Assembly: GCA_003022125.1 (NCBI GenBank)
Contig: PXQH01000055.1
Coordinates: 1-42,706, forward strand
Direction: 5' to 3'
DNA: 42,706 nt
From: Cyanobacteria bacterium QS_8_64_29
Lineage (GTDB): Bacteria; Cyanobacteriota; Cyanobacteriia; Cyanobacteriales; Rubidibacteraceae
Part shown: positions 1 to 42,706 of the stretch, in pieces
Position numbering within the stretch: the first letter of the stretch is position 1
Layout of the letters: every line of letters starts with the position of its first letter
The notes under the pieces: model-generated
Told to the model about the DNA's origin: nothing
The model's database searches: none
What the model saw: only the letters and a program-made list of their open reading frames with translations
Program-made: the position numbers and the translations under genes

Positions 1-354
1 GTCCTCCTTGTTCTCCAATAGGACAGCCTATGCCATGGAAGCTCCCTGACTTTTAAAACACCCTCTGAAGCAGCTGCGCTCAGCATTGGTTAATTAGCAT
101 TCGCTTTATAGTAAGGCAAAATTGTAAGGCTGTCAATAGCATGAGCATCTAGCTAGCCCCATCGATCGCATTTCTTTAACAGTTGCGATCACAAAATCCA
201 GCATTCGCTCCAGTGGGGTTACGTGAGTTTTGCTAGTGGGTAACGATCGTTTCCGCGATCACATTAAATTATATTGCTTTGGTTGCGCAAGACACAGTCA
301 TTTTTAGATTAATACTGCACTGGTATTTGGGGCGATCGCTCGAAATCCGCGCTT
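1..354. other. Non-coding left edge
   Basis: I see no gene here. The stretch is visibly more AT-rich than the rest of the window and contains one HIP1 octamer (GCGATCGC at 332-339). No tRNA, terminator or convincing promoter was recognised. It may be the upstream flank of the decayed SapC copy that follows. Confidence 0.6.
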
Positions 355-410
355 TTGCGTTGCCCCTGTACCCGCGACTGCCTTGCTGAGCCCGGCCGCC
401 GCCCCTGCAG

Positions 411-570
411 CCAGCAACGCATCTTACAATTGCCCTGGCGCGAGCGAGAGCTGCCATCCCAGCCCGAACCCCTGAGCTTCGCCCAGCACGGCTACCGCTA
501 CTTCCAGCCCGTGCGGGCTACCTGTTTGCCACCCAGTCCATCGCGGCGCGGCTCAGCGGTTCGGAGGCCC
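411..570 (+). pseudogene. Decayed 5' copy of SapC-family gene
   Basis: This stretch aligns by eye with 1462-1626, the 5' flank and first ~40 codons of the intact SapC-family gene at 1507-2235, with most bases identical. Relative to that copy it lacks five bases (GTTTG) at the start codon, so the ATG is gone, and it lacks one base about 60 bases later, so the frame is lost. The similarity covers about 45 bases upstream of the start, so flanking DNA was copied as well. It stops abruptly near 570. It is a non-functional remnant produced by duplication or by insertion and rearrangement. Confidence 0.75.
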
Positions 571-700
571 CCTCGAGATAGCCAGACGCCAGCAGTCGCG
601 CATTAAATTCCAGCTCTACGACCCGGACAGCAATGCGTCAACGATCGACAACGGTCGGCGAGCGTTCTACGCTATTGTTGAACCGATTTTTTATCGATAA
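571..700 (+). other. Orphan open tail after the SapC remnant
   Basis: Directly after the SapC similarity ends, one frame stays open from 575 (GAG) to a TAA at 698-700. It encodes about 41 residues including the segment RIKFQLYDPDSN and ends IFYR. It has no start codon of its own and overlaps the last 29 bases of the antitoxin gene on the other strand. It could be the 3' end of another disrupted gene joined to the SapC fragment, or a chance open frame. I do not recognise it. Confidence 0.25.
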
Positions 701-968
701 AGCGGCCTTCAACATATTTGTGTAAGATACTGGAGACGAGTGTCTGATACGGCATTCCTTCTTCGGATGCGATTTTCTGGATTTGGTTAAAATCGCGCTC
801 CGAAATGCGGACGTTGATGCGCTTGTCTTTTTTAAAAGTCGATTTGGCGTAAGCCCGGTGCTTTTCGAGGTCCTTTTGGCGATTGAAAGGACGCTTGAGT
901 TGCCCGCGCTCGAAAGCGTCTAGGAGTTCCGCTTCTTCCGGGTCAAGATTGCTATTTGTTTGGGACAT
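672..968 (-). CDS. CopG-type antitoxin (BrnA-like)
   Basis: A 98-residue acidic/basic protein with a ribbon-helix-helix-type C-terminal half: the segment KRINVRISERDFNQIQKIAS, followed by GMPYQTLVSSILHKYV (about residues 50-90), is the pattern of CopG/Arc antitoxins, with the beta strand first and two helices after. The N-terminal half is charged and probably contacts the toxin. It lies downstream of and overlaps the toxin gene by 17 bases, the toxin-first order seen in brnTA systems. By family it should neutralise the toxin and repress the shared promoter. The pair sits between two copies of the SapC gene start, which suggests acquisition as a mobile module. The RHH assignment is good; the exact antitoxin family is inferred from the partner. 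Confidence 0.7.
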   Translation of the reverse strand: MSQTNSNLDPEEAELLDAFERGQLKRPFNRQKDLEKHRAYAKSTFKKDKRINVRISERDFNQIQKIASEEGMPYQTLVSSILHKYVEGRFIDKKSVQQ

Positions 969-1227
969 AGTGTTGAGTCGCTTTGCGACTGGGGATAATC
1001 GTTTTTAAAACGATTTCTTGCTCGTTTTCGAGGTAGGGCACTAAATAGGCGTAGCCTTCAATAACGACGACGGAGATTCGCTGTCCGGGGTGCTTGGCCT
1101 GGTTGGGATGCGCGAAGATATCGATCTCTTGCCCTTGCTCGATTCCCAAAACGACCGTCTCGAATGAAATCCCTCGCTCGGCCTGTAGCTTTTCGTTCTT
1201 CTGGGGGTCCCAACTATAGTACTTCAT
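952..1227 (-). CDS. BrnT-like (DUF497/COG2929-type) toxin
   Basis: A 91-residue protein opening with YYSWDPQKNEKLQAERGISF, which resembles the W-D-x-x-K-N ... H/R-G-[IV]-S-F opening of BrnT/DUF497 ribonuclease toxins, and ending with the strand-rich segment KTIIPSRKATQHYV, similar to the I-I-S-A-R-x-A-T end of that family. Members fold like RelE and cleave RNA. The antitoxin follows in overlap. A good sigma-70 type promoter (1233-1261) places the transcript start at or within a base or two of the ATG, so the mRNA may be leaderless. The assignment rests on motif resemblance only; a different RelE-fold toxin is possible. Confidence 0.6.
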   Translation of the reverse strand: MKYYSWDPQKNEKLQAERGISFETVVLGIEQGQEIDIFAHPNQAKHPGQRISVVVIEGYAYLVPYLENEQEIVLKTIIPSRKATQHYVPNK

Positions 1228-1232
1228 GCCTT

Positions 1233-1261
1233 AAGATAGCATTTTGTCTGCCTTTTGTCAT
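1233..1261 (-). promoter_or_regulatory. Toxin-antitoxin promoter
   Basis: On the minus strand ATGACA (1261-1256) and TATCTT (1238-1233) are separated by exactly 17 bases, a near-consensus -35/-10 pair. The expected transcription start is about 1226-1227, which is the toxin ATG. Being AT-rich in a GC-rich neighbourhood it stands out clearly. Confidence 0.55.
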
Positions 1262-1461
1262 CATTTTGGAGGCTGTCCTGGCGAGCTGCACGGGCGCTCG
1301 TCCTGGATGCAGTAGTCGACCGAGTCGAACCTCGGGGAAGCTCGCGCCAAGGCGCCCCAATTGCAAGATCCATCGGATAGGTCAGATTCGCTCATGCGGC
1401 CAACTTTAGGCCACTCTTCCGACTTGGCAAACGCGCCCTACCCCAGCCGCGACGCCCGTGG

Positions 1462-1626
1462 CAAGCAGCGCATCCTACAATTGCGCTGGCGCGAGCGAGA
1501 GCTGCCATGTTTGCCCAGCCCGAACCCCTGACCTTTGCCCAGCACGGCCACCTCTACTTCCAGCCCGTGCGGGACTACCTGTTTGCCGCCCAGTCCATCG
1601 CGGCGCCGCTCAGCGGCTCGGAGGTC
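1462..1626 (+). repeat. Direct repeat partner of 411-570
   Basis: This segment covers 45 bases before the intact SapC-family start codon plus its first ~40 codons. It is the better-preserved partner of the decayed copy at 411-570. The two copies are in the same orientation about 1,050 bases apart and bracket the toxin-antitoxin pair. Confidence 0.75.
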
Positions 1627-2235
1627 TCGGAGGCGGCCAAGCACTTCCCCGTGGTGTTCCCGCCTGAGGGGCAGTCGCTGCTGCCGCAAGCGGTTCTGTC
1701 GCTGCAGCAGGACAGCAACGCCTTCGTGTCGGAGGATGGCCAGTGGCAGGCGCCCTACGTCCCCGCCCACATCCGGCGCTACCCCTTCATCCTGAGCAAG
1801 GTCCAGGACAGCGATCGCTACACCATTGCCATCGACCGCCAGGCGCCGCAGCTGCAGCCCCAGGCCCAAGCCGGTGCCAACAGCCAACCCTTGTTCGATG
1901 AGGAGGGCAACCCCGGCGAGCCAGTGGAGCGGGCCCAGAAGTTTTTGACCGAATACCAGCAGGAGCTCAGTGCCACCGAGCGCCTGCTGGCGCCGCTGCA
2001 GGAGCAGGAGCTGCTGGTGGCGCGCCAGTTCAAAATCGGGCAGGGCGAGGAGCAGGCTGCCGTGCTGAGCGGCTTCCGCGTGTTTGATAGCGATCACCTC
2101 TCGCAGCTAGAAGACGCCACCCTGGGCGAATGGACCCGCAACGGCGTGCTGGGGATGGTGTTCGCGCACCTGCACTCGCTCAGCAACGCCCGGACCCTGG
2201 CCCAGCGCCAGCAGGCCCAGCTCGCCAACGCCTAG
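1507..2235 (+). CDS. SapC family protein
   Basis: A 242-residue protein with the features of the SapC family (PF07277): an N-terminal segment with HFPVVFPPEGQSLLPQAVLS, then APYVPAHIRRYPFIL, a central acidic region, and a C-terminal part that ends in short helices. Despite the name (from Campylobacter surface-layer work) the biochemical role of the family is not settled; members are cytosolic-looking, lack a signal peptide, and occur mostly in proteobacteria. Start chosen at the ATG at 1507; no strong Shine-Dalgarno is seen. Its stop codon overlaps that of the convergent carotenoid oxygenase by two bases. A decayed second copy of its start lies at 411-570. Family call is firm, function unknown. 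Confidence 0.75.
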   Translation: MFAQPEPLTFAQHGHLYFQPVRDYLFAAQSIAAPLSGSEVSEAAKHFPVVFPPEGQSLLPQAVLSLQQDSNAFVSEDGQWQAPYVPAHIRRYPFILSKVQDSDRYTIAIDRQAPQLQPQAQAGANSQPLFDEEGNPGEPVERAQKFLTEYQQELSATERLLAPLQEQELLVARQFKIGQGEEQAAVLSGFRVFDSDHLSQLEDATLGEWTRNGVLGMVFAHLHSLSNARTLAQRQQAQLANA

Positions 2236-3722
2236 GGGGCAACAAAACACTGCGGAGTCCAGCTGCCGTGCAGCCCGTAGGGCACGTGGTGCCGCAGGCG
2301 CAGACGGGCGACCGGGCCCTGCGCGATCGCCTGCCCATCCAAAACCACCACGTCGGTGCGGTGGGCATCGGCCTGATAGACCCACATCAGCACCCAACCC
2401 TCATCTTCGGCGCTGGCGTTGGCCTTGGGCACGAACGCCGGCTCGCCCACAAAGCCGCGCGGGGCAGCGCTCCAGACCTCGCGCTCGCCGGTGGCCCCAT
2501 CCCGCTTGAGCAGTGCCTGCAGCGGCGCGTTGCCGCGGGGCTGGTGGGCTGCCGCCAGGAACAGGTAGCGGTAGGGGCGCCCCTCGCAGTTGGGGTTGGG
2601 CGCCGGGAACTCGCAGCATTGGGGCTCCAGGCACTCGCACGTTGCCCTCTCCCGTTGCCACTCCAGCTGCGTGCGCCAGAGCTGGCCGGGCGGTAGGGCC
2701 GCAAAGTTAACCTGGCGAAAGTCGGCTTCGGGATCCAGCTCGGGGAAATCGGCGTAGCCGATGGAATCCACGGTCAGGCCGCCCTCGCGCTCGAAGGCAT
2801 TGGCGTAGTGAAAGATAAAGCCGGCAGGGGCCTCCCAGAAGCGCACGGGCTCGCCGGCGCTGGGGTCGCGCGGCACCGCGGCAATGCGCGTGGGCCGCTG
2901 GGGCTGAAAGCGCAGGCACTGGGCCTGGGTGCGCCAGCCCAACAGGTAGGGCAGTGGGTTGAACGCCAGCGGGTTTTGGAAAAACAGGCAGTAGTGGGGC
3001 GTCAGGGCAAAGTCGTGGATGAAGGCAAAGCCCGGCAGGCTGAAGGCCTGGCGCTGCAGCAGCTGCCCCGCCGGGTCCAGCTCGTAAACCGTGACTTTGG
3101 TAGAGAGCCCCGGTTGCAGGGCAAAGTTGACCAGGCTGGGGGCGCCGCCGTTGAGCGGGCTGCTGGGGTCAATGCGCGGGTGAGCAGCAAACGCCCCGCC
3201 CGGGGGCAGGATGCCATCGAGGGTATCGGGACCCAGGGTCTCCAGCGTGGCCGGGTCCAGGCGATAGGGCTCGCCCGCTTCCCACAGCGCCAGCAGCCGG
3301 CCGCCCCAGTAAATGATGTTGGTGTTGGCCACGTTTTTGAGGCTCAGGTCCAAGGCATTGGCCAGCCAGCCGCCGGGCTTTTGCGTGCCGAACACTCCGC
3401 GGTAGCGGATGCCGCCGGCTTGCTGCTCCTCGATAAAGCCGGGGGTGCGTACGAAGCGGTTGCGGAAGCGGGCGCGGCCGTGGCGAAACGTCACCGCGCA
3501 GACCATGCCGTCGCCATCGAAGGGGTGGTGCAGCGGCTGGCCGTTGACATCCAGTAAGCCCGGGCCGTTGCGAAACAGCGTCCCGTTCAGATCGGGCGGT
3601 AGGGTGCCTTTGATCGCCTCGATAGGGTAGTCGAACTCCTGCGGCTGCGAGGCGTAGCCCTGCTGCCAGTCGCGGCGGTCGTAGGGGGCGGTGGTGGCGT
3701 CAGATGCGAGCGTATCGGTCAT
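2232..3722 (-). CDS. Apocarotenoid-15,15'-oxygenase-type carotenoid oxygenase
   Basis: A 496-residue member of the RPE65/carotenoid cleavage dioxygenase family, close in length to the cyanobacterial enzyme that cleaves apocarotenals to retinal. The four iron-binding histidines are in their usual contexts: AAHPRID (H181), FAFIHDF (H236), FIFHYANAF (H305) and PYGLHGSW (H485). The N-terminal GTLFRNGPG and the HHPFDGDGM segment are also characteristic. No signal peptide. It is the second gene of a minus-strand pair, starting 9 bases after the folate-biopterin-type transporter, so the two are probably co-transcribed. Fe(II)/O2-dependent cleavage is known for the family; the exact substrate (apocarotenals versus other polyenes) is inferred. 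Confidence 0.88.
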   Translation of the reverse strand: MTDTLASDATTAPYDRRDWQQGYASQPQEFDYPIEAIKGTLPPDLNGTLFRNGPGLLDVNGQPLHHPFDGDGMVCAVTFRHGRARFRNRFVRTPGFIEEQQAGGIRYRGVFGTQKPGGWLANALDLSLKNVANTNIIYWGGRLLALWEAGEPYRLDPATLETLGPDTLDGILPPGGAFAAHPRIDPSSPLNGGAPSLVNFALQPGLSTKVTVYELDPAGQLLQRQAFSLPGFAFIHDFALTPHYCLFFQNPLAFNPLPYLLGWRTQAQCLRFQPQRPTRIAAVPRDPSAGEPVRFWEAPAGFIFHYANAFEREGGLTVDSIGYADFPELDPEADFRQVNFAALPPGQLWRTQLEWQRERATCECLEPQCCEFPAPNPNCEGRPYRYLFLAAAHQPRGNAPLQALLKRDGATGEREVWSAAPRGFVGEPAFVPKANASAEDEGWVLMWVYQADAHRTDVVVLDGQAIAQGPVARLRLRHHVPYGLHGSWTPQCFVAP

Positions 3723-3731
3723 AAGGCAAGC

Positions 3732-5168
3732 TCAACTGCGGGGGGAGGCGGGCGCATAAGCCTCGATTTCGGCGAGGGTGCTGCCCCATTCGGGCACGGC
3801 GAGGGGCAAGCCGGGTTGGGCGGCTTGCGAGTGGCGCACCTCGCCCTCGCGCGCTGGGGGTGGCTGCGCCCCGGGGTCGCCATTGGGGAGCAAGCTCACC
3901 AGCGGCAGCGGTAGCAGCGTGGAGGCGTTGGTCAGCAGCACCAGCAGCCAGAGGTTGTCGAACTCGGTCTCGGTGACGCCCAGCCAGTGGGTCAGCAGCG
4001 CCCCGGCCTCGTGCGAGAGCACCCCCGAGAGGTTCCAGAGCGACATCAGCAGCGCAAACAGGGTGGCTTCCACCCCGCGCGGGCACAGGCGCGCCGAGAG
4101 CACCAGCACGGGCATGAAGGCCACTTGGCCCATGACCGCCAGGATCAGGCTGTCACCCAGGCTGAACCAGTGATCGTCAATGCCCAGCGCGCGGTTGGCG
4201 TGGGTGACCAGGATCAGCGTCGTCAGCCCCAACAGCGCCGACAGCACGGTGGTCCAGACGAACAAGCGCCGAAAGGGCACCGTTTTGAGGAAGCGGTAGA
4301 ACACCCAGATGCCCGCGAGCGAGGCCAGATTGGTCACCAACCGGATCCGGCCCAGGAACTCGGGCTCAAAGCCCAGCTCGTTGGTCTGGAAAAAAAACAG
4401 CGCCGAATCGGCGGTGGGCGTGGCTTGCCAGACAAAGACAAACAGCGCCGGCATCCACACCGGCTCTTGCGCGATCGCGCCCCACAGCTGCCGGATTTGG
4501 TCGCGCAACTGCGGCCGGGCGGTGCCGCGGCTCACCGGCGTCTCGGCGATCGCCCAGGCCACCGCCGAGACCAGCAGCGGAAAGATCGCCGTGACGGCAA
4601 ACACCGCCCGCGGCGACCACAGCTCCAGCAGCCAGCCGCTGAGGTAGGCCGTAATAACGCCGCCCAGCCCCGAGGCCCCCCAGCACACCGACTGCAGCGA
4701 CCCGGCCCGATCCAGCGACTCCACCCGCGCCCGCTCCACCACTTGCGAGTCGACGATGACATCGCTCACGGCCATCGAGAGCGAGCTCAGCAGCAGCACC
4801 ACCACCGCCGTTGCGCTCGAGTCCACCAGCGTGGCGAACGCCAGCCAGGACAGCGAGCCCACAATCCCCGAGAGCACCAGGTAGGGGCGGCGGCGGTAGC
4901 CCAGCAGCGGGACGCTATCCGATAGCAGCCCGAACGCCGGCTTGATCGCCCACGGCAGGACGGCGATCCCGGCCAGCGCCGACACCTCGGCTGGGCTCAG
5001 CCCCAGCTCGTCTTTGAAAAAGAAGCTAATCGCCAGCCGGGCCAAGCCCAAGATCCCCTGAACGAAATAAACCGTCAGGATGGCGATCAGCTCGGGGGTG
5101 GGCTTGTTGCCGAAAAAAACCTTGTCTTGCAGGAAGGTGGTGATCGAGGCAGGGCGCGCGATTGCCAT
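3732..5168 (-). CDS. Folate-biopterin (BT1/FBT) family MFS transporter
   Basis: A 478-residue integral membrane protein with about 12 hydrophobic segments. The order PELIAILTVYFVQGILGLARLAISFFFKDEL, then LPWAIKPAFGLLSDSVPLLGYRRRPYL, and SMAVSDVIVDSQVVERAR (the residues here quoted in pieces) is diagnostic of the BT1/FBT family, whose cyanobacterial and plastid members import folates. The soluble C-terminal tail is proline- and glycine-rich. Start ATG at 5168. It leads a probable operon with the carotenoid oxygenase. Substrate could be folate, a pterin, or something linked to carotenoid products; the family name does not settle it. Confidence 0.85.
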   Translation of the reverse strand: MAIARPASITTFLQDKVFFGNKPTPELIAILTVYFVQGILGLARLAISFFFKDELGLSPAEVSALAGIAVLPWAIKPAFGLLSDSVPLLGYRRRPYLVLSGIVGSLSWLAFATLVDSSATAVVVLLLSSLSMAVSDVIVDSQVVERARVESLDRAGSLQSVCWGASGLGGVITAYLSGWLLELWSPRAVFAVTAIFPLLVSAVAWAIAETPVSRGTARPQLRDQIRQLWGAIAQEPVWMPALFVFVWQATPTADSALFFFQTNELGFEPEFLGRIRLVTNLASLAGIWVFYRFLKTVPFRRLFVWTTVLSALLGLTTLILVTHANRALGIDDHWFSLGDSLILAVMGQVAFMPVLVLSARLCPRGVEATLFALLMSLWNLSGVLSHEAGALLTHWLGVTETEFDNLWLLVLLTNASTLLPLPLVSLLPNGDPGAQPPPAREGEVRHSQAAQPGLPLAVPEWGSTLAEIEAYAPASPRS

Positions 5169-5400
5169 TTATGAAGTTTTATGTAGCTTCATCCATTTTA
5201 ATGGGGCAGCCGCCAAGGCAGCGAGCCCGCCCCAGCGCGCGGCCAGGGTAGCTGTGCGATCGCGCCCGAATTTGAAGAGTGATTGCGCTGGGCGCGAGGC
5301 TCCATCGAGCCAGGCGCGATCCATCGCTTAAGCTAAAACTACCGCCCGGTTGCTCGGGCGATGGGGATACGCACAGATCGTCCCAGTGGAGGAAACGGCC

Positions 5401-6258
5401 ATGCTCAACAAGCTATTGCTCGCCGATGCCGGCACCGGCCACGTGGAAGAGGCCCTGCAGTACCTACTGGAGCTGCCAGCGCTTAAGGACACCACGGTGA
5501 CCGTGCTGCACGTGGTCTCGGCGCAGACCACCACCGCCCAGATGGCCGAGCAGTGGGAGCAAGGGGGTCGGCTGCTGGCCGAGGTCCTGCAGCGGCTCGA
5601 GCTCGACCCCCAGCATGCCAGCACGGTCCTGCGCCAAGGGGACCCCAAAGACACGATCCCGCAAGTGGCTGAGGAAGTGGATGCCGATCTGATCGTCATG
5701 GGCTCGCGGGGGCTAAAGCGGCTGGAGGCCATTTTGGCCAACTCGGTCAGCCAGTACGTGTTCCAGCTCACCAACCGCTCCCTGCTGCTGGTCAAAGACG
5801 ACATCTACGTCCGGCGGTTCAAGCGCCTGATGGTCGCGCTCGATGGCTCGCAAGCCGCCCAGTACTGCTTGGATCTGGCACTGTTTCTCATGCGCGAGCA
5901 CAGTGCACTCCAGCTCGATCTGGTGCATGTCGATCCCAACTTGGATAAGGAAGCTCCGCCGCAGTCCCCCGAAACCGCCGAGCAGGATCCGGTGCTGGCA
6001 CCCGCTGCCCGCCAGGCCCAGAGCCAGGGCGTTGCCCACCGCTGCATCGCCACCGGCGGTGCCCCGGCCGAAACGCTCTGCAACTTGGCGCAACAGAACC
6101 GCGCCGATCTGCTGCTGCTGGGATCGCCCGAGCGGCGGCCCTCTGTTGCCAAAAGCCTGCCCGATTTGGATCGCCTGCTCGGCACCTCAATCTCGGACTA
6201 CGTGCGCGTCAATGCCACCTGTCCGGTACTTTTAGGACGCATGCCTAGCTCAACCTAG
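5401..6258 (+). CDS. Tandem universal stress protein (two UspA domains)
   Basis: A 285-residue protein made of two UspA domains, about residues 1-140 and 141-285. Each begins with the buried strand pattern (KLLLADAG; RLMVALDGS) and ends with a DLIVMGSRG- or DLLLLGSPE-type segment followed by the closing strand (SLLLVKDD; CPVLLGRM). The ATP-binding pattern G-x2-G-x9-G-[ST] is degenerate in both halves, so nucleotide binding is uncertain. An upstream TTG-initiated extension exists, but the ATG at 5401 has a GGAGGA-type ribosome site (about 5389-5394) and gives the normal N-terminus. Such tandem proteins respond to stress or energy state; the ligand is not predictable here. The neighbour upstream is divergent. 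Confidence 0.85.
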   Translation: MLNKLLLADAGTGHVEEALQYLLELPALKDTTVTVLHVVSAQTTTAQMAEQWEQGGRLLAEVLQRLELDPQHASTVLRQGDPKDTIPQVAEEVDADLIVMGSRGLKRLEAILANSVSQYVFQLTNRSLLLVKDDIYVRRFKRLMVALDGSQAAQYCLDLALFLMREHSALQLDLVHVDPNLDKEAPPQSPETAEQDPVLAPAARQAQSQGVAHRCIATGGAPAETLCNLAQQNRADLLLLGSPERRPSVAKSLPDLDRLLGTSISDYVRVNATCPVLLGRMPSST

Positions 6259-6311
6259 GCCCAGCTACTCACTGCGGGCAGGCAGCATAAGCGGTGGGCT
6301 CCAGGAGCACC

Positions 6312-6431
6312 TCATTCGCTCTGCTGGTTGCGGCTGGCGGTTTGGATGTAGAGCACGAGCAGCACCACAAGCGGCACCAGCACGAACAGCAGGCTAGCGA
6401 CAAAGCCCCAGGTGTTGACGTCCATGAGCAT
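6312..6431 (-). CDS. psbM: Photosystem II reaction centre protein M
   Basis: A 39-residue single-membrane-span protein, MLMDVNTWGFVASLLFVLVP followed by a second hydrophobic stretch and YIQTAS near the end. The VN-x2-GF-x-A-x2-FVLVP pattern and the [IL]Q[TS] exit are those of PsbM, which sits at the PSII dimer interface in the thylakoid. Two in-frame ATGs exist: 6431 and 6425. The GAGGGG site at 6445-6440 is spaced 8 bases from the first, favouring 6431, although the family norm (37 residues, M-x-V-N) fits 6425. It follows the 2Fe-2S ferredoxin on the same strand, an arrangement seen in other cyanobacteria. Confidence 0.9.
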   Translation of the reverse strand: MLMDVNTWGFVASLLFVLVPLVVLLVLYIQTASRNQQSE

Positions 6432-6509
6432 GGCAATTTCCCCTCTCACGCTCGCAGCCACAACGTCTAGGCTACCACTTGCAATGCCGGCAGTAATGCG
6501 TATTTCGCC

Positions 6510-6818
6510 CTAGCTGCGCGCCTGCGGCTTAGTTTTGATACTGACGGGGCCATGGACTTGCGTTTGGCAGGAGAGGCGGTAGCTGTCGGGGCGCTTTTTG
6601 AGTTTTTGCTGCTCGGCCGGCGTTGGGGCAGATAAATTCTCCCTGCCCTCTAGTACCTCAACAATGCACGTGCCGCACTGGCCGTAGCCGCCACAGTTAG
6701 TCAGCTTGCCCTTGAGCGTGTAGACATCAATTTTGTTTTCTATGGCTTTTTGCCGCAGGTTAGCCCCATCGGCAGCAACCACATCTTGACCTTCAACGGC
6801 AAAGTGGATGTTGGGCAT
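6510..6818 (-). CDS. 2Fe-2S ferredoxin-type protein
   Basis: A 102-residue plant/adrenodoxin-fold ferredoxin. Cluster ligands are seen as [11 protein letters not shown] (three cysteines, about residues 42-51) and the distal cysteine in RLSCQTQV (about residue 83). The first ligand spacing, C-x5-C-x2-C, is the plant-type pattern. N-terminal [20 protein letters not shown] and the mid segment [11 protein letters not shown] differ from PetF, so this is an auxiliary ferredoxin of the type found next to psbM. Start ATG at 6818 with a strong AAGGAGA ribosome site. Electron partner unknown. It may share a transcript with psbM 85 bases downstream. Confidence 0.88.
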
Positions 6819-6893
6819 CGGTTCTCCTTACAGCGAGCGGCGGAGCGCCTCCACCCCTAGATCGTAAACGACGGGCCGGTGCTAGCCGAGCGG

Positions 6894-8414
6894 TTAGGGG
6901 GCAGCGAAGGGATCGTCCTGGGGGAAGCTGCTCGTGCGCCGCTGCAGCCGGGCTAGGGAAGTGTTGTAGTTGATGATGGCCGTCAGCCGGTTCTCGCGCG
7001 CTCGCGTCAGGCGTGCCTGTGCGTTAATGACATCGGTTTGCGTGCCCACCCCGGCCTGGAAGCGCAAGCGCGCCAAGCGCAGCGCCTCCTCAGCCTGGCG
7101 GACCTCGGCTTTTGCCGTTTGGATGTTTTGCTGGTTGGCTTGCAGGTTGAAAAAGCTCTCCTCCACCGCCAACCGGATCTGGTTGCGCTGGTTGGCAAAG
7201 CGAGCCTCGGCCGTTTCAGCTTGCTCGCGGGCTTGTTGGGCTTGGGAGCGGGCGCGGCCGCCGTCAAAGGCCGTCCACTGCATCTGCACGCCCAAGCGGA
7301 AGCCGTCCCCCGGCCCAACGTTGTTGAATTCCTTGCGGATGTTGTAGCTGCCAAAGGCACTGACTTGGGGGCGGATGCCCGCGAGCGCGACTTGGGCCTC
7401 CTGTTGGCTGATGCGGCGCTGGGCGATCTGCTGCTCCAGTTCGGACCGGTTCCGCAGCGCTTGGGTGATGCTCGCCTCTAGCGACTGCTGCCAGGTTCCA
7501 GCTTTCTCCACCGGGTCTTGGGCAGTGACTGACGCTTGCGGGGCCAAGTTGAGTGTTTGGGCCAGCCGCCGGCGGGCGATGCGCTGCTGGGCCCGGGCGT
7601 TGGCAAGCTCCTGGCGGTCCTGGCTGAGCTCGGTTTGGGCCTGCAGGACATCAAACTGCGTGCCCACCCCGGCCCGCTTGCGCAGCTGGGCATCGCGCAG
7701 GCTCTGCCGCGATTCGTTGATGGCGGCTTGGGCGATGGCCACCTGCGAGGTGGCCTCTTGCAGGCTGTAGTAGCGCTCTTTGACTTTCAGCGCGACGGCC
7801 TCGCGCTGCTGCTCGAGCTGCAGCTGCCGCAAGCGCACCCGCTGCTCGGCTTGCTCGATTTGGGCCGAGCGCCGCTCGCCAGTGTAGATGTCGTAGCTCA
7901 GCTGCAGCTCCCCATTGAGGGCGGTGTTGAGTTCATCGGGTTCAAGTTGAAAGCTTTGTTCTTGGGCTCGGATCTCGCTCGTTGCCCGTTTGGCGGTATC
8001 GAGCGTCACTCGCGTTGTGAGTTCGGGAAACCGTTCGGCTTGGGCCGCTTGCAAGCTGTCGCGGGCGGCGGCGAGCTCCTGCCGCGCTTGCTCGAGCTGA
8101 GGGTTGTTGCGCCGCGCGAGCTGCAGCGCCTGCTCGAGCGATAGGGCCCGAACCATCTCAACTTGAGCTTGCTGGGGTCGGTTCGGGCGCTGCAGCGGAT
8201 TGGGGGACGGCTCGATCTCGCGCAACGACTCTTGGGAGCGCTCCTGAGGCGGCGGGATGAGGGCAGGCGGTAGCTCGAAGGTCGGCACCTTGGGGGGCTC
8301 AGGGGCGGATTCCTGCGATTCGGGCAGAGCCGGTTGTGCCATCGCGGCAGTGCTGCTGCCGGCCGCAATGGCGGCAGCAATACTGGCTTTCAGGACACGG
8401 CTGATGGCTGGCAT
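6894..8414 (-). CDS. TolC-family outer membrane efflux protein
   Basis: About 506 residues. From the ATG at 8414 the protein begins MPAISRVLKASIAAAIAAGS and ends a signal peptide near AMAQP; a longer TTG-initiated form (8471) would bury that signal, so it was rejected. A proline-rich linker follows, then two homologous OEP repeats each with the long heptad helices (LARRNNPQLEQARQELAAAR; LRKRAGVGTQFDVLQAQTEL; LRFQAGVGTQTDVINAQARL). These are the TolC barrel-and-tunnel halves, used with ABC or RND pumps and for secretion of S-layer or exopolymers in cyanobacteria. It follows the methyltransferase remnant on the same strand. No pump partner is in the window. Confidence 0.87.
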   Translation of the reverse strand: MPAISRVLKASIAAAIAAGSSTAAMAQPALPESQESAPEPPKVPTFELPPALIPPPQERSQESLREIEPSPNPLQRPNRPQQAQVEMVRALSLEQALQLARRNNPQLEQARQELAAARDSLQAAQAERFPELTTRVTLDTAKRATSEIRAQEQSFQLEPDELNTALNGELQLSYDIYTGERRSAQIEQAEQRVRLRQLQLEQQREAVALKVKERYYSLQEATSQVAIAQAAINESRQSLRDAQLRKRAGVGTQFDVLQAQTELSQDRQELANARAQQRIARRRLAQTLNLAPQASVTAQDPVEKAGTWQQSLEASITQALRNRSELEQQIAQRRISQQEAQVALAGIRPQVSAFGSYNIRKEFNNVGPGDGFRLGVQMQWTAFDGGRARSQAQQAREQAETAEARFANQRNQIRLAVEESFFNLQANQQNIQTAKAEVRQAEEALRLARLRFQAGVGTQTDVINAQARLTRARENRLTAIINYNTSLARLQRRTSSFPQDDPFAAP

Positions 8415-8480
8415 GAGCTGGCTCGGTCGGGGTAGCTTGAGCTGAGCTCTAATTGTAAATCTTGGGCGCAACCACCGCGA

Positions 8481-9097
8481 TTAGCGACCCGGTTGGGCCA
8501 GCACGCTCAGCACGACCGGGCCCAGCAGGCGGTGGTGCTGTTGAGGAACCAGTTCCACAGCCCGCGCCAGGCTGGCGCGCCGCTGGGGAGCATACAGGTG
8601 CAACCGCTCGGGCGAGCGCTGCCAAAGCCAGTTGTTGGCAGACTGGCTCGGCAGGGTCCAATCGGCCCAGTAGAACTGCCCGTTCCGGCGCAGGACTCGC
8701 GCTAGTTCCCACAGCACTGCTAGCGGTCGCAGGTAGTGCAAAAAGCTGGCGGTTGCAAAGGTGGCGTCAAACTCGCCGCTGGCAAACGGTAAGGCCTCAG
8801 CATTGCCGCGTACGTACACCAGCCGCCGGCGATCGGGGTTGTGCGCGCGCGCCTGGCGCAGCATCTGCGGCGAGAGATCCAACCCCACCCCACGCAGGCG
8901 GGGATAGGTCTTGGCCAAGCGTGCGAGCAACCGACCCGTACCGCAGCCCAGCTCGAGAACCCGCGCCCCCTCCGGCAGCGTCACGAAAGCCAGCAAGCGC
9001 GCGTGGATGGCCTGATAAAACGCAGTAGTCGGCAGCCAGTCGTAGTGGGGGCCCAGGCATCGAACAGGCGCTGCTTGCGGCGGTAGGAATCGCGCAT
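8481..9097 (-). pseudogene. Class I SAM-dependent methyltransferase, frameshifted
   Basis: The downstream part reads as a Rossmann methyltransferase: motif I VLELGCGTGRLLARLA, motif II VGLDLSPQML, a GNAEALPFASGEFDATF motif and the post-motif segment LRPLAVLWELARVLR, as in UbiE/Methyltransf_11 proteins. The natural N-terminus is in another frame: ATG at 9097 reads MRDSYRRKQRLFDAWAP, then HYDWLPTTAFYQAIHARLL continues in the other frame. The switch falls in a run of five G (9047-9051 on the plus strand); a sixth would restore about 205 residues. So either a real one-base deletion or a sequencing error. It starts 4 bases after the TPR gene stop, showing it belongs to that unit. Confidence 0.75.
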
Positions 9098-9101
9098 GCC
9101 G

Positions 9102-9569
9102 CTAGCTGAGCTGCGCCGTACACTCCAGCATCAGGCGCTGGCTGGTGATGTCGTAGGGCTGCAGTGCCAGCGCTTGCCGGCACGCCTCGATGGCTGCCGC
9201 GCAGTCGCCCAAGGCGGCGTGGCACAACCCCAACCCATGCCAGGCCCCAAAATGGTGGGGATTCAAGCGCACCACCGTTTGACAGTCCTCGCGGGAGCGC
9301 TCGTATTCGCCGACTACGTAGTAGAGGACGGCCCGCCGGTTCCAGGCCTCGGCAAAATCCGGGTGCTGGGCGATCGCCTCACAGAGCAGGTCTTCGGCAA
9401 CAGTGATGTTGCCCGCATCGAGCATGGCTTGCGCGCGCTCGAGCTGCTCCTGGCCCCAGCGCCCTTTCTGCTCGAACCATCGACGCCAGAGCTTGGCCGT
9501 CGCGGCTTCGCGGGCCGCTTCATCGGGCTGCCGGAGCTCAGCCAGCAGCCCCTCGAGCGATTCGTCCAT
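9102..9569 (-). CDS. Tetratricopeptide repeat protein
   Basis: A 155-residue soluble protein. After a charged N-terminal helix (MDESLEGLLAELRQPDEAAR) come about three TPR-like helix pairs: RAQAMLDAGNITVAEDLLCE, AEAWNRRAVLYYVVGEYERS, and FGAWHGLGLCHAALGDCAAA with the consensus W-x2-G/L/Y...A...A...P spacing. Start ATG at 9569, 16 bases after the upstream psb35-like gene's stop; a longer upstream extension in this frame runs through that gene and is not real. TPR proteins are protein-protein scaffolds; the partner is unknown. Its closeness to photosystem II genes allows an assembly role, but this is inference. Confidence 0.8.
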   Translation of the reverse strand: MDESLEGLLAELRQPDEAAREAATAKLWRRWFEQKGRWGQEQLERAQAMLDAGNITVAEDLLCEAIAQHPDFAEAWNRRAVLYYVVGEYERSREDCQTVVRLNPHHFGAWHGLGLCHAALGDCAAAIEACRQALALQPYDITSQRLMLECTAQLS

Positions 9570-9585
9570 GGCTAGCGCTTGCGGG

Positions 9586-9819
9586 CTACTCGCGATCGCT
9601 GCCGGACTCGCCGTCCTCAGACTCGGAACTGTCTTGCTTGTTGACCTTCTTGTTGACCTTGGGGATGAAATTGGGGCGCTCGCTGCCTTCCCAACCGGCC
9701 GGACGCTTGGAGTTGTACCAGGCAATGGAGCCAATGGTGACAGCGGCAATGAAGCCAATGATGTAAACGGCCGTAAACGAGATCGGCAGGTCGCCGCCGG
9801 CTTGCAACAAAATGGGCAT
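9586..9819 (-). CDS. psb35: Probable photosystem II assembly protein Psb35
   Basis: A 77-residue protein with one membrane span: MPILLQAGGDLPISFTAVYI, then GFIAAVTIGSIAWYNSKRPA, then a basic and finally acidic hydrophilic tail (KVNKKVNK ... SESEDGES). The PISFTAVYI and IAWYNSKRP-x-GWE signature is conserved in cyanobacteria; I recall it as the Ssl2148/Psb35 family, which stabilises the CP47 assembly module with Hlip proteins. That identification is from memory and less certain than the gene itself. Start ATG at 9819; the TTG six bases earlier is not needed. First gene of the minus-strand run psb35-TPR-methyltransferase-tolC. Confidence 0.65.
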   Translation of the reverse strand: MPILLQAGGDLPISFTAVYIIGFIAAVTIGSIAWYNSKRPAGWEGSERPNFIPKVNKKVNKQDSSESEDGESGSDRE

Positions 9820-9884
9820 GAGCAATATCGCTTCCGTCTCGATAGCTGCAATCCTAGCAAAGGGGCTAGCGGGGGTGGCCGGCG

Positions 9885-10877
9885 CTAGCGGAACATGCTG
9901 CTGACCGAGCTATCTTCGTGCACGCGCGATATAGTTTCGCCCAACAGGTTGGCTACCGACAAAACGGTGAGCTGCTCGAAGCAGTGGGATTCGGGGACCG
10001 GAATGGTATTGGTGACGATGACCTCTTCAAACAAGCCGCTCGAGAGGCGAGACACTGCCGGATCCGAGAGGACGGCATGCGTGGCGCAGGCATAGACCGC
10101 GCGCGCCCCCTCCGCTTTTAGCAAGCGTGCCCCTTGCGTAATGGTGCCGGCTGTATCGATCATGTCATCGACCAATACGGCCGTTTTGCCCGCCACATCG
10201 CCCACCACGTTGAGTACTTCCGCCTCGTTGTGGCTCTGGCGGCGCTTGTCGATGATGGCAAGCGGCGCATCGTCGAGCTTTTTGGCAAAGGCGCGCGCCC
10301 GCCCCACGCCACCCACATCGGGCGAGACGATGACTAGGTCGGAGAGCTGCTTGCTCGCCAAATAATCGATCAGCACCGGCGAGCCGTAAACGTGGTCGAA
10401 GGGAATGTCGAAATAGCCCTGAATTTGATCCGAGTGCAGGTCCATCGCCACCACGCGATGGGCTCCCGCCTCGGAAATCAAGTTGGCGACCAATTTGGCC
10501 GTAATGGATTCGCGCCCCGAGGTTTTGCGATCGGCGCGCGCGTAGCAGTAATAAGGAATGACAGCGGTAATCTGCCGGGCTGAGGCCCGATGGCAGGCAT
10601 CAATGATGGTCAACAACTCCATTAAGTGGTCGTTGACCGGATGCGAGCAGGGCTGGATGAGATAGACATCGCAGCCGCGCACCGATTCTTGAATTTGGAC
10701 GTAGAGCTCGCCGTCGGCGAATTGCTTGCGCACGATGGGCCCTAGCTCCATGCCCAAGTAGGCCGCCACCTCTTTTGAGAGCGAGACATTGGCTGAGCCC
10801 GAAAACAAGCGCAGCCGGTTTTGGGGTGCGACCGAGGCTGCGCTGGGGTGAACCGGCAAAGTAGCAGGTTGGCTCAC
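9885..10877 (-). CDS. prs: Ribose-phosphate pyrophosphokinase (PRPP synthetase)
   Basis: A 330-residue class I PRPP synthetase that converts ribose 5-phosphate and ATP to PRPP for nucleotide, histidine and tryptophan synthesis. Motifs seen: GSANVSLSKEVA at the N-terminus, the flexible-loop/ATP region FADGELYVQI, YYCYARADRK, the catalytic segment DLHSDQIQGYF, SPDVGGVGRARAFAKKL, and the PRPP signature VLVDDMIDTAGT. Start is GTG at 10877 with a GGGGGAG ribosome site nine bases upstream. About 16 extra N-terminal residues precede the conserved LRLFSGSAN strand, as in other cyanobacteria. Divergent from bioD. Confidence 0.95.
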   Translation of the reverse strand: MSQPATLPVHPSAASVAPQNRLRLFSGSANVSLSKEVAAYLGMELGPIVRKQFADGELYVQIQESVRGCDVYLIQPCSHPVNDHLMELLTIIDACHRASARQITAVIPYYCYARADRKTSGRESITAKLVANLISEAGAHRVVAMDLHSDQIQGYFDIPFDHVYGSPVLIDYLASKQLSDLVIVSPDVGGVGRARAFAKKLDDAPLAIIDKRRQSHNEAEVLNVVGDVAGKTAVLVDDMIDTAGTITQGARLLKAEGARAVYACATHAVLSDPAVSRLSSGLFEEVIVTNTIPVPESHCFEQLTVLSVANLLGETISRVHEDSSVSSMFR

Positions 10878-11083
10878 GGCAAACAGCTCCCCCTCGACTC
10901 GACAATCATTCTATCACTTCTGCCGCCGGCAACGAGCTTGCCCGACGCTCCGCAAAAACCTCGCTTGACGGGGCTTGAGGCGTTGTCACTCCAGCAGCTC
11001 GCCTGCCTGTTGCGATCGCAGCCGGCCTGCTGGGGACGCTACACTGGCTGCCATTCGAGCGCAACGGTCGCGGGCGCGCTTGC

Positions 11084-11761
11084 ATGACCTCCTCCCTGCT
11101 CATTGCCGGAACCGATACCGATAGCGGCAAGACAGCGCTAACGCTCGCCCTAGCAGCCTACTGGCGGACGTATCGGCCGGCCACCTCGCTGGGGCTGATG
11201 AAACTCGTTCAGGCCGGTCGCGGCGATGCCGAGTGCTACCGCGAGCTGTTCGGGCAGGATGAGGGCCTTGCCATCCGAGTGCCGCTGGCGTTCGAGATGC
11301 CAGTCGCGCCCCCGCTGGCTGCCGCCCGTGAGGAACGCCCGCTCGATTTGGGCGCGGCTTGGCAGGCGCTGCAGGCGCTTCAGCGAGAGCGAGACTTTGT
11401 GTTGATCGAGTCGTTGGGCGGCTTGGGCTCGCCCGTCACCGAAGAGCTCACAGTAGGTGAAGTGGCGGCTGCCTGGCATCTGCCCACCTTGCTGGTCGTG
11501 CCGGTGCAGCTAGGCGCGATCGCGCAGGCGGTGGCCAACGTGGCGCTTGCCCGCCAGGTCGGCGTGCCGCTGCAAGGCCTGGTGCTCAACTGCGCGCAAC
11601 CGCAGGCAGGCGAGTCTGGCGCTGACTGGGCCCCGAGCGCGCTGATGGAATCGCTCACCGGCGTGCCCGTATGGGGGAAGCTGCCCTATTTGGCGAGCTG
11701 GCGCGATCGCGGGGCACTCACCCGCGCGGCCTCTGAGCTGGCGCTGGAGCGCTTGCGCTAG
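11084..11761 (+). CDS. bioD: Dethiobiotin synthetase
   Basis: A 225-residue P-loop enzyme: ATP-dependent carboxylation of 7,8-diaminopelargonate to dethiobiotin, the penultimate biotin step. Walker A is GTDTDSGKT at residues 8-16; GLMKLVQAG (equivalent to the K-P-V-x-[ST]-G substrate loop) and the switch-like segment LIESLGGLGSPV follow (about residues 105-116); VPVQLGAIAQA and VLNCAQP match the nucleotide-binding end. The usual K-P is K-L here, a small variation. Start ATG at 11084; no good ribosome site is seen. No other bio genes are in the window. It ends opposite ftsH, with a hairpin between them. Confidence 0.85.
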   Translation: MTSSLLIAGTDTDSGKTALTLALAAYWRTYRPATSLGLMKLVQAGRGDAECYRELFGQDEGLAIRVPLAFEMPVAPPLAAAREERPLDLGAAWQALQALQRERDFVLIESLGGLGSPVTEELTVGEVAAAWHLPTLLVVPVQLGAIAQAVANVALARQVGVPLQGLVLNCAQPQAGESGADWAPSALMESLTGVPVWGKLPYLASWRDRGALTRAASELALERLR

Positions 11762-11781
11762 CGCGACTGGCTCCATACAAA

Positions 11782-11807
11782 AAGGGATGGCCGCGAGGCC
11801 ATCCCTT
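11782..11807 (-). terminator. Intrinsic terminator of ftsH
   Basis: Perfect 11-bp stem (AAGGGATGGCC with its complement) and a 4-base loop. Reading on the minus strand it is followed by TTTTTG, so it terminates ftsH. On the plus strand there is no U run, so it would act only weakly for bioD. Confidence 0.85.
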
Positions 11808-11829
11808 GGGACTTCAAGGTTGGGCGCGT

Positions 11830-13734
11830 TTAGGAGAGCTGCGGCACGTACTGCTCTTTGTCCGGCACGGTGGCGTACTCGGCCACGATCTGCCGGAACT
11901 CGTCGCCGTCGATGGTCTCTTTTTCGATCAGCAAATCGACGAGCCGGTCGACCGCCGGCCGATGTTCGCGCACGATCTGGCGCGCCTGCTCGTGGCAGGC
12001 CTCCACGATCGCTTTGACTTCGCTGTCAATGCGCGAGGCGATCTCTTCCGAGTATTCCGAGCGCGTTAGGCCGCCGCCCAGAAAAACCTCGCCGCCACCC
12101 TGGCTCTCGAGCGATAGCGGCCCCAGCTCGGACATGCCAAAGCGCGTCACCATCTGCCGGGCCATGGCGGTCAGCTGCTGCAGGTCGCCGCCGGCGCCGC
12201 TGGTAACCTCGTCCTCGCCAAAGACTTCCTCCTCGGCGGCCCGTCCGCCTAGGGCGCCTGTAATGCGCGCCTTGAGCTGGGCCCGCGAGACTAGCGTCTG
12301 CTCCTCGTCGCTGGGGGTAAACCAGGTCAGTCCCTGGGCCTGACCGCGCGGGATGAGCGTGACTTTCTCCACCGGATCGTGGTACTGCAGCAGCGTTCCG
12401 ATTAGAGCGTGGCCGACTTCGTGGTAAGCGATCAGGCGCTTGCTTTTGCTATCCACCAGCGGCGTGCCTTCCATGCCCGCAATGACGCGATCAACCGCAT
12501 CGCTAATTTCCACCATCTCGATGGCATCTTTGCGGCGCCGCGCGGCCAAAATGGCAGCCTCATTGAGCAAGTTGGCCAAATCGGCACCAGTGAATCCGGG
12601 CGTGCGGCGCGCGATCCCCTCAATGGAGACATCCGGAGACAGCTTTTTGTCGCGGGCGTGGACCTCCAAAATGCCGATCCGCCCTTTAATGTCGGGCGAC
12701 TCGACCATAATCTGGCGATCGAACCGGCCGGGGCGCAGTAGGGCCTGATCCAGCACGTCCGGGCGGTTGGTGGCCGCCACAATGATAATGCCGGTGTTCT
12801 CCTCAAATCCGTCCATCTCGGTCAGCAGCTGGTTGAGCGTTTGCTCGCGCTCGTCGTTACCGCCGCCGATGCCGGCACCGCGCTGGCGGCCCACCGCGTC
12901 GATCTCGTCAATAAAGATCAAGCAAGGTGCATTTTCCTTGGCTTTTTTGAACAAATCCCGCACGCGGGAAGCTCCCACACCAACAAACATCTCGACGAAC
13001 TCCGAGCCCGAGATGTTGAAAAACGGCACGCCAGCTTCGCCTGCAATGGCCTTGGCAAGCAGCGTTTTGCCCGTTCCTGGCGGGCCAATTACTAGCGCTC
13101 CTTTGGGAATTTGTGCCCCCACTGAGGTGAAGCGCTCGGGCTGCTTGAGAAAGCTCACCACCTCTTCTAGTTCCTGCTTGGCTTCCTCAATGCCAGCCAC
13201 ATCGTCAAAGACGATGCCAGTTTTGGCCTCCATTTGGAAGCGGGCTTTGGACTTGCCAAAGTTCATGGCTTGTCCGGGGCCGCCGCCGGTCGCCGAGTTG
13301 TTGTTGGAGCGCCGAAACAGGAAAAACAGCGCCACAATCAGCAGAATGGGGAAAATCAGCTGGCCCAGAATGCCCCAAATGGCGCCATTGTCCTCCGAGT
13401 CGTGGACCTCAAATTCCACATCCGACTGGCGCAACTGGGCAATCAGCTCGGGGGCCCGCTCGGGAAGCTCAACGCGCTGCTTTTGCACCCGGCCATCGAG
13501 TCGCGGATCGGCCGATTCCACGATCGCCGTTTGGCCGCCATCGTACAAATCGACGCTCTGCACGCGCCCCTGCTCCAGGGCTTCGATGAAGCGGCCGTAG
13601 CTCATGCGCGTATTGGCCGTGTTGCCGCTTAACCGGTCGCCCCCAGCAGGCGAGAACGTGCCTTGCCACAGGAAAATGCCAATGGCTAAGGCCGGTAGCG
13701 TCCAAAGTAGGATTGCTCTCCAGGGAAGTTTCAT
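11830..13734 (-). CDS. ftsH: ATP-dependent zinc metalloprotease FtsH (FtsH2 type)
   Basis: A 634-residue membrane AAA protease. Order: membrane span at 7-23, lumenal/periplasmic domain, second span at about 119-140, AAA module with Walker A GPPGTGKT (217-224) and Walker B LIFIDE (272-277), second region of homology around 320-340, and the zinc site HEVGH (438-442). The overall sequence, the [10 protein letters not shown] linker and the C-terminus ending in VPQLS closely follow Synechocystis FtsH2 (Slr0228), the thylakoid protease that with FtsH3 degrades photodamaged D1. Start ATG at 13734. Transcribed alone, ending at the hairpin at 11782-11807. A role in PSII repair is an inference from similarity to FtsH2. 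Confidence 0.95.
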
Positions 13735-13876
13735 AACTGCATCTCTCGCTTGTTGACGGTACGCGTGGTAGTTAGCTCGCGGCGGAACTGGAAGTGCCTT
13801 GCAGCCAGCTGCTGGCTTTTATCTTAACTTAATTTAACTTCATGAGCGCCGCCCGGGCAGCTGCCCAACGTTAAAA

Positions 13877-13913
13877 GCGCGCCCTATCCCCGCTGCGTCG
13901 GGGCCAGGCGCGC
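13877..13913 (-). terminator. Intrinsic terminator of petH
   Basis: Two-part stem: outer GGCGCGC/GCGCGCC (7 bp) and inner CCCCG/CGGGG (5 bp) with a 6-base loop. On the minus strand it is followed by TTTTAAC. It lies 24 bases past the petH stop. Confidence 0.8.
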
Positions 13914-13936
13914 CTCGAAACGGCTTGCACGCGGAG

Positions 13937-15196
<1,260 letters not shown>

Positions 15197-15394
15197 CTAG
15201 TTTCCACTCCGAATCGCTTCGAACTGCAAGCAGGTTCTCTCGCGTGGGCCCCCTAACCCGCTTGAGGGGTCATTAGTGGGCTCGAACCCTAGCGCATCCA
15301 TCAGCCTAGCATTGCTAGCTAGAGCGCCAGGACGCTCGGGAAGAGGCAGAATGGAGGCATGCTTGCCAGTACCAGCGCAGCCGTGGTCGCTGCC

Positions 15395-15423
15395 TTGTAG
15401 GAGGTTTTCCCGTCTGGTATGAT
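15395..15423 (+). promoter_or_regulatory. Likely prk promoter
   Basis: TTGTAG (15395-15400) and TATGAT (15418-15423) separated by exactly 17 bases, giving a start near 15430 and a leader of about 140 bases before prk. The 380-base space between petH and prk (15191-15571) otherwise shows no gene and must also hold the petH promoter, which I could not place. Confidence 0.6.
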
Positions 15424-15571
15424 ACGGGCTCAATATCCTATAGCAACAATACTCAATCCATATCCCGACTTGCCCCCTTCTCTCCGTCCGGAGCATCAGT
15501 AGGAGGCTAGCTACTCGCCCTGGTTTGAGGAGCGCAGTGCGCCCAACTAGCGGGATACCAAGAGGGAGGTT

Positions 15572-16573
15572 ATGAAGGCACAATCTGACCGCGTCGTCCT
15601 AATTGGCGTTGCCGGCGATTCCGGCTGCGGCAAATCCACGTTCCTGCGCCGCTTGAGCGATCTGTTCGGCGAAGAGTTCATGACGGTCATCTGCCTGGAT
15701 GACTATCACAGCCTTGATCGCCAGCAGCGAAAGGAAGCCGGGGTGACGGCACTCAACCCCAAGGCCAACGACTTCGATCTGATGTACGAACAGATCGCGG
15801 CGCTCAAAAACGGCCAGGCCATCGACAAACCCATTTACAACCACGAAACGGGAACCTTCGATCCGCGCGAGCGCATCGAGCCCAACCACATCGTGGTCAT
15901 CGAAGGGTTGCATCCCTTCTACGACGAGCGCGTCCGCTCGCTGCTTGACTTTAGCGTCTACCTCGATATCAGCGACGAGGTCAAAATTAGCTGGAAGGTC
16001 AAGCGGGACATGTCCGAGCGCGGCCACAGTTACGAGGACGTGCTGGCCTCGATCAACGCGCGCCGTCCCGATTTCAGTGCCTACATCGAGCCCCAAAAAG
16101 CACACGCCGATGTCGTGCTGCAGGTGTTGCCCACCGAGCTAATCGACGATCCGGACTGCAACTACGTTCGGGTTCGCCTGATCCAGCGTGAGGGCAAGGA
16201 CTCGTTCGAGTCGGTCTATCTGTTCGATGAGGGCTCGACGATCCACTGGCGGCCCTGCGGGCGCAAGCTCACCTGCAGCTACCCCGGCATCAAAATGTAC
16301 TACGGGCCGGATACCTTCCACGGCAACGAGGTCTCGATTCTTGAGGTGGACGGTCAATTCGACAACCTCGAAGAGATGATCTACATCGAGAGCCACCTCA
16401 GCAAGACCGCCACCCGCTACTACGGCGAGATGACCGAGTTGCTACTCAAGCATCGAGACTATCCCGGCTCCAACAACGGCACCGGCTTGTTCCAGGTGCT
16501 AGTGGGGCTCAAGATGCGCGAGGCCTACGAGCAACTGACAGCGGGCGAAGCCAAAGTGGCCGCCCAGGTCTAG
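15572..16573 (+). CDS. prk: Phosphoribulokinase
   Basis: A 333-residue Calvin-cycle enzyme: ribulose 5-phosphate plus ATP to ribulose 1,5-bisphosphate. P-loop GDSGCGKST (15-23) carries regulatory Cys19; Cys41 lies in VICLDDYH. The second pair is in RPCGRKLTC near residue 230-240. These two pairs are the redox-switch cysteines used by thioredoxin and for CP12/GAPDH binding. IEGLHPFYDERVR and KRDMSERGHS are further family landmarks. Start ATG at 15572 with a GGGAGGT ribosome site. It ends at a perfect hairpin and is monocistronic. Confidence 0.97.
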   Translation: MKAQSDRVVLIGVAGDSGCGKSTFLRRLSDLFGEEFMTVICLDDYHSLDRQQRKEAGVTALNPKANDFDLMYEQIAALKNGQAIDKPIYNHETGTFDPRERIEPNHIVVIEGLHPFYDERVRSLLDFSVYLDISDEVKISWKVKRDMSERGHSYEDVLASINARRPDFSAYIEPQKAHADVVLQVLPTELIDDPDCNYVRVRLIQREGKDSFESVYLFDEGSTIHWRPCGRKLTCSYPGIKMYYGPDTFHGNEVSILEVDGQFDNLEEMIYIESHLSKTATRYYGEMTELLLKHRDYPGSNNGTGLFQVLVGLKMREAYEQLTAGEAKVAAQV

Positions 16574-16605
16574 CCGTTCCCGCGGGCTGACCCTGTCCCA
16601 CGCGT

Positions 16606-16630
16606 CCCCCGCAAGGGAGCCTTGCGGGGG
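16606..16630 (+). terminator. Intrinsic terminator of prk
   Basis: Perfect 10-bp stem CCCCCGCAAG / CTTGCGGGGG, five-base loop, followed on the plus strand by ATATTAATTT. It lies 33 bases after the prk stop and separates prk from the convergent gene at 16639. Confidence 0.8.
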
Positions 16631-16638
16631 ATATTAAT

Positions 16639-17196
16639 TTAGGAGCGCGACTGGCGCTTCATTTCATCCAGCTCGCGCTCAGCCTCCCAGCGTTGGAACT
16701 GTGCCTCGAGCGGATCGTCGGCAGCTTCGCTTGCGCCCCGCTGCCAGCCGGCGCTGCTTCTCCCCGAGTCGGCAGAGGGTGCGGCCGCGCGAGCAGACTG
16801 CGTTTTGACTTCCTGCCGCCGCTGTCGGATCTGAGCTAGCAAGCGCTGAGCGCGCTCGAGGCGCTTGTTGACGCCTTCCATTTGCCCCCAGCGTTGGTTG
16901 CCCAGGCGCAGCAGCGAGGCTTCCTTGTCCTGAGCGGCTTGGACTAAATCCCAGCGTTGCGCGGCTTTGGCTTTTTCGATGCGTTCGTGCCAACGCTGGA
17001 TTTGTTGCGCGATCGCGACGATGCCCTCGCGCTGCTGCTTTTGCTGCTGCTGGAGCTCGGCAATCAGGCGCTGGGTGTCTTCTTCTTGCTCGCGCAGTTG
17101 CTCCTCGATCGCCTCAAGTTCCAAGTGCGGATGCTCGCGCAGGAACTCATCGAGGCGCGTCTCCAGAAAGCGGCTCAGGTCATCGAATAGCCCCAC
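16639..17196 (-). CDS. Cyanobacterial coiled-coil protein (TIGR04376-like)
   Basis: A 185-residue, highly charged Gln/Glu/Arg-rich protein. MGLFDDLSRFLETRLDEFLR opens it, then two long coiled-coil helices (about residues 25-70 and 75-125) and an Ala/Ser linker before a last helix ending DEMKRQ. I recognise the opening as that of a conserved cyanobacterial family of unknown function (recalled as TIGR04376). The start is GTG at 17196, supported by a GAGG ribosome site and the conserved N-terminus. No membrane segment. It lies between prk and psbO and faces prk. Function unknown; the coiled coils suggest a structural or assembly role. Confidence 0.65.
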   Translation of the reverse strand: MGLFDDLSRFLETRLDEFLREHPHLELEAIEEQLREQEEDTQRLIAELQQQQKQQREGIVAIAQQIQRWHERIEKAKAAQRWDLVQAAQDKEASLLRLGNQRWGQMEGVNKRLERAQRLLAQIRQRRQEVKTQSARAAAPSADSGRSSAGWQRGASEAADDPLEAQFQRWEAERELDEMKRQSRS

Positions 17197-17280
17197 GATG
17201 GTTCCTCAAGCTCAGCTTTATCCAGCAAGCGTAACAGCTGCGTTCCTCGCAGCAGCCAGCAAGGCAATGGGCTCTAAAAA

Positions 17281-17307
17281 CGAGGATGGGGAATAGCCCC
17301 ATCCTCG
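17281..17307 (-). terminator. Intrinsic terminator of psbO
   Basis: Perfect 11-bp stem CGAGGATGGGG / CCCCATCCTCG with a five-base loop, followed on the minus strand by TTTTTAG. It stands 16 bases past the psbO stop and shields the downstream coiled-coil gene from readthrough. Confidence 0.9.
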
Positions 17308-17322
17308 TGGCGCTCGCGCTGC

Positions 17323-18165
17323 TTAGAGCGCTTCAGCAACTCGCGCGTAGAACACGCCGCGAACCCTGACGTCCTCGGGCTCTTTGGCCCCCATATCGGT
17401 ATGGGAGGGTTGCTCGCTCTCGAAGGTGCCGGCAATCTCGCCCGTATTGGCATTGACCTTGGCTACCTTTAAGTCGATATTGCCCCGGTCGGTAGTCAAT
17501 TGCTTGATGTTCTCGCGGGCAAGTTCGTCGCTGTCCGCCTTGGCGGGCAGGCCAAGCGCGCTATCATAGCCGCTTGCTGGGCCGCGGCCGCGCGTATCGA
17601 GAAAGCCACCGCCCCGGTAAGGGGTGACAACGTACTGCCCCTGAAAGTCGGTGGAGGTGGTGATGGCCGGGGCAGCGGACTGCGCGTTGGCCACCAGCCC
17701 CTTCACGGTAAACATGAACGGCACTTCCTTGCCGCCAGGCAGCTGGATGGTAATGGGCTGGAAGTCGATGCCATCTTCTTCCCGCAGCGTCAGGTTCCCG
17801 CGATCGTCGACCTCGAGCTTGCCCCGAATTTGCTCCAGGCTCGTTGTCGCCCGCGTCAGCAGCTTGCCGGGAACGAACTCGGGGTCTTGCCGCTGGGTTA
17901 CCGGCTCTTCTTTGGCAAAGTAGTCGGTCGGTTGCAAGCACATATCGCGTATGGCATAGGACCGACCGGGCTCGATGTCGAGCTTGCCGCGGCTCGTCTC
18001 GGATAGCTGCGGGCACTTGTTCGCCAGGCCCGTCCCAATAACCTGGTCGTAAGTTAGTTGTTGCCGGTCGGTCGCCGTGACCGTGGCGGCAGGACCCTCA
18101 CTGCAAGCCGTCAGGACGCCGACGCACAAAGCCAGAACGGCAACGACAAACGCACGGTAGCTCAT
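17323..18165 (-). CDS. psbO: PSII oxygen-evolving complex manganese-stabilising protein
   Basis: 280 residues from the ATG at 18165; a longer frame to 18345 is upstream noise. N-terminal MSYRAFVVAVLALCVGVLTAC is an export signal whose end, LTAC-S, fits a lipoprotein box. The mature part shows the MSP signature: LTYDQVIGTGLANKCP, DMCLQPTDYFAKEEP (Cys pair for the disulfide), TRATTSLEQIRG, DGIDFQPITIQLPGG, GRGPASGYDSA, GEIAGTFESEQPSHTDMGAKEP, VRGVFYARV. It stabilises the Mn4CaO5 cluster on the lumenal side of PSII. Monocistronic, with a terminator at 17281; divergent from the phosphohexomutase at 18333. Confidence 0.96.
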   Translation of the reverse strand: MSYRAFVVAVLALCVGVLTACSEGPAATVTATDRQQLTYDQVIGTGLANKCPQLSETSRGKLDIEPGRSYAIRDMCLQPTDYFAKEEPVTQRQDPEFVPGKLLTRATTSLEQIRGKLEVDDRGNLTLREEDGIDFQPITIQLPGGKEVPFMFTVKGLVANAQSAAPAITTSTDFQGQYVVTPYRGGGFLDTRGRGPASGYDSALGLPAKADSDELARENIKQLTTDRGNIDLKVAKVNANTGEIAGTFESEQPSHTDMGAKEPEDVRVRGVFYARVAEAL

Positions 18166-18332
18166 GGTTGCTCTCGCTCGCTTCGGGTTTTCTCTATAGA
18201 CCGCTATCGAGCGCTGGCGCACTTGGGCACCCCAAGCGATCGCTGCCGCTCGATCGAGCGTACTCAGCTTGTTAAACTCGCGTAACGCGCTTTCATTGTA
18301 CAATCTCGTCCCGCCACTGCGACCGAATTGCC

Positions 18333-19775
18333 ATGACCGCCCCAAGCTCCCCGATCGCGTTTGGAACGGATGGCTGGCGGGGCCAGATCGCAGGCAGTTT
18401 TACTTTCGAGCGCCTCCGGCAGCTCGCGCCGCCGGCTGCCCAGGTCCTGGCCGAGCATTATGGCGATGCCGAGCGGCAGCGCCCCGTGCTGGTGGGCTAC
18501 GACCGCCGCTTCATGGCCGAGGACTTCGCGCAGGCAGCAGCCGATGCCGTGCGGCAAGCAGGCTTTAATGTCTGGCTGGCGCAAACCTACGCCCCCACCC
18601 CAGCGCTGAGCTGGGCTGCCCGCAATCGCGAGGCCCTAGGCGCCCTCGTTATCACGGCCAGCCACAACCCAGCCGGCGATTTGGGCGTCAAGCTCAAGGG
18701 CAGCTTTGGCGGCTCCGTACCGCAGGCCGTGGCGCAGCAAGTGGAAGCCCGGCTGACCCACTCGATGCCCCCGAGCGAGCGCAGCGGGCACGCCAGCGCC
18801 TTCGACCCCTGGCCGCACTACTGCCAAGCCCTGCGCGAGCGGGTGGACTGCACCGCCATCCGCGATGCCATTGCCAGCGGCGAGCTGACAGTCTGGGCGG
18901 ATGCCATGCACGGGGCAGCGGCCGGCGGTCTGAGCCAGCTGCTAGAGCTCCCCATTGGCGAGCTGCGCAGCGAACGCGATCCCACCTTTGGGGACGGCGC
19001 CCCCGAGCCCCTTCCCCAGCACCTGTCAGCCCTCTGCCGCCAGGTGCGGCGCACCGCTCGCGGAGCCTCGGGCGGGTTGCGGCTGGGGTTGGCCTTCGAT
19101 GGCGACGGCGATCGCATCGCGGCCATCGACGGTCGCGGCAACGTGTTGAGCGCCCAAGCCCTCATTCCCCTCCTGGTGGATCGCTTGGCCCGCCAGCGCG
19201 GCTTGAGCGGTGAAGTAGTCAAAACGGTCAGCGGTTCGGATTTGATCGCCCATGTGGCCGCTCAGCTCGGGTTGCCAGTTTGCGAAACCCCCGTCGGCTA
19301 CAAGCACGTGGCCGATCGCATGCTCGCCGAGCGCGTGCTGCTCGGAGGAGAAGAATCCGGCGGCATTGGCTACGGCACCCACATCCCCGAGCGGGATGCG
19401 CTGCTATCGGCCCTGTACTTGCTCGAGACCGTCGCGCTCGAGTGGCAGGATCTGAGCGCGCGCTGCGCCCAGCTGCAGCGCGAGACCGGCTTTAGCGCTA
19501 GCTACGATCGCCTCGACCTACCGCTGGCGGATGCCGCAGCCCGCGATCGGGTGCGCGAGCGCCTGCAGCAAGCGCCGCCCGACACCATTGCCGGCCGGCG
19601 GGTCCGCGAGTGCACCACCCAGGACGGTCATAAATTCCGCCTCGAGGATGGCAGCTGGTTGCTGATCCGCTGTAGCGGCACGGAACCGCTGCTGCGGCTC
19701 TACTGCGAGGCACCCACGGCCGCGCGCGTGCGCCAGACCCTGGATTGGGCGCGGCAGTGGACCAACGCAAACTGA
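18333..19775 (+). CDS. Phosphoglucomutase/phosphomannomutase family protein
   Basis: A 480-residue alpha-D-phosphohexomutase. Motifs in order: FGTDGWRG (10-17), phosphoserine loop TASHNP with catalytic Ser110, metal loop DGDGDR, sugar loop GGEESGG, and the phosphate-binding RCSGTEPLLR near the C-terminus. These four loops define the superfamily; the EESGG sugar loop fits glucose/mannose phosphates. It interconverts hexose 1- and 6-phosphates for glycogen or nucleotide-sugar synthesis. Its exact substrate cannot be fixed from sequence; it is distinct from the long PGM and from GlmM. Start ATG at 18333. rdgB follows 16 bases later, so the two are likely co-transcribed. Confidence 0.88.
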   Translation: MTAPSSPIAFGTDGWRGQIAGSFTFERLRQLAPPAAQVLAEHYGDAERQRPVLVGYDRRFMAEDFAQAAADAVRQAGFNVWLAQTYAPTPALSWAARNREALGALVITASHNPAGDLGVKLKGSFGGSVPQAVAQQVEARLTHSMPPSERSGHASAFDPWPHYCQALRERVDCTAIRDAIASGELTVWADAMHGAAAGGLSQLLELPIGELRSERDPTFGDGAPEPLPQHLSALCRQVRRTARGASGGLRLGLAFDGDGDRIAAIDGRGNVLSAQALIPLLVDRLARQRGLSGEVVKTVSGSDLIAHVAAQLGLPVCETPVGYKHVADRMLAERVLLGGEESGGIGYGTHIPERDALLSALYLLETVALEWQDLSARCAQLQRETGFSASYDRLDLPLADAAARDRVRERLQQAPPDTIAGRRVRECTTQDGHKFRLEDGSWLLIRCSGTEPLLRLYCEAPTAARVRQTLDWARQWTNAN

Positions 19776-19791
19776 GCGAAGCCCGAGCGCC

Positions 19792-20379
19792 ATGACCGAG
19801 CTGATCGTGGCCACCGGCAACCCCGGCAAGCGGGACGAAATGCAAGCCTATTTGGCCCAGAGTGGGTGGCGCTTGCAGCTCAAACCTGAGGCGGTCGATC
19901 CCCCCGAGACCGGAATGACCTTCGCCGAGAACGCGGCCCTCAAGGCGGCGCACGTTGCTCGCGCCACGGGCAAATGGGCGATCGCCGAAGACTCGGGACT
20001 GTGCGTGCGGGCCTTGGGCGCTCGGCCCGGCATTTACTCGGCCCGCTACGGCCGCAGCGATCACGAGCGCATCCAACGGTTGCTGCAAGAGCTAGGCGAC
20101 AGTGACGATCGGGCGGCCCAATTTGCCTGCGCGGTCGCAGTCGCCCAGCCTGATGGCGCGATCACGCTGCAAGCGCAAGGCAGCTGCTGGGGCAAGATCT
20201 TGACCCAGCCGCGCGGCAGCGGCGGCTTCGGCTACGATCCCGTTTTTTACGTCCCCCAGCAGGGGCAAACGTTTGCCCAGATGCCGCCAGCCACCAAGCA
20301 GCAGCTCAGCCATCGCGCGCAGGCATTTCGGACCCTGCTGCCGCAGCTAGCAGCGCTACCGGGGACAGCGCACGGCTGA
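19792..20379 (+). CDS. rdgB: XTP/dITP (non-canonical purine NTP) pyrophosphatase
   Basis: A 195-residue HAM1/RdgB enzyme that hydrolyses dITP, ITP and XTP to monophosphates and keeps them out of DNA and RNA. Seen: TGNPGKRDEM (the S/T-x-N-x2-K nucleotide site), FAENAALKA, EDSGLCV (catalytic acid), RPGIYSARY, GGFGYDPVFYVP, and SHRAQAF. Start ATG at 19792, 16 bases after the mutase. Convergent with glnB, 22 bases between stops; no terminator is evident between them. Confidence 0.92.
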   Translation: MTELIVATGNPGKRDEMQAYLAQSGWRLQLKPEAVDPPETGMTFAENAALKAAHVARATGKWAIAEDSGLCVRALGARPGIYSARYGRSDHERIQRLLQELGDSDDRAAQFACAVAVAQPDGAITLQAQGSCWGKILTQPRGSGGFGYDPVFYVPQQGQTFAQMPPATKQQLSHRAQAFRTLLPQLAALPGTAHG

Positions 20380-20401
20380 CCCCTTCCGCTGCGAGTAGCG
20401 C

Positions 20402-20782
<381 letters not shown>

Positions 20783-20937
20783 TCAAACGGTTCTTCCGTT
20801 TTTACCACGCTGGGCGATGCCACTTTGTTATATCGAATACGTTTGGCGGCCGCATCCGCCTCTCGAGCGCGTTCCGCTCGTGCGGTAGGATTGCAGGGTT
20901 GCGGTTTCCGAACAGTAAGGTCTGAAGGAGTTGGGTC

Positions 20938-21933
20938 ATGGCGCGCATGTATTACGACAGCGATGCCGATCTGGGCGCGATTGCCGGCCAAACCGTGGCC
21001 GTTATTGGTTATGGCTCGCAAGGCCACGCGCACGCCCTGAACTTGAAAGAAAGCGGGGTCGATGTCGTGGTGGGGCTGTACCCGCAGAGCCGCTCGGTTG
21101 CCCGAGCTGAGGCGGACGGGTTGACCGTGCGCTCGGTCGGCGAGGCGGCCCAGCAGGCCGATTTCATCATGGTACTGCTGCCGGATGAGGTGCAGCAGCG
21201 CGTGTTCGAGCAAGAGATTGCTCCGCATTTGGGTGAGGGCAAAACGCTTGCCTTCGCGCACGGGTTCAACATCAACTTTGCCCAGATCGTGCCCCCAGAA
21301 TCGGTCGATACGGTCATGATCGCCCCTAAAGGCCCCGGCCATCTGGTGCGCCGGACCTACACTCAGGGCGAGGGGGTCCCCTGCCTGTTCGCGGTCTTTC
21401 AAGACGCCAGCGGGCGGGCCCGCGATCGCGCCCTTGCCTACGCTAAGGGCATTGGGGGCGCGCGAGCGGGCTTGCTAGAGACCAGCTTTCGCGAAGAAGC
21501 CGAAACGGATCTATTCGGCGAGCAAGCCGTTTTGTGCGGCGGCATCAGCGCGCTGATCAAAGCGGGCTACGAAACCCTGGTTGAGGCTGGCTATCAGCCC
21601 GAGCTGGCCTACTTCGAGTGCCTCCACGAGGTCAAGCTGATCGTCGATCTGATTGTGGAAGGCGGCCTGAGCAACATGCGTAACAGCGTCTCCAATACGG
21701 CCGAGTACGGGGACTACACCCGCGGCCCCCGAGTCGTTGACGAGCAGACTCGAGAGGCCATGCGCGGCATTCTGCGCGACATTCAATCCGGCGAGTTCGC
21801 GCGCGAGTACGTCCTCGAGAATCAATCCGGGGGCTCGGTTCTAGCCAAAATGCGCCAGCGCGAGCGCGAGCATGCCATCGAAGCAGTCGGTCAGGATCTG
21901 CGCGCGATGTTCAGCTGGTCGCAGAAGCCGTAG
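20938..21933 (+). CDS. ilvC: Ketol-acid reductoisomerase
   Basis: A 331-residue class I KARI, NADPH- and Mg-dependent, catalysing the second common step in valine, leucine and isoleucine synthesis. N-terminal Rossmann fold with [13 protein letters not shown] and a phosphate-binding loop [32 protein letters not shown] and the knotted C-terminal domain with [16 protein letters not shown] (metal ligands D, E) and [20 protein letters not shown] (quoted ends here) follow. Start ATG at 20938 preceded by AAGGAG. The next gene begins about 75 bases after its stop. Confidence 0.97.
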
Positions 21934-22010
21934 CCGCTCCCGCCCGCGTGAGCACCGTCCTCCGTTGCTGCAACTCAATCGCATCAATTAGGATGCGAGT
22001 AACAGCGCGC

Positions 22011-22664
22011 ATGAGGGTGAGCGTGAGCAAGGCTAAAAAGCGAGCGTCGCAACTGCACCTGCGAGGTCAGATCGCAGCGCTGTGGGGCAAATCCCCAGAT
22101 CGGCCCAAGCGCATGCGCCTGGTCGGCAGCGATGCCGAGCGTGAGTTGAAGCTCTCCAAGGCCATTCGCGGCTGGGCGGGGGCCAACCTGCAAACCGGCG
22201 ATTGGGTTGAGGTGATCGGGATGCAGCAATACAACCCCAAAAAGGACTGCTGGAAGTGCCGAGCCGAGGTCATTCGCCCGCTGGGACAAGCGACAGCGCC
22301 CTCGCCTGCCACTGCTGAAGCTTCAGCAGCCCGAGCGAACCAACCCGCCAAGCGCTCGGGCAAATCGGCTTCCCCAGCCGTTTTGGTTTGCCAAAAATCC
22401 TCTTGCTGCAAGCGCGGTGCCCGCGATGTCTATCAGGCCGTAACAGCGGCGCTACAGCAGCAAGGGTTGGACGAGGAGGTCGAGGTCCGTGCCACTGGAT
22501 GCATGAGCAAGTGCAAGCAGGGGCCCTGCATCGCGTTCAAGCCCGATAAAGCGCGCTATTTGGGGGTAACTCCCGAGCGCATCCCGGCGCTAGTCGAGCA
22601 GCACTTCGCCCCCAGCGAGGCGCAGGCTGAGCTGGCGGCGGAGCAGGCAGCGCCACAAGCGTAA
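22011..22664 (+). CDS. Thioredoxin-like [2Fe-2S] ferredoxin domain protein
   Basis: About 217 residues. The N-terminal half (to about 90) is basic with KLSKAIRGWAGANLQTGDWV, an OB-fold-like segment plus a single C-W-K-C; an Ala/Pro/Ser linker follows; the C-terminal half has LVCQKSSCCKRGAR ... VRATGCMSKCKQGPCI, the cysteine arrangement of thioredoxin-like 2Fe-2S ferredoxins (as in NuoE/HoxE C-termini), then FKPDKARYLGVTPERI. Probably electron transfer. Start ATG at 22011 chosen; GTG at 21948, ATG at 21993 and GTG at 22023 are in frame, and no ribosome site decides. It follows ilvC by about 75 bases. Confidence 0.75.
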   Translation: MRVSVSKAKKRASQLHLRGQIAALWGKSPDRPKRMRLVGSDAERELKLSKAIRGWAGANLQTGDWVEVIGMQQYNPKKDCWKCRAEVIRPLGQATAPSPATAEASAARANQPAKRSGKSASPAVLVCQKSSCCKRGARDVYQAVTAALQQQGLDEEVEVRATGCMSKCKQGPCIAFKPDKARYLGVTPERIPALVEQHFAPSEAQAELAAEQAAPQA

Positions 22665-22668
22665 AAAT

Positions 22669-22697
22669 CGGGCTGTCAAGCGGCGCTTGGCAGCCCG
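22669..22697 (-). terminator. Intrinsic terminator of the CAAD gene
   Basis: A 12-bp stem with one G-U wobble (CGGGCTG[T/C]CAAG) and a five-base loop. On the minus strand it is followed by TTTTTAC. It lies between the convergent ferredoxin-like gene and the CAAD gene. Confidence 0.85.
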
Positions 22698-22725
22698 GGC
22701 TGAGGATAAAAACGGGAGCTGCCGG

Positions 22726-23163
22726 TTAGGGGCGCTCGCCTACAATTTGCGCTTTGATGGCTTGGAACTCGCTACCTAGCTCTTGGCGCGTCGAGGCGCG
22801 CAACAGATAGCGGTAGACGAACCAGCCGCTATATCCCAAGCCAATTAGCTCAAATGCCGGTGCCAACAGCGGAATGCCATTGATGGCTTCCAAAACCGCC
22901 AGCGTGATGCGCACGGCGATGATGGCGGCCACAAACAGGACCAGCGCGATCAGCGGCTGTTTGTAGTCGGCAACGAAGCGACCGATCAAGTCGGGCAGTT
23001 GGGCAATAAACTCTACAACCGGATCCAGCCATTCGCGCCAGGGCTGATCCGAGGCCGCAGGTTCAGGTTCGGCCGCCGTTCGTGTGGGCGCGATCACGCC
23101 CCCTAGCTCAGTATCGAACTCGGCGTCGGTGCGCTCGGTTTGATTTTCAGCTTGCGATGCCAT
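22726..23163 (-). CDS. curT: CAAD-domain / CURT1-type thylakoid membrane protein
   Basis: A 145-residue protein with an acidic disordered N-terminus (to about 55), an amphipathic helix (PVVEFIAQLPDLIGRFVADY), two membrane spans (LIALVLFVAAIIAVRITLAV; PAFELIGLGYSGWFVYRYLL), and an amphipathic C-terminal helix. The span-GLGYSGWFVYRYLL-R pattern is the CAAD domain, found alone in cyanobacterial CurT and appended to some aminoacyl-tRNA synthetases. CurT shapes curved thylakoid margins and PSII biogenesis sites. Here it is the stand-alone form. Start ATG at 23163; monocistronic with a terminator at 22669. Confidence 0.82.
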   Translation of the reverse strand: MASQAENQTERTDAEFDTELGGVIAPTRTAAEPEPAASDQPWREWLDPVVEFIAQLPDLIGRFVADYKQPLIALVLFVAAIIAVRITLAVLEAINGIPLLAPAFELIGLGYSGWFVYRYLLRASTRQELGSEFQAIKAQIVGERP

Positions 23164-23294
23164 AGGTTGTCGGTCCTTACTGCGTTCGGCGCACTCGGTT
23201 GCTTGCCATTGTATGCGCTAAGGCGGCGGCGCCGTTCAACCCTTGCGCCCTGCAGAGGCGATCGAGCCTTGGCAAGCGCCAAAAGGCGGGCAAG

Positions 23295-24167
23295 TTAGGC
23301 GCGGTTACTGGCCGGCGCGCCAGTCTGCACCGGCTGGGCGGACTCGCCCAGTTGGCGGCAGTCAATCTCGCAAGCGTTGTTCGGGCTCTCGATGAGCTCG
23401 ATCCGCTCGAGCGTGACGCCTAGTGCTCGGACCGGTTCCTGCAGCTGCTGCGCGATATAGGCGGCAATGTTTTCAGCTGTGGGCACAACCTGGGCAAAGT
23501 AGGCGATGTCCTTGTTGAGAAACTTGTGGTCGAAGGGCTCGGTTGCGTACTGGTCCACAGCCTGTTGCAAGGCCCCCAAATTGACGACTGTTCCCAGGCG
23601 CGGCTCGATCTCACCGGTGACGGTGACTTCCAAGTGATAGTTGTGACCGTGGCCGTGAGGCCAGGCGCATTTGCCGTAAATGTCGCAATTCTGCTCGTAA
23701 CTCAAATCGGGGCGTGCCAGCCGGTGAGCGGCACTAAAGTGCGTTCGCAGCGTCAGGGATGCTTCCATGCCATTGCCTCGGTAGTCGGCCCACAACTCGG
23801 GATGCTCGAATAGCTGCACCTTGGTAACGGGCAGCTGCGGCCGCAACCGCTGCCAAATCGCGCGCGCAATGCATTCGGTGGTCGGTAGCGTCTGCTGGAA
23901 CTCCGGCCAGACCTCGTTGAGGTAGGCATAGTTCAGCTGGTCGACGACCTCGCGCTGCAGGATGGGTTTGACCTCAGAGAGGTTGACGACCATGCCGTTG
24001 CTGTCGATCTCGCCGGCTAGCGAGACGTACAAAACGTAATTGTGGCCGTGGCCGGGGAAATGGCTACCTGCCCCGAAGCGCCGTTGGTTTTCCCATTCGC
24101 TCCATTCGGGCAGCCAGTAGTGGTGGCTAGCGGAAAACTGCGCGCGGCGATGGACGATGCAGCTCAT
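23295..24167 (-). CDS. Tandem 6-pyruvoyl-tetrahydropterin synthase / QueD-like protein
   Basis: 290 residues with two T-fold PTPS domains (about 1-130 and 135-275). Domain 1: FSASHHYW and PGHGHNY, zinc histidines present, but the catalytic cysteine is absent (FGAGSHF, Gly34 at that place). Domain 2: FSAAHRL, YGKCAWPHGHGHNY with Cys167 and the zinc histidines. So only the second half appears able to act on dihydroneopterin triphosphate; the first may be structural. Products could be 6-carboxy-tetrahydropterin (toward queuosine), or 6-pyruvoyl-tetrahydropterin for pterin glycosides. Start ATG at 24167. The window also has tgt and phhB but they are not adjacent. Confidence 0.85.
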   Translation of the reverse strand: MSCIVHRRAQFSASHHYWLPEWSEWENQRRFGAGSHFPGHGHNYVLYVSLAGEIDSNGMVVNLSEVKPILQREVVDQLNYAYLNEVWPEFQQTLPTTECIARAIWQRLRPQLPVTKVQLFEHPELWADYRGNGMEASLTLRTHFSAAHRLARPDLSYEQNCDIYGKCAWPHGHGHNYHLEVTVTGEIEPRLGTVVNLGALQQAVDQYATEPFDHKFLNKDIAYFAQVVPTAENIAAYIAQQLQEPVRALGVTLERIELIESPNNACEIDCRQLGESAQPVQTGAPASNRA

Positions 24168-24242
24168 TGTTAATGGAGCTTAAGCAAGCCTCCCCATCAG
24201 CATAGATCGCCGGCAAGAACCCCTGCCATTGCAGGCTTGCTG

Positions 24243-24932
24243 CTAGGCCGGCGCTCGGGCGCTCGCGCGCGCCTCTTGCAGCAAGCGCTCGGCCACCCCA
24301 AACAGCGCTCGGCCGGCGTGCAAGTAGCCCTCGTCATAGCTGAGCGGGAACCAAGCCAGCTCTTCGAGCCCATCGCGAATGCGCTCCAGGCAATACATGA
24401 GGCACTCGGCTGCGCCCTGGGCCAGTACGGGGTGGGCCTGAGACACCAGCAGGCCTTGAGCCTGCTGGAGTTGGTCGTGGCAGTCGTCTAGATAGGCTTG
24501 AAACGCTTCCATGCAGCGTTCATCGAACGGATCGGCAGCTAGGGCATCCAATTGCGCCTCCAGCGGATCGAGAATGCGCCTAATGGATGCCTCGAGAGGG
24601 GCATAGACGGCTCGAAGCCAATTCTGGCAGTCCCGCACGGCTTCGCGATCGGCCTGGCGCTGTCGTTGGTAGCTAGCCTGAGCGGCAGTCCTAGCCTGTC
24701 CTCGCTTGAATCCACCAGGATCCAGCTGCTGGCGATCGTAGGCCTGGCGGCGCTGCGGATCGCGCAGGACCTCGTAGGCTGCATTAATGCGCGCGATGGC
24801 GGCACTGTCAGTGGCGGCATTGTCGCCATCGGGATGGAAGCGCTTGGCAAGCTGCCGGTAGGCCTGCTTGATATCGCGCTGGCTCGCCTGCGGCGAGACG
24901 CCCAGAATGTCGTAGTAGCTAGCAGTTGCCAT
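24243..24932 (-). CDS. J-domain protein (DnaJ family)
   Basis: A 229-residue protein with an N-terminal J domain at residues 5-65: YYDILGVSPQASQRDIKQAY, HPD at 33-35, and AAYEVLRDPQRRQAYDRQ. No Gly/Phe region or zinc fingers, so it is a type III co-chaperone that would stimulate an Hsp70. The rest (70-229) is helical with ALFGVAERLLQEARASARAP at the end and no motif I recognise. Start ATG at 24932, 23 bases after the cysK stop and on the same strand; the three genes rrf2-cysK-dnaJ could form one unit. Confidence 0.85.
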   Translation of the reverse strand: MATASYYDILGVSPQASQRDIKQAYRQLAKRFHPDGDNAATDSAAIARINAAYEVLRDPQRRQAYDRQQLDPGGFKRGQARTAAQASYQRQRQADREAVRDCQNWLRAVYAPLEASIRRILDPLEAQLDALAADPFDERCMEAFQAYLDDCHDQLQQAQGLLVSQAHPVLAQGAAECLMYCLERIRDGLEELAWFPLSYDEGYLHAGRALFGVAERLLQEARASARAPA

Positions 24933-24955
24933 CGAGGACAGCCCGTAGCAAACGT

Positions 24956-25924
24956 CTAGCGTTCGCGAGCAGCACTGGTAACGCTAGCCCCCAAATCCTG
25001 AAACAGGGGAGTACTTAGATAGCGCTCGCCGTAGCTGGGCTGGATGGTGACGACTAACTTGCCGGCGTTTTGCGGGCGCTGTGCCACGCGAATGGCGGCG
25101 CAGAGCGCGGCGCCGCTGGAGATGCCGGATAAAATGCCTTCCTCGCGCGACAGGCGTCGGCCGTAGAAAATCGATTCTTCATCGGTGACGGTCATGACTT
25201 CATCGATGAGATCGACATTGAGCACCTTGGGCACGAATCCTGCCCCCAGCCCCTGGATTTTGTGCGGTCCCGGTTGTCCCCCTGACAGGACGGCACTGTT
25301 GGCCGGCTCGACCGCGATCGCCTCAAAATCGGGCTTGCGCGGTTTGAGCGCCTCGGCAACGCCGGTAATAGTCCCGCCGGTGCCCACACCGGCAACCAGA
25401 ATGTCGGCGCGCCCGTCGGTATCCGACCAAATCTCTTCGGCAGTGGTCGTGCGGTGGATCGCCGGATTGGCGGCATTGCTGAACTGCTGCAGCATGTAGG
25501 CATCGCGCGTGCCGTCCACGATCGCCTGAGCCCGCTCGATTGAACCGGTCATGCCCTGGATGCCTGGGGTGAGCTCCAAATTGGCGCCGTGGGCGCGCAG
25601 CATGGCCCGCCGCTCGTTGCTCATCGTATCCGGCATGGTCAAAACGAGCTTGTAGCCTCTAGCCGCGGCTGCCATGGCCAGCGCAATGCCCGTATTGCCG
25701 GATGTGGGCTCGACTAAAACTGTCTTGCCGGGTTCGATCTCGCCCGCTTGCTCCGCGGCATCGATCATGCTGATGCCAATGCGGTCTTTGACCGAGGCAG
25801 AGGGGTTCATGCCTTCCAGCTTGATGGCAATCCGGGCGTGGCACCCCTCCGATTGCGGAATCCGCTTGAGCCATACGAGCGGCGTTTGAAAGGCAACCTC
25901 GGTAATGTCGCTGGCAATAGGCAT
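24956..25924 (-). CDS. cysK: Cysteine synthase A (O-acetylserine sulfhydrylase)
   Basis: 322 residues, PLP-dependent. PLP lysine is Lys46 in [11 protein letters not shown]; the phosphate/substrate loop is [21 protein letters not shown] and the phosphate cup [10 protein letters not shown] follow; [12 protein letters not shown] is the C-terminal active-site serine region. It makes cysteine from O-acetylserine and sulfide. Start ATG at 25924. It lies 55 bases downstream of an Rrf2-family regulator on the same strand, an arrangement that suggests local control by sulfur status. Confidence 0.95.
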
Positions 25925-25979
25925 GGCAAGCTCGCAGGCGATCGCCGGTCCCCCAAACGCGCTCGCGCGAGGCGGTCCG

Positions 25980-26414
25980 TTAAATGTAATACATCAGATT
26001 GGGCTGCGCCTTGGCATCGCGCCAATCGCTCAAATCTTGCAGCGTGTATTGCTGCAGGACTGTCTTGGCACTGGCGTAAACGTCTTTCCAAACTTCAGCA
26101 ACGACTGCGCGCTCAACGGTCTGGTGCGTGGCACCATCCGTTGCCTGAGACTCGGACCCTTCTAGGCAGTCAATAACATCCAACAGCGCAATACAGCCGG
26201 GTTCCTGGGCTAGCAAGTAGCCGCCCTTAGCCCCTCGCTGGCTGCGAACGAACCCACCGCGCCGGAGCGTCGCCAGGAGTTGCTCTAAGTAACGTTCGGG
26301 AATGCCCTGTTGCGCGGCAATTTGACGGATCTGGAGCGGTTCTTGTTGGCGGTAGCGACCGGTTAACGCCAGCAGTGCCAGGAGGGCGTACTCTGTCTTG
26401 CACGACAGTTCCAC
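25980..26414 (-). CDS. Rrf2-family transcriptional regulator
   Basis: 144 residues. [20 protein letters not shown] begins the winged-helix domain; [20 protein letters not shown] is the recognition helix-turn-helix and [20 protein letters not shown] the wing. The IscR-type three-cysteine cluster region is not there; only Cys5 and two cysteines in [12 protein letters not shown] occur, so it resembles CymR-type members lacking an Fe-S cluster. Start is GTG at 26414 by homology and an AAGG site; the long frame beyond it is spurious. By context it probably controls cysK directly downstream. Confidence 0.88.
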
Positions 26415-26475
26415 GGGTTTCAACCTTGCCGGTCTTGGGCGCTCGCGTCCAGTATATCCCCCCCAATGGCAGAAA

Positions 26476-26498
26476 AGCCCCATCGGAGCGATGGGGCT
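26476..26498 (-). terminator. Intrinsic terminator of the porin gene
   Basis: Perfect 10-bp stem AGCCCCATCG / CGATGGGGCT with a three-base loop, followed by TTTTCTG on the minus strand. The rrf2 promoter must lie in the 60 bases between it and 26414. Confidence 0.85.
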
Positions 26499-26529
26499 AA
26501 GTATATGCTGCGGGGTTCCCTGGCAAGTC

Positions 26530-28098
26530 CTAGAACTGGAAGGTCGTCCGGATCGTGCCCAGGAATGCATTGTCATCGCTATTGCCAGCCGGGGCACCCA
26601 GCCAAACGAGGCCCGGCGTGATAGAGAGCCGCTCGGTGAGCTGGTAGCGGTAAAAGGCCTCGATGTGGAGCGCTGTATCGTCAACACCGCCCACGTAGGG
26701 CTCGGAGCCAACCACCAGGCCACCCAGATTGCCTTCACCCCCTAGATCAGGGAAGGCGGCACCGAGCGAGTAGTACCAGATTTCGGCGTCTTCCGGTGTT
26801 GACGCTGGCGTGCCGCGCTCTTCGGCCTTGGTGAATCCGCCGTAGGCATTAAGCGTAACGCTATCGCTCAGTTTGAGCGACCCTTCGATGCCGAACGAAT
26901 TGGTGATGGCATTGCCCCCTAAGAAGGCATTGACATTATCGGCAGTACGCGTTCCAGTATTGATGGTAAAGAGGGATCCATCATCAACGTAGGCATTGAC
27001 ATACGTCAATCCTAGTTTGAAGCGATCACCGAGGTAAGCGATCTGACCCAGCGCCGAATACCCACCGTTGAAGAGACCGTTGCCAGGTTGAGCGCTGAAT
27101 TGATCGGCAGTCCCCAGATAGCCTGCCGTCAGCTTCAGGTTCTCGGCCAGCTCGTAGTTGACACCGACACCACCGCCGAACTCATTAATTTTATAAATTG
27201 GGCTCGATTCTGCAAAGTTCGATATGGCGTTGTTGGCACCAGTAACGCCTTCGAGGTATGGACTTAGGGTCGGTGCGTAGTCCTGGTGCAGTGCGCCGGC
27301 AGCTGGCAAATAGACGCGACTGTTTTCAGTCGGCGAGAAGTAGTAAGCTAACCATCCCAATATGGCTTCATTATCAGTCGACCCCGTAAAGGTTGGAAGC
27401 CCCTGGTTGACACCGCTTGGGAATGGATTGTTAGCGCCTCCAAAATCAATGCGCGTAAAGAGTCGATCCGTACCAGTAAAGCTGCTCTCAAGCAGTAGGC
27501 GAACGCGATTCTGGAAAACTGTCTCGCCGTCGATGTCGGTACCTGCAATTGAGCCGTTGCTGAAAGTATCGGTCAGCGCAAAGACAACTTCCCCGGAAAG
27601 TTTGGTGGTGGTGGAAAACTGATTCTCCTCCAGCGTGGCAACGCGGCCTTCCAGATTGTCCACGCGCGTGCCCAGCGTGGCAAGCTCGGCCTCGAACTCC
27701 TCCACCAAGCGTTGCAGCGTTTGCAGGTCTTTCTCGCCCACTGTCTGCTGCTTTAGGGCCTGCAGGCAGGCGTTGAGGCCAGCGGCAAACTCGTAGCGCG
27801 TCAGCGCGCGGTTGCCACGGAAGCTCTGGTCCGGGTAGCCCTCGATGCAGCCATAGGTCTCGACCAAGTTGCGCAGGGCCTCAAACGCCCAGGCGTCCGG
27901 GGAGAAATCGCGCAGCTGCGAGACGCTGTTGACTTGACTCTGGGCGCGATCACCTTGGTTGCTGTAGGCCTCGATGCGATCGAGTGACTGCGTTGGGCTA
28001 GCGGGATCTGCCGACGCTGCTGTCCCTGTTAGCGCGGCCAACGCCGTTGCGGTTAGGGCTGTCGGCGCGAGGGCCAATGGCCTTTTAGGCGACTGCAT
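26530..28098 (-). CDS. SLH-domain OprB-type outer membrane porin
   Basis: 522 residues. An N-terminal signal (LTATALAALTGTAASA) is followed by one SLH domain (WAFEALRNLVETYGCIEGYP ... ALTRYEFAAGLNACL, about 70-110), a short coiled coil (LVEEFEAELATLGTRVDNLE), then a C-terminal beta-barrel of OprB type ending in the aromatic F (RTTFQF), the Omp assembly signal. The SLH domain ties the barrel to the periplasmic peptidoglycan-linked pyruvylated polymer. Members are the dominant cyanobacterial porins for small solutes and iron. Start ATG at 28098 with a GAGGAGG site. AT-content is slightly higher in the barrel than in neighbours. Confidence 0.92.
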   Translation of the reverse strand: MQSPKRPLALAPTALTATALAALTGTAASADPASPTQSLDRIEAYSNQGDRAQSQVNSVSQLRDFSPDAWAFEALRNLVETYGCIEGYPDQSFRGNRALTRYEFAAGLNACLQALKQQTVGEKDLQTLQRLVEEFEAELATLGTRVDNLEGRVATLEENQFSTTTKLSGEVVFALTDTFSNGSIAGTDIDGETVFQNRVRLLLESSFTGTDRLFTRIDFGGANNPFPSGVNQGLPTFTGSTDNEAILGWLAYYFSPTENSRVYLPAAGALHQDYAPTLSPYLEGVTGANNAISNFAESSPIYKINEFGGGVGVNYELAENLKLTAGYLGTADQFSAQPGNGLFNGGYSALGQIAYLGDRFKLGLTYVNAYVDDGSLFTINTGTRTADNVNAFLGGNAITNSFGIEGSLKLSDSVTLNAYGGFTKAEERGTPASTPEDAEIWYYSLGAAFPDLGGEGNLGGLVVGSEPYVGGVDDTALHIEAFYRYQLTERLSITPGLVWLGAPAGNSDDNAFLGTIRTTFQF

Positions 28099-28234
28099 GT
28101 TTCCTCCTCACCCAAACAAATAAGGTTGGGGGCCATTGTCGGGCAGCCGCTCGCGCCAAACAGTGTTCTAGGTTACGTTTGAGGGCATCGATGGAGGAAG
28201 GTTGCAGCAGTGGCGGCAGCAGATAGGCTTAAAA

Positions 28235-28257
28235 GCGCCAGCCTCAGGAGCTGGCGC
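28235..28257 (-). terminator. Intrinsic terminator of phhB
   Basis: An 8-bp stem GCGCCAGC / GCTGGCGC with a 7-base loop, followed on the minus strand by TTTTAAG. It lies 26 bases after the phhB stop, and the porin promoter lies between it and 28098. Confidence 0.8.
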
Positions 28258-28283
28258 CATTCGCTGCTACGGGCAGCAAGCTG

Positions 28284-28568
28284 CTACTGAATGCTGGAGA
28301 TGGTTTTGGCCATGTTGAAGTCGTTGTCGGTCAAACCGCCCACGCCGTGGCTAGTCAGCTCGATGGTGACTTTGTTGTAGGAAACGGCCAAATCCGGATG
28401 GTGCCCTGCCGACTCGGCTGGTTCGACGAGCTTGTTAACAAAGTTGACCGCTTCAACAAAGTTGCCCAGCTCGCGCGTGCACTGAATTTTATTGCCCGCT
28501 CGCTGCCACTCGTCGGACAGCTCGCTCATGCGCTGTTGAATTTGCGACTCATCTAGCAGTTGCACCAT
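28284..28568 (-). CDS. phhB: Pterin-4a-carbinolamine dehydratase
   Basis: A 94-residue protein. ESAGHHPDLAVSYNKVTIEL carries the active-site histidine pair H-H-P and SHGVGGLTDNDFNMAK the third histidine and C-terminal helix, the family signature. It dehydrates 4a-hydroxy-tetrahydropterins. In organisms with no phenylalanine hydroxylase, PCD-like proteins have been tied to moco or other roles. Start ATG at 28568; no strong ribosome site. It lies 67 bases downstream of a large terminator hairpin (28635-28688) preceded by a folded RNA element, so expression may depend on readthrough. Its own promoter is not obvious. Confidence 0.92.
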   Translation of the reverse strand: MVQLLDESQIQQRMSELSDEWQRAGNKIQCTRELGNFVEAVNFVNKLVEPAESAGHHPDLAVSYNKVTIELTSHGVGGLTDNDFNMAKTISSIQ

Positions 28569-28634
28569 GGCAGTCCGTCCTTATCGCGATTGGCAGCTGC
28601 TGCTAGTCTAGAATAACGCCGCGATCACACCCGT

Positions 28635-28688
28635 AAAAAACTATCCGCCCCTGCGAGGAGCGCCTTAAAAGCGCTATGGCAGGGGCGG
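28635..28688 (-). terminator. Large intrinsic terminator between psbD and phhB
   Basis: On the minus strand CCGCCCCTGC (28688-28679) pairs perfectly with GCAGGGGCGG (28654-28645); inside is a second stem AGCGC/GCGCT. It is followed by ATAG and TTTTTT (28640-28635). Strong U run only on the minus strand, so a minus-strand transcript separate from psbD ends here, or phhB transcription is attenuated here. Confidence 0.85.
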
Positions 28689-28694
28689 TCTAGC

Positions 28695-28827
28695 GGGTCT
28701 GTCTGAATTGAACCTGACTGCCGGGAGGAACCCGTTACAGCCAGCTTACCTGCCTCCGCAGAGGCAAACCACTGGCTGTTAGCGAACAGCCCCGGCGCAC
28801 AGCCGGCTAACCTCAACCAGCAGACCC
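28695..28827 (-). ncRNA. Candidate structured RNA / leader upstream of phhB
   Basis: The minus-strand RNA can fold into a closed multibranch form. A long closing helix joins 28827-28813 with 28711-28695 (7 bp, 3 bp and about 5 bp, with one-base bulges, including a G-U pair that favours this strand). Inside are three arms: GTTAGC with GCTAAC (28811-28806 with 28783-28778); AGCCAG with CTGGCT (28777-28772 with 28744-28739) capped by the 6-bp hairpin TGCCTC-TGCG-GAGGCA; and CGGG-TTCCT-CCCG (28734-28722). Six bases later comes the terminator at 28688. This is the layout of a terminator-type riboswitch or a stable sRNA. I recognise no known class; 6S, tmRNA, RNase P, SRP, TPP and folate motifs were not matched. 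Confidence 0.4.
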
Positions 28828-28850
28828 ATGCGTTTACTACTACTTGCCAT
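28779..28850 (-). CDS. Possible 23-residue leader peptide
   Basis: ATG at 28850 is preceded at eight bases by AGGAGGTGAT, the longest Shine-Dalgarno match in the window. The frame reads MASSSKRMGLLVEVSRLCAG and three more residues, then TAA at 28781-28779. It overlaps the 5' strand of the closing helix of the candidate RNA, so translation would compete with folding. No family known to me. It may be a regulatory leader peptide or an accident of an RNA sequence. Confidence 0.35.
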   Translation of the reverse strand: MASSSKRMGLLVEVSRLCAGAVR

Positions 28851-28949
28851 TGGCATCACCTCCTGGATCGCCTGTGCGGCTCATTCGAGCTGTTGATGTA
28901 CTTAGCGCAGCTTAACACAGTTGCCTGCAAGCTGCGCCACCGCGCAAAA

Positions 28950-28974
28950 AGCCCCTACCGCTGGGGTAGGGGCT
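28950..28974 (-). terminator. Intrinsic terminator of psbD
   Basis: A 10-bp perfect stem AGCCCCTACC / GGTAGGGGCT with a five-base loop, followed on the minus strand by TTTTTGCG. It ends psbD 24 bases after its stop; no psbC follows. Confidence 0.9.
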
Positions 28975-28997
28975 CGAGAGGGCGCTAGGCGCAAGCA

Positions 28998-30059
28998 CTA
29001 CAGCGCGTTACCGCGCGGTAGAACTTCTTCAGGGAATTGGAAGTTCTGGTGAGGCTGGTCTTTGGGCGCCAGCCAGGCGCGCAGGCCCTCGTTGAGCAGG
29101 ATGTTTTTGGTGTAGAAGGTCTCGAACTCGGGATCTTCAGCAGCCTGGATTTCCTGCGAGACGAAATCGTAGGCCCGCAAGTTGACGCCCAGCCCTACGA
29201 TGCCAACGCTGGCCATCCACAGGCCCGTGACGGGGACAAACAGCATGAAGAAGTGCAGCCAGCGCTTGTTCGAGAACGCGATCCCAAAGATCTGGGACCA
29301 GAAGCGGTTGGCCGTCACCATGCTGTAGGTTTCCTCGCCCTGGGTGGGGTCGAAGCCGCGGAAGGTCGTCGAGTTCTGCTTGTCGTCTTCAAACAGGGTG
29401 TTCTCCACCGTAGCGCCGTGAATGGCGCACAGCAGAGCCCCACCAAGGACGCCGGCGACGCCCATCATGTGGAAGGGATTGAGCGTCCAGTTGTGGAAGC
29501 CCTGGAAGAACAAGATGAAGCGGAAGATGCCGGCAACCCCAAAACTCGGGGCAAAGAACCAGCTGGATTGGCCCAGCGGGTACATCAAAAAGACGCTGAC
29601 AAAGACCGCAATGGGGGCACTAAAGGCGATCGCGTTGTAGGGGCGAACCCCGACCAGACGCGAAATCTCAAACTGGCGCAGCATGAACCCAATCAATGCC
29701 AGGGCGCCATGGAGGGCGGTAAACGTCCACAGCCCGCCAATCTGACACCAGCGGGCAAAATCCCATTGGGCTTCAGGGCCCCACAGGAACAGCAGGGAGT
29801 GAGCCATGCTGTCTGGCGGTGTGGACACGGCGACAGTGAGGAAGTTGGCGCCCTCGAGGTATGAGCTCGCCAACCCGTGGGTGTACCACGACGTCACGAA
29901 GGTGGTGCCGGTAAGCCAGGCACCGATAGCTAGGTAGGCACAAGGAAACAGAAGCAGGCCGGACCAACCGACAAAGACGAACCGGTCGCGTTTGAGCCAG
30001 TCGTCTAGGACCTCAAACCAGCCTCGCTGTTGTTGCGCGCTTCCTACTGCGATAGTCAT
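28998..30059 (-). CDS. psbD: Photosystem II D2 protein, stand-alone copy
   Basis: 353 residues with five membrane spans. Key residues are present: His117 (accessory chlorophyll), Tyr160 (TyrD), His189, His197 (P680), His214 and His269 (non-heme iron/QA site), and the C-terminus VLPRGNAL. psbC does not follow (it normally overlaps psbD), so this is the monocistronic second-copy type (psbDII), often high-light induced. Several positions differ from the near-invariant D2: EAQWDFARW where EAQGDFTRW is usual, SMAHS for SMGHS, ALALIGF for AFGLIGF, and one extra residue in the D-E loop. Start ATG at 30059 with a GGGAG site. Confidence 0.95.
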
Positions 30060-30167
30060 AACGCAATCTCCCGATGAGGACTCCTTCTTTCCGCACCCGG
30101 GTCCTACCGACCAGATTAAGCGATAGGCCCTCAGGTTGAAAAGAAAGTTTACGTAGGCTTATATAAG

Positions 30168-30197
30168 ATATTAAAGGAGAAGCAGCTCGTTTGTCAC
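30168..30197 (-). promoter_or_regulatory. Candidate psbD promoter
   Basis: On the minus strand GTGACA (30197-30192) and TAATAT (30173-30168) are 18 bases apart in an AT-rich patch, giving a start near 30160 and a leader of about 100 bases. The adjoining GTTTACG-type sequence recalls high-light elements (HLR1) but a full pair of repeats is not present. Confidence 0.4.
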
Positions 30198-30293
30198 TAG
30201 CTGCCCCAGCCGCCCTACCAGGCACCGTCGCGCTAAGCTGCCGTCTGGCGCGGCATTTGTGATAATCGGAGGCGGCGTTTCGGAAGGCCTTGC

Positions 30294-30572
30294 ATGTTTA
30301 CCATCGATCTGACCCTGAAAAACAGCTCCTTGCCGCTGTCCGTGCAGCGCAAGGACGCTGCCGATGCCGAAGCCCTCTACCGGCACGTGCTGGAGGCGAT
30401 GCGCTCCCAGGATAGTTCTCTGGTAGAGCTCAGCTGCGAGCGGCAGCCGGATAAAAAGATCGGCGTGCTCAGCGATCAAATCAGCGCAGTCGTGGTCTCG
30501 CCTCAGTCCGGTCCCTCAACCCAGAACCGCGCGCCCGGTTTCTTCGCTGCCAGCGAAGCGCAATCTGCCTGA
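30294..30572 (+). CDS. UPF0367 family protein
   Basis: A 92-residue cyanobacterial protein. MFTIDLTLKNSSLPLSVQRK, then ADAEALYRHVLEAMRS and ELSCERQPDKKIGVLSDQIS (pieces quoted) match the UPF0367 family, conserved across cyanobacteria and unknown in function. The C-terminal 20 residues are Ser/Pro/Ala-rich and extra. Start ATG at 30294 in a GC-rich context without a strong ribosome site. The ABC ATPase gene follows after 25 bases, so they may be co-transcribed; divergent from psbD. Confidence 0.88.
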   Translation: MFTIDLTLKNSSLPLSVQRKDAADAEALYRHVLEAMRSQDSSLVELSCERQPDKKIGVLSDQISAVVVSPQSGPSTQNRAPGFFAASEAQSA

Positions 30573-30597
30573 GCGCCGGTCGTTTGGGGGAAACGCC

Positions 30598-31275
30598 ATG
30601 GCCCGCACCGCCATTGGGGCCGATCGCCTGACCTTCCGGTGGGACCGCCGGCAGGAAGCGGCTTTGCAGGCCTGTTCGCTGACTGTGCCGCAGGGCAAGT
30701 TCTGGATGCTTTTGGGCACCAATGGCAGCGGCAAATCGACCCTGCTGCGCGTACTGGCAGGCTTGCTGCAACCGGATTCGGGCAGTTGCGAGGTTGCTGC
30801 GCCGTTGGGGCTAGTGTTCCAAAATCCCGACCACCAACTGGTCATGCCCACTGCAGGGGCAGATGTGGCTTTTGGGTTGGTGGCCGAACGGCTCGAGCTC
30901 CGGCAGATCCGCGAGCGCGTGGCCCGGGCCCTTGCCGCTGTGGATTTGCTCGAGCTGCAGCAGCGCCCCATTTATGCGCTAAGCGGCGGGCAAAAGCAGC
31001 GGATCGCCCTAGCTGGCGCGATCGCGCGTCAGAGCCAAACGATTTTGTTCGATGAGCCAACGGCCCTGCTCGATCCGCAAACGCAGGCTGAGTTTGTCGC
31101 CCGCGTCCGCGCGCTGGTCGACGAGCGCGGCATGAGCGCGCTTTGGGTAACTCACCGCCTGGATGAGCTCAGCTACTGCGATGGGGCCTTCCTGCTCGAA
31201 TCCGGGCGCGTTACCGACTGGGGCGATCCGCAACGGCTGCGGCAAGTGCTGCTGCAGTCCATGAAAGACGGTTGA
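30598..31275 (+). CDS. ECF/CbiO-type ABC transporter ATP-binding protein
   Basis: A 225-residue ABC ATPase. Walker A GTNGSGKST (40-48), Q-loop FQNPDHQLVMPT, signature LSGGQKQRIALA, Walker B TILFDEPTALLDPQ and H-loop VTHRLDEL. The QNPD-x-Q sequence after the Q-loop is characteristic of energy-coupling factor and CbiO/EcfA/BioM ATPases for vitamins and metal ions. No EcfT or S component lies nearby, so it must partner proteins encoded elsewhere. Substrate open (biotin, cobalt/nickel, other vitamins). Start ATG at 30598. Confidence 0.88.
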   Translation: MARTAIGADRLTFRWDRRQEAALQACSLTVPQGKFWMLLGTNGSGKSTLLRVLAGLLQPDSGSCEVAAPLGLVFQNPDHQLVMPTAGADVAFGLVAERLELRQIRERVARALAAVDLLELQQRPIYALSGGQKQRIALAGAIARQSQTILFDEPTALLDPQTQAEFVARVRALVDERGMSALWVTHRLDELSYCDGAFLLESGRVTDWGDPQRLRQVLLQSMKDG

Positions 31276-31321
31276 GCTGTCCTTGCAGCCGCTTGGGCGC
31301 CATCGAGCGCGAATTGAGGCA

Positions 31322-31350
31322 TTGACGCGCCTGGGCGACACCGTTATGGT
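31322..31350 (+). promoter_or_regulatory. Promoter of tRNA-Glu
   Basis: TTGACG (31322-31327) and TATGGT (31345-31350) are separated by exactly 17 bases. The predicted start near 31357 lies about 26 bases before the tRNA. It is the closest match to a consensus promoter in the window. Confidence 0.75.
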
Positions 31351-31382
31351 TGAAGTTGGCCCGTCAAGGGCCACTCAAGCGT

Positions 31383-31455
31383 GCCCCCATCGTCTAGCGG
31401 CCTAGGACACCTCCCTTTCACGGAGGAGACAGGGATTCGAATTCCCTTGGGGGTA
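31383..31455 (+). tRNA. trnE: tRNA-Glu (anticodon UUC)
   Basis: A 73-base tRNA without encoded CCA. Acceptor GCCCCCA pairs with TGGGGGT; the D arm has TCTAGCGGCCTAGGA; the anticodon arm is CCTCC-CTTTCAC-GGAGG with TTC at 31417-31419; the T arm is CAGGG-ATTCGAA-T-TCCCT type. In cyanobacteria charged tRNA-Glu is also the substrate of glutamyl-tRNA reductase for haem and chlorophyll synthesis. Confidence 0.97.
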
Positions 31456-31458
31456 TCG

Positions 31459-31490
31459 AGCGGCACTGGCTCTGGCGAGCTGGTGCCGCT
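31459..31490 (+). terminator. Probable tRNA-Glu terminator
   Basis: Stem AGCGGCAC / GTGCCGCT (8 bp) with an inner GCTC/GAGC stem, starting four bases after the tRNA, followed by TGGTTTAGG. The U tract is poor, so it may be a processing hairpin rather than a strict terminator. Confidence 0.5.
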
Positions 31491-31494
31491 TGGT

Positions 31495-32052
31495 TTAGGT
31501 TGCAGCCCGTTCGGCAACCCGCTGGCGAACGGCTTCCAGATTGGCCGCGAGATCCTGCCGGAGGCGCCGCGCGATCGCGGCGACCGGCAGCGTCCGCTTG
31601 GGCCGGACCGTCACGGTATAGGCGAGCTCAGTTTGGGGCGGATCGGCTGCTAGCGGATGCAGCTGCCAGGCGCCTGAAAATTCCTGAAAATCGCCTTCGA
31701 CGAGGGCAAAGCGGATCTGGTCGGGAAAATCCTCCTCTAAATCGAGGACGACCCGCGCGCGGATATCGAGCCCCAACGCACGCTGCGCCCCAATTTGCTC
31801 CAAGCGGATGCCGCCATCCGGGCGCTCGAGCCGATTGCTCGCGCTCAAGTTGGGGATGAACTCTGCCAGAGCTTCGTAGTCGGTCAGGACGGCCCAAATG
31901 GCTTCGGGAGCAGCCTCGATGGGCGTTCGGGCGGTAATGCACCGCCTGCGCCGCTCGAGCGTTTCGGTCTCGACGGCAACAGCCTCTGTGCCCTCGGATG
32001 CGCCGTTTGGGCTGGCTTGGGGTGGCTCGATCGCGGCAACCAGGCTGTCGGG
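31495..32052 (-). CDS. SRPBCC (START-like) family protein, 5' end unclear
   Basis: The frame encodes TLERRRRCITARTPIEAAPE, AIWAVLTDYEALAEFIPNL, then GGIRLEQIGAQRALGLDIRA and a C-terminal LRQDLAANLEAVRQRVAERA. This is a cyanobacterial member of the polyketide-cyclase/SRPBCC hydrophobic-pocket family, about 185 residues. The frame is open back to a TAG at 32055-32053 but contains no ATG, GTG or TTG ahead of the conserved region. An ATG at 32069 starts MPRRPSPTAW one base out of frame, so a one-base indel near 32045-32065 may separate the start, or a rare codon (CTG at 32043) is used. Ligand unknown. Confidence 0.6.
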   Translation of the reverse strand, partial: PDSLVAAIEPPQASPNGASEGTEAVAVETETLERRRRCITARTPIEAAPEAIWAVLTDYEALAEFIPNLSASNRLERPDGGIRLEQIGAQRALGLDIRARVVLDLEEDFPDQIRFALVEGDFQEFSGAWQLHPLAADPPQTELAYTVTVRPKRTLPVAAIARRLRQDLAANLEAVRQRVAERAAT

Positions 32053-32226
32053 CTAGGTCGCCGGGGCATTGTGCCGCAAAATGCAGGGACTGTCGGCACT
32101 GGCTGATCGCGGCGTCACGGGATTGGCTCCGGCGGGCGTGCGATACATTAGCCAGGCGGCCCGTTGGGCCCGCGGCCGCCCAATGGCGACGAGCGAACTG
32201 CACCCAGTAAAGCGGAGGCAGCGCGC

Positions 32227-32586
32227 ATGCTGTTCAAATCGACAACGCGGCACGTCCGCATCTACACGGCTGAAGTCCAAGACAACGAGCTCGTCAGCAG
32301 CGACAGCGCCCTGACGCTCGATGTCGATCCGGATAACGAGTTCGACTGGAACGAGCAGGCCCTGCAAAAGGTCTATCGCAAGTTCGACGCCCTGGTTGAG
32401 TCTTACAGCGGGCGCGATCTGAGCGAGTACAACCTCCGGCGCATCGGTTCGGATTTGGAGCACTACATCCGCTCGCTGCTGTTTGCCGGCGAGCTCGACT
32501 ATAACCTCGACAGCCGGACGTTGAACTACAGCATGGGGTTGCCCCACCAGGCGGTCCCGGGCAGCGAAGGCAACTACTACCAATAG
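32227..32586 (+). CDS. ndhM: NAD(P)H-quinone oxidoreductase subunit M
   Basis: A 119-residue NDH-1 subunit. MLFKSTTRHVRIYTAEVQDN, the LTLDVDPDNEFDWNEQALQK segment and NLRRIGSDLEHYIRSLL are near-identical to cyanobacterial NdhM, an oxygenic-specific peripheral-arm subunit needed for cyclic electron flow and respiration around PSI. Start ATG at 32227 with GGAGG (32214-32218) spaced eight bases; longer GTG-type extensions upstream are not supported. The methyltransferase gene follows after 45 bases. Confidence 0.96.
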   Translation: MLFKSTTRHVRIYTAEVQDNELVSSDSALTLDVDPDNEFDWNEQALQKVYRKFDALVESYSGRDLSEYNLRRIGSDLEHYIRSLLFAGELDYNLDSRTLNYSMGLPHQAVPGSEGNYYQ

Positions 32587-32631
32587 GGCTGCTAGGGCGT
32601 GGCTCCAACCGATTCGGGGGCGGGGTAGGAA

Positions 32632-33819
32632 ATGGCGGTGCCCGAGAACTCGCCCGCACTCGTTGATGCCATTGCGACGCGCATTGCCACGGCGCCGCAG
32701 CAGCGCATCTCGTTTGCCGAATACATGGACTGGGTGCTCTATCACCCGCAGCATGGGTATTACGGCGGCGGGAATGCAGCCATTGGGGCCGAGGGGGATT
32801 TTTTTACGGCTGCCTCCTTGGGCAGTGACTGGGGCGAGCTGCTGGCCGAACAGTTCGCCGAGATGTGGGCGGTTTTGGGCTGCCCCCAGCCGTTTTCGCT
32901 CGTGGAGGTGGGCGCCGGCCAAGGGCAGTTGGCTGCCGATATCCTGCACCACTTGCAGCAGCACCAACCGCAACTGCTGGCCGCGCTCGACTACACCATC
33001 GTCGAGCAAGCCCCAGCGCTGGCGGCACGCCAGCAGGAGCGCTTGCAACCCTGGCGCGATCACGGCGTTGCCATCCAGTGGCGCTCGCTCGAGGCCATCC
33101 CGCCCGATAGCCTCACGGGCTGCGTCTTTGCCAACGAGGTCGCCGATGCGCTGCCCGTCCACCGCGTCACCCTTGAAGGCGGCCGGCTGCGCGAAATTTA
33201 CGTCACCACTGCCTCGGGCCAGAACGGACCGTTCGCCGAGACCAGCGGCGAGCCTTCCACGCCGCGGTTGGCCCAGTACTTGCGCTGGGTGGGAGTCGAG
33301 CTGCCTTCACCGGCGTATCCCGAGGGTTACCGTACCGAGGTCAACCTGGCGGCCCTGGATTGGTTGCAGGCCATTGCCGAGCGCCTGCATCGCGGCTACA
33401 TGCTGATCGTCGATTACGGCTACAGCGCCCAGCGCTACTACAGCCCGCAGCGGCATCAGGGAACGCTGCAGTGCTACACCCAGCACCAGCGCAACGCCCA
33501 TCCCTACGCGGGCATCGGTCGGCAGGACATGACGGCGCATGTGGACTGGACGGCGCTGCAACAACAGGGCGAGGCGTGCCGGCTGGCGACCTTGGGACTG
33601 ACCCAACAGGGCCCGTTTTTAATGGCGCTGGGCTTGGGTGATCGCCTGGCGGCCCTCTCGGACGGCAATTGGGATGTCTCGACAGCGCTGCGGCGCCGGG
33701 ACGCCTTACACCAGCTCATCGATCCCGCCGGGTTGGGGAACTTTGGCGTTTTGATCCAAGCCAAAGGCCTGAGCGAAGCGGAGCGCCACCGTTCGCTCAA
33801 GGGGTTGCAAACGCCTTAG
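32632..33819 (+). CDS. MidA/NDUFAF7-like SAM-dependent methyltransferase
   Basis: A 395-residue COG1565 (PF02636) methyltransferase. RISFAEYMDWVLYHPQHGYY and FFTAASLGSDWGELLAEQ are the family opening; SLVEVGAGQGQLAADIL is the SAM motif I; FANEVADALPVHRV and VDYGYSAQRYY follow. The mitochondrial homologue NDUFAF7/MidA methylates an arginine of a complex I subunit (NDUFS2). Its position next to ndhM makes an analogous role on NdhH of NDH-1 an attractive inference. Start ATG at 32632; the AGGA site is very close, so GTG at 32638 is possible. Confidence 0.85.
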   Translation: MAVPENSPALVDAIATRIATAPQQRISFAEYMDWVLYHPQHGYYGGGNAAIGAEGDFFTAASLGSDWGELLAEQFAEMWAVLGCPQPFSLVEVGAGQGQLAADILHHLQQHQPQLLAALDYTIVEQAPALAARQQERLQPWRDHGVAIQWRSLEAIPPDSLTGCVFANEVADALPVHRVTLEGGRLREIYVTTASGQNGPFAETSGEPSTPRLAQYLRWVGVELPSPAYPEGYRTEVNLAALDWLQAIAERLHRGYMLIVDYGYSAQRYYSPQRHQGTLQCYTQHQRNAHPYAGIGRQDMTAHVDWTALQQQGEACRLATLGLTQQGPFLMALGLGDRLAALSDGNWDVSTALRRRDALHQLIDPAGLGNFGVLIQAKGLSEAERHRSLKGLQTP

Positions 33820-33869
33820 TCTCCGGCCCCCGATACCCTAGCGATCGAGCGAGCGCGCGAGCGACCGCC

Positions 33870-35090
33870 ATGAAACTTGCCTCCCTCGAGACCACTCCCA
33901 ACCCCAACTGCATGAAGCTCAACCTGGATGAAGTGATCGCGGATCAGCCCCTAACCCTCAAGCCTGATCGCCGCCCGGAAGGCGTCCCCTCCGCTGTGGC
34001 GAAGCTGATCGAGATTCAAGGCGTGCAAGAAGCATTTTTGGCCCAAGATTTTGTCACGCTCACGCGCCAGGGCAATGCCGATTGGGAGCCCATTCTGGCC
34101 TCAGCGGCCCGGGTGCTGGGCATTGCCAAAGGCGCCGATGCCGAGCTGCTGGCCCGCTCCCAGTCGGCGGCTGGCGGCGAAGCAACGACCGACAGTCAAG
34201 CCCGCTCCAGCGCTCCTGCCGCTAGTGCCGGTGAGGAGCCAGCCTTGGGCGAGGTGGAAGTGGCCGTGCTCTACTTCCGCGGCATTCCCACCCAGGTGCG
34301 CGCCACTGGCGCCGAGGCGCAAGCTCGCACTGCGCTGCCGGATCGCTTTAACGAGACCATGCAGCGCGTTGTGGAAGCCACCGGGGCCAACTACGTTTTC
34401 GAGCGCCATTGGGAGCCCTACGGCTCGCGCTACGGCCAACCCCAGGAGGTGGCCGATATGGTCGCCGAGGAGCTGGATAGCGCCATCGATGGCGAGCGGC
34501 TCGCCCGCATCGAGCGGGCGGCGGCCCAAGGCACGCCAGCCGCGGAGCCGGACGAAACGGCAGCCCAGCGGGCCGAAGCGCTCGCGCAGCTGCGCAGCGA
34601 CGATTGGAAGGAGCGGCTCAAAGCCATCCAAATCCTCGATATTGACGCCGAGACGTTTCCAGCCATCGTTGAGGCCCTCCAAGATCCGCGAGCGGCCGTC
34701 CGCCGCTGGGCCGCTGTCCTGCTAGGCGGCAGCGAGATGCCCGAGGCTATCGAGCCGTTGAGCGAGCTAGCCTGTCGTGATCGCTCGGCGATCGTTCGCC
34801 GCACTGCCGGCGATGCGCTTAGCGACTTGGGCGATCCGCGCGCGACGCCCACCATGGGCCAGCTGCTGGGCGATCCCTCCAAGCTCGTCCGCTGGCGAGC
34901 GGCGCGCTTTCTCAACGAAAGTGGGGACCAGCGTGCCCTCGAAACCCTGCAACAGGCCATCGAGCGCGAGTGTGAATTCGACGTGCGCCTGGAGATGAAC
35001 GCAGCGCTCGAGCGCATCCGCAGCGGTGGCGAGCGCCAGCTCCCCATGTGGATGCGCCTCTCGCAAAGCGGCAATCAGCCAGCCGGATAG
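33870..35090 (+). CDS. Nfu-N / virulence-factor / HEAT repeat protein
   Basis: 406 residues in three parts. Residues 1-90 form an Nfu N-terminal domain (LETTPNPNCMKLNLDEVIAD ... FLAQDFVTLTRQ), then an Ala/Ser linker, then the conserved 'virulence factor' domain (AVLYFRGIPTQVRA ... RFNETMQRVVEATGANY), then HEAT-like repeats from about 240 to the end (WKERLKAIQILDI; PRAAVRRWAAVLLGG; IVRRTAGDALSDLG). This is the CvfC/YpgR-type architecture. Lacking the Nfu C-x2-C domain it should not carry a cluster. Start ATG at 33870. Its end overlaps that of convergent cobS by 16 bases. Function unknown. Confidence 0.8.
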   Translation: MKLASLETTPNPNCMKLNLDEVIADQPLTLKPDRRPEGVPSAVAKLIEIQGVQEAFLAQDFVTLTRQGNADWEPILASAARVLGIAKGADAELLARSQSAAGGEATTDSQARSSAPAASAGEEPALGEVEVAVLYFRGIPTQVRATGAEAQARTALPDRFNETMQRVVEATGANYVFERHWEPYGSRYGQPQEVADMVAEELDSAIDGERLARIERAAAQGTPAAEPDETAAQRAEALAQLRSDDWKERLKAIQILDIDAETFPAIVEALQDPRAAVRRWAAVLLGGSEMPEAIEPLSELACRDRSAIVRRTAGDALSDLGDPRATPTMGQLLGDPSKLVRWRAARFLNESGDQRALETLQQAIERECEFDVRLEMNAALERIRSGGERQLPMWMRLSQSGNQPAG

Positions 35091-35854
35091 AGCACGGTTA
35101 GCGCCCCCAGCAGCAGCGCTTCCGTCCACTCCACGACGGCACCGTAGGTATCGCCAGTGTGGCCGCCCAAGCGCCAGGCAAACCAGGCGCCGACCGCAGC
35201 GGCGATGGCGGCACCGGCCGGGATGGCTGCCAGTGCCGCCCAACCACCCCCTGGCGACTGCCAGACCCCCAACCCGCCGAGCACCAGCAGGCCCGCCAGG
35301 CCCAGCAGCAGGTCCTGAGGCAGGCGCAGGGCGGGCCGGTGAAAGGCGCCCTTGCCTGCGGCCTTGAGGTAGGGATAGCCCGCGATCGCCGCGACCAGCC
35401 CCCAGCGTCCCCAACCCGCCGCTGCCATTAAAGCCCAGCTGCGCCCGGCTGTCAGCTCGCTCAGCGCCAGCGTTTTGAACCCTAGCAGCACGATGGCGGC
35501 CATAACGCCAAAGGCCCCGGTGGTGCTATCGGCCATAACGGCCAAGCGCCGCTGGGGATCGGTTGCGGCCAGGCCATCGGCCGCGTCCATGGCGCCATCG
35601 AGGTGGAGGCCGCCGGTCAGGGCGAGCCACACGGCAACCAGCAACGCGCTGCGCGCGAGCGGGGGCATTCCCACTCCGGCCAGCGCGACATCCAATCCGG
35701 CCACAATCCCGCCTATGGCTATCCCGATCCAAGGCGCCCAGCGGGCGACCTGCTCCCAGGCAATGGGCCAGTGCCGGGGTAGCGGAATGGCGGTAAAAAA
35801 GACGATGGCCCCCAGCAAGGAGGCGACCCACCCAGGCAGTTGCGGGCGTGGCAT
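35075..35854 (-). CDS. cobS: Adenosylcobinamide-GDP ribazoletransferase
   Basis: 259 residues, multi-pass membrane enzyme that joins alpha-ribazole to adenosylcobinamide-GDP, the last step of cobalamin (pseudocobalamin in many cyanobacteria) assembly. [14 protein letters not shown] near the start, the metal/GDP motif [26 protein letters not shown] and the C-terminal [11 protein letters not shown] are family hallmarks. Start ATG at 35854; the ATG at 35932 would run into tgt and adds unrelated residues. No other cobalamin genes are near. Divergent from tgt. Confidence 0.93.
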
Positions 35855-35925
35855 ATTGGCTCGCGATCGCAATAACTGTTGGACTGGGGCTGGTGCAGCC
35901 GCCAGCGAGTCAGGGATCCCGCGCT

Positions 35926-37056
35926 TTGGCATTTGGATTTCAACGCCAGGCCCAGTGCAGCCAAACGCACGCTCGCGTGGGGCGTTTTTGCACGCCGCAC
36001 GGCGCCGTTGAGACCCCCTGCTTTATGCCAGTGGGGACGCTCGCGAGCGTCAAAGGGATGACGCCGGCCCAGCTGCATGCTGCGGGCACCCAGATGCTGT
36101 TGGCCAATACTTACCACTTGCACCAGCAACCCGGCGAGGCAATCGTCGAGCGCGCGGGCGGCCTGCATGCCTTTATGGCCTGGGACGGCCCGATTCTGAC
36201 CGACTCAGGCGGCTTTCAGGTCTTTAGCTTGGGTGATTGCCGCCAGGTGAGCGACGCCGGCGTGACGTTCCGCTCGCCGCGCAGCGGCCAAACCATCGAG
36301 ATGACGCCCGAGCGGGCCACGGCCATCCAAAACGCGCTGGGGGCCGATGTCATCATGGCCTTCGATTGCTGCCCGCCCTATCCGGCCGACCGCGCGGTCA
36401 TTGAGGCGGCAACGGCCCGAACGAATGCCTGGTTGCAGCGCTGCATTGCAACCCACCAGCGCCCGGGCGAGCAGGCCCTGTTTGGCATCGTTCAGGGCGG
36501 CGCGCATCCGGATTTGCGCGCGGCAGCTGCCCGGGCCGTCACCGATTGCGATTTACCCGGTTACGCCATTGGGGGCGTGAGCGTCGGCGAGCCAGTCGAG
36601 ACCATCCGGGCCATTGTCGGCAAGACAGCGCCCCTGCTGCCTGCCGACAAACCCCGCTACCTGATGGGGGTAGGCACCTACCGCGAGATGGCCCACGCGA
36701 TCGCCAGCGGGGTGGATTTGTTCGACTGCGTCCTGCCAACGCGGTTGGGCCGCCATGGGGCAGCGCTGGTGCGAGGAGAGCGCTGGAACCTGAAAAATGC
36801 GCGCTTTCGTCAGGACTGGGCTGCCTTGGACGGGGACTGCGCTTGCTATACGTGCCAGACCTTTAGCCGGGCCTACCTCCATCACCTGATTCGGGCGGGC
36901 GAGCTGCTGAGCGGTACGCTGCTATCGCTGCACAACATCACCGAGCTCGTGCGCTTCACCGAGCGCTTGCGCGCGGCCATCCGGCGCGATCGCCTGACAG
37001 CCGAGCTGACTGCTTGGGTCGATCCCCCCGCTCGGGCGGCCCCGGAGTCGTGTTAA
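35926..37056 (+). CDS. tgt: tRNA-guanine transglycosylase
   Basis: A 376-residue enzyme that exchanges guanine-34 for preQ1 in GUN-anticodon tRNAs. [29 protein letters not shown] with the general Asp, [10 protein letters not shown], and [13 protein letters not shown] with the nucleophilic Asp are seen; zinc ligands are in [17 protein letters not shown]. The start is taken as TTG at 35926 ([18 protein letters not shown]), with an AGGGA site, giving the usual family length. A GTG at 35848 would add an unlikely hydrophobic leader. psbK follows 49 bases later, a linkage common in cyanobacteria. Confidence 0.92.
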
Positions 37057-37105
37057 TCTACTGAGGCAGCACGCGAGCCACCGGCCGCAACGGCCGTACT
37101 GCCTT

Positions 37106-37243
37106 ATGGAAGCAGGCATTCTCCTGGCCAAACTGCCCGAGGCCTACTCGGCTTTCAAACCGCTAGTTGACGTCCTGCCGCTAATCCCACTGTTTTTCCT
37201 GCTGCTTGCGTTTGTCTGGCAGGCGGCGGTCGGATTCCGTTAG
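37106..37243 (+). CDS. psbK: Photosystem II reaction centre protein K
   Basis: A 45-residue precursor: [20 protein letters not shown], then [20 protein letters not shown] and VGFR. The KLPEAY cleavage region and the P-x2-PLFF-x2[11 protein letters not shown] membrane span are diagnostic of PsbK, which sits beside CP43. No Shine-Dalgarno is visible; a small CGGCCG-CAA-CGGCCG hairpin (37082-37096) precedes the start. Downstream of tgt on the same strand. Its stop overlaps the stop of the convergent glutathione S-transferase by three bases. Confidence 0.95.
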
Positions 37244-37803
37244 GCCGACCGGGTGCCGATGTTTTTTTGAAACGCTTCTCGCTGCGAGAGGCGCTCGAGG
37301 TAGGCCTGCAGCTGGGGATGCCCGTCAAAGGTCAAGCCCAACATCAGCTGGGCGTAAGTCAGATAGGCCCCTACGGCTACATCCGCTGCCGTCAGCTCCT
37401 CGCCCAGTAGAAACGAGCGTTCCCCCAAGGTTTGCTCGAGCGGCGCGAGTAGCTTGGGCATCTCGCGCTCCCGAGCCGACTCCATAAACAGGTTGGGCGC
37501 GAGCGTGGCATTGGCAAAGATGACCCACTGCGCCGTTTCCATGCGCGCTTGCAGCGCATGGGCCGTCAGCTCGCCCGCTTTCTCGGCCAAATACAGCAGG
37601 ATGGCGCCCGATTCCCACAGCTTGAGGCCGCCATCGGTAATTGCGGGCACTTTACCGACCGGATTGATCTCCAAAAAGGCAGGCTGCCGGTGCTCGCCTG
37701 CCTCCATATCGAGCTGAACGAACTCGTAGTCCAGCCCTTTTTCCTCCAGGTACCAGTGCGCGATCGCGGCGCGGCTGCGGGCACCCCCGTAGAGCTTTAG
37801 CAT
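37240..37803 (-). CDS. Glutathione S-transferase family protein
   Basis: 187 residues. Thioredoxin-fold N-domain: [33 protein letters not shown] (cis-Pro), and [14 protein letters not shown] (Glu-Ser glutathione site); the helical C-domain ends [20 protein letters not shown] with the N-capping box D. The R-S-R-A active-site start suggests a Ser-type GST. Start ATG at 37803; a 12-codon GTG-type extension was rejected. Substrate unknown. Convergent with psbK. Confidence 0.88.
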
Positions 37804-37854
37804 GGCGTCGTCGGCACTCCCGCGCTCGTCTCCCGCCATTGTACCGGGCCGCGC

Positions 37855-38280
37855 TCAGGGCGAGTTGCTACGCTCGCCGGTAGCCGACAGTTGCTTGCCC
37901 GCACCCGTGGGGGGCTCGGTCCAGATAATCTGGCGCTGGGCGGGCCGCAGCAGGTGGGTTTGCTCGCGGACGATCGTGCCCGGGTGTTGCGGGTTGAGAT
38001 TGTGGCCCAGGCGCTGGCGCAGGCGATCGACGCGCTGCTCGGTGCGCCCGAGATCGGCCTGCAACCGATCGAGCTGCTGCTGTTGCTGGCGGTAGATGGG
38101 CAGGAGTTGGTTCAGCGCCGCGATCGCCGCCGCAATCAGCAAGCTGTTAATGCCCAATTTGAGGCCGGCTTCAGCTGCCAGCGTCCGGCTGGCTGGCAGC
38201 TGCTGGCGGCGCTGGCGCGGCGCGCGGCGGCGGGACCGCGATCGCCGGGGGGTGGGCTCAGTGGGCGCCGGTGCGTTCAT
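37855..38280 (-). CDS. Conserved-looking coiled-coil membrane protein, unknown
   Basis: 141 residues. A basic N-terminus rich in Arg and Pro (SRSRRRAPRQRRQQ, about 14-28), one membrane-spanning segment (LKLGINSLLIAAAIAALNQL, about 40-60), a Gln-rich coiled coil (YRQQQQQLDRLQADLGRTEQ and on, to about 95), then a tail with HPGTIVREQTHLLRPAQRQI. The layout recalls FtsB/FtsL-type or stator proteins but no signature proves it. Start ATG at 38280. It lies between the GST and psaM genes, all on the minus strand. I do not recognise the family. Confidence 0.6.
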   Translation of the reverse strand: MNAPAPTEPTPRRSRSRRRAPRQRRQQLPASRTLAAEAGLKLGINSLLIAAAIAALNQLLPIYRQQQQQLDRLQADLGRTEQRVDRLRQRLGHNLNPQHPGTIVREQTHLLRPAQRQIIWTEPPTGAGKQLSATGERSNSP

Positions 38281-38397
38281 GGGGATCCCGCTTGCGCGCT
38301 CGCGCCCAGTATACACGCCGCGGACAAGGGGCCAACCCCCTCAGTGAGGGGAACTGCCCATGATGGTCCCGGCGCGTCAGTCCTGATTGGCTGCCGC

Positions 38398-38487
38398 CTA
38401 TTTGTAAAGCTCGGTTGCCAGCCGGAATGCCAAAACCCCGGGCACGAGAGCGACAGCCAACGCAATCAAAACCTGAGCGTCTGACAT
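38398..38487 (-). CDS. psaM: Photosystem I reaction centre subunit XII
   Basis: A 29-residue single-span protein, MSDAQVLIALAVALVPGVLA then FRLATELYK. The D-x-Q-V-x2-AL-x3-L-x2-VLAFRL-[AS]-TELYK pattern is that of PsaM, near the PSI trimer axis. Start ATG at 38487 with a TGAGGG site at proper spacing; longer frames through here are upstream noise. Divergent from the TerC-family gene. Confidence 0.94.
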   Translation of the reverse strand: MSDAQVLIALAVALVPGVLAFRLATELYK

Positions 38488-38667
38488 CACAAAAACCCTC
38501 ACTCGGCACGTCACTCTACCAAGGTGGGCGATCACAGTGGCATCGCGAAGCCATGCGTTACAAAACGCCACATTCGACCCCAGCACTCAGCCGTCAGGCA
38601 GCGGCGTTCCGGACGTTAGCCTAAGGAGCAGGCCCTCGAGCAGTTGAGCCGCTCCCTGCCAGCACGC

Positions 38668-39390
38668 ATGTTAGACGCAGCTGCCGATCTCCCTGTAGAA
38701 GCCGGCCTGGAAACGCCATTTTTGCTGGCCGTACTGGTGGCCCTGGAGGTCGTGCTGTCGGCCGACAATGCGATCGCGCTGGCCGCGATCGCCCAAGGGC
38801 TGCCCGACAAGCAGCGCCAGCGCCAAGCGCTCAATTTCGGCCTGGTGGCCGCTTACGTGCTCCGGGTCGCGCTCATCTTAATGGCGAGCTGGGTCGTGCA
38901 GTTTTGGCAGTTTCAGGTTTTGGGCAGCCTGTACTTGCTGTGGTTGGCCATCAAGCATTTTGCCTGGCGGGGCGCGAGCGCCAACGGGACGAACCCGCGG
39001 CAGTTTGCCTCGTTCTGGCAGGTCATCCCCGCAATCGCGCTGGCCGATTTGGCCTTTTCGCTCGATAGTGTGACGACAGCGGTCGCCATTGCTGACGAAA
39101 CGTGGCTGGTGGTGGCAGGCGGAACGATTGGTGTCATCGCGCTGCGCTTTTTGGCTGGCTGGTTCATTCAGTTGCTGAACGCGTTCGAGCGCCTCGAAGA
39201 CGCCGGCTACCTCACGGTGGGCTTGGTGGGCCTGCGGTTGCTGGTGCGCGTGATCGCGCCCACCTGGGTACCGCCCGAGTGGGCCATGGTGGCCGTCGTT
39301 GGCTGCGCGTTCGCTTGGGGCTTTTCCAAGCGCACCTCACCAGCCCTAAAAGGCCCAGACGAGCGAGCCTCGCTGATTGCTAGAGAGTAG
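38668..39390 (+). CDS. TerC family integral membrane protein
   Basis: 240 residues with about seven spans. EVVLSADNAIALAAIA and ADLAFSLDSVTTAVAIAD are the two conserved acidic motifs in membrane helices, with a G-x2-ALRFLAGWFIQLL segment between repeats. Members export or handle metal ions (Mn2+); plant TERC is needed for thylakoid biogenesis. A Mn role is possible here but not shown. Start ATG at 38668 (MLDAAADLP); the TTG at 38644 is not needed. The GH13 gene follows after 59 bases. Confidence 0.88.
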   Translation: MLDAAADLPVEAGLETPFLLAVLVALEVVLSADNAIALAAIAQGLPDKQRQRQALNFGLVAAYVLRVALILMASWVVQFWQFQVLGSLYLLWLAIKHFAWRGASANGTNPRQFASFWQVIPAIALADLAFSLDSVTTAVAIADETWLVVAGGTIGVIALRFLAGWFIQLLNAFERLEDAGYLTVGLVGLRLLVRVIAPTWVPPEWAMVAVVGCAFAWGFSKRTSPALKGPDERASLIARE

Positions 39391-39449
39391 GGCCGTGGTA
39401 GCGTTGGCCCGAGCCGCGCAGTTGCATTGCCAAAAGACCAACGCCCAGT

Positions 39450-40910
39450 ATGGCCATCGAGACGCCCGAGTGGGTCAAGCACGCGGTTTTTTATCACATT
39501 TTTCCTGATCGCTTTGCTCGCGGGAAACCGCCCCGCGGTGGCGCCCGCCCGTGGACCGATAGCGTTTCGTTCGAGCCCTGGATGGATCCCCCCACGCTAG
39601 GCGGCTACAAAGGCGGCGACCTCTGGGGCATCGCTGAGGGACTTGCCTACCTGCAAGATCTGGGCATCGATGCCATTTATCTGACCCCCATTTTTCGGGC
39701 GGCCTGCAATCACCGCTACCACACCCACGACTACTATCAGATCGATCCGCTACTCGGTGGCAACGAGGCGTTCCAAGCCTTGCGGGATGCGGCCCACCAG
39801 CGCGGCATCAAGATCGTGCTCGATGGGGTTTTTAATCATGCCAGTCGGGGCTTTTTCTACTTCCACGACATTCTGGAGAACGGCCCCCACTCCCCCTGGC
39901 TCGACTGGTTCAAAATCCGCGACTGGCCCGTATCGGCCTACGACGGCAGCAAGCCAGCTAACTACGATAGCTGGAGCGGCAATCGGGCGCTGCCCGAGTT
40001 CAACCACGACTGCGCCGCCGCCCGCGAGTACCTCATGCAGGTGGGCGAGTACTGGATCGCCCAGGGCATCGATGGTTGGCGCCTGGATGTACCCTTTGAG
40101 ATTGAGGCACCTGGGTTTTGGCAGGAGTTCCGCCGGCGCGTTAAAGCCATCAACCCCGAGGCCTACCTGGTGGGCGAGATTTGGGGAGACGCCAGCGCCT
40201 GGCTGGATGGGACCCAGTTTGATGGGGTCATGAACTACCGCTTTTGCGGCCCGACAATCGCGTTTGCAGCGGGCGAGCGCGTCAGGCCCGAGTACGTCGA
40301 GCAGCCTGACTATGCTCCCTATCCGCCGCTGGATGCGGCGGGCTATGCCAGCGAGATTGCCACGTTGCTCGAGCTGTATCCGCGCGAAATTGGGCAGGCG
40401 CAACTCAACTTGCTCGACAGCCACGATACGGCCCGGCTGCTCACCATTGCAGGCGGCGATCGCGCCAGCATCCACCTTGCGACGCTACTGCTGATGACCT
40501 TTCCCGGCGCCCCCAGCATTTACTACGGCGATGAGGTGGGCCTGCCAGGCGGCCTGGACCCGGACTCGCGGCGCGGGTTCCCCCCGCACGCGCAATGGGA
40601 TGGCGAAACGCGCCAAATCCATCAAGAGCTAATTGCACTGCGCCGCGCGCACCCGGCCCTGCACACTGGCGATTACCGCATCCTGCTGGCCGAGGGAGGG
40701 GTGTATGCGTTCGCGCGCGTTTTGGGGACAGCCGAGCTTATTGTGGCCGTCAACGCCGGGACCGAAGCGGTCTCAGTGGCTATTGAGGCCCCGTCCCTGC
40801 AATCCCAACCCGAGCGGCTGCGCTACGGCCGCGCCCAACTGAGCTGGGACGGCTCGACGCTGCAGTTGGACCTCCCAGCTCGCAGCGGCTGCGTCCTATC
40901 AAACGAATAG
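39450..40910 (+). CDS. GH13 alpha-amylase family glycosidase
   Basis: A 486-residue (beta/alpha)8 enzyme. Region I is DGVFNH (125-130), region II GWRLDVPFE with nucleophile Asp213, region III GEIWGD with acid/base Glu243, region IV LDSHDTARL with Asp326. The HAVFYHIFPDRFARG opening and CNHRYHTHDYYQID fit the neopullulanase/cyclomaltodextrinase/maltogenic subfamily, but the N-terminal CBM34 domain of those enzymes is absent. No signal peptide, so it likely works in the cytosol on glycogen-derived oligosaccharides. Start ATG at 39450. The thymidylate synthase gene starts 13 bases after it. Confidence 0.9.
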   Translation: MAIETPEWVKHAVFYHIFPDRFARGKPPRGGARPWTDSVSFEPWMDPPTLGGYKGGDLWGIAEGLAYLQDLGIDAIYLTPIFRAACNHRYHTHDYYQIDPLLGGNEAFQALRDAAHQRGIKIVLDGVFNHASRGFFYFHDILENGPHSPWLDWFKIRDWPVSAYDGSKPANYDSWSGNRALPEFNHDCAAAREYLMQVGEYWIAQGIDGWRLDVPFEIEAPGFWQEFRRRVKAINPEAYLVGEIWGDASAWLDGTQFDGVMNYRFCGPTIAFAAGERVRPEYVEQPDYAPYPPLDAAGYASEIATLLELYPREIGQAQLNLLDSHDTARLLTIAGGDRASIHLATLLLMTFPGAPSIYYGDEVGLPGGLDPDSRRGFPPHAQWDGETRQIHQELIALRRAHPALHTGDYRILLAEGGVYAFARVLGTAELIVAVNAGTEAVSVAIEAPSLQSQPERLRYGRAQLSWDGSTLQLDLPARSGCVLSNE

Positions 40911-40923
40911 GATCGAGTCGCTT

Positions 40924-42462
40924 GTGCCTTCAGCGATCCCTGTTGTGACTGCGACCTCGCAATCGCCGTATCGGCCGCTCTACAAGCCCAACCAGCTCCT
41001 GTGCGGCACGGGGCAGGTTGCCATCGTGACCGGCTGGACGCGCAAAGACGCGGTGGGCAAGCATCTGGCGCCCAGCGAATACGCCGCGATCGGGCAGCTG
41101 TACTCGCCGGCACGCGGGGTGAACCTGCTAGCGCGCAACCTGCTGCTCAACCCGCAGGTTCGCTTTCTGGTGGTGCTGGAGGCCACGGCGGCTGATCGCA
41201 ATGCCGGTGCGTGCCGGTGCTTGCTGGATTTTTTCCGCAACGGGTTTACCAGCGGCACTAGCGATGCCGGGCAGCCCTGCTGGGTGGTGCGATCGCCAGT
41301 CGCGGGCTATCTCGACGGCGAAATCCCGGCGGCAGCCCTAACGGCGTTGCGGCAGTCGGTTGCGTGCCGTGCGGCCAGCTCAATTGCCGAAGCCATCGAG
41401 CAAGCGCGCGCTTGCGCCCAGCAAGGACCGCTGCCGCCGTGGGGCGAGCCCCAGCAGTTTCCCATGCCCGAGGCGGCACCCACCGTTTACCCGGGGCCGC
41501 GCTACGGCCATCGCATTGAAGGCCGCACCATTGCCGAGACCTGGATCCAGCTGATCCACCGCGTCAAAACCACCGGCACAATCCGCCCGACCGCCTACGA
41601 CGGGCAGTGGCAAGAGCTGATCGACCTCATGGCGATCGTCACGGCAGAACCCGAGGACTTTTACTTCCCCGAGCCCAATTACCTCCCCATCGGCCGCCCT
41701 TTCATCCAGGACTACATCAACGAAATCTTGGCGGATGCCGCCCCGCAAGCCGGCGTGCAGTACACCTACGGCCAGCGGCTGCGCTCCTGGTTCGGGCGCG
41801 ACCAGATCGAGCAAGCCATTCAAACGCTAACCGCCGACCCCCACTCCACGCGGGCAGTCATGTCGCTTTGGGACGTGCGGGATGGCGAGGCCAGCGACAG
41901 TCCGCCTTGTCTCAATCACGTGTGGCTGCGCCTGGTTGAGGGGGAACTCTCGCTCACCGCGACCTTTCGCAGCAATGACCTATTCTCGGCCTGGCCGGCC
42001 AATGCCATGGGGTTGCGCGCCCTGCAGCAGTACGTGCGGGACCGGCTCAATGCCAGTAACAACGGCAGCATCCAGCTGGGACCGCTCATCACCCTCAGCC
42101 AAAGCGCCCACATCTACGACGATTGCTGGGAGAGTGCTGATCGCGCCATTCGGGAACACTACCCTCAGCTATGCCGCCAGCGCCATTACGCTGACCCCTG
42201 GGGGAACTTCATTATCAGCGTTCGAGCAGCGGATATTTTAGTCGAGCGCACCACCCCCCATAGCGGGGAAACGGTCGCGCACTACACTGGCACCTCGGCC
42301 CAGCAGCTCTACCGCGAGATTGCTGCCGACTGCCCGAGCTTGCAAGTCGAGCATGCGCTGTATTTAGGCACGGAGCTGCAAAAGGCCGAAACCGCTCTAC
42401 GAGCCCCCGAGCGCTTTCGCTACGAACAGGATCGTCCCCTAGCGGACGTACAGAACGATTGA
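40924..42462 (+). CDS. DUF4346-thymidylate synthase fusion (archaeal-type TS)
   Basis: 512 residues. The C-terminal half has thymidylate synthase landmarks: RSWFGRDQIEQAIQTL, SPPCLNHVWLRL with the catalytic Cys329, and TFRSNDLFSAWPANAMGLRA, corresponding to the R-S-x-D ... N dUMP site. The N-terminal ~190 residues (GQVAIVTGWTRKDAVGKHLA ... YSPARGVNLLARNLLLNPQV, RFLVVLEAT) resemble DUF4346, related to the MtrA subunit of tetrahydromethanopterin methyltransferase. It would make dTMP from dUMP; the cofactor carrier may not be the plain folate. GTG start at 40924, no clear ribosome site. Confidence 0.75.
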   Translation: MPSAIPVVTATSQSPYRPLYKPNQLLCGTGQVAIVTGWTRKDAVGKHLAPSEYAAIGQLYSPARGVNLLARNLLLNPQVRFLVVLEATAADRNAGACRCLLDFFRNGFTSGTSDAGQPCWVVRSPVAGYLDGEIPAAALTALRQSVACRAASSIAEAIEQARACAQQGPLPPWGEPQQFPMPEAAPTVYPGPRYGHRIEGRTIAETWIQLIHRVKTTGTIRPTAYDGQWQELIDLMAIVTAEPEDFYFPEPNYLPIGRPFIQDYINEILADAAPQAGVQYTYGQRLRSWFGRDQIEQAIQTLTADPHSTRAVMSLWDVRDGEASDSPPCLNHVWLRLVEGELSLTATFRSNDLFSAWPANAMGLRALQQYVRDRLNASNNGSIQLGPLITLSQSAHIYDDCWESADRAIREHYPQLCRQRHYADPWGNFIISVRAADILVERTTPHSGETVAHYTGTSAQQLYREIAADCPSLQVEHALYLGTELQKAETALRAPERFRYEQDRPLADVQND

Positions 42463-42505
42463 TGGTACCCAAGCTGCACCATCCGTTCGGATCTGCGGAA
42501 GGTCG

Positions 42506-42706
42506 CTAGTGGTTGCGCGGGCCGCGACGGCGGCTGGCACGCCGGATCGCGCTTTGCCGGTCGCGCTGGCGGCTAGTGCGCCGGATCAGCCAATAGCTTG
42601 CTGCCAGGGCCAGTACGGCGATTGAGAGGGCGATTAGATCGCGGCTAGCACCTTCGCTGGAGTCAAAAATAATGATCTTGCGCGCGATCGCGATCAGCGA
42701 GGTAAT
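42506..42706 (-). CDS. PsiE family protein, 3' part only
   Basis: The last 66 codons of a gene that runs off the right edge of the window (its start is outside). It reads ITSLIAIARKIIIFDSSEGA, then a membrane span DLIALSIAVLALAASYWLIR and an Arg-rich tail ending RRGPRNH, stop at 42508-42506. The LIAIARK-[IV]-I-x-[DF] and SYWLIRR pattern fits phosphate-starvation-inducible PsiE-family membrane proteins. Convergent with the thymidylate synthase, 43 bases between stops. Confidence 0.7.
   Translation of the reverse strand: MTSLIAIARKIIIFDSSEGASRDLIALSIAVLALAASYWLIRRTSRQRDRQSAIRRASRRRGPRNH

Follow-up and report, generated by a model that had tools for sequence, protein, structure and literature searches.

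A widely conserved small RNA gene between psbD and phhB of a cyanobacterium, with a covarying rod and a predicted short reading frame

Layout of the RNA gene

The minus strand between psbD and phhB, from about 28905 to 28635 of the window (the whole stretch of 42,706 nt from Cyanobacteria bacterium QS_8_64_29 that was analysed here), is an independent small RNA gene of about 270 nt, in which an extended -10 promoter is followed by a long rod and a terminator. We put at about four in five the probability that its product, as judged from sequence comparison, would be at once a structured RNA and a tiny translated mRNA, and a member of the ncl0160 family. The RNA would be transcribed from its own promoter up to its own conserved terminator, and a Shine-Dalgarno (SD) sequence would lead ribosomes into an ORF of 17-25 codons, the second part of which doubles as the rod's 5' strand. 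Comparison across cyanobacterial genomes shows the rod pairing, the conserved frame, the extended terminator and the wide distribution of the gene in single copy.

The gene is flanked 5' by psbD (28998-30059; TIGR01152, E 4.3e-225 in an NCBIfam search) and 3' by phhB, which encodes a pterin-4a-carbinolamine dehydratase (28284-28568; PF01329, E 1.3e-28, and NF002017, in Pfam and NCBIfam searches). A SomB-type OprB/SLH iron uptake porin (26530-28098; NF033921, E 2.5e-136, and PF04966) follows 3' of phhB, and all three genes lie on the minus strand. An earlier sequence-only reading had located psbD, psbD's own terminator (28950) and phhB correctly, and had proposed a structured element with a terminator at 28635-28864. 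The parts it described are present, but the true start lies further 5', with the promoter at about 28917 and the SD at 28864; the RNA structure stands, while the SD and a 23-codon ORF inside the element (28850-28779) had been overlooked.

Of 167 copies, 123 have the promoter element TGnTAnnnT (in the window TGTTAAGCT, 28909-28917) between 90 and 30 nt 5' of the SD, with a cluster at -80 to -70; shuffled sequences gave 15.9. We infer that transcription proceeds from this extended -10 promoter, and the motif by itself would place the transcript start at about 28902. The 5' untranslated region carries the block CCGCACAGG (28871-28879), a deviant form of the family consensus CCGYTTAGG; a block of this type is found at most 35 nt 5' of the SD in 125 of 167 copies, and no pairing partner was identified for it.

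At the other end, six bases 3' of the closing helix of the rod, the terminator hairpin consists of CCGCCCCTGC/GCAGGGGCGG with 10 bp and AGCGC/GCGCT with 5 bp, followed by TTTTTT at 28640-28635, exactly as first read. Conserved bases on either side of the stem, CTA-GA on the 5' side and A-TAG on the 3' side, form an extension of the hairpin, so that the whole terminator occupies 28635-28693. The extension varies among species in compensatory forms: CUA/UAG, CGA/UCG (the picocyanobacterial form), CCA/UGG, CAA/UUG and UGA/UCA, in a parsing that left 15 copies unparsed and mis-assigned a number of single copies. The three base pairs below the GA/A internal loop therefore appear to be under selection.

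The rod and its covariation

The rod is closed by a helix in which GGGTCTGCTGGTTGA (28827-28813) pairs with TCAATTCAGACAGACCC (28711-28695), a G-U pair and a bulge included; this helix had been proposed at the same positions. The minus strand of 28630-28870 folds with -111.3 kcal/mol (z = -3.64), and an equally good fold arose in one of 200 dinucleotide shuffles. Comparative evidence comes from an alignment of 54 diverse sequences, aligned without regard to structure, which is also the basis of our covariance model. RNAalifold and pair counts resolve the rod on this alignment into four helices (columns 50-54/241-245, 57-65/224-232, 70-76/216-223 and 81-86/210-215), with 96.6% of the cells paired and changes on both sides in 12 pairs. 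Cells with a double change number 102, against 28.7 after shuffling, where the observed value was never reached, and 3-15 in slid controls; these counts are not probabilities, because related sequences are counted repeatedly. The covariation across species on which the proposed structure depended is thus strong.

Most of the changes fall in helix 2, and in helix 3 seven sequences have U-A in place of C-G at the pair 71-222. The outermost pairing GGGUC/GACCC shows no covariation in the alignment; where it varies, it does so by G-U pairs or, in a few cases, by mismatches. In the window the 5' strand spans 28791-28827, overlaps codons 8-20 of the ORF and covaries with the 3' strand at 28695-28725. 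Between the strands lies an apical arm (28736-28778), predicted here as a stable hairpin but so variable in length and sequence among species that it cannot be aligned over the family. The middle part of the molecule is, by covariation, a continuation of the rod. The local arm CCGGC/GCCGG (columns 71-75/81-85), which the window forms in its minimum-energy fold, was rejected: it is kept less well than the long-range pairing, and changes in column 74 break it in four sequences yet keep the rod.

These data bear on the simplest view of a transcript with a promoter, an SD, an ORF and a terminator, namely that it is nothing more than a small mRNA coding for a short peptide, with a structure that is incidental. 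All of these parts are indeed present, but the double compensatory changes in the rod, several of which alter the amino acid encoded by the ORF, and the conservation of the untranslated 3' strand make this exceedingly improbable. Codon changes between L and Q in the ORF, for example, are matched on the opposite strand (CUGAUUG/CAAUCAG versus CAGAUUG/CAAUCUG).

The reading frame and its start codon

A perfect SD, AGGAGGTGA (28856-28864), invariant or nearly so in the alignment, precedes the ATG of the small ORF (28779-28850; 23 codons and TAA), which encodes MASSSKRMGLLVEVSRLCAGAVR and ends inside the rod region; start, frame and stop are conserved. In a first set of 123 loci, all but one ORF had 22-25 codons; most of these loci had been selected by a pattern that demanded an ATG, so that only frame and stop, not the ATG, are independent evidence. 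The frame is best seen in the distance between ATG and GGGTC in 165 distinct copies of the main clade: 23 nt in 150, 26 in 10, 32 in four and 20 in one, identical modulo 3 in all 165. Selection of the loci does not explain this constancy, because the pattern permitted any spacing of 8-34 nt. The opposite, 3' strand of the rod, in contrast, measures 14, 15, 16, 17, 18, 20 or 22 nt between its own landmarks and covers all three residues modulo 3.

The ORF stops after 17-25 codons in 164 of the 165 copies (23-25 aa in nearly all), with TAA in 96, TAG in 68 and TGA in one, and the peptide consensus of the main clade is MxxSSKxMG(H/L)(L/Q)(V/I)xxxRLCAGAVL; no Pfam or NCBIfam family matches the ORF peptide. 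The sole exception in frame is copy L018, where a 1-nt deletion breaks the ORF and the rest of the RNA is kept: either a sequencing error or a natural ORF mutant. With this one exception, the comparison argues for selection on the frame, and we infer that ribosomes translate the ORF.

Nucleotide constraint maintains part of the ORF, since the codons of AGTAGTAAA are conserved at their third positions too. The nucleotide conservation of AGGAGGTGATGCCCATG and AGTAGTAAA, and rod pairing that overrides amino-acid identity (L to Q), would also suit a purely non-coding structured RNA, with an ORF that is there by chance and an SD-like sequence that binds 16S rRNA or another partner. A frame that persists in 165 of 165 copies through indels of 3 and 9 nt, a start at SD spacing and a stop codon, all in two separate clades, speak against this, and we regard it as very unlikely.

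If the RNA is both structured and translated, the two properties may be coupled. In most species the nascent 5' end would hide the start codon in a hairpin GCCCAUG/CAUGGGU, which competes with the rod for GGGU. Once the 3' half has been made, GGGUC would be drawn into the rod and the hairpin would open, so that translation would await the complete RNA and would in turn melt the rod. ViennaRNA calculations are consistent with such a switch: the start codon is unpaired at a mean of 0.04 in the isolated 5' prefix versus 0.60 in the full core for the 54 aligned sequences, and at 0.23 in the 5' part versus 0.47 in the full core for 33 picocyanobacterial copies, with the accessibility of the SD unchanged between 5' part and full core. 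The hairpin sequence is highly conserved in a set of copies chosen in part by a pattern that includes the same segment; where CCC deviates, C has become U in 11 of 13 cases and can still pair as G-U. We nevertheless consider the switch less likely than not, because the hairpin shows neither covariation nor a double change and is mismatched both in copy L173 and in the window, where the start codon of the prefix is already 0.94 unpaired and no switch is predicted. More doubtful still is the complete scheme of a self-timed translation switch, in which folding of the complete RNA would free the start codon, translation would melt the rod, and a nearly phylum-wide RNA would act in trans on photosynthesis- or envelope-related genes.

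Distribution, neighbours and identity

DNA searches found the gene once in the host genome and in 37 of 40 relatives, in about 30-32 families of the order, with 68-87% identity across these relatives; conservation, on which the earlier proposal hinged, is thus well borne out. The matches begin almost always at query position 97, which is 28864 in the window. An exact pattern occurred in at least 114 contigs of a named genome collection, every listed one of them cyanobacterial, with no copies in viral contigs. The covariance model recovered 99 of 288 good genomes across the phylum, one copy each, and, counted from the listing, 76 of 83 genomes of the window's own order. Many contigs of L021-L100 end a few hundred bases 5' of the RNA, as if near-identical copies of psbD had broken the assemblies. 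Because many relatives' contigs end there, in or near psbD, some of the missed genomes may represent assembly gaps. The host genome itself measures 2.22 Mb at an estimated completeness of 99.95%, against 2.8-4.8 Mb in relatives of the same family; a genome reduction is possible.

Three marginal picocyanobacterial matches of the model (E about 1e-3 to 1e-2) retain the SD, the ORF start, GGGTC/GACCC and the terminator extension, and on these features they look like real relatives. A BLAST search with one of them recovered the gene, in a shortened form, from 72 of 95 good picocyanobacterial genomes, its homology being judged on anatomy and on the same downstream porin in four loci. In the copies examined the SD is followed, always at the same distance, by ATG or GTG, and the ORF runs for 17 codons to a TGA, its peptide being M/V-S-x-S-C-x-x-Q-G-L-L-I-A-E-N-A-G. 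Four genomes from other families of the class (L169-L172) likewise have an ORF that stops after 17 codons. At about 30 picocyanobacterial loci (L165-L167, L185-L214) the segment CAGGGTCTGCTGATCGCGGAGAACGCCGGCTGA hardly varies, even at third codon positions, a degree of conservation that would seem to exceed the need of pairing or peptide alone; the picocyanobacterial alignment as a whole varies too little to be informative about pairing. One further match (G109, locus L168; E 5e-4) was discarded, since on reading its SD precedes an unrelated ORF.

The genomic context varies among lineages. Among loci whose flank is long enough, 106 of 132 have a tblastn match to psbD 5' of the RNA in the same orientation, although the search may sometimes have caught the paralogue psbA. 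A conservative search (E 1e-6), which misses some, places phhB 3' of the RNA in 86 of 166. Where the flank reaches 2.2 kb or more, a porin follows within 3 kb in 54 of 77 loci, often with phhB in between. Other genes, named by eye from their translations, are nadC-like and cobyrinate-synthase-like (among others) on the 5' side, and cysK-like, photolyase-like or convergent, such as ychF in Pseudanabaena, on the 3' side. Ancestrally, the RNA gene probably stood 3' of psbD and 5' of the porin.

In many relatives (L166, L171, L174, L176, L179, L182, L183, L025 and L126) GGTGTGAGGA or a near form stands just 5' of the porin ATG, and the window has a diverged copy, GGGTGAGGAGG, at 28098-28114 of the minus strand. 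The motif is complementary to CACUCCUCACACC, the unpaired motif of the sRNA Yfr1 (PMC4734099), and the porin is therefore a likely predicted target of Yfr1.

The sequence-only reading had offered two roles for the element: a riboswitch-like leader that controls phhB, or a free-standing RNA with its own terminator. The first is not supported for phhB, which is present in only about half of the loci, and is made unlikely by neighbours that vary among lineages and are sometimes convergent. A broader version, a riboswitch or translation-coupled attenuator for phhB and/or the porin, in which a ribosome on the ORF alters the fold and lets polymerase pass the terminator, draws on the attenuator layout of a structured element before an intrinsic terminator, which the RNA shares with transcription-attenuating riboswitches, and on the porin, which where found is always 3' on the same strand and keeps this order in some picocyanobacteria (L166, L191, L194, L212). 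A constant downstream gene on the same strand, however, is missing: the next gene is phhB, the porin, cysK, photolyase-like or convergent. Different genes come next in the close relatives L003-L005, L010 and L012, and also in L038, L042, L173 and L175, while the RNA stays, and in Pseudanabaena (L024, L058, L177) the RNA is retained beside a convergent gene; nor was an antiterminator alternative seen. Since a leader acting in cis is not expected to persist next to convergent genes, independent action of the RNA is most likely, and we consider the leader unlikely. The second role has fared well: the RNA is single copy, has its own promoter and terminator, and is kept when both neighbours change.

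Searches of Rfam with the window and five relatives matched no family, gathering and permissive thresholds giving chance matches only; tRNA and tmRNA genes were absent from the element, and a literature search with a conserved DNA string returned nothing. The earlier suggestion of a new class is therefore right as regards Rfam, but the RNA fits the published description of ncl0160 (PMC4734099). That RNA was first seen in Synechocystis PCC 6803, was reported as a conserved sRNA in 2011 and 2016, and has homologues in 83 of 89 cyanobacteria, a 23-25 aa peptide with an RBS always present, ATG (few GTG) starts, and TAA, TAG and TGA stops in 47, 34 and 2 cases (Brenes-Alvarez et al. 2016, PMC4734099). 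Our RNA likewise occurs in most photosynthetic cyanobacteria as one intergenic unit of less than 350 nt from transcription start (here a promoter motif only) to Rho-independent terminator, with a conserved ORF of 23-25 aa (23 in the window), an RBS, ATG or GTG and the same three stops. Because peptide length, stop proportions and spread agree, identity with ncl0160, matched by published description rather than by sequence, is very likely, and the RNA is then not a new discovery as such. The 17-aa form found here belongs to the marine Prochlorococcus/Synechococcus lineage, which that survey excluded (PMC4734099).

Other known RNAs resemble it less. 6S RNA (RF00013) has a similar length and a long imperfect rod, but here an ORF fills one strand, and no RF00013 covariance match was obtained in the Rfam searches; the marine 6S (Yfr7) adjoins purK (PMC1242208). 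Yfr6 of Prochlorococcus, a strongly structured RNA of about 240 nt with a possible 33 aa frame and a Northern signal only in MED4 and SS120 (Axmann et al. 2005, PMC1242208), is of similar length and also has a possible short frame. It was rejected as the marine homologue, since locus and peptide length differ and nothing supports homology.

A structured RNA with a covarying rod and an ORF selected for its frame, L018 excepted, recalls the dual-function regulatory RNAs. RNAIII/hld and SgrS/SgrT, for example, are structured small RNAs with a very short ORF; the present RNA differs in that one of the two strands of its main conserved helix is the ORF itself.

The main text of the ncl0160 survey reports no covariation-supported structure, synteny or function (PMC4734099). 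New here are the covariation-backed rod, the test of the frame against the opposite strand, the terminator extension, the picocyanobacterial form, the synteny and the possible start-codon switch. The gene, present in single copy and absent from Rfam and from protein family libraries, belongs to the small RNAs that are widely conserved in oxygenic cyanobacteria. With an alignment, a structure model and the frame of the ORF at hand, direct tests are feasible in Synechocystis or Nostoc, and mutations that would separate the function of the peptide from that of the RNA are specified.
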